From Acidobacteriota bacterium (GTDB taxonomy: Bacteria > Acidobacteriota > Terriglobia > Terriglobales > Acidobacteriaceae): a stretch of 64,000 nucleotides of DNA. Position numbers and translations under genes: made by a program. The notes below the pieces were generated by a model. That model did no database searches. It saw only the letters and a program-made list of their open reading frames with translations, and was not told where the DNA came from. Location of the stretch: contig JABCZL010000001.1 of assembly GCA_013289685.1 (NCBI GenBank), positions 375,838 to 439,837 of the forward strand. The letters are read 5' to 3'. Shown piece by piece: positions 1 to 64,000 of this stretch. Within the stretch, counting starts at the first letter, position 1. Every line of letters starts with the position of its first letter.

Positions 1-853
1 TGCCGGGATCGACAAGCAACCGCAAGACAACAAATTGACCTGCCTGGCAGACAGGAAGAAGCTGCCCATCGATCGGCGCCAGAACGAAGGAAGTCACGCT
101 ATCGCTTTCCTTATAGATGCGCGCGACTCGCATCTGTCTAAATCCGGGCCATGCCGGAGGTTGTTCCTCATTCGCGAGTCCCGGATTCCCCGCCTTAGTT
201 TTGGAGCTCAACTCTTGTTCGAGCATTGCCTGGAACGAACTCTGCCAACCCTCGCTGAGGGCAGGAATCTGTAGCGCGCGTTGCAGTTGTTCGGGAGAAT
301 GTCCTGGCAAATACAGGAGGGCGTCAACGTCGGCCACACTGATTCGCTCTGGACCGTCGGCAAACTTTACAATGTCGTCGCCCGCGCCAACTTCTCCTTC
401 CTGCAACACACGAAAGTAGAATCCTGGTCTGTGATGTTCTACGAGCAGGGCTGGCATGCGAGGTTCATTCATGCGAATGCCGACGCGGTAACACGTCACG
501 CGTGGCTGCGTTACTTCAAATTCAGCGTTACCTATGCGGTATCGATCGCCGATGCAGACCTCGTTATCAGGAAGTCCCTCGACCGTGAAGTTCTCTCCGA
601 ACTGGCCGAAAGTAAAATCGTTGCGACCCAGAAAACGCTCCCAGTAGTGGTAAGAATCCATCTGGTAGACGAATACGGCGCGGTGCTCCCCACCGTGACC
701 GGCGAGATCGGCTTGCGCATCACCATCGATATCGAGTTTGCGCACCATTCGCCGTCCCGTAGCCGGAGATTTCCAGACTGACGTTCGGACCGTTTTGCCG
801 TTCCATGTCACGTCGCGCGGAAGGCCGACATTTACTGAAAGCAATCGGGGCAT
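1..853 (-). CDS. MOSC domain / ferredoxin-reductase-like protein (3' end outside window)
   Basis: Reading the minus strand from the ATG at 853 gives an open frame of 284 residues that runs off the left edge. The first 215 or so residues are a YiiM-type MOSC domain, with GHGGEHRAVFVYQ, an FGENFTVEGL stretch and the conserved Cys in VTQPRVTCYRVGIR. After a linker, a flavin-reductase barrel begins (SVTSFVLAP, then QAGQFVVLRL). Known relatives fuse MOSC to an FAD/2Fe-2S oxidoreductase and are thought to handle molybdenum-cofactor sulfur or reduce N-hydroxylated compounds. The iron-sulfur part would lie outside the window. It is the last visible gene of a leftward unit, 47 bp after the SDR gene. 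The domains are clear; the substrate is unknown. Confidence 0.85.
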   Translation of the reverse strand, partial: MPRLLSVNVGLPRDVTWNGKTVRTSVWKSPATGRRMVRKLDIDGDAQADLAGHGGEHRAVFVYQMDSYHYWERFLGRNDFTFGQFGENFTVEGLPDNEVCIGDRYRIGNAEFEVTQPRVTCYRVGIRMNEPRMPALLVEHHRPGFYFRVLQEGEVGAGDDIVKFADGPERISVADVDALLYLPGHSPEQLQRALQIPALSEGWQSSFQAMLEQELSSKTKAGNPGLANEEQPPAWPGFRQMRVARIYKESDSVTSFVLAPIDGQLLPVCQAGQFVVLRLLVDPG

Positions 854-900
854 GCTTACCTCGTCGAGGTCCAGCGTGTGGTTAGAGTCCTTTATATTTT

Positions 901-1611
901 TTACCAGCGACGAGCGGGAGCGGCACCATCCACGTGGAGAACCTCTCCGCTCACATGACCTGCCTGTGCCAAGTAAAGTACGGCATCGACAACATCCTTT
1001 ACCGTCGCCTTTTTCATAGCCGGCTGCAGTGTCGAATCGTTGGGATCATTGCGGTGCATTGGTGTATCCACAACGCCGGGGGCTACAGCATTGAAGCGGA
1101 TGCCATCTTTTGCATACTCGATTGCGAGATTCTTGGTCGCTGAATTCAACCCACCCTTCGTAATCATCGAAATGGAGCCATTTTCGCCGGCGATTGGACG
1201 ATCGGCAAGTGCCGCAGTGATGGTCACAACGCATCCCGATTTTTGTTTCAGCATCTCTTTTACAGTGCGCTGAGTGATGTAGAAGAATCCGAGGAGATTA
1301 GTGGAGACAAGGGCGTCGAAGTCCTCGGCAGTGAAGTCAGTGAAAGGCTTGTTTAGGAAGATGCCAGCGTTATTCACCAAAACATCGATGGTTCCGAAGT
1401 TGTTGATCGCTGCCTCGACCGCCTGGACAGCCGTTTCCTGCTTGCCGATATCCCCATCGAGCAGAACCAGACTGCCTGATGTGGTCAACTTTCGATTGGC
1501 ATCACGAGAGGTTGCGACGACGTTATAACCGTCTCTGAGAAACCCCTCGACTAAACCCGTACCGATACCGCCCGCCGCTCCGGTTATGATCGCTGTTTTC
1601 TTGCCCGACAT
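901..1611 (-). CDS. SDR-family oxidoreductase with degenerate active site
   Basis: A 236-residue short-chain dehydrogenase. The Rossmann glycine motif TGAAGGIG (residues 10-17), the NNAG motif (80-83), and the downstream VAPGVVDTPM loop are intact, so NAD(P)H binding is expected. The usual YxxxK is SMITK (148-152): the catalytic Tyr is Ser, Lys152 remains, and no Ser sits at the usual position about 13 residues upstream. A group of SDRs with ITKGG at this position exists, so this may be a subfamily trait and not a fresh mutation. It lies between a small hypothetical gene and the MOSC protein in a leftward unit. Substrate unknown; classical SDR chemistry is doubtful. Confidence 0.88.
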   Translation of the reverse strand: MSGKKTAIITGAAGGIGTGLVEGFLRDGYNVVATSRDANRKLTTSGSLVLLDGDIGKQETAVQAVEAAINNFGTIDVLVNNAGIFLNKPFTDFTAEDFDALVSTNLLGFFYITQRTVKEMLKQKSGCVVTITAALADRPIAGENGSISMITKGGLNSATKNLAIEYAKDGIRFNAVAPGVVDTPMHRNDPNDSTLQPAMKKATVKDVVDAVLYLAQAGHVSGEVLHVDGAAPARRW

Positions 1612-1677
1612 AAATAACCTCTCCTTAAAGGTCCGAACTCAATACGCAACTGGGTCACCGGCCCTCTCAAAGCGACT

Positions 1678-2007
1678 TCATCCCGCCCGACGCGCCGCGA
1701 TCCCCTCGCGTAAGAACCGACGAACACTTGCACCAACGCGGCGATCTGATGTGCGATGCTGCGCGAAGGCTAGCCGATTTGCCAATCTTGTCGAGGCCGC
1801 GATCGTGACTGCCCGCCAATTTCGCCATGTAGATCGAGGCGGGCGATCCAGTAGTTCTGACTCGTCGAGCCAGTCTTCTGTCGAAAGCCTCGCCTGCTCT
1901 GGACCGAACAATTCCGTCACCGCACGGATGAACGCCGATAACTCGCGCTCCGCCATGTTGATCTGGTCTTCGCAAGTCGAATTGCAAAACGATTCTTCCT
2001 TGTCCAT
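1678..2007 (-). CDS. Small conserved-looking hypothetical protein
   Basis: A 109-residue frame starting with ATG at 2007 behind a GGGGAG ribosome site. The first 75 residues look like a folded helical protein (AERELSAFIRAVTELFGPEQA, then DWLDESELLDRPP and TWRNWRAVTIAASTRLANRL). The last 30 residues are Arg-rich. No family function is recognised. It lies between the epoxide hydrolase and SDR genes in the same direction with short gaps, which fits membership of the leftward unit. A competing frame at 1667-1987 lacks these features and has no ribosome site. Confidence 0.55.
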   Translation of the reverse strand: MDKEESFCNSTCEDQINMAERELSAFIRAVTELFGPEQARLSTEDWLDESELLDRPPRSTWRNWRAVTIAASTRLANRLAFAQHRTSDRRVGASVRRFLREGIAARRAG

Positions 2008-2102
2008 GTGATCTCCCCTTATTTAGGGTGCAACAGGAGAGCCTCTATTCTCGAAGCTCTCCTGCTGCTTTCCAAACAATTAGCCAGCTTCAGCGAAGAT
2101 CA

Positions 2103-3356
2103 TCATGCTGCCTCTTTCGCCCTGCCTGACCGCAGCGATCGGAAGCCCGCGCGAACTTCTTCCGAAAGAAGTTGGGGCTGCTCGAAGGCCGCGAAGTGTC
2201 CGCCTTTGTCGAGCTTGTTGTAATGGATGAGTTTGGGATACGCCCGCTCTGTCCAGCTCCGCGGGGCGGGATAGAGTTCGTCAGGAAAAACGCTCACGGC
2301 AACCGGGATGGAGACGCCTTTGGCATTGAAATACCCGAGTTTGCCCCAATTCTCCCAATAGAGTCGGGCGCCGGAGAGCGCCGTGTTCGTCAACCAGGCG
2401 ATCGTGATGTTGTCGAGGACGTCGTCGCGCGTGAGGCCTTCGGATTTTCCCTCAAAGACGCGTGTGATCAGCTCGTAGCTGCGCGCGTCGTGATCGAGGA
2501 AGTAAGCCGCCAGGCCGACGGGTGAGTCCGCGATTCCGTACAACGTCTGCGGTCGAAGCCCCATCTGGTACCCGTAGGCGATTCCCTTTTGATAGACGAA
2601 CTGCAAACGCTCGTAAGCGACCTTCTCATCGGCTGACAGACCCGATGGCGCCGGTGCTCCGGAAGCAGCCGCTTTATCAACGTCGGCTGGAAAGATGCCA
2701 GGCATGTTGGTGTGAATGCCGAGCAACTCCGGAGGCGCATCCAAACCCATTTGGTCGACGACGACCGCGCCCCAATCGCCGCCTTGCGCCACGAATTTCG
2801 CGTACCCCAGGCGCTTCATCAGCACGACCCAGGCACGCGCGATGTGGGCAACATCCCATCCGGTTGTGGTCGGTTTGCCTGAGTAGCCGTAGCCCGGCAT
2901 GGACGGAATCACCAGGTGGAACGCATCGGATGCGCTGCCGCCATGCGCCGTTGGATTGGTGAGCGGATCGATGATCTTCATCTGTTCGATGATCGAGCCG
3001 GGCCATCCGTGCGTAACGATCAGCGGCAACGCATTTTCGTGTTTTGAACGGACATGAAGAAAATGAATGTCGAGGCCATCGATCTCGGTGAGGAACTGCG
3101 GCAGAGAGTTCAGTTTTGCCTCGATTTTGCGCCAGTCATATTCTGTCGCCCAATAGCGCGCGAGTGCCTGAGTGGTCGCCAGTTGCACGCCTTGCGTCGC
3201 ATCCGTGACAGTCTCCCGCTCCGGCCACTTCGTAGCGTTGATGCGCCTGCGTAGTTCGGTCAAGTCCGCCTCTGGAACATTGACATGAAACGGACGAATT
3301 GCATTCTTGTCATCTGCCTGCTTGCCGAATGGTTGTGCGGTACTGGTTTGGGTCAT
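2103..3356 (-). CDS. Epoxide hydrolase (EHN domain, alpha/beta hydrolase)
   Basis: A 417-residue protein with the N-terminal EHN domain (PFHVNVPEADLTELRRRINATKWPE, residues about 22-47) followed by an alpha/beta-hydrolase fold. The oxyanion motif HGWPG is at 116-120. The nucleophile elbow GGDWGAVV places the nucleophilic Asp at 194, and KGGHFAAFEQP near the C-terminus carries the catalytic His. This is the microsomal/juvenile-hormone epoxide hydrolase type, which converts epoxides to diols through a covalent ester. Length and motif order are normal. A strong ribosome site (AGGAGGACACC) precedes the ATG. The upstream neighbour is the truncated DJ-1 gene, and the unit probably starts from the operator at 3813. 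The natural epoxide is not known. Confidence 0.9.
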   Translation of the reverse strand: MTQTSTAQPFGKQADDKNAIRPFHVNVPEADLTELRRRINATKWPERETVTDATQGVQLATTQALARYWATEYDWRKIEAKLNSLPQFLTEIDGLDIHFLHVRSKHENALPLIVTHGWPGSIIEQMKIIDPLTNPTAHGGSASDAFHLVIPSMPGYGYSGKPTTTGWDVAHIARAWVVLMKRLGYAKFVAQGGDWGAVVVDQMGLDAPPELLGIHTNMPGIFPADVDKAAASGAPAPSGLSADEKVAYERLQFVYQKGIAYGYQMGLRPQTLYGIADSPVGLAAYFLDHDARSYELITRVFEGKSEGLTRDDVLDNITIAWLTNTALSGARLYWENWGKLGYFNAKGVSIPVAVSVFPDELYPAPRSWTERAYPKLIHYNKLDKGGHFAAFEQPQLLSEEVRAGFRSLRSGRAKEAA

Positions 3357-3479
3357 GGTGTCCTCCTTTTGTTAGGTTGTTAGGATTTGGTTCGTGCTGC
3401 AGTTGATTTGCGTGCTGTCATCACCGGCCTAACCGACACCGGGGACAATCCGATGCCGGCATCGATCGAAATAGGGAAC

Positions 3480-3725
3480 CTAAGCGGCTTTCGTTGCCGC
3501 GAGTAAGTTGATAACGTTCTGCGCCGCGACGGTCGAAGACGCGGGATTCTGTCCGGTAATGAGACGGCCATCAACCACTGAAAACGGCTGCCAGTCGGCT
3601 TTCTCCTCAAAGATGGCCCCCAGCCGCATCAACTCATCCTCGACGAGAAATGGGACAACGTGGGTGACGTGCATCTCTTCCTCCTCACCATTCGTGAAAC
3701 CGGTTAGCCCCATTAGTGTTTTCAT
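3480..3725 (-). pseudogene. Truncated DJ-1/PfpI-family protein (C-terminal half only)
   Basis: An 81-residue open frame that matches only the C-terminal third of DJ-1/PfpI proteins: GFTNGEEEE, VVPFLVEDELMRLGAIFEE, and the family signature DGRLITGQNPASS near the end. The N-terminal Rossmann part and the nucleophile-elbow Cys are missing, so no glyoxalase, chaperone or protease activity is expected. A good ribosome site (AAGGGGAAAGG) and the ATG at 3725 are intact, and an operator copy lies 88 bp upstream. No missing N-terminal sequence was found in any frame up to the operator. The likely history is an internal deletion that joined the first few codons to the C-terminal half. Confidence 0.75.
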
Positions 3726-3812
3726 GTCCTTTCCCCTTGATTTCCTGGTTGCGCGTATTCCGATTGAATTCGATCACCCGCGAGTCATCAGAACAGAAGC
3801 TTGGGAACCGCA

Positions 3813-3848
3813 CAATTGGACGATGGTATCGGCGATACTTTGGTATAC
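3813..3848 (-). promoter_or_regulatory. Operator copy A of a five-copy 36-bp element
   Basis: Read on the minus strand, this has three GATAC/GTATC half-sites (GTATACCAAAGTATCG, then C, then CGATACC) followed by ATCGTCCAATTG. The CAATTG end points to the truncated DJ-1 gene, whose ATG is 88 bp away. A weak -10-like CTGATG lies 21 bp beyond CAATTG at 3786-3791. The response regulator gene starts 224 bp away on the other side, so the site could also affect that promoter. Four other copies head neighbouring units. Confidence 0.75.
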
Positions 3849-4072
3849 GGTATGGGTTGGATACAGTGTTGACGGGCTCTGACAAGGAACTAACGTCTGA
3901 TTTCAATGGCTTTCCGCTGATCGCGCAAGAATTGCGCAGCGCGACCTCGCTTGATTTCCATCGGACTGTCGTTTTAGAATTCCGTCAGCGGTGGGGCGTC
4001 ACTAGTCGATTGTGTGCGGGAAAACACGAACTCAGTGCGCGCGCACTCGGCCATGAAATGGGGTGACCGCCC

Positions 4073-4708
4073 ATGTTGCATCTCACACCAATCGTCTTCG
4101 TTGTCGACGACGACGTCTCTGTGCGCGAGTCGCTGGAATTGTTGCTCCGATGTGAAGGCTGGCGGCCAGAGACTTTCGCGTCCGCGCAAGAATTCCTCGA
4201 CTACCCACGAGTTCATATTCCGAACTGCCTCGTGCTTGACGTTTCTCTTCCGGGTCTTAGCGGGCTAGACCTCCAAAGGCTTGTCGCCGGCGAACGGACG
4301 GATATGCCGATCATTTTCATCACGGGCCACGGCGACGTGCCCATGACGGTCCAGGCCATGAAGGCGGGGGCTGTCGAATTCTTGACGAAACCCTTCAGCG
4401 ATGACGTGTTGTTGAGTGCCATTCGGTCAGCCCTTGAACGCAGCCACGCTGCGCTCGGTCAAGAGGCTGAGATGCGGGTGCTCCGGGACCGTTACGCGTC
4501 GCTTACCCAGCGCGAGCGGCAGGTTATGGGGTTGGTGGTTTCCGGCCTGTTGAATAAACAAGTCGGTGGGGAGCTCGGTATCAGTGAGATCACGGTGAAG
4601 GCTCACCGAGGCAAAGTGATGCAGAAGATGAAGGCCGACTCTCTTGCCGAACTGGTGAAAATGGCCGCGAGGCTCCGCCCCGCACCCGCAGCGATTACGG
4701 CGGCGTAA
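4073..4708 (+). CDS. FixJ/NodW-like response regulator, receiver plus LuxR-type HTH
   Basis: A 211-residue transcription regulator. The receiver domain (residues 5-120) has the acidic pocket DDD at 12-14, phospho-acceptor Asp56 (VLDVSLPG), Thr84 (FITGHGD) and Lys106 (LTKPF). The PMTVQAMKAGAVEFLTKPF stretch is typical of FixJ/TodT/StyR regulators. The LuxR/GerE HTH covers about 143-200 (LTQRERQVMGLVVSGLLNKQVG, then ISEITVKAHRGKVMQKM). It should bind DNA as a phosphorylation-driven dimer. It is followed 109 bp downstream by a PAS kinase and then by a stand-alone receiver, so the three probably form one signalling unit. It is the best candidate to bind the five operator copies found only around this locus; that link is an inference. 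Confidence 0.93.
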   Translation: MLHLTPIVFVVDDDVSVRESLELLLRCEGWRPETFASAQEFLDYPRVHIPNCLVLDVSLPGLSGLDLQRLVAGERTDMPIIFITGHGDVPMTVQAMKAGAVEFLTKPFSDDVLLSAIRSALERSHAALGQEAEMRVLRDRYASLTQRERQVMGLVVSGLLNKQVGGELGISEITVKAHRGKVMQKMKADSLAELVKMAARLRPAPAAITAA

Positions 4709-4817
4709 CGGCCATATTCGCGGTCGTAAGGATTCGTGAAGACGCGGAGCTCGCAGACGCCGCAACTCGTTTACACCGAATCGAATGTCATGGTTGGCTG
4801 TCCATCGAGGTGAAAGC

Positions 4818-7415
4818 ATGAGCGGGTATGGCAAATCGACGAATGACGTTCCTCTCGAAGGGTCAATTCCGACTGGCACGGCTCCTCTGGAGTCGATCCT
4901 ATGCACGGAGGAGTTGCAGCGCCGCCCATCGCGTCCACCCGATTATGAAAAGGAGAACCGCGCGCTCGTGAAATTGGTGAGCGCGCTGGCGGACTCCCCG
5001 GGTACCATCTTTCAAACACTCGCTGAAACGATTCAGGATATTACCCAGTGTGACTCCGCTGGCCTGAGTCTGTTGACGAAAGACGGCAAGAAACCGCATG
5101 TTGAGGGACAAAGATTCTATTGGCCAGCCATTTGCGGAATGTGGAATCCCCACGTCGGCGGTGGGACCCCGCGCAACTTCGGCCCTTGCGGAGACGTGCT
5201 CGATCAGAATCGCACCCTCCTGTTCACCCATTTCGAGCGGCGTTATCCCTATTTGATGCCCGTCAGTCCGACTGCCGAAGAATGCCTGCTGGTCCCGTTT
5301 TACGTCGACGGCAAGGCGGTGGGAACCATATGGGGAATCATGCACAGCGAGCGCCGCAAATTTGACGCAGAGGATGACCGGGTCATGGCCTCTCTGGGGA
5401 AATTTGCGTCCTCAGCGTATCAGTCATGGATGCACATAGAAGATCTCGAAATCCAGGTGGCGAAGCGGGAGAAGGCGGAGGCAGAAGTCCGTGACCTGGC
5501 AAGTGGGTTGGAAGCTAAGATCCGGCGTCTGGTCGAGGCCAACGTTGTGGGGATTGTGATGTGGAATCTCGAGGGCACAATCACCGGGGCCAATGAAGCA
5601 TTTCTCCACACGGTGCAATACGACCGGGAAGACCTCGCCGCCGGTCGAGTCCGCTGGAAGGACCTCACGCCCCCCGAGTGGTCCGACCGCGACGAACGGG
5701 CGATAGGTCAGCTAAAAGCAACCGGCATCTTCCAACCCTTCGAGAAGGAGTTTTTCCGGAAAGACGGTGGCCGTGTGCCGATACTACTCGGCGGAGCGCT
5801 CTTCGAAGGCAGCGGCAACGAGGGGGTCGCTTTCGTGCTCGATTTGACCGAGCAAAAGCGACAAGAATCAGCCCGCGTCTACAGCGAAGAAAGGTATCGC
5901 GTTGTGGTCGAAACCGCAAGCGATGCGGTTGTGAACGTCGATGATAAAGGCTCAATCGTGTTTGCCAACCCTGCCACTGCGACAATTTTTGGTTACGACC
6001 CAGCCGAACTGGCGGGGAAACCCTTGACCCTCCTAATGCCTGAATACATGCGCGAACTCCACCAGACCGGGTTCAAACGCTACCTGGCTACCGGTCGACG
6101 GCATATGAATTGGCAAGGCACCGAACTGACCGCGCTTCGCAAGAATGGCGAGGAGTTTCCCGTAGAGGTCTCCTTCGGCGAAATAACCAGAGACGGTCAC
6201 AAGACATTTACGGGCTTTCTCCGGGATATCAGTAAAAGAAAGCAGGCGGAGCAGGCACTGCGGCGCAGCGAGGCATTCCTCGCGGAAGCTCAACATCTCA
6301 GTCACACAGGCAGCTTTTCCTGGCGTGTGGCGACCGGCGAAATCACGTGGTCTGAGCAACTCTATCGGATCTACGAGCTTGAGAACAGTGTGCCGGTCAC
6401 GCTCGATCTGATCCGTACTAGAGTCCATCCTGAAGACCTCACTTTGTACGAAAGAATGGTCGAAGAGGCACGAATCGGCGCCAGCGACTTTGAATGGCAA
6501 TACCGTTTGCTGATGCCTGACCATTCGATCAAGTACATGCATGCACTTGCTCGACCCACCCGCGATCAGGATGGTCAGCTGGAGTACATCGCAGCGGTTC
6601 AGGATGTCACGGCGCGCAGGCTTGCGGAAGAGGCACGCGACAAGGCTCGATCGGAACTTACACACGTGGCCAGGGTGACGACCCTTGGAACGCTGACGGC
6701 GTCTATCGCCCACGAACTCAACCAGCCGCTGTCCGGCATTGTCACGAACGCCAGCACCTGTCTGCGAATGCTGGCAGCCGATCCTCCAAACGTCGACGGC
6801 GCACGCGAAACTGCGCGGCGGACGATTCGCGATGCCAACCGGGCCTCCGAGATGATCACACGGTTGCGTGCGCTCTTTAGCAAGAAATCGGCCGTGATCC
6901 AATCAATGGACCTGAATGAGGCCATCCGAGAGGTAATTGCGCTGTCACTGAGCGAACTTCAGAAAAACCGCGTGATCCTGCGGCCCGAACTTGCCCACGA
7001 CCTCCCGCTGGTCACCGGCGATCGCGTCCAGCTCCAGCAGGTCATTTTGAATCTGCTTCGCAATGCTTCGGATGCCATGAGCACCATTGATGATCGTCCG
7101 AGGGATTTGCTGATTCGCACTGAACCAGAAGACAATGATCGGGTGCGCCTCAGCGTGAGCGATGTTGGAATCGGCTTCGAACCACAAGCTGCGGATAAGC
7201 TTTTCGAAGCCTTCTACACGACGAAGAATGAGGGTATGGGAATCGGATTGTCGGTCAGCCGTTCTATTGTCGAGCATCATCATGGCCGCCTCTGGGCGAC
7301 GCCAAATAATGGTCCGGGAGTTACGTTTTCGTTTTCTATCCCTTGTAGACCAGAGGGTTTGACGAGCGACGGTACTCGCGCCGGTCGCATTCCTTCCGTC
7401 TCCGATGCCGCATGA
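4818..7415 (+). CDS. GAF/PAS sensor histidine kinase
   Basis: An 865-residue soluble-looking kinase with no clear membrane segment. From the N-terminus it has a GAF domain (about 60-200), a short coiled coil (215-240), three PAS/PAC modules (about 240-610, with the joining sequences DLTEQKRQE, DISKRKQAE and DVTARRLAE), a HisKA domain with phospho-acceptor His632 (ASIAHELNQPLSG), and an HATPase with N box NLLRNASDAM and G boxes VGIGFE and GMGIGLSVSRSIVEHH. The architecture resembles cytoplasmic FixL/TodS/StyS-type kinases that sense small molecules or redox state. No heme-binding PAS motif is certain. The ATG at 4818 is preferred over 4785 because GAGGTG lies 6 bp upstream. Probable partners are the flanking regulators at 4073 and 7479. 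Confidence 0.92.
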   Translation: MSGYGKSTNDVPLEGSIPTGTAPLESILCTEELQRRPSRPPDYEKENRALVKLVSALADSPGTIFQTLAETIQDITQCDSAGLSLLTKDGKKPHVEGQRFYWPAICGMWNPHVGGGTPRNFGPCGDVLDQNRTLLFTHFERRYPYLMPVSPTAEECLLVPFYVDGKAVGTIWGIMHSERRKFDAEDDRVMASLGKFASSAYQSWMHIEDLEIQVAKREKAEAEVRDLASGLEAKIRRLVEANVVGIVMWNLEGTITGANEAFLHTVQYDREDLAAGRVRWKDLTPPEWSDRDERAIGQLKATGIFQPFEKEFFRKDGGRVPILLGGALFEGSGNEGVAFVLDLTEQKRQESARVYSEERYRVVVETASDAVVNVDDKGSIVFANPATATIFGYDPAELAGKPLTLLMPEYMRELHQTGFKRYLATGRRHMNWQGTELTALRKNGEEFPVEVSFGEITRDGHKTFTGFLRDISKRKQAEQALRRSEAFLAEAQHLSHTGSFSWRVATGEITWSEQLYRIYELENSVPVTLDLIRTRVHPEDLTLYERMVEEARIGASDFEWQYRLLMPDHSIKYMHALARPTRDQDGQLEYIAAVQDVTARRLAEEARDKARSELTHVARVTTLGTLTASIAHELNQPLSGIVTNASTCLRMLAADPPNVDGARETARRTIRDANRASEMITRLRALFSKKSAVIQSMDLNEAIREVIALSLSELQKNRVILRPELAHDLPLVTGDRVQLQQVILNLLRNASDAMSTIDDRPRDLLIRTEPEDNDRVRLSVSDVGIGFEPQAADKLFEAFYTTKNEGMGIGLSVSRSIVEHHHGRLWATPNNGPGVTFSFSIPCRPEGLTSDGTRAGRIPSVSDAA

Positions 7416-7478
7416 GATATCCATGCCGGTCACTCAGCCGCAACTGATCTCAGGCGGAAAAACCGATACCAAAGTCTA

Positions 7479-7910
7479 ATGGACGCCCTCCCACGCGAGG
7501 CGCATTCTTATGCTATGGAATTGCGCCAGGTAGGGCGTGCCGTGGATCGTCCACTGATATCAGTCGTTGATGATGATGAGTCCGTGCGCGAATCGCTGCC
7601 CGACCTCCTCGGCGAGTTCGGCTTTGCAGCCCGTACATTCTCATCCCCGGAAGAGTTCCTTGCGTCCGACTGCGTCGACCGGACCCGTTGCCTGATCCTC
7701 GACGTTGCCATGCCGGGAATGAGCGGGCCGGAGCTTCAGCGGGAACTTAAACTTCGCCGGCGAGAGATTCCCATTGTTTTCATAACCGCTCAACGAGAAG
7801 AGACTGTTCGGCCGCAAGTACTAGAACAAGGTGCAATAGAGTGCCTGTTCAAGCCATTCAGCGACACGGCCCTGCTTGATGCACTCAATGCCGCACTCCG
7901 AGTGCACTAA
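7479..7910 (+). CDS. Stand-alone receiver-domain protein
   Basis: A 143-residue single receiver: acidic residues DDD at 31-33, phospho-acceptor Asp75 (LILDVAMPG), Thr103 (FITAQ) and Lys125 (LFKPFSD). There is no output domain. It is closer to the FixJ receiver at 4073 than to CheY proteins. It follows the kinase by 63 bp in the same direction. Single receivers encoded beside a kinase often act as a phosphate sink or a competitor of the DNA-binding regulator; that role is inferred here. The start is uncertain: ATG 7479 has no clear ribosome site, and ATG 7515 (giving MELRQ) is possible. Confidence 0.85.
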   Translation: MDALPREAHSYAMELRQVGRAVDRPLISVVDDDESVRESLPDLLGEFGFAARTFSSPEEFLASDCVDRTRCLILDVAMPGMSGPELQRELKLRRREIPIVFITAQREETVRPQVLEQGAIECLFKPFSDTALLDALNAALRVH

Positions 7911-8013
7911 GCGAATCGGCCTCTGATACGCGCCGTACGATGGTGTCTGTTCGAGTCCCGTTGTTTAATCTGCCGTTTTGAGCCGCAATGTCAATTCAAC
8001 ACCTCATGGTCGC

Positions 8014-8049
8014 TAATACCAAGGTACCGCCAATACCATCGTCCAAGTG
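8014..8049 (+). promoter_or_regulatory. Operator copy B of the five-copy element
   Basis: The site reads AATACCAAGGTACCG, C, then CAATACC and ATCGTCCAAGTG on the plus strand, with two or three changes from the best copy. The CAAGTG end points to the DUF6582-like gene, 155 bp away. A -10-like TGTAAT lies 20 bp downstream at 8070-8075. A possible decayed further copy lies just upstream at 7924-7949 (GATACG, then ACGATGGTGTC), but it is too diverged to call. Confidence 0.72.
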
Positions 8050-8204
8050 ATTCGCCGGAGCACCTCGGGTGTAATCGCTCTATCGCAGCCGATTCGGTCG
8101 GACGAGCAGCATTTACAAAACGGGCTTGGCCGCACCGTTCGCCCATCCGGGCGGACACTGCGCTCGCCCTCGAGCCAATTATTTAAAGGAAGGATGGCAA
8201 AGAT

Positions 8205-8540
8205 ATGCCGGAAGCGACCTGGAAACCTCACGAGAAACACGGGCGGCTGACGACGCAGAGCGACTTACCCGACAGCGTCTACGCGTTTCCGAAGCAGCGT
8301 AAGGAACCACTGACCGACGCGCAACATGTGCGTAATGCAGTCGCGCGGTTCGATCAAGTTATCGACGTCTCCGACGCCGATCGTGCATTGGCGTTCGCGA
8401 ATATCGAGAAAGCGGCAACCTACTACGGCGTCAACCTCGAGGAAACGTCATGGCACGACCTGGGCATTCATCCTCAAAAGAATAGAAGAGAGGCTGCCGC
8501 CCAGGGCGCTGTGACGCGCGAACGCCGAGTGCGGAGCTAA
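8205..8540 (+). CDS. DUF6582-like small protein
   Basis: A 111-residue protein. HGRLTTQSDLPDSVYAFPKQRKEPLTDAQHV and RNAVARFDQVIDVSDADR followed by AATYYGV resemble a small family often annotated DUF6582, found in phages and many bacteria and lacking an assigned function. The last 25 residues are Arg/Ala-rich and probably disordered. It is the first gene after operator copy B, and a quinone oxidoreductase follows in the same direction. An AAGGAAGG ribosome site lies 11 bp before the ATG. The family name is from memory of the motif and should be taken as tentative. Confidence 0.6.
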   Translation: MPEATWKPHEKHGRLTTQSDLPDSVYAFPKQRKEPLTDAQHVRNAVARFDQVIDVSDADRALAFANIEKAATYYGVNLEETSWHDLGIHPQKNRREAAAQGAVTRERRVRS

Positions 8541-8675
8541 GAATCCACTGGTCAGAGAGTCGGCCGACAGATGAAGTAATGGCAAAAGTGAAGTGAAATC
8601 TCGATCAACCAAAACTGAGGTGGGATCGTACTGTTTGTGGAACCTCACCTCACGCTACTCGCGAAGGAGATGAAT

Positions 8676-9587
8676 ATGAAAGCAGTTGTTGTCCATCAAT
8701 ATGGCGGTCCTGAAGTACTCAAGTTCGAGGAATACCCCGATCCAGTACCCGGTCCGGGCGAGGTGCTGGTGCGGGTCGCTGCCGCGAGCGTGAATCCGAT
8801 CGATTACAAGCGGCGTGCCGGATTAACCAAGGATTTTTATCCCCTCAAGTTCCCTGGCCTCATAGGAGTCGATATGGCGGGGACTGTGGTCAAGATTGGG
8901 TCGGGCGTGGAAGGCTTTTCCGTGGGCGACCAGGTGTTCGCGATGGCCGACGATACATACGCCGAACTTTGCGTCGTCAAAACCGCGTTTCTAGCGAAAG
9001 TTCCCAAGGGGCTCGATTTGATTCAGGCGGCGGCGCTACCGCTGGTGACGGTGACCGGCAACCAGCTCCTTGCGGCTACGGGAATCAAAGTGGGCCAGAC
9101 CGTTATGGTCGTAGGTGCTGTAGGAAATGTCGGGCGTTCGGCGGTGTTCACTGCGAAGGAACGCGGGGCGACCGTGATCGCGGGAGTTTTGAAGAGGCAG
9201 ATGCATATGGATGAGGCGAAGACTGTCGGCGCGGATCTAGTGGTCGCAACTGACGACGACACGGCGATTGCGAATCTTTCGCCGCTCGATGCGGTGGCGG
9301 ATACGGTCGGCGGGAGAACCGCCGAGAAGCTGATCGCCAAGGTGAAGCCGGGAGGAGTGTACGCATCGGTAGTAGGGCTGCCACAGAACGCCGCGAAGTA
9401 CCCATCCGTAAAGGTGGTACACGTATTCTCGAAATTCGACAGGAAAACACTCGAGTTCATGGCCGAAGCGGTACGAGATGGCAAGCTCGTAATCCCGATT
9501 AGCCAGAAACTGCCACTCAGTGAAGCGGCCGAGGCTCAAGCCGCGGCAGAAAAGGGCGGTACCGGAAAGATCTTGCTGGTGGCTTGA
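8676..9587 (+). CDS. NADP-dependent quinone oxidoreductase / zinc-less MDR alcohol dehydrogenase
   Basis: A 303-residue medium-chain reductase of the QOR type: N-terminal GroES-like fold (EEYPDPVPGPGEVLVRVAAASVNPIDYKRR), GVDMAGTVVKIGSGVEGFSVGDQVF, and a Rossmann fold with VVGAVGNVGRSAVFTAKERGATV. No zinc-binding Cys/His set is present. Such enzymes reduce quinones, enones or other reactive carbonyls with NADPH. The ATG at 8676 is chosen because AAGGAG lies 6 bp upstream; an upstream extension to 8637 has no support. It is probably transcribed from operator copy B together with the small gene before it. A distant paralogue lies at 12329. Confidence 0.9.
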   Translation: MKAVVVHQYGGPEVLKFEEYPDPVPGPGEVLVRVAAASVNPIDYKRRAGLTKDFYPLKFPGLIGVDMAGTVVKIGSGVEGFSVGDQVFAMADDTYAELCVVKTAFLAKVPKGLDLIQAAALPLVTVTGNQLLAATGIKVGQTVMVVGAVGNVGRSAVFTAKERGATVIAGVLKRQMHMDEAKTVGADLVVATDDDTAIANLSPLDAVADTVGGRTAEKLIAKVKPGGVYASVVGLPQNAAKYPSVKVVHVFSKFDRKTLEFMAEAVRDGKLVIPISQKLPLSEAAEAQAAAEKGGTGKILLVA

Positions 9588-9614
9588 ACTTGTTGCTGTT
9601 TATCGACAACAAAA

Positions 9615-9650
9615 GGCACCGCATGAATCACCGATACCATCGTCCAATTG
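9615..9650 (+). promoter_or_regulatory. Operator copy C of the five-copy element
   Basis: The gene-proximal part is exact (CACCGATACCATCGTCCAATTG in two joined pieces: CACCGATACC and ATCGTCCAATTG), whereas the distal half-sites are decayed (TGAATCA instead of GGTATCG). The CAATTG end lies 89 bp before the ATG of the MBL gene. The first 30 bp after the site match those after copy A in part (CTTCTG, then TTGATGAC or CTGATGAC), placing a -10-like hexamer about 21 bp downstream. Confidence 0.7.
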
Positions 9651-9739
9651 TTCGGGGGCCGACCCTTCTGCTTTGATGACGCCATGCTGCAGGTTCAATG
9701 CAGAATCTGCATTTTGGAAGCGATCGAAAGAGGTAGCAA

Positions 9740-10660
9740 ATGGACGGCAAAAATGGACTGAAAGAGACCACGCGCGTGACCGCGCCTGCAGCGTCGAACA
9801 CGCCTGAGTCGAACATACCTAAGTCGAACGAACTAAGTGTGAACGTTTTTACCGCCCCCGGAAAGGCTATGGTCGGCGAGCGGCCAAAGCCCTTCGGCGA
9901 ACCACTCGGCTTTGACCCGATCACGTCGACTTTAATCTTCGGCGAGTACGACGCGGTGCTTGTAGACGCAATGGGGACAGTGGCTGAGGCCGAGGCTCTC
10001 GCGGATTGGATTGCTCTGCACAACCGCAACCTGGAGACCATCTATATAACGCACGCCCATTTCGACCACTTCTACGGTCTCAGCATTCTGCTCGACCGTT
10101 TCCCGGGCGCTCGGGCAATAGCAACGCCCAAGACGGTGAACGCCATGCAGATGTCTTTCACTCCGGTAGTGGAGCGGCTAGCTCGCCGGATGTTTCCTGG
10201 GCAAGTGCCAACCAAGTTGGTTCCACCTGAGCCCTATGAGCCCGACACGTTCACTCTCGAGGGTCACGTATTGCGCATTATCGAGCAGGGCCGCACCGAT
10301 AGTCCAGATTCGACTTCTCTATACGTTCCATCGATCGGCCTGCTCGTCGCCGGCGACGTTGTGTACAACCAATGCCGCATGTACGTCGGCGACACCACCC
10401 CCGAGAGCCGAAAGAATTGGATCGCGGACCTGGACCGGCTAGCAGCGCTGAACCCGACGATGGTCGTCGCCGGTCACAAGAAGCCGGGCGCGCCCGACTC
10501 TCCCTCGACGATCCAGGACACCAAGCGTTACCTGCAAGACTTCGATCGGCTGCAGAAAACCGCGAAGTCCGACCAGGAGCTGTTCGATCAGATGACGGAG
10601 CTGTACCCGCATTGGGTGGCCAATCAGTCGTGGCTGATGTTCGGATTCCCAGGGGCATAA
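9740..10660 (+). CDS. MBL-fold metallo-hydrolase
   Basis: A 306-residue metallo-beta-lactamase-fold hydrolase. The metal motif HxHxDH is HAHFDH at 105-110, AGDVVYN carries the bridging Asp, and VVAGHKKPGAP carries the last metal His. It probably binds two zinc or iron ions. The substrate could be a thioester, lactone or phosphodiester; the sequence does not decide. The first 30 residues are low-complexity and may be disordered. It is the first gene after operator copy C and is followed by DJ-1, VOC and quinone oxidoreductase genes, all of which occur in methylglyoxal or electrophile handling. Its last 13 residues are repeated as a relic at 11594. Confidence 0.9.
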   Translation: MDGKNGLKETTRVTAPAASNTPESNIPKSNELSVNVFTAPGKAMVGERPKPFGEPLGFDPITSTLIFGEYDAVLVDAMGTVAEAEALADWIALHNRNLETIYITHAHFDHFYGLSILLDRFPGARAIATPKTVNAMQMSFTPVVERLARRMFPGQVPTKLVPPEPYEPDTFTLEGHVLRIIEQGRTDSPDSTSLYVPSIGLLVAGDVVYNQCRMYVGDTTPESRKNWIADLDRLAALNPTMVVAGHKKPGAPDSPSTIQDTKRYLQDFDRLQKTAKSDQELFDQMTELYPHWVANQSWLMFGFPGA

Positions 10661-10769
10661 CTCGCATCAACCGCGGTAGCCGGTCCTTACGCACTTTGGA
10701 GGAAGCGGCGGACGACGAGCTGGTTCATATTCAGGAGAGCAGAATTCGATTTCAAAAAGGAGAACAACG

Positions 10770-11582
10770 ATGACAACTAAAGGAAAAATCTTAGTGCTGG
10801 TATCGAGCGGTCGCGGTTTGCCCTTGAAGGATGGCAAGGTTTATACCGGCGCAGGCTACTACCTCAACGAGCTCACGGTTCCGGTTCGCGCCCTGATGAA
10901 GGAGGGCTACGAAATCACTTTCGCCAACCCCAAAGGCAACGCGCCCCAAGTGGATGTGCATTCAGAGGTCGCCGATTTCTTCGGCGGGGACGCGGCCAAG
11001 CTTCAGGACTATATGCTATTCCGCGACGGCCTGACCGGGCTCAGAGATCCAACTCGTATCGCGGATGTCATCGCATCGGGCCTGGATCAATATGACGCTG
11101 TTTTCGTCCCCGGCGGCCACGGCCCGATGATCGATCTTCTCGATGATCCCGACGCCGGCACCGTGATGAGACATTTTCATAAAACATCCAAACCTACGGC
11201 AGTGCTCTGCCATGGGCCCATTTCACTTCTCTCGGCGCTTCCGAATTCGAAGGAGGTGGTCGCCGCGCTGGCGGCGGGCGATGCCGCCGGAGCGCACGCA
11301 AAGGCTCAAGGCTGGATCTATTCCGGATATAAGATGACTATCTTTTCGACAGCGGAAGAGCAGCAGCGCGAACCGCTTGAGATTGAGGGTAAGGTTCTCT
11401 TCTACCCGGACTTCGCCTTGCGTACGGCGGGCGGTGACGTAAGTGTGCTCGCTCCGTGGACGAGCTATGTCGTTCAAGATCGCGAGCTGATCTCGGGTCA
11501 GAACCCCTTCTCTGATCAAGCGCTTCTGAACCTTCTTCTACCGGCACTCAGTAAGAAGAAGAAAGTGGTTTCAGCGGCATGA
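10770..11582 (+). CDS. DJ-1/PfpI-family protein (Hsp31-like glyoxalase/deglycase type)
   Basis: A 270-residue protein with the DJ-1/PfpI fold: KILVLVSSG near the start, DAVFVPGGHGPMIDL (109-123), and the nucleophile elbow AVLCHGP with Cys147-His148. DRELISGQNPFS is the C-terminal family signature. The length and the insertion after the first strand match class I Hsp31-like proteins, which act as cofactor-free glyoxalases or chaperones. An AAAAGGAGAAC ribosome site lies just before the ATG. It sits between the MBL and VOC genes; all three families are found in methylglyoxal detoxification, which supports a carbonyl-stress role by context only. Confidence 0.9.
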   Translation: MTTKGKILVLVSSGRGLPLKDGKVYTGAGYYLNELTVPVRALMKEGYEITFANPKGNAPQVDVHSEVADFFGGDAAKLQDYMLFRDGLTGLRDPTRIADVIASGLDQYDAVFVPGGHGPMIDLLDDPDAGTVMRHFHKTSKPTAVLCHGPISLLSALPNSKEVVAALAAGDAAGAHAKAQGWIYSGYKMTIFSTAEEQQREPLEIEGKVLFYPDFALRTAGGDVSVLAPWTSYVVQDRELISGQNPFSDQALLNLLLPALSKKKKVVSAA

Positions 11583-11593
11583 GAATCGGGGAC

Positions 11594-11655
11594 GCCAATC
11601 AGTCGTGGCTGATGTTCGGATTCCCGCAGCCATAAGCCACATCAACCGCTGAAGC
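11594..11655 (+). repeat. Duplicated 3' end of the MBL gene (relic)
   Basis: This stretch repeats 10619-10681 almost base for base. It contains the codons for the MBL C-terminus (ANQSWLMFGFP), a TAA stop at 11633-11635, and the following CATCAACCGC. It lies right after the DJ-1 stop codon and has no upstream reading frame. It is best read as the scar of a tandem duplication of an MBL-containing segment with loss of most of the second copy. Confidence 0.85.
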
Positions 11656-11700
11656 GAATGAATAAGCGGATGAGTACTCTTTATCGGATTGGAGACTTCC

Positions 11701-12147
11701 ATGAGCAACGTACAAATCGAACAAAAGAGCTATGAGATGCCCCCGAAGGAAGGGATCAGCATCGCGCATTTTCTCACCGTCGCCGACGTCAACCGCTCGG
11801 CTCACTACTACGAAAAGGTCTTTGGCGCTCGCATTCTGACCATGGGTGACGGCAACGCGCCTCCGTACCTTCAACTGGCGAATATCTGGATGATTCTGAA
11901 CGTTGGGGGCGGACCGACCCCGGACAAGCCGACGGTAACGCTCAGCGTCCCCGACCCCAATCACATCAACAGCTTTATGAATTTCCGGGTTGCGGATATT
12001 CAAGCCTGCTACAAATTATGGAAAAGTCGAGGAGCGGAGTTCATTACCGAGCCGATCCCCAAGTACGGCGAGATACGCTGCTACATCCGCGATCCTGACG
12101 GCTACATCATCGAAGTCGGACAGAGCACCGATCTCACCTACGGTTAA
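11701..12147 (+). CDS. VOC-family (glyoxalase/bleomycin-resistance fold) protein
   Basis: A 148-residue VOC protein: SIAHFLTVADVNRSAHYYEKVFGARIL gives the first beta-alpha-beta unit, and IRCYIRDPDGYIIEVGQS the last strand with the metal-binding Glu. The family includes glyoxalase I-like lyases, dioxygenases and binding proteins; the specific reaction is unknown. The ATG at 11701 is chosen because GGAG lies 6 bp upstream; an upstream TTG at 11689 would overlap that site. It follows the MBL-tail relic and precedes a quinone oxidoreductase in the unit that starts at operator copy C. Confidence 0.88.
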   Translation: MSNVQIEQKSYEMPPKEGISIAHFLTVADVNRSAHYYEKVFGARILTMGDGNAPPYLQLANIWMILNVGGGPTPDKPTVTLSVPDPNHINSFMNFRVADIQACYKLWKSRGAEFITEPIPKYGEIRCYIRDPDGYIIEVGQSTDLTYG

Positions 12148-12328
12148 CAGATGGGGGCCCACGCTCCCACTCGTGAAGAGGGGAATCTGCGGACGGGAAA
12201 TCGGGGGACGGACGGGTGGAGTGCACACCACACGTCGGTCCCCGTTTTATCCGCCTTGCTATCGCGGTCGTCTTTTAGCTTCGGATGAATCGGCTTTCAA
12301 GCGTCTTCAAGGCAGGGAGAAATTGGCT

Positions 12329-13243
12329 GTGAAAGCAGCGAGGATTCATAGCTTCGGGCCGCCCGACGTCGTGGTGGTCGAGGATGTGCCGATGCCGTCG
12401 CCGGGACCCAACGAAGTTCTGGTGCGCGTGATGGCCGCGGGCGTCGCTCCCTGGGACGCCATCATCCGTGAGGGCAAGAGCAAGGTGAGCCCGCAACCTC
12501 CGCTCACTCTCGGTTCGGACCTCTCCGGTGTCATCGAGAAGGTCGGCCCCGGCGTAACGGGCTTCGCGCCGACCGACGAAGTCTATGGCGTCACCAATCC
12601 GCAGTTCTGTGGCGCCCAAGCCGAGTTCGCCGCGGCCATGTCCAGGATGGTCGCCCGCAAACCGCAATCGCTGAATCACGTAGAAGCGGCATCGGCTCCC
12701 GTCATTGCGGTAACCGCCTGGCAAATGCTGTTCCAGTATGCAGAGGCGATGCGCGGACAAACGGTACTGGTCGTCGGAGCCGCGGGGAACGTCGGAGCCT
12801 ACGCCGTACAAATGGCCGTAGACGCCGGAATCCAGGTTGTTGCCATCGCCCACCTCGACGACGAGGACCTGCTCCGATCATTGGGCGTGAAATCCATCAT
12901 CGACTCGAGCAAGCCCGCATTCGAGCAGGACCTCCCACAGGTGGATGCTATCCTCGACACGGTCGGGGGCAGTACGTTTCAACGCTGCGTCGCTGCGCTG
13001 AAACCGGGAGGCAAACTCGTCACCTCGGTCTCGACGCAGCCGCTCCCAGCAGAAGCAATTTTCTTCTACGCTGAGGTGACCACCGCGCGCCTGCAGACAC
13101 TCACATCATTATTTGACGCGGGCAGAATCACAGCGCGGGTGGGCTCAATCCTGCCGCTTTCGGAGGCGCGCCAGGCGCAACGCATGCTTGCGGGCGCACC
13201 CCACAAGTCCGGCAAGATCGTACTGCAGATCGGGCACCCGTAG
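12329..13243 (+). CDS. NADP-dependent quinone oxidoreductase-like protein
   Basis: A 304-residue MDR-superfamily reductase: AARIHSFGPPDVVVVEDVP at the start, PGPNEVLVRVMAAGVAPWDAI, GSDLSGVIEKVGPGVTGFAPTDEVYG, and the nucleotide motif VVGAAGNVGAYAVQMAVDAG. There are no zinc ligands. The GTG at 12329 is chosen with AGGGAG 9 bp upstream; TTG 12323 is an alternative, and the long upstream extension overlaps the VOC gene and is not credible. It is the last intact gene of the unit and is followed by a VOC relic. It is the second such reductase in the island (see 8676), in line with repeated recruitment of electrophile reductases. Confidence 0.88.
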   Translation: MKAARIHSFGPPDVVVVEDVPMPSPGPNEVLVRVMAAGVAPWDAIIREGKSKVSPQPPLTLGSDLSGVIEKVGPGVTGFAPTDEVYGVTNPQFCGAQAEFAAAMSRMVARKPQSLNHVEAASAPVIAVTAWQMLFQYAEAMRGQTVLVVGAAGNVGAYAVQMAVDAGIQVVAIAHLDDEDLLRSLGVKSIIDSSKPAFEQDLPQVDAILDTVGGSTFQRCVAALKPGGKLVTSVSTQPLPAEAIFFYAEVTTARLQTLTSLFDAGRITARVGSILPLSEARQAQRMLAGAPHKSGKIVLQIGHP

Positions 13244-13287
13244 CAGCACCTCCTGCGCGGCTTAATATGAATCGCGGCACACCTTGA

Positions 13288-13407
13288 GCGAACCGTTTCT
13301 CCATTCGAATCGAAAGGACGGATGAATCCTGCAGTCGCTTTGCCTGGATCTATCACTCGGATGGGAACAAGATTGAGCTCTGGCAGCCGCTGCGCGAAAA
13401 GCTCTAA
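13288..13407 (+). pseudogene. Relic of a second VOC gene (C-terminus)
   Basis: A frame of 39 codons ending with TAA at 13405-13407 reads RFAWIYHSDGNKIELWQPL, the final strand motif of VOC proteins including the metal Glu. A TGA closes the frame upstream at 13285-13287, and there is no start or ribosome site. The sequence is unlike the VOC gene at 11701, so it derives from another family member and not a recent copy. Confidence 0.7.
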
Positions 13408-13434
13408 CTTCAGCACCAAGCGTTCATCGATGGA

Positions 13435-13908
13435 TCATCCCAGTAACTGGCCGGCGAACCAGTAATCGACACTGAACTTTCCCGGACCAGAGCAGATCAG
13501 CCAGATAAAGAAGAGTATGTACAGGACTTCCGGAAGGTAGAGGAAATCGTCGAGCCAGTTAAGAGGCGAAAGTCCTTTGGGCAGGGTGGAAAGCGCGCTG
13601 GTTAGGGTTGCGACAGTCATATCGATCAATAACGCCACACTGGCCGGGCTCGAAAGGAACCCAACGACCACCAGGGATCCGCAAACGAACTCGACACCCG
13701 CAACGAAATAAGCCGTCTGGCTGGGAAACGGAACGTTGGCCTTAACGAGCGTGTCGTAGACAGGTTTCGTGCCGCCGGTGATAAACAATTTGTTTGCCCC
13801 GGAGATCGCGAAGAATAGCCCGATCGAAACGCGTACCACCAGGATGGCAAACTGTTCCACATCACTGCTACCCAGCAGCGCCATCTGGACCAACCGTTTC
13901 CAATCCAT
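13435..13908 (-). CDS. DoxX-family membrane protein
   Basis: A 157-residue DoxX protein with four predicted membrane segments: VEQFAILVVRVSIGLFFAISGANKL, YFVAGVEFVCGSLVVVGFL, SVALLIDMTVATLTSAL and LYLPEVLYILFFIWLICSG. DoxX proteins are linked in other bacteria to quinone-dependent oxidation and to oxidative-stress complexes. The ATG at 13908 (MDWKRL) is chosen because GGAGGGACAAGAG precedes it; the longer frame overlaps the SnoaL gene. It ends a leftward unit that begins with the 83-residue gene at 14663 and operator copy D. Confidence 0.87.
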   Translation of the reverse strand: MDWKRLVQMALLGSSDVEQFAILVVRVSIGLFFAISGANKLFITGGTKPVYDTLVKANVPFPSQTAYFVAGVEFVCGSLVVVGFLSSPASVALLIDMTVATLTSALSTLPKGLSPLNWLDDFLYLPEVLYILFFIWLICSGPGKFSVDYWFAGQLLG

Positions 13909-13942
13909 CTCTTGTCCCTCCACCGAATCTCGAGCTCCGGGA

Positions 13943-14362
13943 TTATGCGTCCATCCGTTCGACCCACTGAGCGCGCCATGCGGGAGCCACGAATGGATCC
14001 GCAAAGTACTGCGTTTCCCGCGCAATCTTGTCGTCCCTGAACTCCATGATGCTCACGGTGTAGGACGGTTTGCCGTCATATGTCAGGATGAATTCGGTGA
14101 CCCACAAATCACCGCCGCCAATGATCCGTTGGACCGTAAACCGCTTCTTGCTCGGCTGACTAGCGCGTTGGCACTGTATGTTGTGGCGACCGCGGGTTCG
14201 CTCGCCGGACTGCGGGTAGTCCAGCACCGCGTCGTCGTGATAGATGAGGTGCTCTGTCTCAAAATCGTTGGCGTCGGATGCCGCCCAATGCTGATCCAGT
14301 GCCCCACGGATCTCTTGATCTCGCGCTCCAGAACACTGCTCTGTCTTTTGTTGATCGGTCAT
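13943..14362 (-). CDS. SnoaL-like (NTF2-fold) protein
   Basis: A 139-residue protein of the SnoaL/NTF2 type: DQEIRGALDQHWAASDANDFETEHLIYHDDAVLDYPQSGER, then GRHNIQ, and a C-terminal MEFRDDKIARETQYFADPF. The last motif is common to many bacterial proteins annotated as nuclear transport factor 2 family. The fold binds small hydrophobic molecules and in some members isomerises or hydrolyses them; activity here is unknown. GAGGG precedes the ATG. It lies between DoxX and the small tail-motif protein, all in the same direction. Confidence 0.85.
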   Translation of the reverse strand: MTDQQKTEQCSGARDQEIRGALDQHWAASDANDFETEHLIYHDDAVLDYPQSGERTRGRHNIQCQRASQPSKKRFTVQRIIGGGDLWVTEFILTYDGKPSYTVSIMEFRDDKIARETQYFADPFVAPAWRAQWVERMDA

Positions 14363-14411
14363 CTTGAGCCCTCAATTTGACAACAAGCTAAATGCTTTAG
14401 CCAGGGACCGA

Positions 14412-14663
14412 CTAAGGTTGGAACCCGTCCGCCATCCACTTGGCGAATAGTTCAATCCGAGATTGCTGCCAAGGGCCTTCTCCTTTTGGTGGTGGGGGCG
14501 GCATTACGGCGCCACCGATTCCACGAATGCGATCGTAGATGGCGCCAGCGTGCTTTTTGACGTCATCGTAACTTCCCAGGTTGAACGCCTTGCTCATGGC
14601 GTGAATGTCTCGCTCCGTAAAGAGCGGGCGAATGTCCATTTGAAAGCTCGTCGTTTTCGTCAT
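14412..14663 (-). CDS. Small hypothetical protein with a WMADGFQP tail
   Basis: An 83-residue protein (MDIRPLFTERDIHAMSKAFNLGSYDDV, then VMPPPPPKGEGPW and IELFAKWMADGFQP). The pattern DIRPLFT.RDI ... MPP ... GPW ... F..WM.DGF.P resembles the C-terminal part of cytochrome c-like Acidobacteria proteins, but no CxxCH heme motif is present. It is therefore probably a heme-less relative of unknown role. GAGG lies 5 bp before the ATG. It is the first gene of a leftward unit, with operator copy D 225 bp upstream. Confidence 0.6.
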   Translation of the reverse strand: MTKTTSFQMDIRPLFTERDIHAMSKAFNLGSYDDVKKHAGAIYDRIRGIGGAVMPPPPPKGEGPWQQSRIELFAKWMADGFQP

Positions 14664-14887
14664 TGCGCCTCACAGGGATCAGATTATGCGGATGTTGAGG
14701 TCTCCTTCGTGAATCCAAAACTTCCTTTCTCTCGACGTCAGGGTAGAGGCTGTTCATTTCAAGTTTGAACCGAAGATTTAACATAACGTCTGATTGGCCC
14801 AACGCAGACGCCTTGCAATCAAGGAACGTCAAAGATGCCCTCGCGACATATAACTGTCGCCATTTAGCCAAAACAAAACGGGCCGCG

Positions 14888-14923
14888 CAATTGGACGATG
14901 GTATCGCCCATACTTTCGTATCG
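14888..14923 (-). promoter_or_regulatory. Operator copy D of the five-copy element
   Basis: On the minus strand the site reads CGATACGAAAGTATG, GG, then CGATACC and ATCGTCCAATTG. The CAATTG end points to the leftward gene at 14663, and a -10-like CTAAAT lies 20 bp beyond it at 14862-14867. The gap to the ATG is 225 bp, the longest of the five, which implies a long leader or a second start site. It faces away from copy E, 95 bp to the right. Confidence 0.75.
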
Positions 14924-15018
14924 ACTGCCGTGTCTTCATGCCTGAGGCATACGATTTTCCTCCTTCCATCTAGTCCTGAACATCGATCAAAGCGAAGGAA
15001 AACAGCCTCCCGCACACT

Positions 15019-15054
15019 TGATACGAAGGTATCGTCGATACCATCGTCTAATTG
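15019..15054 (+). promoter_or_regulatory. Operator copy E of the five-copy element
   Basis: This is the most symmetrical copy: GGTATCG-T-CGATACC is a perfect 7-1-7 palindrome, preceded by TGATACGAA and followed by ATCGTCTAATTG. The end of the site lies 91 bp before the P460 start codon. A -10-like CTTAAT lies 21 bp downstream at 15076-15081. The P460 gene has its own AAGGAG ribosome site. Confidence 0.78.
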
Positions 15055-15145
15055 CTTTCTTTCCCTCACGTCTGGCTTAATTGCAATCGTTCAAGATGTA
15101 CGTTGATCGAGCTTAGGACGCCCTTTTTGTGAAGGAGAATACACC

Positions 15146-15754
15146 ATGTCTGAACTTGTGACGAAATCTGTGGCGCAAGAACAACAAGAACCGAAGATAG
15201 AAACACGCACCGTTGTGGAACGTATTGGCCGCTTTACCATCGTTGCGACAGCCGTCGCAGTGCTCGCCGTCCTCGTCGCCACGGCCGTTTACGCACAGGA
15301 CAAGTACTCGCTGAAATCTCCGAGTGGAATCGCGTTCTCCGACTTCAGGGGATACGAGGACTGGTCGGTGGTCTCTTCCGCCCGGACCGACGAAATACTC
15401 AAGGTGATCGTCGCCAATCCGACGATGATCAAGGCGTTCAAGGCCGGCGTTCCGGGCAACAGCCAGACTTTCCCGGAGGGCTCCATGATCGTGAAACTCC
15501 AGTGGAAGCTGAAAAAGAGTACGGAGGCCCCGTTCGTCGTCGAGGTGCCCGACGTCTATTCCCAGGCTTTCGTCATGGAAAAGGACAGCAAGAGATTTTC
15601 GAAAAGCGGCGGGTGGGGATACGCGGTGTTCAACTACGACGCTCCATCGGATACGTTCTCGGCCGATCCCAAAAGCCTCTCTGACTGCGGATACGCGTGC
15701 CACACACCAGTGAAGGCGAAGGACTACATCTTCCACCCGTACCAGAAGCGTTGA
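15146..15754 (+). CDS. Cytochrome P460-family protein with a CxxxCH motif
   Basis: A 202-residue exported or membrane-anchored protein. An N-terminal hydrophobic segment (about 31-50) ending ATAVYAQ is followed by a P460 fold: FRGYEDWSVVSSARTD, GVPGNSQTFPEGSMIVKLQWK and VFNYDAPSDT. The heme-binding site is CGYACH (181-186), three residues between the cysteines instead of two. Lys117 lies in the strand that in P460 enzymes carries the heme-cross-linking Lys, but its role here is not proven. Family members oxidise hydroxylamine or bind NO. It has its own promoter with operator copy E and faces away from the leftward unit at 14663. Confidence 0.87.
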   Translation: MSELVTKSVAQEQQEPKIETRTVVERIGRFTIVATAVAVLAVLVATAVYAQDKYSLKSPSGIAFSDFRGYEDWSVVSSARTDEILKVIVANPTMIKAFKAGVPGNSQTFPEGSMIVKLQWKLKKSTEAPFVVEVPDVYSQAFVMEKDSKRFSKSGGWGYAVFNYDAPSDTFSADPKSLSDCGYACHTPVKAKDYIFHPYQKR

Positions 15755-15983
15755 ACCGTGCCTGCCCCGAGATTAAGTACAGCGGCAAGATGAAGTTCCT
15801 GCGGAACGCGCCCAACGTGCGCCACGAGCCTGAGGACACCGTCCAGTAGGATGGTGCTAGCGGCGCCCGGGCGTGTCACCCTGGCAAGTGGCGGCGAGAC
15901 GCTGCTACGAGAGCCGCCGGAACGCGCCCGGAACGAAGTCGAAGCGACGCGCGTGCCGCCTCTATGCTACAGTTTCCCTCTTC
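15755..15983 (+). other. Intergenic stretch with a possible coding relic
   Basis: After the P460 stop, a frame shifted by one reads CPEIKYSGKMKFLRNAPN and ends with TAG at 15847-15849. The codon pattern looks protein-like, but there is no start, and no family is recognised. The rest holds no hairpin or repeat that stands out. Confidence 0.3.
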
Positions 15984-16151
15984 ATGGCGAAACCTGATAA
16001 TCCCCTGCCCGACTCGGAGCCCGCATCGCTTTACTGCCCTAATTGTGCGGAAGAGGTGACCGATCCGCTGACGTGCGGCGATTGCTCTTCCGTGATTTGC
16101 CGGCGTTGCGGGACGGCGCTCGAATCGTCCGATGAACTGGGCATCGGATAA
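15984..16151 (+). CDS. Small zinc-ribbon protein
   Basis: A 55-residue protein with three CxxC pairs (CPNC, CGDC and CRRC) in the pattern of a small treble-clef or zinc ribbon. It probably binds one or two zinc ions; no DNA-binding extension is present. The ATG at 15984 is the first in frame before the Cys pairs. Its stop TAA shares one base with the ATG of the permease gene (TAATG), so the two are probably translationally coupled. Whether it regulates the permease is not known. Confidence 0.65.
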   Translation: MAKPDNPLPDSEPASLYCPNCAEEVTDPLTCGDCSSVICRRCGTALESSDELGIG

Positions 16152-17581
16152 TGAAATCGTCCTCCGCTTCGCCAGTCAACGAAACTCCGGCCGACACTTC
16201 AAAGCCCACGCTGGTTCGCGGACTGGGATTGCTCGATTCGGTGTTACTGCTGGTTAGCGGCATCATCGGATCATCGATTTTTCTGACGGCGAAAGACATC
16301 GCCGGGCCGCTGCCGCAGCCCGTGCTATTTCTGCTGGTGTGGGTCTTGGGGGCGCTGATTTCGCTTTGCGCCTGCTTCGCCTTTGCCGAGTTGGGTTCGA
16401 TGTTCCCCGACTCGGGCGGGCAGTATATCTATCTGCGCGAGGCCTACGGCGACCTGATCGCGTTTCTGTACGGCTGGATGCTCTTCAGCGTGGCCAACGG
16501 CGGCAGCATTGCCGCGCTCTCGGTGGCGGCGGCAGCGTACGTGGGGCAGGTTGTTCCCGTTGTGTCGCAGGATCATGTGGTGGTCGCGCTCGGCTGGATC
16601 GTCGTGACCCGGGCACATTTGTTGGGTCTGCTGCTGATCGCCGTTTTGACCTATGTGAACGTCGTGGGATTGCGCTGGGGCACGCTCCTGCAGAACGTTT
16701 CCACTTGGACGAAGTTCACCGCGATGGCTGCATTCGTAGTTCTGGGATTCGCCATCGGCAAAGGACACTGGTCGAACTTTCACGCGCACGGCGTTGGCTT
16801 GACGATGGGACTCGGGCCGGCGCAGTTGATCTCCGCGTTGGGCGTGGGACTGATTGCGGTGTTCTGGGCCTACGACGGATGGGTCTACATTACGTGGGTC
16901 GCAGGCGAAGTGAAGGAGCCGCGGCGGAACGTCCCCTTAGCGATGGTTTTGGGCGTCCTCGTGGTAGGTGTGATTTACATCGCGATGAATCTGACATATA
17001 TGTATGCACTGCCGCTGAAGGAAATCGCGGCGCACGAAACCATTGCGCACGCTGCGGCTGCGGCGTTGTTTTCGCCGAGCGCCGCGGTGTGGCTGTCGCT
17101 GATGATTGCGATTTCTTGTTTCAGCGCGGCGGCAACTTGCACGCTCTCGGGCGCGCGGGTTTATCTCGCCATGGCGCAGGACGGCGTCTTCTTCGAGCGC
17201 ATGGCGGTGATCCACCCCAAGTGGCGAACGCCGGCTTTCAGCCTGATTGGGCAGGGCGTCTGGGCCGCTGTACTGACGCTCACCGGGGGCTATGACTGGC
17301 TTTACACCTATGTAATTTTTGGAATGATGCTCTCGTACATACTGACTGCCGTCGGGCTGTTCGTGTTGCGACGGAAGCGACCGGACGCCCAACGCCCGTA
17401 TCGTTGCGCGGGTTATCCGTGGCTGCCGGGAATCTACATTCTTATAGCGGCTGGCTGGATACTCAACACGGCTATCAGGAGGCCGACAGAAGCCCTCGGA
17501 AGTGGACTGATTGTGTTGGTCGGCGTGCCTTTTTATCTGTTCTGGAAACGCGGCAACCGAAAGACTGCAGGATCGGAGTAG
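16151..17581 (+). CDS. APC-superfamily amino acid permease
   Basis: A 476-residue transporter with about twelve hydrophobic helices. The first helix region (LGLLDSVLLLVSGIIGSSIFL) has the broken-helix GxIxGxGIF-like pattern of the APC fold, and FAFAELGSMFPDSGGQYIYLREAYG is the second conserved block. It resembles the LAT/amino acid exchanger branch. It imports or exchanges amino acids or amines across the inner membrane; the substrate is unknown. It is coupled to the zinc-ribbon gene and followed 15 bp later by the Clp-N protein. A second, distinct APC permease lies at 18529. Confidence 0.9.
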   Translation: MKSSSASPVNETPADTSKPTLVRGLGLLDSVLLLVSGIIGSSIFLTAKDIAGPLPQPVLFLLVWVLGALISLCACFAFAELGSMFPDSGGQYIYLREAYGDLIAFLYGWMLFSVANGGSIAALSVAAAAYVGQVVPVVSQDHVVVALGWIVVTRAHLLGLLLIAVLTYVNVVGLRWGTLLQNVSTWTKFTAMAAFVVLGFAIGKGHWSNFHAHGVGLTMGLGPAQLISALGVGLIAVFWAYDGWVYITWVAGEVKEPRRNVPLAMVLGVLVVGVIYIAMNLTYMYALPLKEIAAHETIAHAAAAALFSPSAAVWLSLMIAISCFSAAATCTLSGARVYLAMAQDGVFFERMAVIHPKWRTPAFSLIGQGVWAAVLTLTGGYDWLYTYVIFGMMLSYILTAVGLFVLRRKRPDAQRPYRCAGYPWLPGIYILIAAGWILNTAIRRPTEALGSGLIVLVGVPFYLFWKRGNRKTAGSE

Positions 17582-17596
17582 GAAGTGGAGTAGACG

Positions 17597-18445
17597 ATGT
17601 TTGAGCGCTACACGGAAAAAGCGCGGCGCGTGATTTTCTTTGCGCGGTATGAGGCCAGCCAGTTTGGCTCGCCGGTCATTGATACGGAACATTTGCTGCT
17701 GGGCATTTTGCGCGAAACCACACAGGTCACGCGGATGCTTCCCGCAGGTGCTCCCGAAGCCATACGGGCGCAGATCGACGCGCGATTTGAGATCCGAGAA
17801 AAGGTTTCTAACAACGTCGACCTTCCGTTGAGCAACGCTGCGAAGCGCGTGCTGGCGTACGGCGCCGAGGAAGCGGAACGGTTGAACCACCGCCACATTG
17901 GTTCCGAGCATCTTTTTCTTGGCCTGCTCCGTGAGAAAAACTCTCTTGCCGCGAAACTGCTTGAACCATTCGGCGTCAAGCTGGAACAGTTCAGAACAAA
18001 AATCGAAGTCATAGGAGCGTACGAGGCAGCCGAAGGCGTCTTGTCATCGCGTGATCGGCGGCTGGATGCGGCACCCAGGTTGATAATCACAATCCACGGT
18101 TTGCCCTTCAAGGTGGACGACGTGCTTGGCGAAGTTAGACGGTGCCGACTTCACAGGTGGCACTGGCGCAAGGCCTCATGGAAGCCTCGGGATTGCGTCA
18201 CTGACCGGCAGTCGGGCAAGGTTTCTCTGGACATCACCCTCGCCGAAGATTCCGCGAATTTCGAGCTGATCAAGAGCGGTTGGAAGAAGGACCATTGCAC
18301 TGTCTGCTGCTGGGAGCTGTTCGAATCGCAGGACGACCATGGCACCGGGTACACGAACGGCCGCGACTGGCTGTGTCTGGAATGCTATGACAAGTTCTGG
18401 GCGCGGCCGGATTTCATCTCGGGCTCGTACTCCGACATTACTTAG
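17597..18445 (+). CDS. Clp N-domain protein with a C-terminal zinc-binding region
   Basis: A 282-residue protein. Residues 1-150 are a double Clp-N repeat as in ClpC (MFERYTEKARRVIFFARYEA, TEHLLLGILRE, then a second repeat with HIGSEHLFLGLLREK). There is no AAA+ ATPase part. The C-terminal 120 residues are unrelated to Clp and contain CTVCCWELFE and CLECYDKFW, which look like a zinc site. ClpN-only proteins may act as adaptors or decoys for ClpC-type unfoldases; this is an inference. It stands between two APC permeases on the same strand. Confidence 0.82.
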   Translation: MFERYTEKARRVIFFARYEASQFGSPVIDTEHLLLGILRETTQVTRMLPAGAPEAIRAQIDARFEIREKVSNNVDLPLSNAAKRVLAYGAEEAERLNHRHIGSEHLFLGLLREKNSLAAKLLEPFGVKLEQFRTKIEVIGAYEAAEGVLSSRDRRLDAAPRLIITIHGLPFKVDDVLGEVRRCRLHRWHWRKASWKPRDCVTDRQSGKVSLDITLAEDSANFELIKSGWKKDHCTVCCWELFESQDDHGTGYTNGRDWLCLECYDKFWARPDFISGSYSDIT

Positions 18446-18528
18446 ACTGCACTTTCGCCTTGCCGTAGACACGCTGCAGTGTTATTCCTCTTCTTCTCGC
18501 TCGCGTTGAGCTGACCCGGGACACGCCA

Positions 18529-19998
18529 TTGGCAGAATCCAATCCCAAGCAGGCAGCGGATAATATCGGGTTTCTCTCGCCAGGCGTTTCCATCGCCGAC
18601 GTGGAAGACCCCAACCGCCCGCGGCAGGTGATGGGCTTCCGTGATCTGGTGCTGTTCTATGTGATCACCGGCATCAGCCTGCGCTGGATCGCAACCGCGG
18701 CGGCGGCGGGGCCGAGTTCCATCGTAATCTGGATTGGCGCGTGGTTGTGTTTCTACACGCCGCTGGCGCTTTCTGTGCTGGAACTTTCGTCGCGCTATCC
18801 CAATGAGGGCGGCTTGTACGTATGGAGCAAGCGCGCCTTCGGAGATTTCTCGGGATTCATGGCGGCGTGGACGTACTGGACCAGCAATCTGCCTTACTTC
18901 CCTGCCGTACTGTATTTCGCGGCGAGCAATGTGCTGTTCGTGCGACAGGCAGCCTGGGAGCATCTTTCCGGCAACGCGACTTTCTATATTGTTTTTTCGC
19001 TGCTCACGCTGAGCGCGGCCACGCTGCTGAATATCGTCGGGCTCGACGTGGGCAAGTGGCTGCACAACGTCGGCGCGATTGCGATGTGGATTCCGGTGTG
19101 CATCGTCATCATCATGGGCTTTGTGGCGTGGCATCGCTACGGGTCGGCGACTTCGTTCACGCTGCATTCCATGATTCCCAGCACGCATCTCAACGACATC
19201 ATTTTCTGGTCCGTGCTGACATTTGCGTTTGGCGGGTGCGAGACGGCTTCCTTTATGGGGGAAGAAATCAAGAACGCGCGGCGCACCATCCCTCTGGCGC
19301 TATTGTCGGGTGGGATCACGGTTACGATTTGTTACATCCTGGGAACGGTTTGCGTGCTGCTGGCTCTGCCTTCGACCGAGGTCAACAGCCTGCAGGGACT
19401 GGTTCAGGCCGTGTCGAAGACGGCGACGCGCGTGGGATATCCCGGAGTATTGCCCTTGGCGGCGTTTCTGATTGCGCTGAGCAATATTGGCGCGGCCGGG
19501 GCTTACCTGGCGGCGGTGGCGCGGCTTCCTTTTGTTGCCGGGCTGGATCGCTTTTTGCCGCCGGCGTTTGGGACGCTGCATCCGCGATGGAAGACCCCAT
19601 GGGTTGCATTGCTGACGCAGTTTTTTCTGGGGGCCGTCTTCGTCTTTCTAGGGCAGGCGGGTACGAGCGTGAAAGGTGCCTACGATGTCCTGGTCAGCAT
19701 GGGCGTGATCACATACTTCATTCCGTATTTGTATTTGTTCGCCGCGATGATCAAGCTGCAGCGCGAACCTGCTGGGCCGGACGTGATTCGAGTGCCCGGG
19801 GGAAAAACCGTGGCGAAACTGGTCGCGACCGTGGGATTCCTGACTACGGGGCTGACCATCGCGCTGTCGCTGATTCCGCAGCCAGATGAGCCGAACAAGC
19901 CGCTGGCGATGTTCAAGGTGATCGGGGGGTGCGGAGCGCTGGTGGGGATTGGGGCTTGGATTTATTTCGCGGGCAAGCGGCGAGCTTTGCGTAGCTGA
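18529..19998 (+). CDS. APC-superfamily permease
   Basis: A 489-residue membrane transporter with about twelve helices. GFRDLVLFYVITGISLRWIATAAAAGPSS takes the place of the usual first-helix motif, and YPNEGGLYVWSKRAFGDFSGFMAAW is the conserved second block. It belongs to the glutamate/GABA-antiporter-like or amine permease branch of APC. The only reasonable start is a TTG at 18529, because the next Met (residue 36) is inside the first conserved block; no strong ribosome site is seen. It converges on the GcvT-like gene and could import the methylated amine used by the neighbouring flavoprotein cluster; that is speculation from context. Confidence 0.87.
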   Translation: MAESNPKQAADNIGFLSPGVSIADVEDPNRPRQVMGFRDLVLFYVITGISLRWIATAAAAGPSSIVIWIGAWLCFYTPLALSVLELSSRYPNEGGLYVWSKRAFGDFSGFMAAWTYWTSNLPYFPAVLYFAASNVLFVRQAAWEHLSGNATFYIVFSLLTLSAATLLNIVGLDVGKWLHNVGAIAMWIPVCIVIIMGFVAWHRYGSATSFTLHSMIPSTHLNDIIFWSVLTFAFGGCETASFMGEEIKNARRTIPLALLSGGITVTICYILGTVCVLLALPSTEVNSLQGLVQAVSKTATRVGYPGVLPLAAFLIALSNIGAAGAYLAAVARLPFVAGLDRFLPPAFGTLHPRWKTPWVALLTQFFLGAVFVFLGQAGTSVKGAYDVLVSMGVITYFIPYLYLFAAMIKLQREPAGPDVIRVPGGKTVAKLVATVGFLTTGLTIALSLIPQPDEPNKPLAMFKVIGGCGALVGIGAWIYFAGKRRALRS

Positions 19999-20004
19999 GT
20001 CCAT

Positions 20005-20132
20005 GTGGGGACAGCCGCCCTCAGCTGTCCAGGGGGGAAAGCTCGCTTGTTCATGCGAGTCAATCCAATAGCAGGGACCGAGAAAACCCAGCCGGGCTGC
20101 GCCCGGCGGACAGCCGAGGCGGCTGTCCCCGC
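20005..20132. repeat. Inverted pair of self-complementary GGACAGCCG elements
   Basis: The left arm (20005-20030) and right arm (20108-20132) are reverse complements with two or three mismatches. Each arm is also palindromic (GGACAGC, then GCTGTCC). The pair fills the gap between a rightward permease and a leftward GcvT-like gene and could act as a bidirectional terminator. A third, perfect 8-bp stem of the same core occurs at 58682, also between convergent genes. Confidence 0.8.
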
Positions 20133-20141
20133 ATAAACCAA

Positions 20142-21338
20142 CTACGCTGGCGTCGCGGTCTTCCGCGGCGGATTGAAGAACGGCAGGGTCGTCACCTTCA
20201 CGTTGGTCTCGAGGCGCATAGCCTCGATCGTGACTTCCATTTGCAGCGAAGTCCCCGGCTTCGCATATTCCGTCTCGACACTGGCTAGCGCGATCAATTT
20301 CTTCAGGACCGGCGACCAGCTTGTCGTGGTCGCCCTGCCGACTTGTTTCTCGCCCCAGTACACGGGGACCGCTACGCGCGAGGCCTGCGCGGGCGCCGCC
20401 GGAGTGAGGCCGTAGCGGTCGTAGAGTTGCTCGATATCGGTCCAATCAACTTCGAGGCCTACCAGTTGGCGGGGCACGCCATTCTTCGCGTCCTGCTCCA
20501 GGGCCCGTTTGCCGATGAAGTTCTCCTTATCGAGATGGACCATTTTGGCGAAGCCCAGTTCGTAGGGCGAAAACTTCTGCGAAGGGATCAGCGCCTTCTT
20601 TGAACTACTGTAGTCGACCTCGATGAGCAGCAGGCCGGCTTCCGTGCGGGCAACATCGAGCGCGAGCATACCGGCGGCGTGCAGATCGAATTGTTTGCCA
20701 GTCTCGGCGAGGGCGTCCCAGACTTTTACTGCGTCAGCCCACGGAATCCAGATCTCGTAGCCGAGGTCGCCGGTGTAACCGGTGCGCGAAATGTCGACAG
20801 GGACTCCGGCGATCTTGCCGCGGGTGACGCGGAAGTATTTCAGGTTGGCGATGTCGGCCTCGGCAACGGCCTTCAACAGCTTGGCTGAGGTCGGGCCCTG
20901 TAGGGCGAGCGCGGCGACCTTTTCGGAAATGTCTTCGACCTGCACGTCCATGTTCAGGCCGTTCTGGCGGAACCAGCGCAGGCTGGGATCGGCGGCGGTC
21001 CAGCGATAAATATTTTCATCGAGACGCGAGATGGTGCCGTCGTCAATCACCTTGCCCTCTTCGTCGCACCAGCAGCAATAAATCACCTGGCCCATTTTGA
21101 CTTTGTTGACGTCGCGGGTAATCACGCGGTTCACCAGGCGGGTCGCATCTTTGCCAGTGATCAGATATTTGTAGAGTGGCGAAATGTCGATGAGCGCGGC
21201 CGCGTTGCGAATGGCGTTGTACTCATGCTCGTGGTGAACTTCGTACACGCTGACCGTGTAGTAGCCGGACCATTCGCGGTAGTTCAGGCTGTGACAAAGC
21301 GGAAAAGTTCTCTCGTGAAATGCTGTTCCAATAGGCAA
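20142..21338 (-). CDS. GcvT-like aminomethyltransferase (folate-binding) protein
   Basis: A 398-residue GcvT-family protein. YTVSVYEVHHEHEYNAIRNAAALIDISPLYKYLITGKDA is the N-terminal block, LALQGPTSAKLL and RTGYTGDLGYEIW carry the family core with the folate-binding Glu region, and DVARTEAGLLL follows. The C-terminal domain is present. The length is typical of stand-alone T proteins, but the glycine cleavage P and H genes are not nearby. It may instead take methyl or formaldehyde units from a methylated amine onto tetrahydrofolate. The start is a TTG with GAGG upstream. Its promoter region is shared with the divergent flavoprotein genes and is interrupted by a GIY-YIG element. Confidence 0.87.
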   Translation of the reverse strand: MPIGTAFHERTFPLCHSLNYREWSGYYTVSVYEVHHEHEYNAIRNAAALIDISPLYKYLITGKDATRLVNRVITRDVNKVKMGQVIYCCWCDEEGKVIDDGTISRLDENIYRWTAADPSLRWFRQNGLNMDVQVEDISEKVAALALQGPTSAKLLKAVAEADIANLKYFRVTRGKIAGVPVDISRTGYTGDLGYEIWIPWADAVKVWDALAETGKQFDLHAAGMLALDVARTEAGLLLIEVDYSSSKKALIPSQKFSPYELGFAKMVHLDKENFIGKRALEQDAKNGVPRQLVGLEVDWTDIEQLYDRYGLTPAAPAQASRVAVPVYWGEKQVGRATTTSWSPVLKKLIALASVETEYAKPGTSLQMEVTIEAMRLETNVKVTTLPFFNPPRKTATPA

Positions 21339-21403
21339 AGTGATGACCTCGAATTGAAGGAAGACGCCGAAGCCGGATTATACCTCGGCGCTCTTTTCGA
21401 ATG

Positions 21404-21877
21404 CGTCATCCCGAAGGCCCGCGTTTTTTCCAGCGGGCCGAGGGATCTCCCTGCACGAACATGTTCATCCGTCACAGACAACCCGAGGTCGAATGGGCTA
21501 AAACAGGGTCATGTCGAAGCAATTTTTCGTTTACATCATGACCAACGGCCCCAAAATCCGCTGTCCTCTATACGGGGATAACCGGCAACCTCCGACGTCG
21601 AGTTTGGCAGCACAAGAACAAGTGCTATCCAGGCTTCACCAGCCGCTATAACCTTCATCAGTTCGTCTACTACGAAAGCTTCGTCTACCCAGACGCCGCC
21701 ATTAACCGCGAGAAGGAAATCAAAGGTTGGCGGCGCAGCAAGAAGATTGCTCTCATCGAGTCAATGAATGCACGCTGGGAGCACTTGGCGAAGGATTGGC
21801 AGGACATGTACAAACCCGCAGCCGATTTGCAGGGAGATCCCTCGGCCCGCTCAAGAACGCGGGCCTTCGGGATGACG
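21404..21877. mobile_element. GIY-YIG relic flanked by ~50-bp inverted repeats
   Basis: The left arm 21404-21455 and the right arm 21828-21877 are near-perfect reverse complements, beginning CGTCATCCCGAAGGCCCGCG on the left and ending with its complement on the right. Each arm is itself hairpin-like (GGCCCGCG, then CGCGGGCC or similar). A GIY-YIG nuclease reading frame lies exactly between them. The whole unit is about 474 bp and sits in the divergent promoter region of the GcvT-like and flavoprotein genes. The arrangement resembles a small nuclease-plus-palindrome mobile unit; mobility is inferred. Confidence 0.7.
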
Positions 21878-21931
21878 TCAGCCCGTCGGGGCCGAGGCAG
21901 AAGAACTCGCTGGAGACTTGGCGGCCCTTGA
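21511..21931 (+). pseudogene. GIY-YIG endonuclease, frameshifted
   Basis: From the ATG at 21511 the frame reads SKQFFVYIMTNGPK. One base later, in the next frame, it continues AVLYTGITGNLRRRVWQH and then YNLHQFVYYESFVYPDAAINRE, KEIKGWRRSKKIALIESMN, up to about 21827. These are the GIY-YIG motifs (YIM, LYTG), the catalytic Arg and Glu regions, and the usual UvrC-like small nuclease length near 100 residues. The shift is explained by one extra A in the AAAA run at 21553-21556. Downstream the frame reads through the right inverted repeat to TGA at 21931. It is either inactive or carries a sequencing error in the run. Confidence 0.75.
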
Positions 21932-22175
21932 GAGCTGTCAGGCCGACAGATCGCTTTTGTGCAGACAAAAAACCCGTGTTCCCGATAGAATGGCACTTCG
22001 ACTTCCGGTCGCCTATGCGCATGTTCATGCCCAGTTTGTGCAGCATCCTCCGCAGCTGGACCGTTCTTCCCAGCGGGCTCTGATCTTTCTTTCGCCTGTT
22101 TCCTCGCGCGAGTATCATTACGTTTCTAATCGGCACATACAAATCAGCAGGCGAACAGCTAAAGGCTAAGAGCTT

Positions 22176-23768
22176 ATGGCTAACTCATACGACGTAATCG
22201 TAATTGGCGGCGGCCACAACGGTTTGGTCAACGCCGCCTACCTTGCAAAAGCCGGCAAGAAAGTGCTGGTGCTGGAACGGCGTCATGTGCTCGGCGGCGC
22301 GGCCTGCACGGAAGAAATCTTCCCAGGATTTAAGTTCTCAGTCTGCTCGTATGTCGTGTCGCTGCTGCGGCCCGAGATTATCCGCGATCTCGATCTTCCC
22401 CGCCATGGACTGGAGATTCTTCCGCTCGATGGAACGTTTACGCCCATGCCCAGCGGCGATTATCTGTGGCGCGTGAATGATCACGGCAAGACGCATCGCG
22501 AGATTGCCCGCCATTCGCGGGTCGACGCCGAAGCCTACGACGAATTCGGCAAGGCGATGCAGGCCATGTGCCGCTTCGTGAAGCCGATTCTCAGCATGGT
22601 GCCCCCGGACCCGACGACTCTGAATCCGCGAGAACTGATGAAGCTGTTGTTCATCGGACGGCGATTTCAGGGGATGTCGAGCTACGACAAATACAATCAA
22701 GTCCAGCTTATGACGATGTCCGCCATTGATTTTCTCGATCAGTGGTTCGAGACCGATGTGCTCAAAGCGACGATGTCCGCCTCGGGAATTATTGGAACGT
22801 TTCTGGGCGTGCGCTCTCCGGGAACCGCGTACGTGCTGCTGCATCACTATATGGGAGAGATCGACGGCGCATTCCGCGCCTGGGGATTTGCGCGCGGCGG
22901 CACGGGAGCGATTTCGAATGCCATCGCCGATGCGGCTCGCGAGGCAGGCGTGGAGATCCGCACCCAGTCTGGCATTTCGCAGATTATCGTGAAGAATGGC
23001 AAGGCGAAAGGCGTGGTCCTGTCGAACGGCGACGAAGTCTACGCGCATGTGATTTCGTCCAGCGTCGATCCGCGGCTGACGTTTACGAAGTTCATTGAGG
23101 CGCAGCATCTGCCGGGCGATTTTCTCGATGACGTGAACCGCTACAAGTTCCGCGGTTCTTCCGGCAAGGTCAACATGGCGCTGGATGGGTTGCCGAACTT
23201 CAAGTGTATGCCCGGGCCGGGAGCGCATTTGCGCGGCGCAATTTCCATCTCGCCTTCGGTCGAGTACATGGAGCGGGCATATGACGACGCGAAGTACGGC
23301 AACTTCTCGCGGCATCCCTACATTGACATGGTCATTCCGTCGCTGACCGATCCTTCGGTTGCGCCTCCCGGAAAGCATGTGCTGTCGTGCTTCGTGCAAT
23401 ACGCGCCTTACAAGTTGCGGCCTGGGCTTACATGGGATGATCAAAAGGAGGCCTTCGGCGACACCGTGGTGAACACGATTGCGGAATACGCGCCGAACAT
23501 CAAGGACATCATCCTTCACAAGCAGGTGATCACTCCGCTCGATCTCGAGCGAGAGTGGGGACTGAGCGAGGGCAACATTTTCCAGGGCGAGCTTTCGCTG
23601 GAGCAGCTGTTCTTTCTGCGTCCTGTGCCGGGCTGGGCACAGTACCGCACGCCCATCAAGAACCTTTATATGTGCGGATCGGCGACCCATCCGGGCGGCG
23701 GCATCATGGGCGCGAACGGGCGGCTGGCGGCGCTGGAGATTCTGAAAGACATCAAGGGAGCGGCATAG
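22176..23768 (+). CDS. CrtI/PYROXD2-like FAD-dependent oxidoreductase 1
   Basis: A 530-residue flavoprotein. The N-terminal dinucleotide motif VIVIGGGHNGLVNAAYLAKAGKKVLVLE (residues 7-34) is followed by RHVLGGAACTEE. A C-terminal FAD motif reads NLYMCGSATHPGGGIMGANGRLAA. This is the phytoene desaturase-like family, with HNG typical of the PYROXD2 branch and not of true carotenoid enzymes, and no other carotenoid gene is near. The next gene is a paralogue one base downstream. The pair may form a heteromer. Context with GcvT-like and PurU suggests oxidation of an N-methyl compound, but this is not shown by the sequence. Confidence 0.87.
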   Translation: MANSYDVIVIGGGHNGLVNAAYLAKAGKKVLVLERRHVLGGAACTEEIFPGFKFSVCSYVVSLLRPEIIRDLDLPRHGLEILPLDGTFTPMPSGDYLWRVNDHGKTHREIARHSRVDAEAYDEFGKAMQAMCRFVKPILSMVPPDPTTLNPRELMKLLFIGRRFQGMSSYDKYNQVQLMTMSAIDFLDQWFETDVLKATMSASGIIGTFLGVRSPGTAYVLLHHYMGEIDGAFRAWGFARGGTGAISNAIADAAREAGVEIRTQSGISQIIVKNGKAKGVVLSNGDEVYAHVISSSVDPRLTFTKFIEAQHLPGDFLDDVNRYKFRGSSGKVNMALDGLPNFKCMPGPGAHLRGAISISPSVEYMERAYDDAKYGNFSRHPYIDMVIPSLTDPSVAPPGKHVLSCFVQYAPYKLRPGLTWDDQKEAFGDTVVNTIAEYAPNIKDIILHKQVITPLDLEREWGLSEGNIFQGELSLEQLFFLRPVPGWAQYRTPIKNLYMCGSATHPGGGIMGANGRLAALEILKDIKGAA

Positions 23769-23769
23769 C

Positions 23770-25353
23770 ATGTCTCAGGCGCGCGATATCGTCATTATTG
23801 GTGGCGGCCACAACGGGCTGGTCACCGCGTTCTACCTGGCCAAGGCAGGATTCAAGCCGCTGGTACTGGAGCGCAACGCGCAGGTCGGCGGCGCCGCTGT
23901 CACCGATGAATTTCATCCCGGGTTTCGCTGTTCGACGTTGGCGCATACGGCGGGGCCGATTCTGCCTAGCATTCTCGCCGATATGCAACTGGAGAAACAC
24001 GGACTCAGACTGATGACGCCGGATGTTTGCGTGACCGCGCTCTCGCCCGATGGGCGCGCGCTTTCGCTCTACCAGGATGCGGCCAAGTCAGCGCAGGAAA
24101 TCGCAGCCTTCTCGCAGAGGGATGCGGTGAAGTATCCGGAGTTCGAGCAATCGCTGGGGAAGATCAGCAAAGTTATCGGCGAAGCGCTGGCGACCACGCC
24201 GCCGGACATCGACCATCCCAGCAGTGGCGATTTGTGGAGCATGTTGAAGACGGGGCGTGCGATCCGCAAGCTGGGCAAAAAAGATATGTTCCGACTGCTG
24301 CGCTGGGGGCCGATGGCGGTGGCCGATCTCGCGTCGGAATATTTTGAAACGGAGCTGCTGCGGGCGGTGATCGCTGCGCGCGGCGTGTTTGGGACCTTTC
24401 TTGGTCCGTGGTCGGCGGGAAGCGCGCTTGTCTTGCTGATCCGCGCGGCGGCAGATCCCCATCCCGCGGGCTCGGCGACGTTCGCTGCGGGAGGCATGGG
24501 TACGGTTACGCAGGCTATGGCGGCGGCGGCGCAGGCCGCGGGCGCGGAGATTCGCACGGGCGCCGAGGTCATTGAGATTCATGTACAGAACGGGGTCGCC
24601 ACGGGCGTGCTGCTCTCGACGGGCGAAGAGATTCTGGCCAAAGCGATCATCTCGAACGCAGACCCGAAGCGCACGTTGCTCAAGCTGACCGACCCCACGC
24701 ATCTCTCGCCGGATTTCGTGCAGAAGTTGCAGCATTACCGCGGGAACGGGACCGTCGCGAAGGTGAACCTTGCGCTCTCCGGGCTGCCGAAGTTCACTGC
24801 ACTCAAGAATGGCGACGCGAGCGCGCTCAAGGGGCGCATTCATATTGGCCATGAGATTGACTATCTGGAACGGGCGTTCGACGAATCCAAATACGGCAAC
24901 TTCTCACGCCAGCCGTATCTGGAAGCCACGATTCCGTCGCTGACCGACCCGACGCTGGCGCCCGAAGGCAAGCACGTGATGTCGATTTACATGCAGTACG
25001 CGCCGTATAAGCTGAAGGGCGATTGGGAACAGGAGCGCAACGCACTTGGCCAGACGGTGGTTGGGACGCTGGCGCAGTATGCGCCGAATCTGCCGGAACT
25101 GATTCTGACGCACAAGATCATTACGCCGCACGATCTGGAAGAAAAGTACGGGCTGACCGGGGGACAGATTTTTCACGGGGATCTGGCGCTTGACCAGTTC
25201 TTCACCATGCGTCCGCTGCTCGACTGGGCGCGGTACCGAACGCCGATTCAGAATTTGTATTTGTGCGGGAGCGGGACGCATCCGGGAGCGGGCCTGACCG
25301 GCGGATCGGGCGCGAATGCGGCGCGCGAGATTTTGAAGGAACTGAAGAAGTAG
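23770..25353 (+). CDS. CrtI/PYROXD2-like FAD-dependent oxidoreductase 2
   Basis: A 527-residue paralogue of the preceding gene, similar over the full length: IVIIGGGHNGLVTAFYLAKAG at the N-terminus, YGNFSRQPYLEATIPSLTDP in the middle, and NLYLCGSGTHPGAGLTGGSGANAA at the C-terminus. The ATG lies one base after the TAG of the first gene, so translation is probably coupled and the subunits made in equal amounts. The block after the FAD motif differs between the two (ARDI.. and TDEFHPGFRCSTLAHTAGP), which fits different roles for the two subunits. No membrane anchor is seen. Confidence 0.87.
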   Translation: MSQARDIVIIGGGHNGLVTAFYLAKAGFKPLVLERNAQVGGAAVTDEFHPGFRCSTLAHTAGPILPSILADMQLEKHGLRLMTPDVCVTALSPDGRALSLYQDAAKSAQEIAAFSQRDAVKYPEFEQSLGKISKVIGEALATTPPDIDHPSSGDLWSMLKTGRAIRKLGKKDMFRLLRWGPMAVADLASEYFETELLRAVIAARGVFGTFLGPWSAGSALVLLIRAAADPHPAGSATFAAGGMGTVTQAMAAAAQAAGAEIRTGAEVIEIHVQNGVATGVLLSTGEEILAKAIISNADPKRTLLKLTDPTHLSPDFVQKLQHYRGNGTVAKVNLALSGLPKFTALKNGDASALKGRIHIGHEIDYLERAFDESKYGNFSRQPYLEATIPSLTDPTLAPEGKHVMSIYMQYAPYKLKGDWEQERNALGQTVVGTLAQYAPNLPELILTHKIITPHDLEEKYGLTGGQIFHGDLALDQFFTMRPLLDWARYRTPIQNLYLCGSGTHPGAGLTGGSGANAAREILKELKK

Positions 25354-25412
25354 CACCGCTAGCAGAGACGTTGCTTGCAACGGCTTCCCTGCACCGTGGA
25401 TGACCGCCCACC

Positions 25413-26279
25413 ATGAAGAATTCCGCCATTCTGCTGATCTCGTGTCCCGACCGCAAGGGAGAAGTCGCGACCATCGCCGACTTTATCTTCCGCCACAATG
25501 GGAACATCCTGCACGCCGACGAACATGCTGATGAAGAGTCGGGTCTGTTTCTGATGCGGGTCGAGTTCGATCCTAAGGACTTCGACATCGATCTTTCTCA
25601 GGAAGATCTGGCGGATTTCGGCAGGCACTTCTCCCCCGTCGCTGAAGCTTTTAATATGAAGTGGCGGCTGGCGCAGTCGTCGCAACGGCAGCGCATGATC
25701 ATTCTGGTTTCGAAGTACGACCACTGCCTGGCGGATCTGCTTTATCGTCACAAGAGCGGCGAACTTGTATGCGACATTCCGCTGATCATTTCCAATCATG
25801 CTGACAACCAGGCGATTGCCGAGTTCTACAGGATTCCTTATGCCATCGTTCCGGTGACGAAGGAAAATAAAACTCAGGCAGAGTCAAAGATTCAGGCGCT
25901 GATCGACGAGCAAAAGCCGGACTTCATGGTGCTGGCCCGTTACATGCAGATCTTGTCGAATGAGTTTGTGAACCGGTATCCGCAGCGCATCATCAACATT
26001 CATCATTCTTTTCTGCCCGCATTTGTGGGCGCTCGGCCCTACCACCAGGCGTTTGAGCGCGGCGTGAAGTTGATTGGCGCTACCAGCCATTACGTGACCG
26101 AGGTGCTCGACGACGGCCCTATCATTGAGCAGGACGTGGTGCGGGTGTCGCATCGCGATACCGTCGAAGACCTCATTCGCAAAGGGCGCGACCTGGAGAA
26201 GGTTGTGCTCTCGCGCGCGGTGCGGTGGCATGTGGAGAACCGGGTGTTGGTATATGGGAACAAGACCGTCGTGTTTTAG
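25413..26279 (+). CDS. purU: Formyltetrahydrofolate deformylase
   Basis: A 288-residue PurU: an N-terminal ACT domain (AILLISCPDRKGEVATIADFIFRHNGNI, residues 5-32 onward) and a formyltransferase fold with IINIHHSFLPAFVGARPYHQAF and GATSHYVTEVLDDGPIIEQD. The second block holds the catalytic Asp and the first the His and Asn set. It hydrolyses 10-formyl-THF to formate and THF. Length is standard. It follows the flavoprotein pair by 59 bp on the same strand. In dimethylglycine and betaine catabolism of other bacteria PurU removes one-carbon excess, so its place here next to GcvT-like and flavoproteins is suggestive. Confidence 0.95.
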   Translation: MKNSAILLISCPDRKGEVATIADFIFRHNGNILHADEHADEESGLFLMRVEFDPKDFDIDLSQEDLADFGRHFSPVAEAFNMKWRLAQSSQRQRMIILVSKYDHCLADLLYRHKSGELVCDIPLIISNHADNQAIAEFYRIPYAIVPVTKENKTQAESKIQALIDEQKPDFMVLARYMQILSNEFVNRYPQRIINIHHSFLPAFVGARPYHQAFERGVKLIGATSHYVTEVLDDGPIIEQDVVRVSHRDTVEDLIRKGRDLEKVVLSRAVRWHVENRVLVYGNKTVVF

Positions 26280-26501
26280 AATCGCCTCGCCCTCAGGGGC
26301 CCACGAAGAAATGGCGGGCTTGATCGCAGCGCTGCGAGCGCTGCGCCACCCAAATACGATAACGTTCCCTGCGCCGCGCGGAGGTGCATGTACTTCCGAA
26401 GGCCCTTTTCCTCGCGTGAGAGTCTCGCTCCGGTAGTAACTTGCACCGGAAGTAACATTTCGTTTTAACTAAGACATTAGTAAAGTTTCAGAAGGGAACT
26501 C

Positions 26502-28022
26502 TTGCTCTCGGGGGCACGTTTGGCCGAAGATCTTCGGTTTGAATTAGCCATTCTGGCGACCGTCCAGGGCTTCTACCAGAAGCTCATGCGCGACGCGCTC
26601 GGCGGGGACGTCCCCATTCCGAGCGGTCTCGACGAGGACGCGCTGCGCCATTCCGAGCGCGAACTTCCGACTACGCTTTCGCGGATGTACCGCTGGCTGC
26701 ATCTTCTGGATATGGCGATTACGCCGGCCATGGTGCGGCAGGCGCTGACTCCGGACACAGATTCTGAAGTGGCCGAGGCTCTGCTGCGGTATTTTGTGCG
26801 GCGCCGCGAACCCAGCGACGTGAACCGCGACAAGACCGACCTGATCGCAACCTTCTTATATCGCCATCCGCGGGTTCCGGGGCAGTGGGAACAAACCGGC
26901 TACGGGCTCGACGGCGCTTTGCCGCTCTCGCCTTTTGAAATCGCGCTGATTGAAATTCTGGCGGATTCTGACGTGCCCTCGCTGCCTGAGGAGCATGTGC
27001 AACTGCTGCGTCGGTTCGATCCGTTGCGCGACGAGATCGCACGCTTCCGCGACTTTAATACGTTGATCGATTCCGGCGTGATTGGGCGCGTGCGGGAATT
27101 GAAGCAGTGGCTGGATGCTTCGTTTTATCATCCCGGCGTGCTGGCGACGGTTTCCGCGCACAACGCATTCTTCGGCAAAAAGTTTGACGAGTTGTTTGTC
27201 AAGGCGCTGACCGAGATCAAGACCTTCGGACAAGCACTGGAAGAAATGGGCGGAACGATCCTGACCACGGTCGACGGCGTGGAAGTCACGGTGGACCACG
27301 TGGCGGCGATTCAAGAGAAGCAACTGCTGGAGGCGGACTACGGCAGCACGTTGGAGAAATTCCGACGGGTATCGAAATTGAAGAAGGAACTGGACCGGCG
27401 TCCGCCGATCCGGCGTTCGCTGCTCACGCCGGCGGCGCAAACATCGCGCGCAGCAGGCGGCGCGGGCGCGGCGCCCAGAGCGGCCAAAGCGGCTGCCGCA
27501 AAGGCTCCTGCCGCCGAAGTACCGGTGTTTCAACCGCCCGCCATTACGGCGCACCAACTCTCGGCGGAGGAAGGCAAACTACGGCGGGTGGAGGAGTCGA
27601 TTCGGGTCTTCGTGCGGGTCGCCGATCCGAAATACCGGCAGGTCGTGCCCATGCGCTTCTTCAACTTGACGCTAACCACCCCGGAAGCCGACGCGTACAG
27701 CGCTTCCTTCCTGGAAGAAAAAAGTCAGCGAGCCGATGTGGCCCGCACCCTGATCCGGATGGTATCGATTTCCGCGCGCATCACCACCGAGTTAGAAGAA
27801 CTGAAGCGCAGCCAGAAGATGTCTTCGCTGTGGAAACTGCATGCGGACTCTGTCGTGGTGCTGCTGGATATGGCCAGCACGACCTCCGAGGATGCGGGCG
27901 GCGTGGCCAGGACGGCCGAGGAGAGCGGCGCGGGCGAAGCGGCCCAGGCAATCCACGGGTCCGCGCAAAAGCTGCGCAACCATGCCGACGTTGCGGTGAA
28001 GACGCTCGCCAACGTGAGCTAG
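26502..28022 (+). CDS. Large conserved-looking protein of unknown function
   Basis: A 506-residue protein. The N-terminal 280 residues are mainly helical and well mixed (RFELAILATVQGFYQKLMRDAL, LSRMYRWLHLLDMA, RRREPSDVNRDKTDLIATFLYRHP). An Ala/Lys-rich linker lies around 320-350, and a C-terminal domain (TAHQLSAEEGKLRRVEESIRVFVRVADPKYRQ) follows. No signal peptide, membrane segment or catalytic motif is seen. TTG is the start, with AAGGG 6 bp upstream. It stands alone between purU and the convergent toxin gene. The function is not recognised; a cytoplasmic scaffold is one guess only. Confidence 0.7.
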   Translation: MLSGARLAEDLRFELAILATVQGFYQKLMRDALGGDVPIPSGLDEDALRHSERELPTTLSRMYRWLHLLDMAITPAMVRQALTPDTDSEVAEALLRYFVRRREPSDVNRDKTDLIATFLYRHPRVPGQWEQTGYGLDGALPLSPFEIALIEILADSDVPSLPEEHVQLLRRFDPLRDEIARFRDFNTLIDSGVIGRVRELKQWLDASFYHPGVLATVSAHNAFFGKKFDELFVKALTEIKTFGQALEEMGGTILTTVDGVEVTVDHVAAIQEKQLLEADYGSTLEKFRRVSKLKKELDRRPPIRRSLLTPAAQTSRAAGGAGAAPRAAKAAAAKAPAAEVPVFQPPAITAHQLSAEEGKLRRVEESIRVFVRVADPKYRQVVPMRFFNLTLTTPEADAYSASFLEEKSQRADVARTLIRMVSISARITTELEELKRSQKMSSLWKLHADSVVVLLDMASTTSEDAGGVARTAEESGAGEAAQAIHGSAQKLRNHADVAVKTLANVS

Positions 28023-28065
28023 GGATAATTTCTCAGTTATCAGACCCAGTTGTCAGTGCTCGGCG

Positions 28066-28491
28066 CTAGGGCGTGCGTACCTTTCGGGCAACTTCGTTTC
28101 CTAACAATATGAAATGTGCAATATTCCAGGTGTAAACCATGTCGGCCTTGGCTTTGGCGGCGCAGGCGGCTATTAGCGCGTCGTAAACCGCTCCTCCTAC
28201 AATCCCCATCCCGGCGATGCGGTTGATAGCGGCGAGATACTCATCACCGTCAAGCCACACCAACGTGAGTCTGTGCTCAACTTCTTGCACGAGCAGAGCT
28301 GCGGACTCAGCGCTCAGGCGTTGTTTTCCTGGAAACCTGGTGAGCGTCGAGTACACTTCGGCGAGGCTGTGAGCGGCACAACCGGCATTCTTACGACTCG
28401 CGGCGGCGAACGCAGTGAAGCTACGAGCATGGTGTACGTGATCTGGCAAAAGTGCCGGTACCAGGACGGAACTGTCGAAGAACCATCTCAC
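28066..28491 (-). CDS. PIN-domain toxin (VapC type)
   Basis: A 141-residue PIN-domain protein with the acidic site Asp6 (FFDSSVLVPALLP), Glu45 (SLAEVYSTLTRFPG) and Asp104 (GGAVYDALIAACA), and TWNIAHF near the end. It is expected to be an Mg-dependent ribonuclease that stops translation when free. The ATG overlaps the antitoxin stop codon by four bases (ATGA), so the two are translationally coupled. The partner is an AbrB-type antitoxin. Product and pairing are well supported; the RNA target is not known. Confidence 0.92.
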   Translation of the reverse strand: MRWFFDSSVLVPALLPDHVHHARSFTAFAAASRKNAGCAAHSLAEVYSTLTRFPGKQRLSAESAALLVQEVEHRLTLVWLDGDEYLAAINRIAGMGIVGGAVYDALIAACAAKAKADMVYTWNIAHFILLGNEVARKVRTP

Positions 28492-28793
28492 CGGCGCTTC
28501 TTCCGTCGAGAGACTCGCACGGGACCATTGCCCAGAAAGCTAAGTTCGCGCTCTCGGCGAATCTGCCGCAGTATCCCATCCGTGGCTTCGGCCGAAATCG
28601 GCTCGCCGGTGCTGAAAACCCAGATGCCTTGTTTCTTGCGCAGTCCAGATTCTCCCCTGCGTGGACGAAGCACAATGCGGTCTTCCGAGCTTTCCAGTTC
28701 CAGAGAATCTCCCGCTCGGAGTTGCATCTCATCGCGCACCGGCTTCGGCAAGACGACCCGCCCGGCCTTGTCCACGGTTAGTGTGGTATTCAT
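28488..28793 (-). CDS. AbrB/MazE-type antitoxin
   Basis: A 101-residue protein with an N-terminal SpoVT-AbrB swapped-hairpin DNA-binding domain (TLTVDKAGRVVLPKPVRDEMQLRAGDSLELE) and a charged C-terminal tail for toxin binding. The ATG at 28793 gives MNTTLTVDKAG and is preferred over the seven-residue extension. A TATAAT box lies 6 bp upstream, so the mRNA probably starts at or next to the ATG (leaderless). The operator-like repeats listed separately overlap this promoter, consistent with autoregulation. It is coupled to the PIN toxin. Confidence 0.9.
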   Translation of the reverse strand: MNTTLTVDKAGRVVLPKPVRDEMQLRAGDSLELESSEDRIVLRPRRGESGLRKKQGIWVFSTGEPISAEATDGILRQIRRERELSFLGNGPVRVSRRKKRR

Positions 28794-28830
28794 AATGGCA
28801 TTATACCATTCCATTTGCCATCCAGAATGG
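28794..28830 (-). promoter_or_regulatory. Promoter/operator of the AbrB-PIN pair
   Basis: Two inverted repeats lie directly before the antitoxin ATG: AATGG-CATTATA-CCATT at 28794-28810, and CCATT-N10-AATGG at 28811-28830. On the minus strand TATAAT (28805-28800) lies in the centre of the first repeat. Binding of the antitoxin here would block the -10 box. Confidence 0.7.
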
Positions 28831-28892
28831 CATTCGATGATTACGCCGCCGTCGCGCCCCTTTCGACTGCGGACCGCCGGCCTTCGAAAAAG

Positions 28893-28925
28893 AAAGACGG
28901 GCGACTTCTCGCCCGTCTTTTCTGA
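28893..28925. terminator. Bidirectional rho-independent terminator
   Basis: A perfect 12-bp stem (AAAGACGGGCGA and TCGCCCGTCTTT) with a CTTC loop (28905-28908). T-rich sequence follows in both directions. It lies 25 bp beyond the RNase E/G stop codon on the minus strand, so it most likely ends that transcript. Confidence 0.9.
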
Positions 28926-28949
28926 TCGCAGATGACTGCCAGCCGACAG

Positions 28950-31817
28950 CTAGTTAATGTCGAACTGCTGCTGGTGCACGGCCGGATCGCTTTTCACGAT
29001 GATGGTGCGCTTGGTCATTTCTTCCATCTCGTTCAGCAAGCGGCCATTGTTGCCCTTCAATTCCTTGGCCACATCCGGATGCACGCGCAACATGACGTCC
29101 TCGTGCTCCAAGTGCTTCGCGATCTTCCGCATCTCCACGTAAATCTCATTGCAAACCGTGGTCACCGACTTCACATATCCGGTCGACTCGCAGTACGGAC
29201 AAGGCGCGCCGATGGTGCGTTCGAGCGACTGTTTGACGCGCTTGCGGGTAATGGCGACCAGTCCAAAGTCGTTAAACTGCAGAGTCTTCGAGGGCGCGCG
29301 GTCGTGGCGGAGTTCCTCTTCGAGCGCCTGCATGACGCGCTGGCGGTTGCGGCGTTCATCCATGTCGATGAAGTCGATGATGATGATGCCGCCCAGATCG
29401 CGCAGGCGGATCTGGCGTACGATTTCTTTGATCGCGTCAACGTTGGTCTTGACAATCGTGTCTTCGAGACGCGCCGTCTTGCCAACATATTTGCCGGTGT
29501 TGATGTCGATGGCGACCAGGGCTTCGGTCTGGTTGATGACGATGTAGCCGCCGCTCTTGAGCCACACTTTCGACTTAAGCGCCTTGTTCATTTCTTCTGC
29601 GAGGCCGAATTGCTCGAACAGCGGCGTTTCTTTTGTGTAGAGCTTCACCCGCTTGACCATCTGCGGCTGGAAGCGGTTGAAGAAGCGCAGCACGCGCTCG
29701 TATTCCGGTTCGGTATCAACCCAGATCACGCTGAAATCGGACGTAACCTGGTCGCGCAGCACGCGCTCGACCACGTTGAGATCGTGGTAAATCAGCGCCG
29801 GCGGTTTCGAACTCTCGGCGCGATTCTTGATGTCCTGCCATAAGCCTTTGAGGAAGCGAATGTCAGCGCGGAGTTCCTCTTCGCTGGCGCTCTGCGCGGC
29901 CGTGCGCACGATGAAGCCTCCGTGGCCGTTCTCGCGCTCGCTCATAATGATTCTTTTCAACCGCTGGCGCTCTTCTTCGGAGGAAATCTTGCGCGAAACG
30001 CCAGTGTGATTCACCGTCGGCATGTAAACCAGGAACCGCCCGGGAAGCGCGATGTGGCTGGTGATGCGCGCGCCTTTCTTGCCGATGGGTTCCTTGGCAA
30101 TCTGAACCAGGATTTCCTGGCCTTCCTTGAGCAAGTCGCTGATCAGGGGGACCGGCGCGTTTTCCCGGCGGCGGAAACGGCCGCGGCCGCGGTCACCACC
30201 TCCGCGGCGTTGGCGATCGCGCGGACCACTCTGGCGGTCATAGCCGGGGCGCGGGCGCTGGGTGCGCTGCGTGTAACCGGCAGTTGCGGCCGGAGCGCGA
30301 ACCTCGATGCGGGCGTCGACAGTGCCGTTGCCGCGCGCTTCCGCGTCGAGCATGGCTTCCGCTTCGGCCTGGGCCTCTTCAAGTTCCAGTTCCTCGCTGT
30401 CTTCCTCAGGTTCGGCGGGAGCGCCTTCAGCGGGATGCGCCTCGCCGGACTCGGTGAGAGAGGCCTGATGAATCTCGGAGACAGTCTCGCGGGCGTCGCC
30501 ATTCAGATGTCCGGGGCCGGCCTGCGTCTCCTCTTCAAACTCCTCGTAGCCTTCATCGGACGAAGCTTCGTAATGGATGGTGCCCGCTTCTTCTTCGTCG
30601 ATGGTCTCTTCGACCATAGTGCCGGGCGCGGCGAAGACCGGGGCTTGATCCTCCCGCTGCGAACTCAGCGGCTGATCGATCTGCTGCACCTCTTCGCGGA
30701 CTTGCTCGCGGACTTCCTCTTCGTGGGATTCTTCCTGCTCAACCGTGTCCGATTCAACCGTAACGCTCGACTCTCCGGGCCAGCCGAGAGAGGGCAGGCT
30801 GGCGGCTTCGGGACGGCGGAATTCCTGATTCCAGTCGGTCGAAGTCAGGGCCGACTCCACCTGCTCGACGTGCTCTTCTTGAACCAGCCGAATGTCTTCA
30901 TGCTCCTCATGAAGGGGCTCCGCCACCTGCTCAGTGGCGGCAAAGATCGGTTCATCTTCCGGGAATGCAGCGGCCACAGGCGTAATCGGCTCGTCGTGAG
31001 TTTCAGACTCGACAGCGGTAAGTGCCTGCCGAAGCGGTGGCGGTTGCGCGACCGACTGCTGCGCGAAACGCTGATACTTCGAGATCGACTCTCCGGGCAG
31101 CAGAATCGGCTGGTATCCGGGAGGCGGGCCCGAGGGCTGGTTTCGGCTGGATTCGACCGGACGGGACGGCGCCGGCTCGATCGGGCGCGCGTAGCGCGGC
31201 TCGGGGGCGCGGTCGGAAGTTCTCTCCGGACCTCGATCCCCTGCTCCTGCCCGGTCTCCCCCTCGATCTCCTCCACGATCACGGCCATCGCCCCGGCCGT
31301 CGCGGCGTCCGCCACGGCGGCGCCGGCGTCCACGATAGCCTCCGCGCTCACGATTCTGCGAATCTCCGCCATTGACGACTTCGGTAGAGTCTGCGGCGGC
31401 GGTCGGCTGTCCCTCACTGAGGGTTTCGGCTTCGAAGGTTCCCTCGTCGGTGACGGGCAGCAACTCGGTTTCGGTACTAGCGCCATCCTGCGACGCGTCG
31501 GCCGTCTCGGTCTTCGCCGCCTGCGGCCGCAGGTCGGGCACGCTGCGCGTGGCCGGGATGACGTCGGTCAGATCGTCGTCGTGCTCCTCCAACTCCATAA
31601 AGTCGGAAACGTAGAGGAAGGCGTCGCGCTCCAGGCCGATGTCGACGAAGGCCGACTGCATGCCAGGCAGCACGCGGGTTACGCGGCCTTTGTAGATGGA
31701 TCCCGCTAAGGTGTACTCGTTCTCGCGCTCAAGATAGACTTCCGCGAGCAGATCGTCTTCCACCAGACCCACCTTGGTTTCGTGGGGCGTGGAAGAGACA
31801 AATAATTCTTTGTTCAT
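28950..31817 (-). CDS. rng: Rne/Rng-family ribonuclease with a large insert in the S1 domain
   Basis: A 955-residue RNase E/G. The S1 domain starts normally (GSIYKGRVTRVLPGMQSAFVDIGLERDAFLYV), is broken near residue 80, and resumes near 555 (LISDLLKEGQEILVQIAKEPIGKKGARIT). The inserted 470 or so residues are acidic and Pro/Gly/Arg-rich, with RGRRRRRGGRRDGR and similar runs, and look disordered. The catalytic core is intact: VAIDINTG and IIIIDFIDMD supply the metal-binding Asp/Asn, and CPYCESTG the zinc-link Cys. It processes rRNA and mRNA. GGAG lies 6 bp before the ATG. It follows the rod-shape operon, an arrangement that recalls mreBCD-rng of enterobacteria. Confidence 0.93.
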   Translation of the reverse strand: MNKELFVSSTPHETKVGLVEDDLLAEVYLERENEYTLAGSIYKGRVTRVLPGMQSAFVDIGLERDAFLYVSDFMELEEHDDDLTDVIPATRSVPDLRPQAAKTETADASQDGASTETELLPVTDEGTFEAETLSEGQPTAAADSTEVVNGGDSQNRERGGYRGRRRRRGGRRDGRGDGRDRGGDRGGDRAGAGDRGPERTSDRAPEPRYARPIEPAPSRPVESSRNQPSGPPPGYQPILLPGESISKYQRFAQQSVAQPPPLRQALTAVESETHDEPITPVAAAFPEDEPIFAATEQVAEPLHEEHEDIRLVQEEHVEQVESALTSTDWNQEFRRPEAASLPSLGWPGESSVTVESDTVEQEESHEEEVREQVREEVQQIDQPLSSQREDQAPVFAAPGTMVEETIDEEEAGTIHYEASSDEGYEEFEEETQAGPGHLNGDARETVSEIHQASLTESGEAHPAEGAPAEPEEDSEELELEEAQAEAEAMLDAEARGNGTVDARIEVRAPAATAGYTQRTQRPRPGYDRQSGPRDRQRRGGGDRGRGRFRRRENAPVPLISDLLKEGQEILVQIAKEPIGKKGARITSHIALPGRFLVYMPTVNHTGVSRKISSEEERQRLKRIIMSERENGHGGFIVRTAAQSASEEELRADIRFLKGLWQDIKNRAESSKPPALIYHDLNVVERVLRDQVTSDFSVIWVDTEPEYERVLRFFNRFQPQMVKRVKLYTKETPLFEQFGLAEEMNKALKSKVWLKSGGYIVINQTEALVAIDINTGKYVGKTARLEDTIVKTNVDAIKEIVRQIRLRDLGGIIIIDFIDMDERRNRQRVMQALEEELRHDRAPSKTLQFNDFGLVAITRKRVKQSLERTIGAPCPYCESTGYVKSVTTVCNEIYVEMRKIAKHLEHEDVMLRVHPDVAKELKGNNGRLLNEMEEMTKRTIIVKSDPAVHQQQFDIN

Positions 31818-32311
31818 CGAACACTCCGGTCCCGCCGACGCATTACCGAGGTCGGTCGGGCTTCACCGGGGTGGAGTCAGGAGAGGTGCGGGAGGATGAA
31901 GAGAAGAGCGTCGCGAGCCCCGAACCGGGGGACAGACGGGGCCAGAGAGTTGTTCTCTGCGCCGAGTCCGCTGCACAAGCTTGGGAATCTTTTGCACTTA
32001 TCGCTTTAACTTCTGCCGGGGTTTGTGACCGCACTCTCAGACCCAACTTGGGTCGGGGGGCCGTTCCCTGCCCGGCTGCTCAGCTTCAATCCTGCCCGGC
32101 CTTCTGCTGCTCGACTAGCCGGTGAAATGCCCCCTTTACGCGGGGGCGATCGATATTTTTTGGGGCTGCGCCTGCGAGCGCAGCAACTGCAATCCTGCCG
32201 TCCTGCCGTAACTCTTTTGTTAACCCCGCTGTTCCTGAACCCGTTGCTTCTGAAATCTGTTCCGTTCTAACCGGCTCGGCTTAACTGGCTCACCCAGACT
32301 AGCCCACCCAG
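31818..32311. other. Long gap upstream of the RNase E/G gene
   Basis: No gene is seen in these 494 bp. The stretch is likely to hold the promoter and leader of the RNase gene (minus strand) and contains a hairpin GCCCCC-N7-GGGGGC (32129-32147) with a T run shortly after on the plus strand. A long leader would fit autoregulation as known for RNase E, but this is conjecture. Confidence 0.5.
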
Positions 32312-33409
32312 TTAGTTCACGAAGCGGCGCATACGAACATTCATAACCATCCCCAGCGCCAGGAACATGAACAACACAGAAGACCCACCATAACTCATCA
32401 GCGGCAGGGGTATTCCGGTGACCGGCATAAAGCCAACCACCATGCCGACATTGACCAGGATATGGAAGCTAAGCACAGCCACCACACCCATCACCACAAA
32501 CGTGCCAGCGCGGTCGGGCGCTGTTTGCGCGTTCTGGGTCAAACGCATCAGCACAACAAAGTATACCAGCAGAACCCCGAGCGCGCCTACGAATCCATGT
32601 TCTTCGGAAAACGCAGCGAAAATGAAGTCCGTTTGGGGAACTGGGAGGAAAGCACCGTGTGTTTGCGAGCCTTTGCCGCCCCAAAGGCCTCCGGAACCCA
32701 CGGCAATCTTGGATTGCTCAACTTGGTACCCCGAGCCTTGCGGATCGAGTTCGGGGTCGATGAAACTGGTTAACCGTTGCTTCTGGTAGGACTTCAGTAC
32801 GTGAACGCGGGGGACAAGAAATACTGCCCCAATGCCGATTCCCGCCAGCAGAGCTACCGTGAGCCCCTGCTTCCACTGCAACCCGCCCAGAAAGACTCCC
32901 ATGACGGCGATAGGGACGTAGGTAAGGGCCGTGCCGAGGTCGGGTTGGGCCAGGACCATCAGCAGGGGAAAACCGACCATGGCCCCCGCCTTCATGAAGT
33001 CGGACCAGGATAGTTCGCGCTGCCGCATGTCAGCAAAATACTTGGCGACAGCGAGGATCAGGATGAGCTTGACCCATTCGGAAGGCTGGAAGTGGTTGCC
33101 GCCCGGCATTTTGATCCAGCGCTTCGCTCCCAGAGCCTTGGTTCCAAACACCAACACGGCCATCAAGGAGCCGACGCCGGCGATGTAGAACCAGTGGATC
33201 TGGTCGAGCAGCGCCTGGTAGTTGATCAGGCTGACCAGGAACATCGCGCCGACGCCCGCCAACACCCAGTAAATCTGGCGGATATGCGCCCCGGCAAACT
33301 TGGTATGCACGGTAGCGCTGTGGATTTCCATGACGCCTAAGCCGCAAATGAGGAGCACGAAGCCCAGAAGGACCCAGTCGAAGTCGCGGTATGAAACGTA
33401 GCGTGCCAT
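32312..33409 (-). CDS. rodA: Rod shape-determining peptidoglycan polymerase RodA
   Basis: A 365-residue SEDS protein with about ten membrane helices. HFQPSEWVKLILILAVAKYF and LMVLAQPDLGTALTYVPIAV hold the conserved Asp region of the glycosyltransferase site, and GFMPVTGIPLPLMSYGGSSVLFMF is the C-terminal signature. It polymerises lipid II in the elongasome with the PBP2 encoded just upstream. The start codon is preceded by the repeat TCGTTAGTCGTT (in complement), and no ribosome-binding sequence can be seen in the 30 bp upstream. It is the last gene of the mreB-mreC-mreD-mrdA-rodA operon. Confidence 0.95.
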   Translation of the reverse strand: MARYVSYRDFDWVLLGFVLLICGLGVMEIHSATVHTKFAGAHIRQIYWVLAGVGAMFLVSLINYQALLDQIHWFYIAGVGSLMAVLVFGTKALGAKRWIKMPGGNHFQPSEWVKLILILAVAKYFADMRQRELSWSDFMKAGAMVGFPLLMVLAQPDLGTALTYVPIAVMGVFLGGLQWKQGLTVALLAGIGIGAVFLVPRVHVLKSYQKQRLTSFIDPELDPQGSGYQVEQSKIAVGSGGLWGGKGSQTHGAFLPVPQTDFIFAAFSEEHGFVGALGVLLVYFVVLMRLTQNAQTAPDRAGTFVVMGVVAVLSFHILVNVGMVVGFMPVTGIPLPLMSYGGSSVLFMFLALGMVMNVRMRRFVN

Positions 33410-33410
33410 T

Positions 33411-33439
33411 CAGTCGTTAGTCGTTAGTCGTTGGTCAGC
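33411..33439. repeat. Iterated TCGTTAG word before rodA
   Basis: CAGTCGTTAG, TCGTTAG and TCGTTGG follow each other directly, one base from the rodA start codon. The same word occurs before mrdA at 35551, there with an inverted partner. No partner was found in this gap. Confidence 0.75.
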
Positions 33440-33457
33440 TACAAATCAAAACGTTCT

Positions 33458-33518
33458 GTCATCCTGAGCGAAGCATCAGCTTCGCAAAGCGAAGGTGATG
33501 CGCAGTCGAAGGACCCCG
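33458..33518. repeat. REP-like palindrome (TCATCCTGAGCG type)
   Basis: A 61-bp element beginning GTCATCCTGAGCGAAGC and ending AAGGACCCCGCG. Its centre is a hairpin GCATCA-GCTTCGC-AAA-GCGAAGG-TGATGC. The ends resemble the arms of the GIY-YIG element at 21404 in design (TCATCC near one end, AGGA/AGGGA near the other). It lies between mrdA and rodA. Confidence 0.65.
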
Positions 33519-33576
33519 CGTTCGGCGGCACCCACCAAAGGCCCGTCCAGGAGTTCTCACAATGCCGTTTGCAACC

Positions 33577-35550
33577 TCACCGCATCCCCGGCGCGGCGAT
33601 CGCCGTTGCCAGCGGCTTCTTAGGAAGATCCAAAACGAAGCGGCCGCCTTGTAATCTTTCTTTCTCTCCTTCAGAACCGGGCTCGGTCCACAGAGCGCCG
33701 ACGTCTACCGCTCCGTTGCTCTTCGGTTTTTCCACCATCTTCTGGGGATTGCGGCGCTGCTTTTCGACGTAGGCTTTGATCACCTGGGTCGCCAGACGCG
33801 CTGCCAGTTTGCCGTGCTCGCCGCCCTGGAACAGAACACAGACAACCACGTCCGGATTGCGCCGCGGGCTAAATCCCACGAACCAGCCGTTCTGCGCCAG
33901 ATCGGCGTTGTCTTTGTGTTTGGCCCGGTTCTCCAAAGACACGACCTGAGCCGACCCGGTTTTCCCTGCGATCTCGATTCCCGGAATCGCTGCCAGGGGA
34001 GATGTCCCTCCGGGCTCGAGCACTCTTTCCATGGCGTCGGTAATGTAGTTCCAACCACTGGGATCGAACGCAACCGTCTTCACGTCGGTAATGTGCGCCG
34101 CCTCCAGGTAATTTGGCGGCAAGTCAGTCGGATTGATCACATGCGGCACCACCATCTTGCCGCCCATCGAAATCGCGCTGATCGCACGCAACAACTGCAC
34201 CGGCGTTACGGTAATCGCACCCTGCCCGATGCCGACGAAGATGGTCTCACCGGCATACCACTTCTGCCGGAAATTGCGCAGTTTCCACTCTTCGGACGGG
34301 ACGATGCCACTGGCTTCCTGCGGAAGATCAATGCCGGTCTTCTGTCCCAAACCTAGTTGAGTTGCATATTTTGCAATACGGTTAATTCCAAGCTTGTCCG
34401 CCAAGGTGTAGAAGAAAACGTCACACGATTGATAAATCGCTTTCGCGAGGTCCACATCGCCGTGGCTTTGATGCAGGAAGTAGACCCAGCATTTCGAATT
34501 CCTGCCGTAGAAGTCAGCACTGCCATTGCAGTGCACGTGCATATTCTGGGCAATGCCTTCCTGCCAGCCTGCAAACGACATGATGACCTTGAAGGTCGAA
34601 CCCGGCGCCAGCTGCGCCTGAATCGCTTTGTTCAGCAGCGGCTTGTCGGGATCGGTCACCAGCTTGTTCCACTGATCCCGCGACACATGCACGGCAAAAT
34701 CATTGGGATCGAAAGTTGGCCGGCTGACCATGGCCAGAATCTCTCCGGTGTGTGGGTCCATGGCGACGATGGCGCCGTTCTTGTCGCCCAGAGCCTCTTC
34801 GGCGGCAATCTGCAGATCGATATCAACAGTGAGCTTGAGTTGCTTGCCGGGCACGGCTTCGGTTTCGCCGAGACGGCCCACTTCACGGCCATGGCTGTCG
34901 ACCAGGGCCTGCCGCGAGCCGTTCTGCCCCATCAACAGCGTGTTGTACTGGCGCTCCACTCCGGAAATACCAACGACGTCGCCGGAGTTGTAGAGCTCGA
35001 ACTGGGGCTGGTTCAGCATGTCTTCGCTGACTTCGCCGACGTAGCCGATCATGTGCGCCATAAACCCGTTGCGCGGATAAAGGCGGCGGTGCGCCATGAT
35101 CGTGTCGAGTTCGGGCAGTTCGTTGCGGTGCGCTTCAATGAACTGCAATTCGTCGGGAGTGATGTCTTCTTTCAGGAAAATCGGCTGGTACTGCGGCATG
35201 GTCGCGAAGTGGCGAATGCGGGCGCGCACCTCGTTTGGATCAAGGTGCAACCCCTGGGCGATCGAGTCCGCATCGGCGGTGAGGTCGCGGGTGGAATCGC
35301 GCAGCAAGAGGGCCGAGAATGACGGGTAGTTATCGACGATGGTGCGCCCTTCGCGGTCGAGAATCTTGCCGCGGGGCGCCAGCACCGGCACATTACGAAT
35401 GCGATTTTTTTCCGCAGCCAGCGAGTAGTAGTCACTCTGCGCCACCTGCAGTCGCCACAGCCCGTAGGCGAGCACCAGGAAGATGCCGAGGATGATGTAC
35501 TGCGCCGCCGTGAGGCGGATGGCGGAAACTTTTTCGTCGCGGCCGAACAT
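33577..35550 (-). CDS. mrdA: Penicillin-binding protein 2 (elongasome transpeptidase)
   Basis: A 657-residue class B PBP: one N-terminal membrane helix (AAQYIILGIFLVLAYGLWRLQ), a pedestal domain, and a transpeptidase domain with SxxK in APGSTFK, SxD in YQSCDVFFY, and KTG in AGKTGSAQV. It cross-links side-wall peptidoglycan with RodA. The upstream repeat ends at the ATG; a changed unit in it (AAGGA 10 bp before the ATG) offers a fair ribosome site. It lies between mreD and rodA, the usual order. The C-terminal tail (about 30 residues) is basic and poorly conserved. Confidence 0.95.
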   Translation of the reverse strand: MFGRDEKVSAIRLTAAQYIILGIFLVLAYGLWRLQVAQSDYYSLAAEKNRIRNVPVLAPRGKILDREGRTIVDNYPSFSALLLRDSTRDLTADADSIAQGLHLDPNEVRARIRHFATMPQYQPIFLKEDITPDELQFIEAHRNELPELDTIMAHRRLYPRNGFMAHMIGYVGEVSEDMLNQPQFELYNSGDVVGISGVERQYNTLLMGQNGSRQALVDSHGREVGRLGETEAVPGKQLKLTVDIDLQIAAEEALGDKNGAIVAMDPHTGEILAMVSRPTFDPNDFAVHVSRDQWNKLVTDPDKPLLNKAIQAQLAPGSTFKVIMSFAGWQEGIAQNMHVHCNGSADFYGRNSKCWVYFLHQSHGDVDLAKAIYQSCDVFFYTLADKLGINRIAKYATQLGLGQKTGIDLPQEASGIVPSEEWKLRNFRQKWYAGETIFVGIGQGAITVTPVQLLRAISAISMGGKMVVPHVINPTDLPPNYLEAAHITDVKTVAFDPSGWNYITDAMERVLEPGGTSPLAAIPGIEIAGKTGSAQVVSLENRAKHKDNADLAQNGWFVGFSPRRNPDVVVCVLFQGGEHGKLAARLATQVIKAYVEKQRRNPQKMVEKPKSNGAVDVGALWTEPGSEGEKERLQGGRFVLDLPKKPLATAIAAPGMR

Positions 35551-35712
35551 CAGTCGTTAGTCCTTGGTCGTTAGTCGTTGGCTTGGTGCGTTCCTCTCAT
35601 TGTAAGCCGCAGCGAATTGATCGGGGAATGAGATTAAGTAACTGAGGTCACTATCCATTCGCCAAAGTCGTTTATCAAGCTCGCCAACGACTAACGACCA
35701 GCGACTAACGAC
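35551..35712. repeat. Inverted pair of iterated TCGTTAG words
   Basis: The left arm 35551-35582 contains CAGTCGTTAG, TCCTTGG, TCGTTAG and TCGTTGG. The right arm 35683-35712 contains its complement (CCAACGACTAACGACC, then CGACTAACGAC). Between them lie 100 bp with no other feature. The pair fills the mreD-mrdA gap and abuts the mrdA ATG. Confidence 0.85.
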
Positions 35713-35717
35713 GCTCC

Positions 35718-36239
35718 TCACGTTCTCTGCTTAAACTTGTCGAGTAGAAAGAAAAGCGGCACTGCCAGAATCGCGTTGGCCAGGCCCGCCAGGATCCCGT
35801 GGGACCAGCTCCAGGTCTGGGTCATGTTGACCAGTCCATGGCCGACCGTGTAATGCACGGCGGAATGTACCAGGTAAAACCCGAGGGTCACCAACAGGCG
35901 GGCACCGGCGTTTTCTACATCGAGTTTTACCCCCAGCGACGACGCTCCATAGCCCACCACCGTCTTGGAGATGCCGTAGATTCCGATGGGATTGTGGCCC
36001 AGCATATCCTGCGCCAGACCAATGATGGCCCCGGTAAACAGGCCGGCGATTGGATTGCGGCGCGCCATGGCAAAAAAGATCGTAATCAGCAGCGGTAAGT
36101 CGACATAGTCTCGAAAGAGTGGAAACCGGAGCGGCAGAAACGACTGCAGAAAAAGCGCCAGCAACGGAATGCCGATCGTTACCGGGATGCTGAACCGGTA
36201 AACTTCAACCTGCTCATTCGATGTGTAAGTGATGGGCAC
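35718..36239 (-). CDS. mreD: Rod shape-determining membrane protein MreD
   Basis: A 173-residue protein with about five membrane helices (FSIPVTIGIPLLALFLQSFLPLRF, YVDLPLLITIFFAMA, PIAGLFTGAIIGLAQD, LLVTLGFYLVHSAVHYTV, GLANAILAVPLFFLLDKF). The PIAGLFTGAIIGLAQDML block is the family signature. A GTG at 36239 is chosen because it lies one base after the mreC stop codon; the longer frame runs through mreC. MreD helps build the MreBCD-RodA complex at the inner membrane. Confidence 0.93.
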   Translation of the reverse strand: MPITYTSNEQVEVYRFSIPVTIGIPLLALFLQSFLPLRFPLFRDYVDLPLLITIFFAMARRNPIAGLFTGAIIGLAQDMLGHNPIGIYGISKTVVGYGASSLGVKLDVENAGARLLVTLGFYLVHSAVHYTVGHGLVNMTQTWSWSHGILAGLANAILAVPLFFLLDKFKQRT

Positions 36240-36240
36240 G

Positions 36241-37527
36241 CTATTGTGGGCTGCTCTGGTCGGCGGGCGGTTTGGCATCGGCCGGTGGCGCGGTGGGAGC
36301 GGCAGCCGGAGTTGGTTCAGCGGTTTTCGGCTGGTCGCTCGCGGGTTTTTCGGATGCGTCCGGCTTAGGTGTGGCCTCCGTGTCATCCGCAGCGCCGGCG
36401 TTCTTCGGCGCGGGGGAACTCTGAGGGGCTGGTTTCGCGGTTTGTCCCGTGCCTGGCGCCGACGCGCTTGAAACGTTGCTTGATGTCGACGGCTTTTTTG
36501 GAGCAGGCGCCGTCGCTGGCGTGGTGCTTCCCGGTTTGGCCGCAGTCTTCGCGGCAGCCGGATTGGCGGTCGTTCCCGCAGTACCAGCGGCGGCATTCGT
36601 GCTTGTGGCCGGTTTGTCGGGCACAGACGGCAGTCGCTGCGCCAGAATGTCGGCGGCGCGCACGTGAACGTTCTCTTCCGCCACGGCCTGCCGTTCTTTG
36701 TTTTCGACCAGCACCAGCACCTCTTCCAGTTTGCTCAGGTTGGCGGCCGGCTTGATCTTGATATTCAGAAACAGGTCCTTGCCGTTTCCAACCTTCATCA
36801 CCGAGCCAATGGGAAGGCCCTTAGGAAAGATCTGATCGCCGCCGCTGGTCAGCACGGTTTCGCCGAGCGGAACCTGCTCATCGCTCATCACACGTTCGAG
36901 AACGACTTCGCCATTAGCGGTGCCACGCAGCACCCCCTGCAGCCGGGTCTTCTCCAGCAGGGCGCCCACGCCGCTGCTCTGATCGTTGATCAACAGCACC
37001 TGAGAAACCGACGAATAGACCACCAACACTTTGCCAACGATGCCGTCGGCAGTGATGACCGCCATGTCACGTTTGATTCCGGCGTTCTCACCTTTATCGA
37101 TATAGACAGTCCGGGAAAGGTCGCTGCCGCTGGAGCCGATCACCTGCGCGGCGACGGTGCGGGAGATGAATTGTTCTTTGAAGGCCAGCAGAGTCTGCAG
37201 ACGGCGCGCCTGGGCGGCGTCTTCGGCGAGTCGCACCTGCTCCAGCCGCATCTGCTCAATCTGATCTTTAAGCTGGCGATTCTCGGCGCGTACGCCGCGC
37301 AGGTAAAAATAATTGTGCCAGATATCGCTGCTGCCGTTCTGGGCCCAGACCAGCAGACGCTCGAAAGGAGTGATGGCGCCCACGCCCCAGATGCGGATCA
37401 ACCGCGTGTTTTCCGCATCGTTCGCATTGCCGCCGCGTTTCACCTGCATCGCCAGCCCGAGCACTTGCAGAAACAAGACTCCCACAAGAATGACCAGGTT
37501 GCGGTAGCGGCCGAGTACGGATTCCAT
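36241..37527 (-). CDS. mreC: Rod shape-determining protein MreC with a long C-terminal tail
   Basis: A 428-residue protein. Residues 1-280 match MreC: one membrane helix near the N-terminus (LVILVGVLFLQVLGLAMQ), a coiled coil (RGVRAENRQLKDQIEQMRLEQ), and the beta-barrel domains with VIGSSGSDLSRTVYIDKGENAGIKRDMAVI. Residues from about 300 onward are a Pro/Ala/Thr/Lys-rich disordered tail absent from most MreC proteins. MreC scaffolds PBP2 in the periplasm, so the tail would lie there. The region before the ATG is an iterated repeat with no clear ribosome site. Confidence 0.94.
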   Translation of the reverse strand: MESVLGRYRNLVILVGVLFLQVLGLAMQVKRGGNANDAENTRLIRIWGVGAITPFERLLVWAQNGSSDIWHNYFYLRGVRAENRQLKDQIEQMRLEQVRLAEDAAQARRLQTLLAFKEQFISRTVAAQVIGSSGSDLSRTVYIDKGENAGIKRDMAVITADGIVGKVLVVYSSVSQVLLINDQSSGVGALLEKTRLQGVLRGTANGEVVLERVMSDEQVPLGETVLTSGGDQIFPKGLPIGSVMKVGNGKDLFLNIKIKPAANLSKLEEVLVLVENKERQAVAEENVHVRAADILAQRLPSVPDKPATSTNAAAGTAGTTANPAAAKTAAKPGSTTPATAPAPKKPSTSSNVSSASAPGTGQTAKPAPQSSPAPKNAGAADDTEATPKPDASEKPASDQPKTAEPTPAAAPTAPPADAKPPADQSSPQ

Positions 37528-37530
37528 AAC

Positions 37531-37608
37531 GTCAGTGGTTAGTGGTCAGTGGCGAGTGGTCAGTGGTTGGGTTTACTGGCCACCAATCACTAGCCACTGA
37601 CCACTGTC
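37531..37608. repeat. Inverted pair of iterated CAGTGGT words
   Basis: The left arm 37531-37570 is built from CAGTGGTTAGTGGT, CAGTGGCGAGTGGT and CAGTGGTTGG. The right arm 37583-37608 is its degenerate complement (CCAATCACTAGCCACTGACC, then ACTGTC). Together they make up nearly the whole mreB-mreC gap. Confidence 0.85.
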
Positions 37609-38673
37609 TTACTCGATCGATATCTTTCGCAGCAGCTTGAAGTCGCTGAGCATTTTGCCGGTGCCCAGCACGACGCTGCACAATGGGTCGTCGGCGATGG
37701 AAACGGGCAAGCCGGTTTCTTCGCGGATGCGTTTGTCGAGGTTCTTGAGCAGCGCGCCGCCACCGGTGAGCACAATGCCGCGGTCGCTGATGTCGGCGGA
37801 GAGTTCCGGAGGCGTCCGCTCGAGCGCGACGCGAATCGCATTCATGATGGTCGAAACGCATTCGCTGAGAGCCTCGCGGATTTCACCGTCATCGACCGTG
37901 ATGGTTTTTGGCACGCCCTCGATCAGGTTGCGGCCTTTGATCTCCATGGTCATCGGCTTGTCGAGCTGATGCGCGGAGCCGATTTCCATCTTGATCTGCT
38001 CGGCGGTGCGCTCGCCGATCAGCAAGTTGTATTTCCGTTTCAGATAGTTCATGACGGCTTCGTCCATCTGATTGCCGGCCATGCGCACGGAACGCGAATA
38101 CACGATGCCGCTCAACGAAATCACCGCAATGTCGGTAGTGCCGCCGCCAATGTCGACCACCATGTTGCCGCTGGGCTCGGTGATGGGCAGTCCCGCGCCG
38201 ATGGCCGCGACCATGGCCTGCTCGACCAGGTGCACTTCACTCGCCTTGGCGCGATAGGCGGAATCCATGACCGCGCGTTTTTCAACCTGCGTAATCTCGG
38301 ACGGCACGCCAATCACGATGCGCGGATGCACCAGCATCTTGCGGTTGTGTGCCTTCTGGATGAAATAGTTCAGCATCTTCTCGGTGACTTTGAAATCGGC
38401 GATCACGCCGTCTTTCATGGGCTTGATGGCGACGATGTTGCCCGGCGTGCGGCCCAGCATTTCTTTCGCCTCTTTGCCGACGGCCTCGACTTCGCCCGTG
38501 TTCTTGTTGATGGCCACGATCGAAGGCTCGTTCACCACGATGCCCTTGCCCCGCGCATACACGAGCGTGTTGGCGGTGCCGAGGTCGATGGCCAGATCGC
38601 TGGAGAAAATGCTGAACAGCGACCGGAGGTTGTGCCCGCGTGTCGGGCCGGAATGAAATCCGTTCTTTGACAT
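37609..38673 (-). CDS. mreB: Rod shape-determining actin homologue MreB
   Basis: A 354-residue MreB with the actin-family nucleotide motifs: phosphate 1 (DLAIDLGTANTLVY), phosphate 2 (MVVDIGGGTTDIAVIS), the connect motifs, and the adenosine motif (GIVLTGGGALLKNLD). It has an N-terminal extension of about 20 residues (MSKNGFHSGPTRGHNLRSLF) before the actin fold, possibly a membrane-binding amphipathic stretch. It directs side-wall synthesis. It is the first gene of the rod-shape operon; the promoter would lie in the 170 bp upstream, where CCGGGAG-TT-CTCCCGG (38713-38728) forms a strong palindrome. Confidence 0.97.
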   Translation of the reverse strand: MSKNGFHSGPTRGHNLRSLFSIFSSDLAIDLGTANTLVYARGKGIVVNEPSIVAINKNTGEVEAVGKEAKEMLGRTPGNIVAIKPMKDGVIADFKVTEKMLNYFIQKAHNRKMLVHPRIVIGVPSEITQVEKRAVMDSAYRAKASEVHLVEQAMVAAIGAGLPITEPSGNMVVDIGGGTTDIAVISLSGIVYSRSVRMAGNQMDEAVMNYLKRKYNLLIGERTAEQIKMEIGSAHQLDKPMTMEIKGRNLIEGVPKTITVDDGEIREALSECVSTIMNAIRVALERTPPELSADISDRGIVLTGGGALLKNLDKRIREETGLPVSIADDPLCSVVLGTGKMLSDFKLLRKISIE

Positions 38674-38845
38674 GACGAAATGTTTCCCGCGTCTTTCGAC
38701 GTGACTGCTCTGCCGGGAGTTCTCCCGGAGTCTTTCCTTATTTTCCTGTCAGGGTGCTGGCTGTCCTTATTCTACGAGAAGCCCCGCAACCCTGCTTAAC
38801 CCGAAGGTTCCTTAGCCTAAAGATCGAAAACCTACGTCTGGCCAC

Positions 38846-40132
38846 TTACTGGATGATGATCTTCTTCTGCTGCGTGTTCACTCCGCCCTGCGCCGTCTGC
38901 GCCGTCACCGTAATCACGGCCTCGCCCGTCGGCAGCGGTGGCGTAAAGTAATGGAACCCGCCGTCCGAGTTGATCATCGGAACCTCGCTGCCATTCACCA
39001 TGACCCGCGCTCCCGTCTGGGTCTTGCCCGTCACTTCAATCACGTGCCCGTGCTGAATGAAAGGATCCAGGTCCAGTTCGATGGCTTCCGTCTCCTTGCC
39101 CTTGGAGATGATGGTGAAGCGATTTTTCTCGCTCTCCGCCGATTCCTTTCCGGCCGTATCGTAGGACTGCACCATCCAGTAATACGCGCCTTCCCCCAGG
39201 CTGGTGACGGTAACCGCCGCCGTATTAACCTTCTTGTCAACCAGTGTAGAAGAAAAATAAGGGTTGCGGGAGATGCGCAGGCGGTAACCAACTGCATTCG
39301 CCATCGGGGTCCAGGAGAATTCCACGTCCTTGGTGGCTTCGCCGGCGGAAAACAGCGGCGCCATGTTGGCGGGGGCAATCGGGGTGGGCGGACCAATTTC
39401 CTTCGCCTTCTCCAAGTGCGACTGCTGGCCCTGGAAGCTCACTTTTTCCCAGTTGGCGAGTTTCACGGTTTCGCCATTGCGCGTGACCTCGCCGGTTCCT
39501 TTTTTCATCAGGATTTCGTGCTGCTCCGACTTGGGATCGTTATGCACCTGGGCGGCCGACTCCGGCGACAGCGAGGCCGTTGCGCCCGCCACAATGACCT
39601 GCGATTTTGAACCCTGGCTGTAGGTCGCGGTCGAGAGGTCGACCGTTCCGGTGCTGACCGCCACGGCCACGTTGGTCTGCTGCTGATCGTTGGCGGAGTT
39701 CTCTTCGATCACGATCAGCGAATCTTGTTTCACGGTATAACTGGTGCCGTCGTTGAAGACAACCTTCGCCATACCTTCGGAGCCGGTCTGAACAACGTCG
39801 CCCTTTTCCAGGGGGATGCTGTAGTCGCCGGTCACCCAACTATTGCCGTTGGCCTTCTTCACGCGCACCGTGCCATCGAGGGCGGTGAAGTGCGCCTGCT
39901 GCGCCGTCGAGACCCCCGGACCGGTCGCCGGAGCCATTCCCGCAACGTGATCCAGCAACTTGCTGAATACATTTCCGCCCGCCTTGACAGTGTTCTCCGT
40001 AAATTGGGGAAACGTGAAGCGCACGAAAAGATAGAACACGACGATGCCGGCCAGGATCAGCAGCGCGACACTGCGGTATGTAATGGTGGTCCACGCGACG
40101 TGGAGCCCCGGTTTGCGATTATCGGAGGACAC
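38846..40132 (-). CDS. FecR-domain membrane protein
   Basis: A 428-residue protein: one membrane helix near residues 15-37 (SVALLILAGIVVFYLFVRFTF), then a FecR domain (ALDGTVRVKKANGNSWVTGDYSIPLEKGDVVQTGSEGMAKVVFNDG), then beta-rich repeats that look like fibronectin-like folds (VEFSWTPMANAVGYRLRISRNPYF, and a last module ending VITVTAQTAQGG). It probably sits in the inner membrane with a large periplasmic part. In Acidobacteria such proteins stand alone without a TonB receptor, as here. The start is uncertain; GTG 40132 fits the domain start, but the ribosome site (GCGAGG) is 14 bp away. Confidence 0.8.
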   Translation of the reverse strand: MSSDNRKPGLHVAWTTITYRSVALLILAGIVVFYLFVRFTFPQFTENTVKAGGNVFSKLLDHVAGMAPATGPGVSTAQQAHFTALDGTVRVKKANGNSWVTGDYSIPLEKGDVVQTGSEGMAKVVFNDGTSYTVKQDSLIVIEENSANDQQQTNVAVAVSTGTVDLSTATYSQGSKSQVIVAGATASLSPESAAQVHNDPKSEQHEILMKKGTGEVTRNGETVKLANWEKVSFQGQQSHLEKAKEIGPPTPIAPANMAPLFSAGEATKDVEFSWTPMANAVGYRLRISRNPYFSSTLVDKKVNTAAVTVTSLGEGAYYWMVQSYDTAGKESAESEKNRFTIISKGKETEAIELDLDPFIQHGHVIEVTGKTQTGARVMVNGSEVPMINSDGGFHYFTPPLPTGEAVITVTAQTAQGGVNTQQKKIIIQ

Positions 40133-40324
40133 TTGAGATTGAAAAACCTCGCTAAACCTTTGCAAATATGCGGTAAAGACCAACGTTAGCACATGCAAAA
40201 CGGAGGAAAAAACAGGGAATGAGTTTGGGACGTTACCGAAGTGCCGAGATGTCGTAGCCCGGTGCCGGATCTGGGAAAGTCGGTGTCGGTCGGCACGGCT
40301 GTGAAACTTCCGTGGCGATGAGCT

Positions 40325-41944
40325 ATGCTTGCTTTCCCCATGGCTAGCGTTCCTCCAACGCTTTCCGCTCCCGACCGCGCCCGGCAGTCGTTGCTGGGTT
40401 CCGGCATGGCCGTGATCTGGGCCATCGCGCTGGCCAAGTTGGTCTTCCACATCTATTTCAACAACCGCTACGGCTATTTTCGCGATGAGTTTAACTACAT
40501 TGCGTGCGGCGACCACCTGCAGTGGGGATATGTCGACCAGCCACCGCTGATTCCGTTTCTGATCCACATCTGCCGGGCTGTGCTGGGAGACTCGCTGCGC
40601 AGCATTCGCTTCATCCCCGCTCTGGCGTCGTCGTTACTAGTCGTGCAAACCGCGGTCCTGGCCCGCGAACTGGGAGGGCGCCGTTTCGCCGTGCTGCTGA
40701 GCGCCGTCTGCGCGGTCATCGTGCCGATGTATCTCTCCAACGGCAGTCTGCTGGGCACGAACTGTCTTGAACCTAATTTGTGGATGGGCTGCGCTTATTT
40801 CGCCGTCCTCGCCATCAGAAGGAACGATCCACGGTACTGGCTGTGGTTTGGCGTGGTCGCGGGCTTCGGGATGGAAGAGAAGTACTCCATCGCGTTGTTC
40901 GGTTTCGGAATTGTCGCTGGCTTGCTGCTGACCGAGCAGCGCCGCGTGTTTTTGAACAAGTGGATCTGGCTGGGCGGGCTCGCTGCTTTTCTGATCTTTC
41001 TGCCGAACCTGCTGTGGAATGTTCATTACGACTGGCCGTTTGTGCAGTTGATGCACAACATCAAGGCGGAAGGCCGCGATGTGGTGCTCGGACCATTTCC
41101 ATACTTCTTCCAACAGATGCTGCTGGTGAATCCCCTGACCGCGCCTATCTGGTTGGCGGGATTGTTCGCGCTTCTCTTCTCAGCACGGCTCAAGCCTTAC
41201 CGCGTGCTGGGATGGTGCTATGTGGTGTGCTATGCGGTTTTCTTCATACTGCACGGCAAGAACTACTACCTCGCCCCGGTGTATCCCATGCTGCTGGCGG
41301 CGGGCGCGGTGGTGATTGAGTCGGCAATTGATGGTCGAAAGGACGCTCGTCCGGAAAGCGGCCGGCCTCGCCTGCGGTGGTTGAAACCCGCGATCATTAT
41401 CCTTCTGCTGGCCGTCGGAGGGTATCTCGCGCCTATGGTCGTTCCGGTTCTTTCCCCCGACGCCTTTCTCGCCTACGCGAAGACTCTTCCGTTCAAGATT
41501 CCGGTGATGGAGCATTCCCACGCCCGCGCCGCTCTGCCGCAGTGGTTTGCCGACCAATTCGGATGGCAGGAGATTGTGGATGAGACGGCGGTCGCGTGGA
41601 GCCGCCTTGCGCCCGAGGAGCGCAAAGACTGCGGCATCTTCGCCCAGGATTACGGTCAGGCCGGGGCCATCGATTTTCTCGGCCGCCGCGCTGGCTTGCC
41701 CGCTTCCCTCAGCGGGCATCAGACCTGGTTTCTCTGGGGACCGCGCGGCTACTCGGGCAACTGCATGATCGTGCTGGACGATAACCAGGCAACGCTGGAC
41801 AAACTCTGGGAGCATGTGGACTACGTCGGCACATCCGCGGCGAATCCGTATGCCCTTGAGCAGCAGATTGACGTGTTCATTTGCAAAGGCAAGAAATTTG
41901 ATTCCTTGACTGCCCTCTGGCCAAAGCTCAAACGCTGGCACTAG
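40325..41944 (+). CDS. GT39-family glycosyltransferase (ArnT/PMT-like membrane protein)
   Basis: A 539-residue membrane protein with about ten helices. The first loop has YGYFRDEFNYIACGDHLQWGYVDQPPL, in which the Asp-Glu pair matches the catalytic acidic motif of GT39/ArnT enzymes, followed by AVLARELGGRRFAVLL. These use polyprenyl-phosphate sugars to modify lipids or proteins outside the inner membrane. The start may be ATG 40325 or the in-frame ATG 40340; neither has a strong ribosome site. It is divergent from the FecR-domain gene. No partner polyprenyl-glycosyltransferase is near, so the donor is unknown. Confidence 0.85.
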   Translation: MLAFPMASVPPTLSAPDRARQSLLGSGMAVIWAIALAKLVFHIYFNNRYGYFRDEFNYIACGDHLQWGYVDQPPLIPFLIHICRAVLGDSLRSIRFIPALASSLLVVQTAVLARELGGRRFAVLLSAVCAVIVPMYLSNGSLLGTNCLEPNLWMGCAYFAVLAIRRNDPRYWLWFGVVAGFGMEEKYSIALFGFGIVAGLLLTEQRRVFLNKWIWLGGLAAFLIFLPNLLWNVHYDWPFVQLMHNIKAEGRDVVLGPFPYFFQQMLLVNPLTAPIWLAGLFALLFSARLKPYRVLGWCYVVCYAVFFILHGKNYYLAPVYPMLLAAGAVVIESAIDGRKDARPESGRPRLRWLKPAIIILLLAVGGYLAPMVVPVLSPDAFLAYAKTLPFKIPVMEHSHARAALPQWFADQFGWQEIVDETAVAWSRLAPEERKDCGIFAQDYGQAGAIDFLGRRAGLPASLSGHQTWFLWGPRGYSGNCMIVLDDNQATLDKLWEHVDYVGTSAANPYALEQQIDVFICKGKKFDSLTALWPKLKRWH

Positions 41945-41961
41945 GCACAAAGCAAACCTTT

Positions 41962-42026
41962 AACCACGAAGGTAACGAAGGAAGCACTGGGGCATTCCTT
42001 CGTGAACCTTCGTGTCCTCGTGGTAA
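41962..42026. repeat. Inverted pair of iterated CACGAAGG words
   Basis: The left arm AACCACGAAGGTAACGAAGG (41962-41981) faces CCTTCGTGAACCTTCGTG followed by TCCTCGTGGT (41998-42025). Similar words occur at 50706 and 56928. The stretch lies between the GT39 and aldehyde dehydrogenase genes. Confidence 0.8.
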
Positions 42027-42102
42027 TCGCCTTTCGCCTAGCCTTGCCGCACCTTCCGCTCCGGCTGTAGCATCAATATCCAGGCATTCATAAGGAGACA
42101 TC

Positions 42103-43638
42103 ATGGCAACCGACACTTTGACCAGCCCGGCCTCGCTCAGCTACGGCAAGACAAAAGTCTTCAAGAATTTTATTGATGGCGAGTGGGTCGAGGCCTCGAC
42201 CGGAGAGACGTTCGAAAACCGCAATCCCGCCGATACCCGAGACCTGGTCGGCATCTTCCAGAAATCCGCCAAGGCCGACGTGGACGCCGCCGTCGCCGCC
42301 GCCAAGCGCGCCTTCACCAAGTGGCGACTGGTGCCCGCGCCGCGCCGCGCCGAAATCGTTTTTCGCGCCGCCGAGATTTTAATCGAGCGCAAGGAAGACT
42401 ATGCCCGGGAAATGACCCGCGAAATGGGCAAGGTTCTGGCCGAGACCCGCGGCGACGTGCAGGAAGCGATTGACGCCGCCTATTACAATGCCGGCGAAGG
42501 CCGCCGCCTGTTCGGTCCGACGGTGCCGTCGGAAATGCCCAACAAGTTTGCCATGGCCGTGCGCCAGCCGATCGGCGTATGCGGCATGATCACGCCGTGG
42601 AATTTCCCCATGGCGATTTCGTCATGGAAACTTCTGCCGGCCATCGTCTGCGGCAACACCTGCGTCATTAAGCCGGCGCAGGACACGCCGCTTTCAACCT
42701 TCAATCTCGTGCGTGCTCTCACCGACGCGGGACTGCCCAAGGGCGTCATCAACGTGGTCGGCGGATTTGGCGCTGATGTAGGCACTCCAATCGCCGAGCA
42801 TGCCGACGTGCGCGCCGTCTCGCTGACCGGATCCTCTGCGGTCGGTCGCATCATCGGCGGCATTGCAGCCAAGAGTTTCAAGCACTGCTCGCTAGAGTTG
42901 GGCGGCAAGAATCCCATGATCGTGCTCGACGACGCCAACCTTGATCTCGCCATCGAAGGCGGACTCTGGGGAGCTTTCGGCACCACTGGCCAGCGCTGCA
43001 CCGCGACCAGCCGCATGATCGTGCAGAAGGGCGTGTACCGGGCATTCGTCGATCGCCTGGTCGAGCGCGCGAAGAAATTGAAAGTGGGCAATGGCCTGGA
43101 CGAAACCGTGCAGATGGGCCCTGCCGTCAACGAGAAACAGCTTCAGACCGACCTGAGCTATGTGGAGATCGGCAAGAACGAGGGCGCGAAGCTGGTTTGC
43201 GGCGGCAACCGACTCGATCAGGGCGAGTACCAGCATGGTTGGTTCATGGAGCCGACCGTGTTCACCGACGTCGACCCCAAGATGCGCATCGCACAGGAAG
43301 AAATCTTCGGACCTGTGGTCTCGATCATCCCTTGTGACCATCTTGAGGACGCCATCGAAATTGCCAACGGGATCGAGTACGGCCTGTCGTCGGCACTCTA
43401 TACCAAAGACGTGAACAAAGCGTTCTCGGCGATTCGCGATCTTTACGCCGGCATCACCTATATCAACGCGCCCACCATCGGCGCTGAAGTACACCTGCCT
43501 TTCGGCGGCACCAAGGCCACGGGGAACGGTCATCGCGAGGGTGGGATTGGCGCCATCGACTTCTACACCGAGTGGAAGTCGGTTTACGTCGATTATTCCG
43601 ACAAGCTCCAGAAAGCGCAGATCGACCGGGAAGACTGA
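42103..43638 (+). CDS. Aldehyde dehydrogenase (semialdehyde dehydrogenase type)
   Basis: A 511-residue NAD(P)-dependent aldehyde dehydrogenase. [31 protein letters not shown] is the nucleotide-binding strand and loop, [11 protein letters not shown] carries the catalytic Glu, and [13 protein letters not shown] the catalytic Cys. Closest in pattern to alpha-ketoglutaric semialdehyde or aminoadipate semialdehyde dehydrogenases ([11 protein letters not shown] near the C-terminus). The ATAAGGAGACATC sequence before the ATG is a strong ribosome site. It stands alone, and 21 bp after its stop the convergent YcxB-like gene ends. The true aldehyde is uncertain. Confidence 0.92.
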
Positions 43639-43659
43639 CGTTGAGCCACGGACCGAAAC

Positions 43660-44712
43660 CTATGCTAGCTGGCGGCCTTGGTCTGCAGCCGCTCGCGTCG
43701 GATTTCGGTAGTCGTACGGATTGAGCTTGCTTTCAACCAGGGTCTGGAACTTGGCAGCTTGCCCCGTCAGCGCTCGCTTCGGAACGATGCGATAGAACTT
43801 GGGATTGTAGTAGAGGAGCATCAAGCCGTTGCCTTCGAGATAACCAACGAACTGCGTCCACGAAGTCCGCGACTGGTTGGCTGGATCCTGCAGATGCAAA
43901 CCTTGATCGCTGAAGTAAACCCGTAAGGGCCCGAGGTATTGCGTGCGCCGCTTCGTGGCAATCTTCAGCAACGGGAATCCCACAAGCCCACCGATCAAAC
44001 CGGCGCGGACAGCGTCGTTGTGGGCGGCCATGGAATTCCAGATAACAAAGACTCCATAGGTGAAGCAGGCGTAAGTTGCGACGACCGTTGCCAAACCGCG
44101 CCAACCGCCTCCTTTGAGAGTATGCAGCCAGTAGGCTGCGCGATAATCCTCACGCTTCAGGGCGAAGTCAAAGTGGGGCGCAGTCGCTGGCTTGTCCTGA
44201 TGCAGCTTGCCGGTGGCCAGCGCGCGAAATTCGGTGATCTCGGCTTCCGAAGCGAAGGCCGATTTTGGCAGAATCTGCCCGCCCATCTTCGTGTTGAAAG
44301 CGAAATGCGTTTTGCTCTCAGAAAAAGACGTCAGCTCCGACCAGGGGCGCGTAACCGTCCCACACTTGCAGCTCGAGGTGAACTCCTTTTCATCCGCCGC
44401 AAAAATTCTCTGGTCGCGGCAATGGATCCGCTGGAACTCCTCAGCGAGTCTCTTTTCGTACTTTTCCTTGTTCGTGCGGACGGACCGCTGCTCGTAGAAA
44501 TACGCGGCCGTGGCCGCAAGCAGGCCCAGCCCGATGAGGAAACCACCGACCGGGAGCCCCATCCCCTGCACCATCAAAAACACGCCTAACAGTGCCATCA
44601 GAGCGCAGGCCACCAGCACGCCCTTGAATCCCGCATTGCTGCCTGCGGCTGTCGGGAAAGGCGCCTGCAACGTCCGGAAATCCTCAAATTTGATGGCGTA
44701 GGAAAGCCGCAT
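43660..44712 (-). CDS. YcxB-like membrane protein, duplicated domain
   Basis: A 350-residue protein. It has two halves of similar plan: a pair of membrane helices (GVLVACALMALLGVFLMVQGMGLPVGGFLIGLGLLAATAAYF in two pieces, and TVVATYACFTYGVFVIW plus a second) followed by a beta-rich soluble domain ending in PKSAFASE or VPKRALTG. The last pattern (FSDQGLHLQDPAN, WTQFVGYLEGNGLMLLYYN, RIVPKRAL) is the YcxB-like signature. The function of the family is not known. It is convergent with the aldehyde dehydrogenase and divergent from the aminotransferase. Confidence 0.82.
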   Translation of the reverse strand: MRLSYAIKFEDFRTLQAPFPTAAGSNAGFKGVLVACALMALLGVFLMVQGMGLPVGGFLIGLGLLAATAAYFYEQRSVRTNKEKYEKRLAEEFQRIHCRDQRIFAADEKEFTSSCKCGTVTRPWSELTSFSESKTHFAFNTKMGGQILPKSAFASEAEITEFRALATGKLHQDKPATAPHFDFALKREDYRAAYWLHTLKGGGWRGLATVVATYACFTYGVFVIWNSMAAHNDAVRAGLIGGLVGFPLLKIATKRRTQYLGPLRVYFSDQGLHLQDPANQSRTSWTQFVGYLEGNGLMLLYYNPKFYRIVPKRALTGQAAKFQTLVESKLNPYDYRNPTRAAADQGRQLA

Positions 44713-44852
44713 GGTCTGCGATTATAGGCGGGCGCGTGACCAGTATAGACGTTACCGAAGTCTCGACACACACCGACGTTTGGTGTTCTCCCCGCTGGAT
44801 TCACCCCACATTTCTCCCCGCCTCCGGGTCCTCTGCGGTTAGAATTTCTCTT

Positions 44853-46067
44853 ATGCCCTCCGCTCAAACTCACGAGATCCCCGCCGCCTCCCGCCTCGAA
44901 AATATCCGTTATGCCATCCGCGATCTGGCCTGCGTCGCCGACGAACTCACCCGTCAGGGACACAAGGTCGTTCCCCTGAACATCGGCGATCCGCTCAACT
45001 TCGATTTCCATACGCCGCCGCACATCATCGAAGCCGTCTACAAAGCCATGCGCGACGGCAAGAACGGCTACGCCCCGTCCCCCGGCATTCCCGTAGCCCT
45101 CGAGGCCATTCGCGGCGAAGCGGCGCGCAAAGGCATCACCACGGTGCGCGACGTTTTCGTCACTTCCGGAGTCAGCGAAACGGTCGACGCCTGCATTTCC
45201 GCCCTGGTCAATCCCGGGGAAGACATTCTCACGCCCCGCCCCGACTATCCGCTGTACTCAGCCATCCTGTGCAAGCTCGGGATTGCTCTCAACACCTACG
45301 ACCTGAATGAAGACGACGCCTGGCAGCCCGAACTGGCCGACATCGAGCGCAAGGTCACACCACACACCCGCGGCATCGTGCTCATTAACCCCAACAACCC
45401 CACCGGCTCGCTGTGCACGCGGCAGATGCTGGAGCAAGTCGCGGAACTGGCGCGACGCCATAACCTGCTCGTCTTCTCGGATGAAATCTACGACAAGCTG
45501 ATTCTCGAGGATACCCCGCACATCGCCTTTGCCTCAGTCGCGCCCGACGTGCCTTGCGTGACGTTTGGGGGAATGTCGAAGAACTACCTCGTCCCTGGAT
45601 GGCGCATTGGATGGGGCATCGTCTCCGGCGAAGCGGCGGCGGTGAAGTCCTACACCGACGGTGTACAGCGCCTGCTGCGCGCGCGACTCTGCGCCAATCA
45701 TCCCGAGCAGTACGCGATTAAGCCGGCGCTCGAAGGCCCACAGGATCATCTCGTCGAAGTGCAGCGCAAACTGCGTTCGCGCCGCGATCTCACGCAGAAG
45801 TGGTGCGAGGCGACCCCGCGCGTGAGCTGCGTGGCCCCGCGCGGCGCGTTTTATGCTTACCCCAAAATCGACATCCCGGAGAGCGACGAGATCTTCGTGA
45901 AAGAACTGATCCGCCAGAAGCACGTCATGGTCGTCCACGGCTCCGGCTTCGGCCAGAAACCGGGCACCCAGCATTTCCGCATCGTGTTCCTGCCGGACGA
46001 GCAGACGCTGACCAAAGCCTACGCCGGGATCGCAGACTTCATTCGTGAGCGCTACGGAAAACCCTGA
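44853..46067 (+). CDS. AlaA-like class I aminotransferase
   Basis: A 404-residue PLP-dependent transaminase. SRLENIRYAIRDL at the N-terminus, LNIGDPLNFDF, INPNNPTGSLCTRQML, FSDEIYDKLI, and the PLP Lys in FGGMSKNYLVPGWRIGW all match the AlaA/alanine aminotransferase group. It probably exchanges the amino group between alanine and 2-oxoglutarate. The ATG at 44853 is chosen because it precedes the first conserved block; the longer frame has no support. The next gene overlaps or starts 13 bp later on the same strand. Confidence 0.92.
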   Translation: MPSAQTHEIPAASRLENIRYAIRDLACVADELTRQGHKVVPLNIGDPLNFDFHTPPHIIEAVYKAMRDGKNGYAPSPGIPVALEAIRGEAARKGITTVRDVFVTSGVSETVDACISALVNPGEDILTPRPDYPLYSAILCKLGIALNTYDLNEDDAWQPELADIERKVTPHTRGIVLINPNNPTGSLCTRQMLEQVAELARRHNLLVFSDEIYDKLILEDTPHIAFASVAPDVPCVTFGGMSKNYLVPGWRIGWGIVSGEAAAVKSYTDGVQRLLRARLCANHPEQYAIKPALEGPQDHLVEVQRKLRSRRDLTQKWCEATPRVSCVAPRGAFYAYPKIDIPESDEIFVKELIRQKHVMVVHGSGFGQKPGTQHFRIVFLPDEQTLTKAYAGIADFIRERYGKP

Positions 46068-46080
46068 TTCACCGCCCACA

Positions 46081-46542
46081 ATGAGAATTGAAGAGACCGC
46101 ACAATTGAGCACCGATTTCGATTGGTTCGGGGTCGATGAGGGAGGCCTCATCGCACACTTTGCGTCGGCAGGCTTCAAGCGTGTGCCCGCGAGTGTCTCG
46201 GAACGCGCCGAAGACCTCGTGCTTGTATGCAACTACTTCAAGACAGAAGCGCCCGTCCGGGGAGCGCACAGGGTTGATGAAGATCTGGTGGGCCTCCGTC
46301 CCGGCTGGAAAGGTGAGCAAAATGAATCGCGCTATCTCAAGAGTTTTGTTGCGATGGCCGATCTGGGCCTGTTCTCGTTCGACATCGATTCTTACCTGAA
46401 ACCCGGAATCGCTTACTTCCGAGTCGCCTGTCCCCTGTCACCGCTGGGATTGGAGCAACTACCAGAGCCCGTTCGGCAAATTATCGCCCGGACCCGGCTC
46501 ACTGGCGTGCGCTTTGCGCAACCAGTCGCTCATCCCATATGA
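46081..46542 (+). CDS. Hypothetical protein
   Basis: A 153-residue protein (FDWFGVDEGGLIAHFASAGFKRVP, then YLKSFVAMADLGLFSFDIDSYLK and YFRVACPLSPLG). The first block resembles small immunity-like or SMI1-type proteins that recognise a partner protein, but the match is weak. No membrane segment or signal peptide. The start may be ATG 46081 or a GTG at 46045 inside the aminotransferase gene; neither has a clear ribosome site. Function unknown. Confidence 0.55.
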   Translation: MRIEETAQLSTDFDWFGVDEGGLIAHFASAGFKRVPASVSERAEDLVLVCNYFKTEAPVRGAHRVDEDLVGLRPGWKGEQNESRYLKSFVAMADLGLFSFDIDSYLKPGIAYFRVACPLSPLGLEQLPEPVRQIIARTRLTGVRFAQPVAHPI

Positions 46543-46599
46543 AGCCACGCTGGATATGTGAAGAGACGCCCTTCAACAAAAACCGCAGGCGCAATTCAT

Positions 46600-46621
46600 A
46601 TGACCATAGTATAATGACCAT
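46600..46621 (+). promoter_or_regulatory. Promoter with repeated ATGACCAT before the Phd-VapC pair
   Basis: ATGACCAT occurs at 46600-46607 and 46614-46621 and flanks a TATAAT box at 46610-46615. The 14-bp centre-to-centre spacing suggests an operator for a small ribbon- or helix-based antitoxin. The start codon follows 15 bp later with GGGAGG between. Confidence 0.6.
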
Positions 46622-46636
46622 GATCGGGAGGCTCCT

Positions 46637-46876
46637 TTGAAAACTATGCCCGCCGGTGCGTTCAAAGTCCACTGTCTAAGAGTCATGGATGAGGTTCAGT
46701 CCAGGCGCGAAGTGGTTGTCATCACCAAGCGCGGCAAGCCCGTCGCAAAGCTCGTCCCCGTAGAGCAGGAGAAGGACGACATCTTCGGCTTTATGAAGGG
46801 CAAAGGCACGGTTGAGATCAAGGGCGATATTGTCTCCCCGATACTCACTCCGGAAGAGTGGGGCGATCTCTATTGA
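46637..46876 (+). CDS. Phd/YefM-type antitoxin
   Basis: A 79-residue antitoxin: AGAFKVHCLRVMDEVQSRREVVVITKRGKPVAKLVPVE is the Phd/YefM DNA-binding fold, and the C-terminal part (DIFGFMKGKGTVEIKGDIVSPILTPEEW) is the toxin-binding tail. The TTG start is preferred because GGGAGG lies 5 bp upstream; ATG 46646 is possible. It overlaps the PIN toxin gene by four bases. Autoregulation through the ATGACCAT repeats upstream is likely by family analogy. Confidence 0.88.
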   Translation: MKTMPAGAFKVHCLRVMDEVQSRREVVVITKRGKPVAKLVPVEQEKDDIFGFMKGKGTVEIKGDIVSPILTPEEWGDLY

Positions 46877-47265
46877 TCCTGCTCGACACTCACGTGGTGA
46901 TATGGCTCGCGCAGGATTATCGTCGGATATCCACGAAAGCGCAGTCAGCCATCAAAGACGCTCGCAAGAAAGACCGCGGATTGGCAGTCCCAAGCATCGC
47001 GCTGGTCGAAATCGCCCGACTTGCAAGTTGCGGACAAATTTATTTGAAGCCTGACGCGGAGACTGTTCTTGCCGAAGTTGAGCGCCGCTTCACCATTCTT
47101 CCAATCACAGCCAATATCGCCCTCCAGGCTTACGCTCTGCCAGCCAGCTATCCCAAAGATCCTGCCGACCGCATCATCGGCGCCACTGCGCTCGTGGAGG
47201 ACATTCCGCTTCTCACCGCGGACCAGGCAATCCGCAAGTCGCGGGCAGTTCCGACGATCTGGTAG
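46873..47265 (+). CDS. PIN-domain toxin (VapC type)
   Basis: A 130-residue PIN-domain ribonuclease: ILLDTHVVIWLAQDYRRIS at the N-terminus with the first Asp, PSIALVEIARL with the conserved Glu, and DPADRIIGATAL with the third and fourth acidic residues, then LLTADQAIRKS. The TTG at 46873 overlaps the TGA of the antitoxin (TTGA), giving the usual MILLDTH beginning; a GTG 15 bp upstream would extend into the antitoxin. This is the second PIN toxin in the window but with a different antitoxin family from the one at 28066. Confidence 0.9.
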   Translation: MILLDTHVVIWLAQDYRRISTKAQSAIKDARKKDRGLAVPSIALVEIARLASCGQIYLKPDAETVLAEVERRFTILPITANIALQAYALPASYPKDPADRIIGATALVEDIPLLTADQAIRKSRAVPTIW

Positions 47266-47414
47266 CAAATTCGAATCCCAGTAAATCCCGGGAATGGCCG
47301 CGGGCACGCGCTTCGCGCAATCTACCAGTTCCCGCGCCGCTTGGCCTTTGCGGACGAATCTGCTTAAATCAGAGGCAGGCGCAACCTTGGCGGCGTGCCG
47401 GTGTTCGAACAACC

Positions 47415-48167
47415 GTGGTCGACATTCATTCTCACATCCTGCCAGAAGTCGATGATGGCCCGAAATCGTGGGACGTCTCGGTCGCCATGTGCCGCACGGC
47501 GGCCGCAGACGGCATCACTCACATGGTCGCCACGCCCCACGCCAACGACCGTTACCACTATGATCGCGAGTATTTGAAGGGGCTGGTCGCCCATCTGCAA
47601 CAGCTCATCGGCGAGTCACCGAAACTCAGCCTGGGCTGCGACTTTCACCTCTCCTACGACAACCTGCAGGACGCTCTGGCCAATCCCACGCGTTACGTCA
47701 TCGAAGGCACGCGCTACCTGCTGGTCGAGTTCAGCAACTACAGCGTCCCCCAGCAGACCACGGATTCTTTTCTGCAACTCGGCAACTGCGGCATCACGCC
47801 GATCATCACCCATCCCGAGCGCAATCCGATTCTGCGCGAGAGCCCACAGCGCGTGCTGGAGTGGGCCGATCAGGGATGCGTGGTGCAGATGACAGGCTCG
47901 GCTCTGACGGGATTCTGGGGAGAACGAACACGCCGCGCGGCGCTATGGCTGCTCGAACATCAGGCGGTCCACGTGCTCGCCACCGATGCCCACGACACGG
48001 AAAAACGGGTGGCGATTCTTTCCACCGCGCGCGATGCGGCCGCCGCGATCTGCGGAAAAGACATCGCGGAAGCGATGGTGGAATCGAATCCCCTCGCCAT
48101 CATCACCAATCAGACCCCCTTGCCCTACTCTCCGACGCCGGTAATGACGAGCTACAAGAAAAACTAG
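47415..48167 (+). CDS. CpsB/YwqE-like PHP-fold tyrosine phosphatase
   Basis: A 250-residue protein with a PHP metal site: DIHSHILPEVDDGPKSWDVSVAMC at the N-terminus, THMVATPHAND, ITHPERNP and ATDAHDTEKR. These match the CpsB/Wzb-like protein-tyrosine phosphatases that control capsule and exopolysaccharide export by dephosphorylating a BY-kinase. No BY-kinase or polysaccharide gene lies in the window. The GTG at 47415 is chosen as it starts the first conserved strand. A repeat directly follows its stop. Confidence 0.88.
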   Translation: MVDIHSHILPEVDDGPKSWDVSVAMCRTAAADGITHMVATPHANDRYHYDREYLKGLVAHLQQLIGESPKLSLGCDFHLSYDNLQDALANPTRYVIEGTRYLLVEFSNYSVPQQTTDSFLQLGNCGITPIITHPERNPILRESPQRVLEWADQGCVVQMTGSALTGFWGERTRRAALWLLEHQAVHVLATDAHDTEKRVAILSTARDAAAAICGKDIAEAMVESNPLAIITNQTPLPYSPTPVMTSYKKN

Positions 48168-48268
48168 CTGTCAGCATTCAGCCAGCGCGAATCATCGCCT
48201 GCCCCTGCACACTGGTGCCTATAGTCGGAAACTTCATCCCGGCTGAGATGGTGAATGCTGATTGCAGC
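48168..48268. repeat. Inverted pair of GTCAGCATTCAGC-like words
   Basis: The left arm CTGTCAGCATTCAGCCAGC (48168-48186) faces GGCTGAGATGGTGAATGCTG then ATTGCAGC (48241-48268). The pair bridges the gap between convergent genes, starting right after one stop codon and ending three bases before the other. Confidence 0.75.
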
Positions 48269-48271
48269 GCG

Positions 48272-48904
48272 TTACTGCGGGTGGGAATGATCGCCTTGCT
48301 CGGGAGTGGGAGCGACCGGAACCGGAGCGGGGGCAGGATCTGTCGTGGGCGCAGCACTGTGGGGCGTGGCACGCGGCGATTCCGCGCGCTGCCGATCCGG
48401 GACAGTGGTCATGGCGCTCTCAGGGTTCAGCAGATGGTCTTTGCTCGGGCCCAGACCCAGCTTGATCAGCGCCCGCGAGTCGGGCACCGTTTTGCTCTGC
48501 CACCCGTGGTCGGCCTGGTAGCGTCTCATTGCATCTTCGCTGGCCTGGTTCCATGTGCCGGTGGCTTCTCCGCTCAGGTAGTGTTCGCGGATCAGAGCTT
48601 CCTGAATGGCCTGCGCACGCTCGGAGTCGATCTTCTGCTGGCCGCGCGCCCGGGCTGACTTCTTTCGCGTGGAATGCTTGTGAGTAGAAGCCGTGTGCGT
48701 CGTGCTGGTGGATTTGGCGCCGCTGGCTGACTTAGCAGGTGCGTTCGTGCTCTTGTGATTCGTAGGGGCGGTGGTCGCCGACTTTTTCGCGCCAGCGTCA
48801 CCCGTCGAACTTTGGCCTGCTGTTGCCGCAGACACGCACAGGCACACGGTTAGTGCGCATACTGGGAGGAAGCGTGTTCGCCTGCTTCGAGTCCAAATCC
48901 TCAA
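48272..48904 (-). CDS. Secreted peptidoglycan-binding-like protein
   Basis: A 210-residue protein. A TTG at 48904 gives MRIWTRSRRTRFLPVCALTVCLCVSAATAGQ, a good signal peptide. Residues 35-95 are Ser/Thr/Lys-rich and disordered. A helical block (SERAQAIQEALIREHYLSGEATGTWNQASEDAMRRYQADHGW) is a single PG-binding-1-like repeat, and a Pro/Ala/Thr tail follows. It is likely to be attached to the cell wall without catalytic activity. The longer frame to 48994 runs before the signal peptide and is rejected. It is transcribed toward the CpsB gene. Confidence 0.75.
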   Translation of the reverse strand: MRIWTRSRRTRFLPVCALTVCLCVSAATAGQSSTGDAGAKKSATTAPTNHKSTNAPAKSASGAKSTSTTHTASTHKHSTRKKSARARGQQKIDSERAQAIQEALIREHYLSGEATGTWNQASEDAMRRYQADHGWQSKTVPDSRALIKLGLGPSKDHLLNPESAMTTVPDRQRAESPRATPHSAAPTTDPAPAPVPVAPTPEQGDHSHPQ

Positions 48905-49036
48905 CGCGATACTTTCACCTCTAGGAAATTCTTGCTGCCTTAAAAAGGCGCAAGAACAAAAAGCCCAACAGACGCTGGCATTGTAATCATCCACGATGGA
49001 TGGGTATAGTGCCAGTTCCCGTTGGGCCTATGTCAG

Positions 49037-50611
49037 TTACGGAAGTGTACCGGCCAGGAAGATGGTTCCGTCCTGCCGCGTTGAACCGCGCGAACGCACC
49101 AGGAACACAACATCCTGGCCGCTCTTCAGGCTCGATTCGATCTTGGCGAATTCTTCTTCGCTGTTGACCGCCTGCTTATTCACTTCCAGAACGATGTCGC
49201 CGCGTCCCAGGTTCACGTCTTCGGCAAACGAACCGGGCTTCACGTCCTGCACGATCACGCCTTTTCCCACCGGCATGTCGAGACGGTCGGCCATCTCGGG
49301 CGTCACCTTGCGAACCGTGACCCCGAACTTACTCTGCTTGGGAGCGCTCTCGTCGCCGTTCTCCTGATCGTCGCCTAGGCGCGCGGCAAACAGCTTGGCG
49401 CGATCGGCAATGGTCACCGACGCTTCCTGCGGTTTCCCGTTGCGCAGGAAGCCCAGGGTCACCTTCGATCCCGGCTTGCGCGAGGCGATATCCGCCACCA
49501 GTTCGGTGCCCTTGCTTACCTTGTGGCTATCCACGCTGGTGATGGTGTCGCCGACCTTCAATCCCGCCTGGTCGGCAGGACTGCCGGCCACCACGCTGGA
49601 GACGGTAACGCCGCTTCCTGCGCCGTACACCCGAGTAATCGCAGGATTCTCCACCGCGTCAAACTGGATGCCGATCGAGCCGCGCGAAACTCTGTGTTCC
49701 GGCCCGGTCAACTGGTTGTAAACATCGACCACGGTTTTGGACGGCAGGGCAAAACCCACGCCGGCATAGGCGTTGGTCTCGCTCAGAATCGCGGTATTAA
49801 TGCCGATTACCTCGCCGTTCATATTGACCAGCGGCCCTCCCGAGTTGCCGGGGTTGATGGCGGCATCGGTCTGAATGAACGTCTGAAACTGGCGGCCGGG
49901 GACAATGTCGCGTCCCTTCGCCGAAACAATTCCAGCGGTCACAGTTTCGGACAACCCGAACGGACTGCCTACCGCCAGAACCCAGTCGCCCACCTGCATG
50001 CTGTCGGAATTTCCCATCTTGGCGGCCGGCAGGGCGCGGTCCAGGTCGACCTTGATCACGGCAAGATCCGTTTCCTGATCTGTTCCCACGACTTTGGCGT
50101 CATGCTGCACACCCGGCGGATCATCTTCGAATCGGACTCGAATGCGGTCCGCTTTCTCAACCACGTGCCGATTCGTGACGATGTATCCCTTGGGGTCGAC
50201 GATTACGCCAGAGCCCAGGGAGCGCTCGCGGATCGCGCCATCGCCGGAGCCACCCTGACCTCCCGGACCTCCGAAGAAGTGATTGAAGAAATCGTCCATC
50301 CCGCCACCGCCGCTATCATCGTCATCGGGATTCTGTCCCCGGCGCCGGTGGACGTTCTTGATCGTCGATTCCGTATTGATGTTGACCACGCTCGGTTCCA
50401 GCTGCTTCGCAATCTGCGAAAACGTGTTCGACATCTGCTGCGGCGAAGGCAACGTAAGCGGCGTCGCATCGCTCTTTTGCCCTTCTTTTCCTTTGACTCC
50501 GTAGGAAATCACCGTCCCGATCAGAATGCCGACGGAAAGCGTTGCCAGAATACTCAGCGTGTAGGCCCAGCGATGAGCCTTGATGCGCATCCACATTGCG
50601 CCCGAATCCAT
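49037..50611 (-). CDS. HtrA/DegP-family serine protease
   Basis: A 524-residue periplasmic protease. A signal anchor lies at about 15-38 (AYTLSILATLSVGILIGTVISYGV). The catalytic triad is in VTNRHVV (His), QETDLAVIKV (Asp) and NPGNSGGPLVN (Ser). Two PDZ domains follow (GVTVSSVVAGSPADQAGLKVGDTI near 310-390, and KGVIVQDVKPGSFAEDVNLGRGDIVLEV near 440-510). A Gly/Asp-rich loop (PDDDDSGGGGMDDFFNHFFGG) precedes the protease domain, as in DegQ/MucD. It degrades or refolds misfolded envelope proteins. The stem of the family is clear; which paralogue it is (DegP, DegQ or DegS) is not. Confidence 0.94.
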   Translation of the reverse strand: MDSGAMWMRIKAHRWAYTLSILATLSVGILIGTVISYGVKGKEGQKSDATPLTLPSPQQMSNTFSQIAKQLEPSVVNINTESTIKNVHRRRGQNPDDDDSGGGGMDDFFNHFFGGPGGQGGSGDGAIRERSLGSGVIVDPKGYIVTNRHVVEKADRIRVRFEDDPPGVQHDAKVVGTDQETDLAVIKVDLDRALPAAKMGNSDSMQVGDWVLAVGSPFGLSETVTAGIVSAKGRDIVPGRQFQTFIQTDAAINPGNSGGPLVNMNGEVIGINTAILSETNAYAGVGFALPSKTVVDVYNQLTGPEHRVSRGSIGIQFDAVENPAITRVYGAGSGVTVSSVVAGSPADQAGLKVGDTITSVDSHKVSKGTELVADIASRKPGSKVTLGFLRNGKPQEASVTIADRAKLFAARLGDDQENGDESAPKQSKFGVTVRKVTPEMADRLDMPVGKGVIVQDVKPGSFAEDVNLGRGDIVLEVNKQAVNSEEEFAKIESSLKSGQDVVFLVRSRGSTRQDGTIFLAGTLP

Positions 50612-50705
50612 GTCTACTTCCCTCCGAACTCACAAACTTCTTATAGTATACCCATTTACGCGGTGAAGGCTTGGAGCCTCGCCGAAGGCTCAAATTTAAA
50701 GACTT

Positions 50706-50769
50706 CACCACGAAGGACTTCATTTTGCGAAGGGTTCCTTCGTGAACCTTCGTGTCCTTCGTGGTTCAC
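50706..50769. repeat. Inverted CACGAAGG/CTTCGTG repeats
   Basis: CACCACGAAGGACTT (50706-50720) faces CCTTCGTGAACCTTCGTG then TCCTTCGTGGTTC (50737-50767). It shares the word with the pairs at 41962 and 56928. It lies in the 332-bp gap between the HtrA gene and the amidohydrolase gene; nothing else stands out there. Confidence 0.8.
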
Positions 50770-50943
50770 GTTCTTTGCACTTCTTCCACCGTCAAACTGC
50801 GCCACTACCTCGCCGGAGGCGGCTTTCCAGTATTAGACGCACAAACCCGCGGAACCGTTTGATGCTCCCTGGAGTTGAGTAAAGTACTTCCTGACAGTCT
50901 CTTAGCGGGGAATCGGAGAAGGATGATCAACCCAGGCGGGAAC

Positions 50944-52689
50944 TCACTTCGCCTCGTACACCGTCTTCCCACCCACCACTGTGCGCAGCACCTTGGTTCC
51001 TAACAGTTTCTCCGGCGAGGATGCCGCTGGATCCCGGTCCAGGACGACAAAATCCGCCAGCATTCCGGGCACGATCTTCCCTTTCTCTTTTTCGTCGAAC
51101 TCGGCAAAAGCCGAGCCCGTGGTGTAGGCGGCAATCGCCTGATCCATGGTGAGCCGCTGCTCGGGGAAATACTCGAGCTTGCCGTTGTCGCTTTTCCGCG
51201 TGACGGCTGAATAGAGGCCGCGGAACGGCGTGACCGGTTCCACGGGATAATCCGTGCCAAACGCCAGGGCCACGCCCTTGTTCAGAAAAGCCAGCCAGGC
51301 GTAGGAAGTCGCCGCCCGCTTCGGTCCGAGTCGATCCTGGGCCCAGCGGATATCGGTCAACAGATGACTGGGCTGCATCGAGGCAATAACTTTCAGAGTC
51401 TTAAACTGCGCGATCTGCGCCGGCGTCGTGACCTGCGCGTGTTCGATGCGCAGGCGGAAGTCGTCGCCGCCGTTGGGCGCTCTCACGTGCGCTTCGCGCG
51501 CCGCCTTCTCGGCGCCGGCAAAGGCGTCGAGCGCCATCTGTATGCCCTTGTCGCCAATCGCGTGGAACCCAATCTGGAAGCCGGCCAGCACACGCTCCTT
51601 GGTCATATCATTCAGCTTGACGGCATCGTATCGCGGCAAGCCGGAGTTCTTGGGATCATCCGCATACGGTTCGAGCATGGCCGCCGTGTGCGATCCCAGC
51701 GAGCCATCCATGAATCCCTTCAGCATTCCGGTGTGCAGCATCAGGTCCGACTGAGGATGCGAGTTGCGCTTCCTGTCCAACTCCTCGACCGGATCGTCAA
51801 AGGGCAGCCATTCCGTGATCCGCGCCGTCAGCTTGCCTTCTTTTTCCAGCTCTTCGTAGATCTGAAAATTCTCCCAGACCGGCGAATAATCCTGCGCCGA
51901 GGTCACTCCGTGTTCGGCCAGATCGGCAAGGGCAAGTTCCAGCCCCTCCCGACGCAGCCGGTGGGTCGGCTTGGGAATCGCGCCCAGAACCGCGAGCTGC
52001 GCCGTTTCCCGCAAAATGCCGGTCGGCTCGCCATTCTGGTTGCGATCGATCTGCCCACCCTGGGGGTCGCGGCTAGCCAGTGTGACGCTGCCCAACTGCA
52101 GCGCCCGAGTATTGGCCACGGCAATATGCCCATCGATCCGTTCCAAAAACACGGGATGTCCGTTCGACACTTCGTCCAGATCCCAGCGCGTCGGAACCAC
52201 TTTCACAGGCCACAGGGTTTCGTCCCAGCCGGAACCCTGAATCCAATCGCCCGCCTTCGACTCTTCGACCTTCTTCGCGACTCGGGCGCGAAGCTCCTCG
52301 AGAGATTTCACGCCGGTCAAATCGATGCTCAGCTTCATCGTCCCGGCATCGTCAAGATGAAGGTGTGCGTCGTTGAATCCGGGCATTATAAAATGTCCGC
52401 CGAGATCGACCACCTCGGTCTGCGGCCCTTTCAGCTTCTCAATTTCAATGGCCTTGCCCACCGCCTGGATGCGGTCGCCGCGCACCGCAATGGCTTCCTC
52501 GCGAAGAATCGAACTGAACGGCGTGTTGGCGGGCACGCCCGTGTAAACGTTGGCGTGCATGAAAATGATGTCGGCCTTCGGCTTGGCCTCGGCCGAGGCC
52601 GGAGCGGGTTCCTGCCCGGAACTCTGGATCGCGCCGAGAACAGAACACAGAACTGCACACCCCAGACTCGCTCGCAAGCTCAACTTCAT
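50944..52689 (-). CDS. Secreted YtcJ-like amidohydrolase
   Basis: A 581-residue metal-dependent hydrolase. The N-terminus has a signal peptide (LSLRASLGCAVLCSVLGAIQSSGQEP). PGFNDAHLHLDD is the first metal motif (HxH), FHAIGDKG and RIEHAQV give the later His ligands, and FGTDYPVEPVTP the catalytic Asp. This is the YtcJ/N-acyl-amino-acid hydrolase-like family; the true substrate is unknown. The ATG at 52689 overlaps the stop of the M20 peptidase gene (ATGA), so the two are coupled and may act in sequence on an exported peptide or amide. Confidence 0.9.
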   Translation of the reverse strand: MKLSLRASLGCAVLCSVLGAIQSSGQEPAPASAEAKPKADIIFMHANVYTGVPANTPFSSILREEAIAVRGDRIQAVGKAIEIEKLKGPQTEVVDLGGHFIMPGFNDAHLHLDDAGTMKLSIDLTGVKSLEELRARVAKKVEESKAGDWIQGSGWDETLWPVKVVPTRWDLDEVSNGHPVFLERIDGHIAVANTRALQLGSVTLASRDPQGGQIDRNQNGEPTGILRETAQLAVLGAIPKPTHRLRREGLELALADLAEHGVTSAQDYSPVWENFQIYEELEKEGKLTARITEWLPFDDPVEELDRKRNSHPQSDLMLHTGMLKGFMDGSLGSHTAAMLEPYADDPKNSGLPRYDAVKLNDMTKERVLAGFQIGFHAIGDKGIQMALDAFAGAEKAAREAHVRAPNGGDDFRLRIEHAQVTTPAQIAQFKTLKVIASMQPSHLLTDIRWAQDRLGPKRAATSYAWLAFLNKGVALAFGTDYPVEPVTPFRGLYSAVTRKSDNGKLEYFPEQRLTMDQAIAAYTTGSAFAEFDEKEKGKIVPGMLADFVVLDRDPAASSPEKLLGTKVLRTVVGGKTVYEAK

Positions 52690-53951
52690 TCCCCCACCCC
52701 CGCCAGCGCCAGCATGGTCAGCAAAATTCTTTTCAGACCCAACTCGCGCCCGTTGGAATCGAACCACTCCTGCAAAGTGTGAGCCCCGCCGCCCGACCCG
52801 CCGCCCCCGATGGCAATCGCCTCCTGCCCCAGCGACAGCGGTATGTTCGCATCGGTCGACGCCCGCTGCACCTGGGCGGCGTTGGCGAGTTGCCCGTCGA
52901 CGGCGCGTATGACCTGCAAAATTCGCGCCCCGGCTCGCAACTCTCCCGCGGGACGGTTGCCGATCACAACTACCTCGCAACTCACTCCGGCCGGCCGCTT
53001 CTGCACAGACGATCGCATCTCCGCCGCCATGGTTTCATCCTCCACGGCGCGGTTCAGCGCCAGGCGCAACGACTGCTCCAGCCGCTCCATCTCCGTCATC
53101 GACGTCGAGCGAATGTCCACCTTCATGCTGGCCGACTCGGGAATCGAATTTACCGAAGTCCCGCCGCGAATCACACCGATGTTGAACGTGGTCTTCGGCG
53201 TGGTTGGGACCGGGGTCGCAGTAAAGGTTTCGATCGCCTTGGCCAGAATGACGATGGGATTCGGGGCGCCAAAGTCGCTCCAGGAATGTCCGCCCGGCCC
53301 ACGCACGATGACTTCAAACCGGCGGCTGCCCAGGGCTTCGGCGACGATCGTGTCGGCGCCCGCTCCGTCGAGCACCAGGCTGTAGGCAATCGAATCTTTC
53401 CAGCGCGGTGTGGAAAAAATGTGCCGCATGCCGCGCAGGTCGCCTTCGCCCTCTTCGCCGACATTGCCGATAAACACAAACGGCAGCGCATGCCGGACGC
53501 GCACATGCCGCAACAGCGACGCAATTCCCAGCAACGCCGCCACGCCTGCGCCGTTGTCGGAGACTCCGGGGCCGTAAATGCGGCTTCCCTGCTGGCGAAT
53601 ATTCAGCGGCGTATTCGCCGGAAACACGGTATCGATGTGCGCGCTCAGCGCCACATAGCGCCGGCCAAATCCGGGATGCGTTCCAAATACATTTCCCACG
53701 TCGTCGATGCGAACATCGTCGAGCCCGACTTCGCGAAAGCGCTCCGCCAGCCAGGCCCCGCGCGCCGACTCGCCAAAGGGGGGCGCCGGAATCCGAGCCA
53801 TCTCCATTTGCCAGTGCGACAGCTGCGGTTCTTGCATGCGAAACCAGTTGAAGGCCGAACGAACCTCGGGCGAAGCGGCCAGGCGCGCCACCTCGTGCTG
53901 CACCGACAGTGCAAGCTCCGGCAAGTCCGGGCGCGGGGGATTCGGGCTCAT
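52686..53951 (-). CDS. M20-family metallopeptidase
   Basis: A 421-residue peptidase. ALSAHIDTVFP is the first metal motif (HxD), YGPGVSDNGAGVAALLG holds the bridging Asp, and NVGEEGEGDLRGM the Glu-Glu pair. A dimerisation domain follows (SWSDFGAPNPIVILAKAIETF). It is the M20A/PepT-like type. There is no signal peptide, although the coupled downstream amidohydrolase has one. Substrate unknown; a di- or tripeptidase or an amino-acyl hydrolase is plausible. It begins the two-gene unit at 53951. Confidence 0.9.
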   Translation of the reverse strand: MSPNPPRPDLPELALSVQHEVARLAASPEVRSAFNWFRMQEPQLSHWQMEMARIPAPPFGESARGAWLAERFREVGLDDVRIDDVGNVFGTHPGFGRRYVALSAHIDTVFPANTPLNIRQQGSRIYGPGVSDNGAGVAALLGIASLLRHVRVRHALPFVFIGNVGEEGEGDLRGMRHIFSTPRWKDSIAYSLVLDGAGADTIVAEALGSRRFEVIVRGPGGHSWSDFGAPNPIVILAKAIETFTATPVPTTPKTTFNIGVIRGGTSVNSIPESASMKVDIRSTSMTEMERLEQSLRLALNRAVEDETMAAEMRSSVQKRPAGVSCEVVVIGNRPAGELRAGARILQVIRAVDGQLANAAQVQRASTDANIPLSLGQEAIAIGGGGSGGGAHTLQEWFDSNGRELGLKRILLTMLALAGVGE

Positions 53952-54175
53952 GGCGAGTATTCCGCCAGTTTACAACGCATGGGGCAGGATTAGGATTGGC
54001 TAATGCGTTACCGAAGGCGGGAAGCCCCCCGTCGCGGACGTGCCTCCGTATTGTCCTATGGCGCGGGGTAATGACCCCTTCGTTTCAAGCGCCATCACGA
54101 GACTGGCATCTCAATTGGCGCGTTACGCCAAAAGCTTTTCGACCTCGCAAACGGGCCAGTCCATTGTTCGGAATG

Positions 54176-55087
54176 CTACACGAGGGAAGGTGTTGAGCCC
54201 GCCCTGCGCTCCACGGCTGCCACCAGTTTTTTAGTAGTCGGCACTTCGATCCCGTGCCGCGAAGCGCCGCGCAGGACCGGTCCGGCGATCGCGTCGAGTT
54301 CCGGAGCATTGCCGCGCTCAACGTCCTTCTGCATGGAACTGCGCATGTTCGCGGGCATCTTCATCATCCCGGCGAGGACGGACTCCGCATCCACTTTGGC
54401 GCGCTCCGCCACCGCAACGGCGCAGGCTTCCCGCACACAAGACTCGAGTAGCCGCTTCCATTCTGGATCGGCGATCACTGCTCCCGTCGTTCGATCAGCG
54501 GCGGTGGTGGTCAGCGCCAAGGGCGCGAGGAAAACAATCTTGCTCCACATCAGGGTCGGCTCGTCATCGATGAACCGGCACTCGAATCCCATTCTCTGAA
54601 GGTCGTCGACAGTCTTGCCCAGCAGGCTTCGCCCGGCCGACGACACATTCAACCGGGCAAAGGGAGAACGATGCACGATTTGTCCGGGTGCGACGCGCTC
54701 GGTCTCGACGGCAATCGTAGCCGCAATGACTTTCTCCTCGCCGTATTTCGCCCGCAGGAGCGCAAGATGGTCAATGCCATTGAGGAGAGGAACGATCGCC
54801 CGTACTGAATCGGGCTTGGTGAATGAAGCCAGCGCGGCCTCGAGTTGTGTGGCCTTCACCGTAATCCAAAGCACGTCGGCCGCAGGCACGGTGGAAGCGC
54901 GCGAGACGGGCACACTGAAATTTCCAAACGCGCTTTCCAACTGAAGCTGTTCAGGAAACCGGGCGAGCGACTCGGGTCTCACTACCACGGTGACCGGCGC
55001 ACCCGATTTCGCCAGGCAGGCGCCGATCAAGCCTCCAACGCCGCCCACGCCGAGAATCGCATGTCTTACATCTCTCAAGGCAGCCAT
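54176..55087 (-). CDS. 2-dehydropantoate 2-reductase-like protein
   Basis: A 303-residue reductase: HAILGVGGVGGLIGACLAKSGAPVTVVVR is the NADPH-binding motif (residues 8-36), LLNGIDHLALLRAKYG and MWSKIVFLAPLALTTTAADR the ketopantoate reductase core with the catalytic Lys, and a helical C-terminal domain is present. It could make pantoate in CoA synthesis or reduce another 2-oxo acid. The ATG at 55087 is chosen; it lies 7 bp after the stop of the LeuA-like gene, so the two are probably cotranscribed. The pairing with a LeuA-like enzyme, without panB or panC, leaves its role open. Confidence 0.87.
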   Translation of the reverse strand: MAALRDVRHAILGVGGVGGLIGACLAKSGAPVTVVVRPESLARFPEQLQLESAFGNFSVPVSRASTVPAADVLWITVKATQLEAALASFTKPDSVRAIVPLLNGIDHLALLRAKYGEEKVIAATIAVETERVAPGQIVHRSPFARLNVSSAGRSLLGKTVDDLQRMGFECRFIDDEPTLMWSKIVFLAPLALTTTAADRTTGAVIADPEWKRLLESCVREACAVAVAERAKVDAESVLAGMMKMPANMRSSMQKDVERGNAPELDAIAGPVLRGASRHGIEVPTTKKLVAAVERRAGSTPSLV

Positions 55088-55094
55088 GCGCGCG

Positions 55095-56342
55095 TCACTT
55101 TTTGTGCGCCGCCGTGGGCACGCACTCCAGAATCTCCGCCTCACTCAGCGTGTGGTCGCTCTGCTTGGCGCGCTGGTAGATGCGGTCGACGATCCCGTCG
55201 CTCACCGGAATGCCGTGCCGTTCCAGCCACCACAGCACATTCGATTTGCCGCTCATCGGCCCGATATCGATAATCTGCTCCAGCCCAAACATATGCGAGG
55301 GCACTCCCGAATACACGGCGTTCGCCAGCACCACGTCGTCTTTGCGATACGCCTTAATGATCGCGGACGCGTGCACGCCCGTTGCGGTGCGGAACGCATC
55401 ATCGCCGACCACCGGATAATTCGCGGGAATCGGCACACCCGTGGCCCGCGAGACGGCCTGACAATACTGCTTCAGCTTGGTCAAGTCCTGTTTGTCCCAA
55501 GGCGCAATGCCCATCAACTTCAGATTCACCAGCATCTGGTCGACCTGGGTATTGCCGACACGTTCTCCCAGACCAATGGCGCAGCCGTGAACGCAATTCG
55601 CGCCCGCGATGATGGCGGCCATCGAATTCGCAATCGCCAGGCCGCGGTCGCTGTGCCCATGCCAGTCGACGCGAATCTTCTCACCCGAGGGCTTCACCAC
55701 TTCCTCAATCACAAACCGCACCAGCGCCAGCGCGCCCAGGGGCGTGGCGTGTCCAGCGGTATCGCAAATGCAGATGGCGCGGGCGCCGCAGTTGATCGCC
55801 GTCGCGTACAAACGCTTCACCGTTTCGGGATCGCAGCGGCTGGTATCCTCGGTGACGTACATGACATCGAGCCCGAGCGAAACGGCGTATTTGACGGCCT
55901 TCTCCGTCGTCTGCAAGAGAAAATCGTCGGTCCATCCTTCGGTGAATCTTCGAATCGGGCTGGAGCCGATGAACGTAGCGGCCTCGATCGGCAACCCAGT
56001 CTTCTGCACGATCTCGGCGATAGGGCGAATGTCGTTCTCGTGGGTTCGCGCCGCGCAGTTGGCGCGAATCTTCATCTTGTGCGCAGCGATCTCGCGGGCC
56101 AGGGCGGTCACGGCCTCGACAGCGCGCTGCCCCGCGCCGGGAAGTCCGAGAGCCAGCGAGTGGATGCCCAAAGTCTCCATCAAATGGAGAATTTCAATCT
56201 TTTCCGCGATCGAAGGATCACGCACCGACGGCGACTGCAGCCCATCACGCAAAGTCTCGTCGTTAATCAACACCGGCCCCGGTGGCTTCAGCCCCGGCGG
56301 GTAATTCTTGTTCCAGTCGTAGATGAGGTCGGGAGTGTGCAT
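55095..56342 (-). CDS. 2-isopropylmalate/homocitrate synthase-like protein
   Basis: A 415-residue DRE-TIM metallolyase: NDETLRDGLQSPSVRD is the DRE motif, VDWHGHSDRGLAIANS carries the HxH metal ligands, and GLGERVGNTQVDQMLVNL the third strand of the synthase group. It is closer to isopropylmalate and homocitrate synthases than to lyases. There is no C-terminal LeuA regulatory domain, so leucine feedback is not expected. It adds an acetyl unit to a 2-oxo acid; the partner acid is not known. It shares an operon with the reductase that follows. Confidence 0.87.
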   Translation of the reverse strand: MHTPDLIYDWNKNYPPGLKPPGPVLINDETLRDGLQSPSVRDPSIAEKIEILHLMETLGIHSLALGLPGAGQRAVEAVTALAREIAAHKMKIRANCAARTHENDIRPIAEIVQKTGLPIEAATFIGSSPIRRFTEGWTDDFLLQTTEKAVKYAVSLGLDVMYVTEDTSRCDPETVKRLYATAINCGARAICICDTAGHATPLGALALVRFVIEEVVKPSGEKIRVDWHGHSDRGLAIANSMAAIIAGANCVHGCAIGLGERVGNTQVDQMLVNLKLMGIAPWDKQDLTKLKQYCQAVSRATGVPIPANYPVVGDDAFRTATGVHASAIIKAYRKDDVVLANAVYSGVPSHMFGLEQIIDIGPMSGKSNVLWWLERHGIPVSDGIVDRIYQRAKQSDHTLSEAEILECVPTAAHKK

Positions 56343-56348
56343 GGGAAA

Positions 56349-56486
56349 AGCTTCTAGCTGCTAGCTCCTAGCTTCTAGCAAAACTCGTGCGGCCGAGCGC
56401 CCCTCATGGTTTCCCAAACATGCAAGATCGTCACGTTGACGATGCGATCGCTGTGGCTAGCAGCTAGAAGCTAGGAGCTAGGAGCT
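56349..56486. repeat. Inverted pair of iterated CTAGCT words
   Basis: The left arm 56349-56379 has AGCTTCTAGCTGCTAGC then TCCTAGCTTCTAGC. The right arm 56456-56486 is its complement and overlaps the last codons of the gene at 56471. The arms are separated by 76 bp. Confidence 0.85.
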
Positions 56487-56848
56487 TTTTCTTTCGGCGG
56501 CAGCGTCAGCCCGAACACCGAAATCATCCCCTGGCCCGCGACGTTGATCTTGCTCTCGCCCGGCGTCGGCAGATACAAGGTCCTACAGTTTTCGCAGCGA
56601 TAGACTTCGGCCTTCGGTCCCCAGGCCTTCTCCACGTCGCCACACTCGCGTTCGACCGCGTCGGTCATGTAGAACCAGAGCTTCAGGTGCCCGCCGCAGA
56701 ATTTGCCTTTGTCGTTTTTCTCGTTGCAGGCACGCTGCCCGGCCTTCTTGATCTTGACCTTATGTTTAGGAAGCTGCGGAATATTCTGGGAGTTGGAAGC
56801 GGTCACTTCACCAGTCGCCAAGGACGTACCCCTCGTTCGAGCGGACAC
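56471..56848 (-). CDS. Cys-rich hypothetical protein
   Basis: A 125-residue protein with four Cys arranged as ACNEKNDKGKFCGG and YRCENCRTLYLP, which could form one zinc knuckle. RECGDVEKAWGPKAEVY lies between them. GTG is the start, although weak. The final codons (KEKAPSS, TAG) are part of the repeat right arm described above, so the repeat determines the C-terminus. It probably heads the leftward operon with the LeuA-like and reductase genes, separated from them by that repeat. No function can be assigned. Confidence 0.6.
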   Translation of the reverse strand: MSARTRGTSLATGEVTASNSQNIPQLPKHKVKIKKAGQRACNEKNDKGKFCGGHLKLWFYMTDAVERECGDVEKAWGPKAEVYRCENCRTLYLPTPGESKINVAGQGMISVFGLTLPPKEKAPSS

Positions 56849-56881
56849 AAACGCCGCCGGATTCGGCCTTACGCGGTCATT

Positions 56882-56956
56882 GTAAACGAAAACGTAAACG
56901 AAAACCGGTAACCGAAACGCGAATCTTGAACCACGAAGGACGTCAACACGAAGGAA
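56882..56956. repeat. Iterated TAAACGAAAAC and CACGAAGG words
   Basis: GTAAACGAAAAC occurs twice in tandem with a third degenerate copy (GGTAACCGAAAC). Directly after it, ACCACGAAGGACG and ACACGAAGGAA repeat the word seen at 41962 and 50706. The region lies in the divergent gap before the sulfotransferase-like gene. Confidence 0.7.
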
Positions 56957-57070
56957 TGCACAATACTGCGTTCAGATGTGGATACCTCGTCTCTGCTAGT
57001 CTGTCTTTTCAGTCGACACTCGTGCGCCAGACGGTCTTCCGCTCCGGGCACTCGTAACACCAAGGAACGC

Positions 57071-57634
57071 ATGATCACAATCGTTTCGGGACTACCTCGC
57101 TCGGGCACGTCGCTCATGATGCAGATGCTGGTGGCTGGAGGCATGACAGCGCTCTCCGACGGCGAACGCCGCGCCGACACCGACAATCCGCGCGGCTACC
57201 TGGAGTGGGAGCGGATCAAGCAACTTCCCAACGATCCGGCCTGCATCGCCGAGGGCGAAGGCAAGGTGGTCAAAGTGATTTCGCGGCTTTTGCTTTCGCT
57301 TCCCGCCGGCCACGAATATCGGATCATCTTCATGCAGCGGCCGCTGCCAGAAGTCCTCGCGTCGCAAGACGAAATGCTGCGCCGCCGCGGAACCTACAAG
57401 GAAGGAGCCGATCCCGCCGCCATTTCCGCGGCGTTTGAGAAGCATCTGCGCGAGGTCTACGCGTGGATCGACAGTAAGCCCTACGTCACAGCGCTCCGCG
57501 TCCCGTACCACGAAGTTTTGAGCAAGGCGAAAGAAATCAGCCAGCGGCTCGAAACGTTCCTGGAGGCTCCGCTGGATGTGGAAGCGATGGTCCGACAGGT
57601 GGACGGGGCTTTGTACCGCAATCGCTCCAAGTAA
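57071..57634 (+). CDS. Sulfotransferase-like P-loop protein
   Basis: A 187-residue protein with the PAPS-like P-loop VSGLPRSGTSLMMQML at the N-terminus and YRIIFMQRPLPEVLASQDEML as the second conserved strand with Arg. This is the short prokaryotic sulfotransferase or related P-loop type, which transfers sulfate or another group from a nucleotide donor; the acceptor is unknown. The ATG at 57071 is chosen because AAGGA lies 5 bp upstream. It is convergent with the DinB gene. It is shorter than typical sulfotransferases, which are near 280 residues. Confidence 0.78.
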   Translation: MITIVSGLPRSGTSLMMQMLVAGGMTALSDGERRADTDNPRGYLEWERIKQLPNDPACIAEGEGKVVKVISRLLLSLPAGHEYRIIFMQRPLPEVLASQDEMLRRRGTYKEGADPAAISAAFEKHLREVYAWIDSKPYVTALRVPYHEVLSKAKEISQRLETFLEAPLDVEAMVRQVDGALYRNRSK

Positions 57635-57647
57635 TTCGCCCGGGCGC

Positions 57648-58178
57648 TCAGAATTCGCGCTTCGGTTTGGCTTGATCGGCGCCCACTCGTCCGGTTTCAA
57701 TCGCTGCCTCGTAGTAGCTCTCGCCTTTCACTGGCGCACCCGCCAGACGGCGAAGAATGTTGATCTGCCCGACGTGGGTCAAGGCATCGGCGATCGGCCC
57801 TTGAAATATTTTCTCGAGCGAAGCCTGCACTGGCTCACTCGAAGCCAGGAAGTCATCGAACTTCTTGAGGGTTGCGAAAAATCTTACGACTTCCTGCTCC
57901 CACGGCAGCGGCTTCGAATCGTGCCACGTCCGCCGGCCCTGCGCGATCGACAACCCCCAATCAAAAAGGTCGCCCACATGCGCCAGAATCTGCCCAGGAG
58001 TGCGTACGCCCTCGCCTGCCTGAAAATCGGCGAAGCCCTCGGGCGCGTTACGCACGGCTTTGCCGCCTCGATACGCGACTGTGGCCAGAGTATGCCGCAA
58101 CAGTTCGCGCTTCGGATCTGCAGCAGGACTGGAATGGGCCACGCTGGAATGAGCCGCGTTCGAAGTAGGATCGTTCAT
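57648..58178 (-). CDS. DinB-like protein
   Basis: A 176-residue protein. LLRHTLATVAYRGGKAVRN, ILAHVGDLFDWGLSIAQG and ALTHVGQINILRRLAGAP match the four-helix DinB/YfiT fold, with two His placed for a metal site (ILAHVGD, ALTHVGQ). Such proteins act as thiol-dependent transferases or have unknown roles. The ATG lies on the other strand at 58176-58178, only 38 bp from the cupin start, so the two promoters must overlap heavily or lie within each other's genes. It is convergent with the sulfotransferase-like gene. Confidence 0.82.
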   Translation of the reverse strand: MNDPTSNAAHSSVAHSSPAADPKRELLRHTLATVAYRGGKAVRNAPEGFADFQAGEGVRTPGQILAHVGDLFDWGLSIAQGRRTWHDSKPLPWEQEVVRFFATLKKFDDFLASSEPVQASLEKIFQGPIADALTHVGQINILRRLAGAPVKGESYYEAAIETGRVGADQAKPKREF

Positions 58179-58215
58179 GGCGACAGATTACACTGGTCGG
58201 CAGGAGACGAAAAGT

Positions 58216-58650
58216 ATGGCGAAGAGATTCCAATCAGGGTCCACCCGATCGGGCTCTGCCCAACCGGGATCTGGCCCTGCGCAGTCTGTCCACAAGGGTG
58301 CAGTCACAACCGGACCCGTGAGCCGGGAGAATGCCGAGCACTATCGCTGGGGAGTGGATTGTGACGCGTGGTATCTGGTCAACGAAGAACAACTCAGCGT
58401 GATCGAGGAGTTCATGCCCCCGGGCGCGGCCGAGATTCGCCACCACCACACCAAAGCGCAGCAGTTTTTCTACATTGTGTCCGGCGAAGTCCTGATGGAA
58501 GTGGAAGGTCAAACCACGTTGTTACATGCTGGAACCGGCATCCGCGTGCTGCCAGGGAAGCGTCATCAGATCCGCAATCCATCGTCCAGCCCAGTACGCT
58601 TCCTCGTCATCTCGCACCCCCGCAGTCATGGCGACCGAATCGACGAGTGA
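58216..58650 (+). CDS. Cupin-domain protein
   Basis: A 144-residue small cupin: IRHHHTKAQQFFYIVSGEVLMEVEGQTTLLHAGTGIRVLPGKRHQIRN carries the two conserved cupin motifs with the three His and Glu metal ligands (HHH, then E, then H). The first 35 residues are low-complexity (GSTRSGSAQPGSGPAQS). It probably binds a divalent metal and acts as a dioxygenase, isomerase or binding protein. ATG 58216 is chosen because AGGAG lies 9 bp upstream; ATG 58177 would overlap the DinB start codon. Function unknown. Confidence 0.82.
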   Translation: MAKRFQSGSTRSGSAQPGSGPAQSVHKGAVTTGPVSRENAEHYRWGVDCDAWYLVNEEQLSVIEEFMPPGAAEIRHHHTKAQQFFYIVSGEVLMEVEGQTTLLHAGTGIRVLPGKRHQIRNPSSSPVRFLVISHPRSHGDRIDE

Positions 58651-58681
58651 TTGACGTGGGCACCGCCACAACTCATGTAGC

Positions 58682-58701
58682 GACAGCCGCCTTCGGCTGT
58701 C
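58682..58701. terminator. Hairpin of the GACAGCCG family between convergent genes
   Basis: GACAGCCG-CCTT-CGGCTGTC forms a perfect 8-bp stem with a CCTT loop. It shares its core with the arms at 20005 and 20108 and lies between convergent cupin and aldehyde dehydrogenase genes. There is no T run, so a REP-like role is as likely as termination. Confidence 0.6.
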
Positions 58702-58752
58702 CGGCCTGAGCCTGCCCTAAGCACAGACGAAGGGGCGAAGCCCGGCCGAATC

Positions 58753-60324
58753 TTACAACTGCTTGCGCCTTAGAACCCCCGCGGCCCGCAGCGCCCCGCG
58801 CAGCCTCTTCCCCAGCCCGCGCGCGAACTGCATATCCAGAAAGCCTTCCATCTGCCGCCCGAAGCTCTCTCCGTAGCCGTGCCACCAGACTTTCTTCATC
58901 CCCGGCATGCGATCGATATCGAGGTACTTCAGCCGCACCATTTCCTCCAGCCCGAAGCGCCCGTGTGTGCGACCCACGCCGCTGGCCTTCACGCCGCCGT
59001 GCGGAGCCTCGCCGATGCCGAAGCACGAAATCACATCGTTCACCATGACGGTTCCCGCATGAATGCGCCGCGCCAGTTTCTCGCCCCGCCTCGAATCGCG
59101 AGTCCACACGCTCGCTGCCAACCCGTAATCGGAGTCGTTGGCCAGGCGCACGGCCTCATCGTCGTCCTCACACGCCATCATCGGCAGCACTGGACCGAAG
59201 GTTTCTTCCCGCATGATGCGCATGTCATGCGTCACATCCGCCAGAACTGTAGGAGCGTAAAAGTTCACGCCCAGTTCTGGCAGCCGAGTTCCGCCCGCCA
59301 GAACCCGCGCCCCACGCTCCTTCGCGTCTTCCACGTGCGATTCCACAATCCGCACCTGCCGCTCCTGGATCATCGGTCCGACATCTGTGTGCGAATCCAT
59401 GCCGTTGCCCACGCGGAGTTGCTTGGTCTTCTCCGCGCAAGCCTTGACAAAAGACTCGTACAAACTGCGGTGAACGTAGCACCGCTCGACCGACAGGCAG
59501 GCCTGCCCCGCATTGACGAACGCTCCCCAAACCGCCGCGCTCGAAGCCACGTCCACGTCGGCATCGTCGAGCACCAGCATGGGATCCTTGCCGCCCAGCT
59601 CGAGCACAACGGGAAGCAGGCGCTCCGCCGCCGCGACCGCGATCCGTTTCCCGGTCGCAACGCTTCCCGTGAACACCAGCTTGTCAATGGGCGCGCGCAA
59701 TAACGCCGCCCCCGCCGGACCCTCGCCCACTACCACTTGAAACACATCTTCGGGCACACCCGCCGCATGCAGCAGCGACTCCAACTCCAGCGCCACCAGC
59801 GGCGTTAACTCCGAAGGCTTCAACACCACGGCGTTGCCCGCTACCAGCGCCGCCAGCGTCTCCGTCGCGGGAATCGAAAACGGATAATTCCACGGTGAAA
59901 TGATTCCAACCACGCCATGCGGTTCGCGCACCAGCCATCCGCTCTTCAGCTTGGTGACCAGATTGCCGTGCGGCACCGGTTCATCGCGCAGCAGCCCCCA
60001 GGCGTTGTCGATGAGGAATCGCGCTGCGTCCAGCACCACCAGCACTTCGGTGACCAGCGCCTCCACCAGCGGTTTACCGGCTTCGCGCGTGATGGCCGCA
60101 GCAACCTCCGATTTCTTGGCGTGGAGTTTCGCCTGAAACTCCCGCAGAATCGCAATTCTCCGGCGCAGTCCCATTTCAGCCCATGCCGGCTGGGCCTCGT
60201 GGGCGCGCGCCACCACAGCCTCAACCTCACTCTCACCCGCGCACTCGAACTCGCGCAGCACTTCGCCCGTCGCCGGATTCACCGACGCGATCTTCCGCGC
60301 CGCGATTTGCAGGTCAGTCGCCAT
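58753..60324 (-). CDS. Aldehyde dehydrogenase with a C-terminal extension
   Basis: A 523-residue aldehyde dehydrogenase: SPWNYPFSIPATETLAALVAGNAVVLKPSE is the cofactor-binding region, LELGGKDPMLVLDDADVD carries the Glu and GQACLSVERCYVH the catalytic Cys. Its C-terminus extends by about 40 residues beyond the usual end (FGRQMEGFLDMQFARGLGKRLRGALRAAGVLRRKQL), amphipathic and basic, and may contact a membrane. It resembles fatty or terpene aldehyde dehydrogenases. It is unrelated in detail to the aldehyde dehydrogenase at 42103. It converges on the cupin gene. Confidence 0.9.
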   Translation of the reverse strand: MATDLQIAARKIASVNPATGEVLREFECAGESEVEAVVARAHEAQPAWAEMGLRRRIAILREFQAKLHAKKSEVAAAITREAGKPLVEALVTEVLVVLDAARFLIDNAWGLLRDEPVPHGNLVTKLKSGWLVREPHGVVGIISPWNYPFSIPATETLAALVAGNAVVLKPSELTPLVALELESLLHAAGVPEDVFQVVVGEGPAGAALLRAPIDKLVFTGSVATGKRIAVAAAERLLPVVLELGGKDPMLVLDDADVDVASSAAVWGAFVNAGQACLSVERCYVHRSLYESFVKACAEKTKQLRVGNGMDSHTDVGPMIQERQVRIVESHVEDAKERGARVLAGGTRLPELGVNFYAPTVLADVTHDMRIMREETFGPVLPMMACEDDDEAVRLANDSDYGLAASVWTRDSRRGEKLARRIHAGTVMVNDVISCFGIGEAPHGGVKASGVGRTHGRFGLEEMVRLKYLDIDRMPGMKKVWWHGYGESFGRQMEGFLDMQFARGLGKRLRGALRAAGVLRRKQL

Positions 60325-60374
60325 ACAGAAATCTTAGTCCGTCGAAACGCAGCTTGCTACGTCTCTCCAATCGC

Positions 60375-61061
60375 TCAATGCATCCCGGGATATTTCCCCA
60401 GATAGATCAGTACAAAGTCCAGCGTATCCCCCACGGCATGCGCAATGACCGGCACGGCAAGATTCCTCCCGCACGCCAGATATAGCGCCCCGAGCAGCAA
60501 TCCGTTCCACACATTCTCAATCATGCCCGTGGCTCCCTGATCGAGGTGGCCACATCCGAAAACAACACTGACCACGATCAGGCTCACCACCCACGCCGCC
60601 TTGGTTTCGCGAAACACGCCCGCTACGCGGTTCATCAGGTAGCCGCGATAGTCGATCTCTTCGCCCAAAGCGCCCAGCGTCCAGACCAGCACCAGATAGA
60701 TGAGGAATAACTTCAAATTCCCTTTCATGTCCGCGAAGTCGGAAAGGTCTGGCATCTTCCCCAACCATCGCGCCAACAGCGGCTGGGTCACGAACAGCTC
60801 CAAGGCCTCCATGCAGAGTCCGACCGCAACTCCGAGCAGCAACGCGTTCCTCCAACTCCGCGGACGCGCGAAGCCCACGTCTTTCCACCTCATCCCGCGC
60901 AGTCGCAGCGAGGCCCATCCCAGCAGGAAAATATACGGAGTCTTGCTGACATAAATGTGATGGTGCACGTCAGCCCAAAACAGCCCGGCAACAACGGCAA
61001 ATTCAACGAGCGCCAGCCACACACTGTCACGCGTCCGCGAGTATAGAGAATGCAGATCCAC
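60375..61061 (-). CDS. CPBP-family intramembrane metalloprotease
   Basis: A 228-residue membrane protein with about six helices and the CPBP motifs: LGEEIDYRGYLMNRV (EExxxR), VVFGCGHLDQGATG (the His helix) and VIAHAVGDTLDFVLI (HxxxD). Family members include Rce1-like CAAX proteases and bacteriocin-immunity proteins. The GTG at 61061 with GGAGG just upstream (giving VDLHSLYS) is preferred, as the longer frame runs through the repeat at 61080 and gains non-protein-like sequence. It sits between the aldehyde dehydrogenase and truA on the same strand, probably transcribed independently. Confidence 0.83.
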   Translation of the reverse strand: MDLHSLYSRTRDSVWLALVEFAVVAGLFWADVHHHIYVSKTPYIFLLGWASLRLRGMRWKDVGFARPRSWRNALLLGVAVGLCMEALELFVTQPLLARWLGKMPDLSDFADMKGNLKLFLIYLVLVWTLGALGEEIDYRGYLMNRVAGVFRETKAAWVVSLIVVSVVFGCGHLDQGATGMIENVWNGLLLGALYLACGRNLAVPVIAHAVGDTLDFVLIYLGKYPGMH

Positions 61062-61079
61062 AAAGCCTCCAATGAACCA

Positions 61080-61200
61080 CCCTCTGCGATCTCCGCGGCT
61101 GTTCCCTGCGTTCTCGGCGGTTAAGGGCTTTTGTGCTTGCATCGGCAAAAAGCTGTAACCGCAGAGTTCGCTGAGAAGATCCGCCAAGATCGCAGAGAAA
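61080..61200. repeat. Inverted pair of CTCTGCG/CGCAGAG words
   Basis: The left arm (61080-61124) has CCCTCTGCGATCTCCGCGG and CTGCGTTCTCGGCGGTTAA. The right arm (61155-61200) has TAACCGCAGAGTTCGCTGAG and CCGCCAAGATCGCAGAGA. They pair in reverse with several mismatches and fill the gap between truA and the CPBP gene. Confidence 0.8.
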
Positions 61201-61238
61201 GCAACCGCCTGATGCCCACAAATGCGGCGCAACAGCCG

Positions 61239-61991
61239 CTAGTACTCGACATTCACCAGATACAGTCCACTTGCGGGCGCGGTCGCACCCGCCGCCGAGC
61301 GATTTCGCGCCTCGAGAATGCGCGTTACATCCTCAACGTGCAAACTCCCTTTGCCGACGAGAATGAACGTACCGACCAGATTTCTCACCATGTGGTGCAG
61401 AAATCCCGAGCCCCGAACCGTATAAACCAACTCATCCCCCAGCCGCTCCCACGATGAGGAAAATATCTTGCGCACATTCGACACGGCCGTGTCTTCGTAA
61501 CCCCGCTCCGGATCCACGGCTGCGAACGAAGTGAAATCATGCTCCCCGACCACCAGTTTCGCAGCCTGCCCCATCTCGCCTTCCGCGAGCCGATACGGAT
61601 AGTGCCACACGTAGCGCGCCAGAAACGGCGGGCAGATCGATTCACGATAAATTCGATACCGATAAGTTTTCGCCCGCGCCGAATGCCGCGCATGAAATTC
61701 CGGCGGCGCTTCCTCGACTTCCAACACGCGCACCGACGCCGGCAAAATATCGTTCAGCGCATTGACGAAGTTCCCGGTGGGAACGGACGACTCCGTGACA
61801 AATGTCATCACTTGTGCCAGTGCATGTACCCCTGCGTCGGTTCGCCCCGAACCCTGCGGCAATACCTTTTCGCCGGTGATCCGTCCAATGGCTGAGGCAA
61901 GTGTGCCCTGCACCGTGGTGGCATCGGGCTGCACCTGCCAGCCGGAGAAATCCGCCCCGTCATAGGAGAGAGTCACTTTGAGATTGCGCAT
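61239..61991 (-). CDS. truA: tRNA pseudouridine(38-40) synthase TruA
   Basis: A 250-residue TruA: LKVTLSYDGADFSGWQVQPDATTVQGTL at the N-terminus, GSGRTDAGVHALAQV with the catalytic Asp, and FLHHMVRNLVGTFILVGKG near the end with the RNA-binding and core residues. It converts U38, U39 and U40 in the tRNA anticodon arm. ATG 61991 is preferred; it gives the typical length and starts one residue before the first strand. The gene shows nothing unusual. Confidence 0.96.
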   Translation of the reverse strand: MRNLKVTLSYDGADFSGWQVQPDATTVQGTLASAIGRITGEKVLPQGSGRTDAGVHALAQVMTFVTESSVPTGNFVNALNDILPASVRVLEVEEAPPEFHARHSARAKTYRYRIYRESICPPFLARYVWHYPYRLAEGEMGQAAKLVVGEHDFTSFAAVDPERGYEDTAVSNVRKIFSSSWERLGDELVYTVRGSGFLHHMVRNLVGTFILVGKGSLHVEDVTRILEARNRSAAGATAPASGLYLVNVEY

Positions 61992-62436
61992 CCTGCGATC
62001 TTTCGAGTCCCGCACCGCGCCAGCATCATCCAAACGGATTCAAGCTTTGCCAGCAATTTATCAGTTCCGGGAGCGAAACGGTGCGGGGCAAGTCCAGTTC
62101 GGTCAGCTATACTGAAGGGTTTCCGCGCGGAACCTGGGACTCCAAGATGGAAGCTGCTTGGCCGCTGCCTCCCGGGAAACGCCGCGAACAGGGACCCAGG
62201 ACGAGCACAGAGCAGGCGCAGCGCTGGGAAAAGTCGGTTTTCTTCCAGCTTTCAGGAACCTTCGGCCGGCTCTTTGCGTACCAAAGCCTGGGTAGGATTT
62301 ATTTCCGCAGGTTTGGCTGTCTCAGGTGAAACCCGAAGTGCATTCGCAGCAAGGTCTTAATCAGTTAGTTCTTAAACGAACAGTATCTCAAACGAACAGT
62401 ACTGACGAACTGGTACTAACGAACGGAGAAGAGTAG
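61992..62436. repeat. Gap before the TolC-like gene with AACGAACAGTA direct repeats
   Basis: AAACGAACAGTA occurs at 62374-62385 and 62390-62401, followed by degenerate units (CTGACGAACTGGTA, CTAACGAACGG) up to the ribosome site. The rest of the 445 bp shows no gene; TATACT at 62109-62114 may be a -10 box. Confidence 0.6.
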
Positions 62437-64000
62437 ATGCTATTGCCACGTTTGAAGTCGACCGTGCGGCTCGCCGCCGCTGCCAGCCTATTCGCAACTC
62501 TGCCCCTCGGGTGCTGGGCTCAGGAAGCGCCTGCTGCTCCTATGCCGCAGGGGGCGTCCACCAAGCCGCTGCCGGTTCTGAATTATACGCAGCCGGTATC
62601 GCATTTTCCCAATCCGATTGCCCCGTACATTCCGCGGCATCTGTCGGCCCCGAATCTTTCGAATACCGGGCGCATTGATCAGCTCATGCACGATGGCAAA
62701 CTCTACTTGTCGCTCGACGATGCCATCGCACTCGCGCTCGAAAACAATCTCGACATCGCGATCGCCCGCTACAACCTCAACATCGCCGACACAGACATCC
62801 TGCGGGCCAAAGCCGGCGCTGCCGTTCTCGGTGTGCCGAGCGGCATTGTGCAAAATACACCCGGCGGTGACGTCGGCGGTCTAGGTGGACAAGTCGGCTC
62901 CGGCAGCGGGGGTACCAGCCTGGGGGCGGGCGGCGCGGGCGCTGGAGCTGGCGGCCTGAACGGGTCAACGCTTGGCTTCGGCCCGCAGATCACGAGTTTC
63001 GACCCGATTCTTACGGGGACGCTGCAGAGTGACCATGCCAGTTTTATTCCGACCAGCCCGTTTGTCGGAACCAGTCAGAAGACGACCACGGGAAACTTCG
63101 CGTACACGCAGGGGTTTCAATGGGGCACAAACGTCTCGGTGGGCTTCAACAATACCCGGACCACAAACAACAGTGGGTTCCAGACAGTCAGCCCAGCGCT
63201 GAACTCCAATTTCAACTTCCGGCTCACGCAACATCTACTACAAGGATTTGGCTCCGCCGGCAATGCCCGCTACATCCATATCGCCAAGAACAATCGCGAA
63301 CTTTCCGACGTGGCGTTCCGCCTGCAGATCATTACTACCGTGAATCAGATTCAGAACTTGTACTGGAATTTGGTCTACGCCTACGAAAACGCTCGCGTGC
63401 AACAGGAATCGCTGGCCTTTGCGCAAAAGACCCTTTCCGACACGAAGAAGCAGGTGGAAATCGGCAGCCTGGCGCCCATCGAGGTGGTCCGCGCCCAGAG
63501 TACGGTCGCCCAGGACCAGCAAGGACTGACGCTTGCCCTAACCAACTTGCAGTTGCAGCAGTTGCTCATGAAAAACGCGCTTAGCCGCACCTTGCGCGAT
63601 CAGCTCCTGGCAGGAGCCGAAGTGATTCCCACCTCCACCATGGAGATTCCCGCCAATGAACCGGTCCAGCCCACACAGGATCTGGTGGCCAGCGCCTTGC
63701 AGCATCGCGCCGAGCTGGTGGAGTCCCGCATTCAGCTCAACACCACCGAACTAAGCAACAAGGCGGTGCGGAATGCCTTGCTGCCATCCCTTGATCTGTT
63801 CGCCTACTATGGCGGCTCCGGATTAGGCGGATCGCAGAACCCCGCGAATCTTTGCCTCGCCCCTAATCAACCTTATTGCGCCGTCGCCCCTCCGAACATT
63901 CCGAACCCTCTGATCGGACAGACTGGGATCGCTCCCTCCACAAGCTACGGCGCCACTCTGAATCAGCTCGTCAACTCCACGGCACCCGACAAGGGCGTGG
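62437..64000 (+). CDS. TolC-family outer membrane efflux protein (3' end outside window)
   Basis: An open frame of 521 codons that runs off the right edge. GGAGAAG lies just before the ATG. A signal peptide (RLAAAASLFATLPLGCWAQE) is followed by a Pro-rich stretch and YLSLDDAIALALENNLDIAIARYNLNIADTDILRAKAG, the first TolC repeat. A Gly-rich loop (residues about 140-175) interrupts it; then LNSNFNFRLTQHLLQGFG and LYWNLVYAYENARVQQESLAFAQKTLSD, typical coiled-coil helices, and GSLAPIEVVRAQSTVAQDQQGL. It should form the trimeric exit duct of an efflux pump or type I secretion system, with partners probably beyond the window. Confidence 0.92.
   Translation, partial: MLLPRLKSTVRLAAAASLFATLPLGCWAQEAPAAPMPQGASTKPLPVLNYTQPVSHFPNPIAPYIPRHLSAPNLSNTGRIDQLMHDGKLYLSLDDAIALALENNLDIAIARYNLNIADTDILRAKAGAAVLGVPSGIVQNTPGGDVGGLGGQVGSGSGGTSLGAGGAGAGAGGLNGSTLGFGPQITSFDPILTGTLQSDHASFIPTSPFVGTSQKTTTGNFAYTQGFQWGTNVSVGFNNTRTTNNSGFQTVSPALNSNFNFRLTQHLLQGFGSAGNARYIHIAKNNRELSDVAFRLQIITTVNQIQNLYWNLVYAYENARVQQESLAFAQKTLSDTKKQVEIGSLAPIEVVRAQSTVAQDQQGLTLALTNLQLQQLLMKNALSRTLRDQLLAGAEVIPTSTMEIPANEPVQPTQDLVASALQHRAELVESRIQLNTTELSNKAVRNALLPSLDLFAYYGGSGLGGSQNPANLCLAPNQPYCAVAPPNIPNPLIGQTGIAPSTSYGATLNQLVNSTAPDKGV

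Follow-up and report, generated by a model that had tools for sequence, protein, structure and literature searches.

A probable decaying REP-nuclease unit in an Acidobacteriota genome, and the pairing of related GIY-YIG nuclease genes with hairpin repeats across bacteria

Introduction

Few repeats in bacteria are commoner than REPs, and an enzyme is known for their GTAG class, whereas none has been found for the CGTC class (PMC3733652). As described by Di Nocera, De Gregorio and Rocco (2013, PMC3733652), CGTC REPs carry a CGTC (or TGTC) tag and a stem whose first pairs are A-T and T-A, and they occur as outward-facing dimers in many copies; the stem has 8-9 bp, the loop 4-5 nt, and the tail is CCA. 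They are not associated with transposase genes, and what moves them was asked in the same work. The DNA analysed here, a stretch of 64,000 nucleotides from an Acidobacteriota bacterium which we call the window, puts this question at a single site: a broken gene for a GIY-YIG nuclease is found with two inverted hairpins, each bearing a CGTC tag. Do the gene and the hairpins belong together, and is the site one case among many?

A possible relative of the enzyme is Ssn, a group of nucleases within the GIY-YIG superfamily that are reported to cut single strands at specific sites (Chenal et al., Nat Commun 2025). That study is reported to concern the cutting of ssDNA and natural transformation; the Neisseria enzyme reportedly has a target that recurs in hundreds of copies, and homologues of the enzyme are reported to differ in specificity. 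By inference we place the enzyme of the window's clade with Ssn, as a small GIY-YIG nuclease cutting its cognate sequence in single-stranded form. Its catalysis is inferred from sequence, and the ssDNA substrate is assigned by analogy with what is reported for Ssn. The reading that we consider likely is that the window holds one decaying REP-nuclease unit, in which a single-domain nuclease of the Ssn kind lies within inverted copies of its cognate REP hairpin; cleavage and the mode of spread are inferred.

The unit and its surroundings

The unit occupies positions 21404-21877 of the window (474 bp) and consists of an arm, a GIY-YIG gene and an inverted copy of the arm. On the plus strand, the left arm (21404..21455) starts with the tag CGTC at 21404-21407 and continues with a hairpin at 21408-21446 and the tail CTCCCTGCA; the hairpin has a foot ATCCC/GGGAT, an internal loop of the GA/GA type and an upper stem GGCCCGC/GCGGGCC, and the order of the fold is GTC-ATCCC-(GA)-GGCCCGC-loop-GCGGGCC-GA-GGGAT-CT. 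The right arm (21828..21877, minus strand) is an inverted copy with identical tag and foot. One alignment of the two arms gives two blocks without gaps, 25 nt at 96% and 24 nt at 100%, and a second gives 92% identity over bases 1-52 of the query. Folded with DNA parameters, both arms form hairpins, of -12.7 and -12.9 kcal/mol, and 7 of 200 and 5 of 200 shuffled sequences, respectively, fold equally well; each arm has an unpaired CGTC tag and a foot closed by A and T.

The gene (21511..21931, plus strand) is homologous to its clade over 21548-21802 and is split by a single frameshift, near 21545-21560. A Pfam search of the window stretch matched PF01541 (GIY-YIG) to the second frame with an E value of 2.2e-10, the sole Pfam domain found there. 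The catalytic set of the GIY-YIG domain comprises Tyr, Tyr, Arg, Glu and Asn. In our alignment Y4, Y14, R24, E61 and N80 are invariant across 19 family rows, and the window copy keeps the matching residues, divided between two frames. Because of the single frameshift, this copy is probably no longer active, a judgement made from sequence alone; the frameshift is either young or an assembly error. The initial annotation had described a GIY-YIG relic boxed by inverted repeats of about 50 nt, each able to form a hairpin, and alignment, folding and Pfam bear this out. It had also placed the reading frame exactly between the arms, which failed: the second frame crosses the right arm and reaches its stop at 21931.

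The location claimed, a divergent intergenic region, held. To the left is a GcvT-like gene (20142..21338, minus strand; PF01571, E 1e-59) and to the right a gene (22176..23768, plus strand) that we take to be FAD oxidoreductase-like, named from its sequence without a database search; both served for synteny. No Rfam families were found in window positions 19000-24000. A further repeat of this type, GTCATCCTGAGCG ... CAGTCGAAGGACC, is located at 33458..33515 (plus strand), with neither gene nor partner arm in the window; as had been noted, it is a similar hairpin standing alone, and its tip is the only one in the window beyond those of the two arms. For GTCATYCYGA this makes 3 occurrences, whereas 100 shuffles average 0.69 and a count of 3 is attained in 2 of them.

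Two smaller elements accompany the site. Between the left arm and the gene lies the motif TTCATCCGTCACAGACAAC (21464..21482, plus strand). The motif TTCATTCGTCACAGACACC takes this place in 3 of the 5 own-genome members and 5 of the 19 congener members; its carriers besides the window's own copy (L026, L037, L034, L038, L030, L035 and L032) share it despite differing arms and proteins. It was seen upstream of the gene in none of the 35 loci of the phylum-wide set and none of the 80 of the all-phyla set. A promoter, an operator or a second recognition site are all conceivable. Ahead of the FAD oxidoreductase-like gene, at 22015-22083 (plus strand), runs a short frame, MRMFMPSLCSILRSWTVLPSGL and a stop, whose ending SW(T/S)VLPSGL plus stop, or a close form of it, recurs in 21 of 21 syntenic congeners; it may resemble a conserved leader or arrest peptide, again judged from sequence alone.

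Repeats and nuclease genes in the same genome

The window's own genome (6.85 Mb in 48 contigs) contains 324 copies of GTCATCCYGA against 12 of the reversed pattern used as a control, so the arms are not confined to the window. Among the first 100 tip places listed, 22 neighbouring tips lie no more than 250 bp apart, and 22 of these 22 pairs face outward, at a spacing of 64-220 bp. PF01541 gives 8 matches over the cut-off and 2 below it. Five of the ten are small proteins of one clade, and 5 of 5 have GTCATYCYG tips facing outward on their flanks. The remaining five, which include UvrC and the two matches under the cut-off, lie between paired tips in 0 of 5 cases. Two of the five clade members are broken, the window copy by its frameshift and L007 by a stop codon.

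Linkage of gene and repeat across bacteria

Relatives were gathered from the genus, from 197 genomes of the phylum, from a scan of 84,980 genomes across all phyla (the 80 best loci out of at least 570) and from plasmid records. In the genus set, 19 of 22 non-own matches were kept; those dropped were L031, which lies at the end of a contig, L025, a weak match from another family, and L036, the remaining half of a split gene. The all-phyla set counts 77 of its 80 loci, three being left out for a flank below 200 bases, and the plasmid set 15 of the 16 loci fetched from 35 matching records. The plasmid locus dropped (L086, from Methylobacterium, YhbQ-like) has an inverted repeat on its flanks, with a score of 18, and this counts against the favoured reading. 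The criteria were fixed for all sets: outward tips on both flanks, or an inverted repeat scoring at least 13, with windows shifted by 700 bp as controls; the plasmid set has no control windows. The sets are not independent, as some loci are one site in sister species.

Outward tips on both flanks were found at 5/5 own-genome, 15/19 genus, 25/35 phylum, 54/77 all-phyla and 9/15 plasmid loci, which pools to 108 of 151 loci against 6 of 120 shifted windows. The inverted-repeat criterion is also met by 108 of 151 loci, against 2 of 120 shifted windows, and an independent count on the 80 all-phyla loci, with slightly different windows, gave 46/80 against 0/62. Neither criterion is met at 20 of the 151 loci, and these count against the favoured reading. 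Weak GIY-YIG loci of the phylum (nine matches giving eight loci, seven of them usable) meet either criterion in 2/7 cases against 1/7 shifted windows. One rival reading is chance, that is, a GIY-YIG fragment beside unrelated dyads, and it can point to REP-like tips being common in the genome. It is all but excluded by the loci that meet either criterion, 131 of 151 against 8 of 120 shifted windows, and by the two permutation tests given below.

According to their record titles, the 80 best loci span more than 20 phylum-level groups, including Cyanobacteria, Chloroflexi, Planctomycetota, Bacteroidota, Bacillota, Nitrospirae, Spirochaetes and several candidate phyla. Thirteen of their genomes, from other groups, were picked since their arms fit the pattern; they hold 9-184 copies of the tip GTCATYCYGAG against 0-4 of the control, with at least 33 copies in 11 of the 13. 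The N. gonorrhoeae homologue is bordered by CCGTCATTCCCGCGCAGGCGGGAATC on each side, and the repeat beside the Neisseria and rhizobial homologues is canonical, with the same foot logic as the window arm, GTC-AT...AT. The window unit is one case of a general pairing of gene and repeat. The initial annotation had supposed that REP-like sequences are tied to a GIY-YIG enzyme as REPs are to RAYTs, a view that arms occurring only here, or genes never linked to arms, would have refuted; neither outcome was seen, and the linkage is supported, while spreading by the nuclease is inferred. As a separate observation, a clade member on a Planktothrix plasmid (L073) has a type IIL restriction-modification gene on one side and the DISARM gene drmA on the other.

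Repeat type and nuclease type

Each nuclease type has its own repeat type. A Mantel test on 39 of 59 phylum loci (those with paired arms and a protein of at least 80 aa, four related-site pairs being excluded) shows that arm similarity tracks protein similarity, with a Spearman r of 0.38 and 0 of 1000 permutations as high. By eye, the arms of one clade read GTCATTCCG...GAGGAAYCT, those of another GTCATCTCGA...GAGAGAYC and those of the window's clade GTCATCCCGA...GAGGGATCT. The foot covaries: the three bases after GTCAT are matched by their complement before AT (GTC-AT-xyz ... complement-AT). Among tip sites close to genes, those keeping this pairing number 152 of 244 across all phyla (permuted mean 37.6, largest 54 in 1000 draws), 53 of 147 in the phylum set (mean 15.2, largest 25) and 28 of 36 in the plasmid set (mean 8.5, largest 19); in outer-window sites the figure is 28 of 195. 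On a nuclease tree of 104 of 154 loci (foot found and protein of at least 75 aa), the foot triplet changes 46 times against 68.1 times with shuffled labels, and 0 of 200 shuffles are as low, though the tree rests on few columns and its forks are mostly weak. The triplet TGC groups nucleases of Cyanobacteria, Chloroflexi, Bacillota, Spirochaetota and others, from which we infer that nuclease and repeat seem to travel together.

These results bear on a second rival, in which the REPs belong to an HUH transposase (RAYT/TnpA_REP) and the GIY-YIG genes are mere passengers between them. For it, GTAG-type REPs are linked to RAYTs (PMC3733652), and the window's own genome holds 4 Y1_Tnp matches. Against it, none of the 17 Y1_Tnp loci of three genomes (G000, G199 and G183) is bracketed by outward GTCA tips, 6 have such a tip on one side, and 16 of the 17 have another inverted repeat of their own; moreover, arm type follows GIY-YIG type in the Mantel and tree tests, which argues against ownership by RAYTs. 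We regard this explanation as very unlikely, and the separate ends imply that both REP-like systems coexist in the three genomes. The own inverted repeats of these 16 of 17 Y1_Tnp genes (L258-L274) are long, and they fit the TIR-associated transposases of PMC3733652.

Presence, absence and decay at fixed sites

Among 45 genomes of the genus, the GcvT-like neighbour was found in 38; 30 loci were read, of which 21 are syntenic through the FAD gene. Three were dropped with the FAD motif more than 1000 bp off (G234, G007 and G224), and the others lacked the motif or their contig ended. At the window site the gene is present in 6 of the 21 (G000, G001, G003, G011, G225 and G247), reversed in G003 and G247; a 3' gene remnant or arm pieces alone are left in 2 (G223 and G002), repeats without the gene in 4 (pairs in G230, G233 and G009, a single one in G005), and no tip in 9, of which G218 and G238 may by eye hold scars. 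These states are scattered over the tree of the GcvT-like neighbour gene. Six genomes appear by eye to have a common left boundary at this site, so the pattern is in part an old insertion followed by losses; the other copies may be separate insertions. Scatter of this kind would also be compatible with an old insertion and repeated loss throughout, which counts against the favoured reading. The copies at the site have dN of 0.10-0.16 and dS of 1.4-3.2, the latter saturated in 2 of 6 pairs, and the low dN relative to dS indicates that the protein has been under strong purifying selection in the sister copies.

A second site is found in Azospirillum lipoferum 4B, where a REP pair, the gene and another REP pair lie between sufB and sufC in 617 bp. 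The unit is absent there in all five relatives examined (A. ramasamyi, B510, A. oryzae, A. thermophilum and A. argentinense), and in the four annotated unit-free records the sufB-sufC gap measures 55-129 bp. No target-site duplication, the mark of an insertion sequence, and no exact junction is visible by eye, either in A. lipoferum or at the window site, a negative limited by the strong divergence of these junctions; Rhizobium plasmids compared for a unit-free site gave no usable case, and no second closely related Novosphingobium record was found for a site comparison. The expectation of sites without the unit in relatives is met at both places. Units are present and absent at fixed sites, and gene copies at the window site decay to short repeat pairs.

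Such sites also bear on strict homing, the explanation in which the nuclease gene invades pre-existing REP pairs by cleavage and gene conversion, the pairs arising otherwise. GIY-YIG enzymes are frequently homing nucleases (PMC1564403), the gene is always inside a pair, and its flipped orientation in 2 of 6 gene-bearing congeners at the window site fits as well. Against this, there is no NUMOD and no intron, and the NCBIfam model of a group I intron endonuclease, TIGR01453, scores 17-18 bits in three relatives against a cut-off of 56. The gene remnants between the arms of G002 and G223 show that gene-free pairs can come about by deletion, the unit-free Azospirillum sites lean against strict homing, and strict homing leaves the origin of REP pairs unexplained. 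It remains a possibility.

Repeats without the gene

The repeats are present in tens to hundreds of copies, mostly without a gene. In the survey of 197 phylum genomes, 21 have a strong match and 168 none, and 8 with weak YhbQ-like matches (8-29 tips each) were set aside from the comparison. At least 30 tips are found in 17 of the 21 gene-bearing genomes against 9 of the 168 without the gene (Fisher p 2e-14); within the window's family, with 14 genomes carrying the gene and 8 lacking it, the difference is weaker (p 0.019).

The nine tip-rich genomes without the gene (G090, G025, G127, G167, G103, G211, G196, G214 and G042) count against the favoured reading: G090 has 745 tips and the other eight have 32-122. 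A wider profile gave distant matches in only 2 of the 9, at three loci not flanked by tips, and a PF01541 search of 5 of the 9 gave one match each, always in a UvrC-sized frame of 599-904 aa. In G090 neither a clade nuclease (only the UvrC-sized GIY-YIG match) nor a Y1_Tnp match was found. Such genomes imply that the repeats can persist, and perhaps grow, without a nuclease of the GIY-YIG clade; G090 is unexplained. Its tips, of the form GTCATYCYGAG in a 3.1 Mb genome of the same phylum, are frequently clustered (e.g. L275-L286).

A further rival holds that the repeats serve the host, as terminators, RNA hairpins or in supercoiling, and that the nuclease only uses them as a recognition site, for example in tuning the uptake of foreign DNA, without any movement. 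In its favour, REPs are reported chiefly downstream of genes, and their transcription is plausible (PMC3733652), Ssn reportedly modulates natural transformation in Neisseria (Chenal et al. 2025), and G090 retains its many tips without the gene. Against a role for the host alone stand units found in one species and absent from relatives at the same site, the range of 0-7 gene copies per genome within one genus, and nuclease clades that cross phyla along with the foot type. We consider it unlikely.

Relation to known systems

The enzyme resembles Ssn in its single small GIY-YIG domain, its catalytic set and a cognate sequence repeated through the genome (324 against 12 tips). What is described here, on sequence evidence, is the coming and going of repeat-boxed units, the identity of the repeats with CGTC REPs and the presence of several parallel types per genome; we do not assert that these are absent from Chenal et al. 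2025. As in CGTC REPs, both window arms read CGTC-AT...AT, and the rhizobial, Azospirillum and Neisseria arms are canonical. The window arms differ in their two-storey stem of 5 + 7 bp with an internal loop, a loop of 8-10 nt and a tail CTCCC rather than CCA, and on account of these mismatches we call them CGTC-like and not members of the CGTC REPs. The likeness to the REPtrons of RAYT/TnpA_REP lies in a nuclease gene flanked by inverted hairpin repeats, with orphan copies filling the genome as pairs; the difference is that the window gene encodes a GIY-YIG and not an HUH tyrosine enzyme, and the HUH genes of three genomes carry other inverted repeats. UPF0213/YhbQ GIY-YIG proteins have a domain of similar size, and PDB 1zg2 and 1ywl are the nearest solved sequences; of eight such loci fetched from the phylum, seven were usable and most of these are without arms, and three further distant matches have none.

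Other assignments found no support. By family models the candidate of a homing endonuclease is unsupported, with no NUMOD and the intron endonuclease model far under its cut-off. No defence-system model matched the one protein scanned, and a search for a phage origin gave 12 phage records, at 36-43% identity in the 10 listed, with no close relative. In the open-access literature searched, no paper mentioned GIY-YIG together with 'repetitive extragenic palindromic' or dRS3, and co-mentions of GIY-YIG and 'repin' were one or two word occurrences in restriction-enzyme papers; most subscription papers lie outside such a search, which makes it weak evidence of novelty. Ssn and CGTC REPs are already known, and linking the nuclease clade to CGTC-like REPs may be new as far as this literature can tell.

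Proposed mechanism and meaning

In the favoured reading of a REP-nuclease unit, the nuclease would recognise the hairpin and its GTC tag once the DNA is single-stranded, during replication or DNA uptake, and would nick near the foot of the hairpin. Repair and copying of the nicked sites would spread the arms, with or without the gene, and loss of the gene would leave REP pairs behind. The ends may be joined by host functions, a step proposed because the GIY-YIG reaction is DNA hydrolysis and strand transfer by these enzymes is not known. A fixed GTC tag and an AT-closed foot with a covarying triplet are what an enzyme that reads hairpins would be predicted to select. Spread may take place by homing into REP pairs, by insertion at new sites or by both.

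A bolder reading, towards which we lean only slightly, is that the GTC-AT hairpin repeats of very many bacteria (CGTC REPs, dRS3-like and TCATTCTGAG-type repeats) and the GIY-YIG clade together make up one class of selfish units that mobilise REPs, the second such class and independent of HUH enzymes. Its ssDNA hairpin nuclease and the foot triplet would diversify together, and this nuclease would be the missing enzyme of the CGTC REPs.

The nuclease type predicts the repeat type across phyla, foot triplet and nuclease type travelling together, and the result is a ready set of natural pairs of nuclease and hairpin with which changes in specificity could be tested. The same set lets one ask whether a hydrolytic nuclease, and not a transposase, can spread DNA. 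The pairing across so many groups suggests that a large class of repeats, thought to lack a partner enzyme, has one of the GIY-YIG type.
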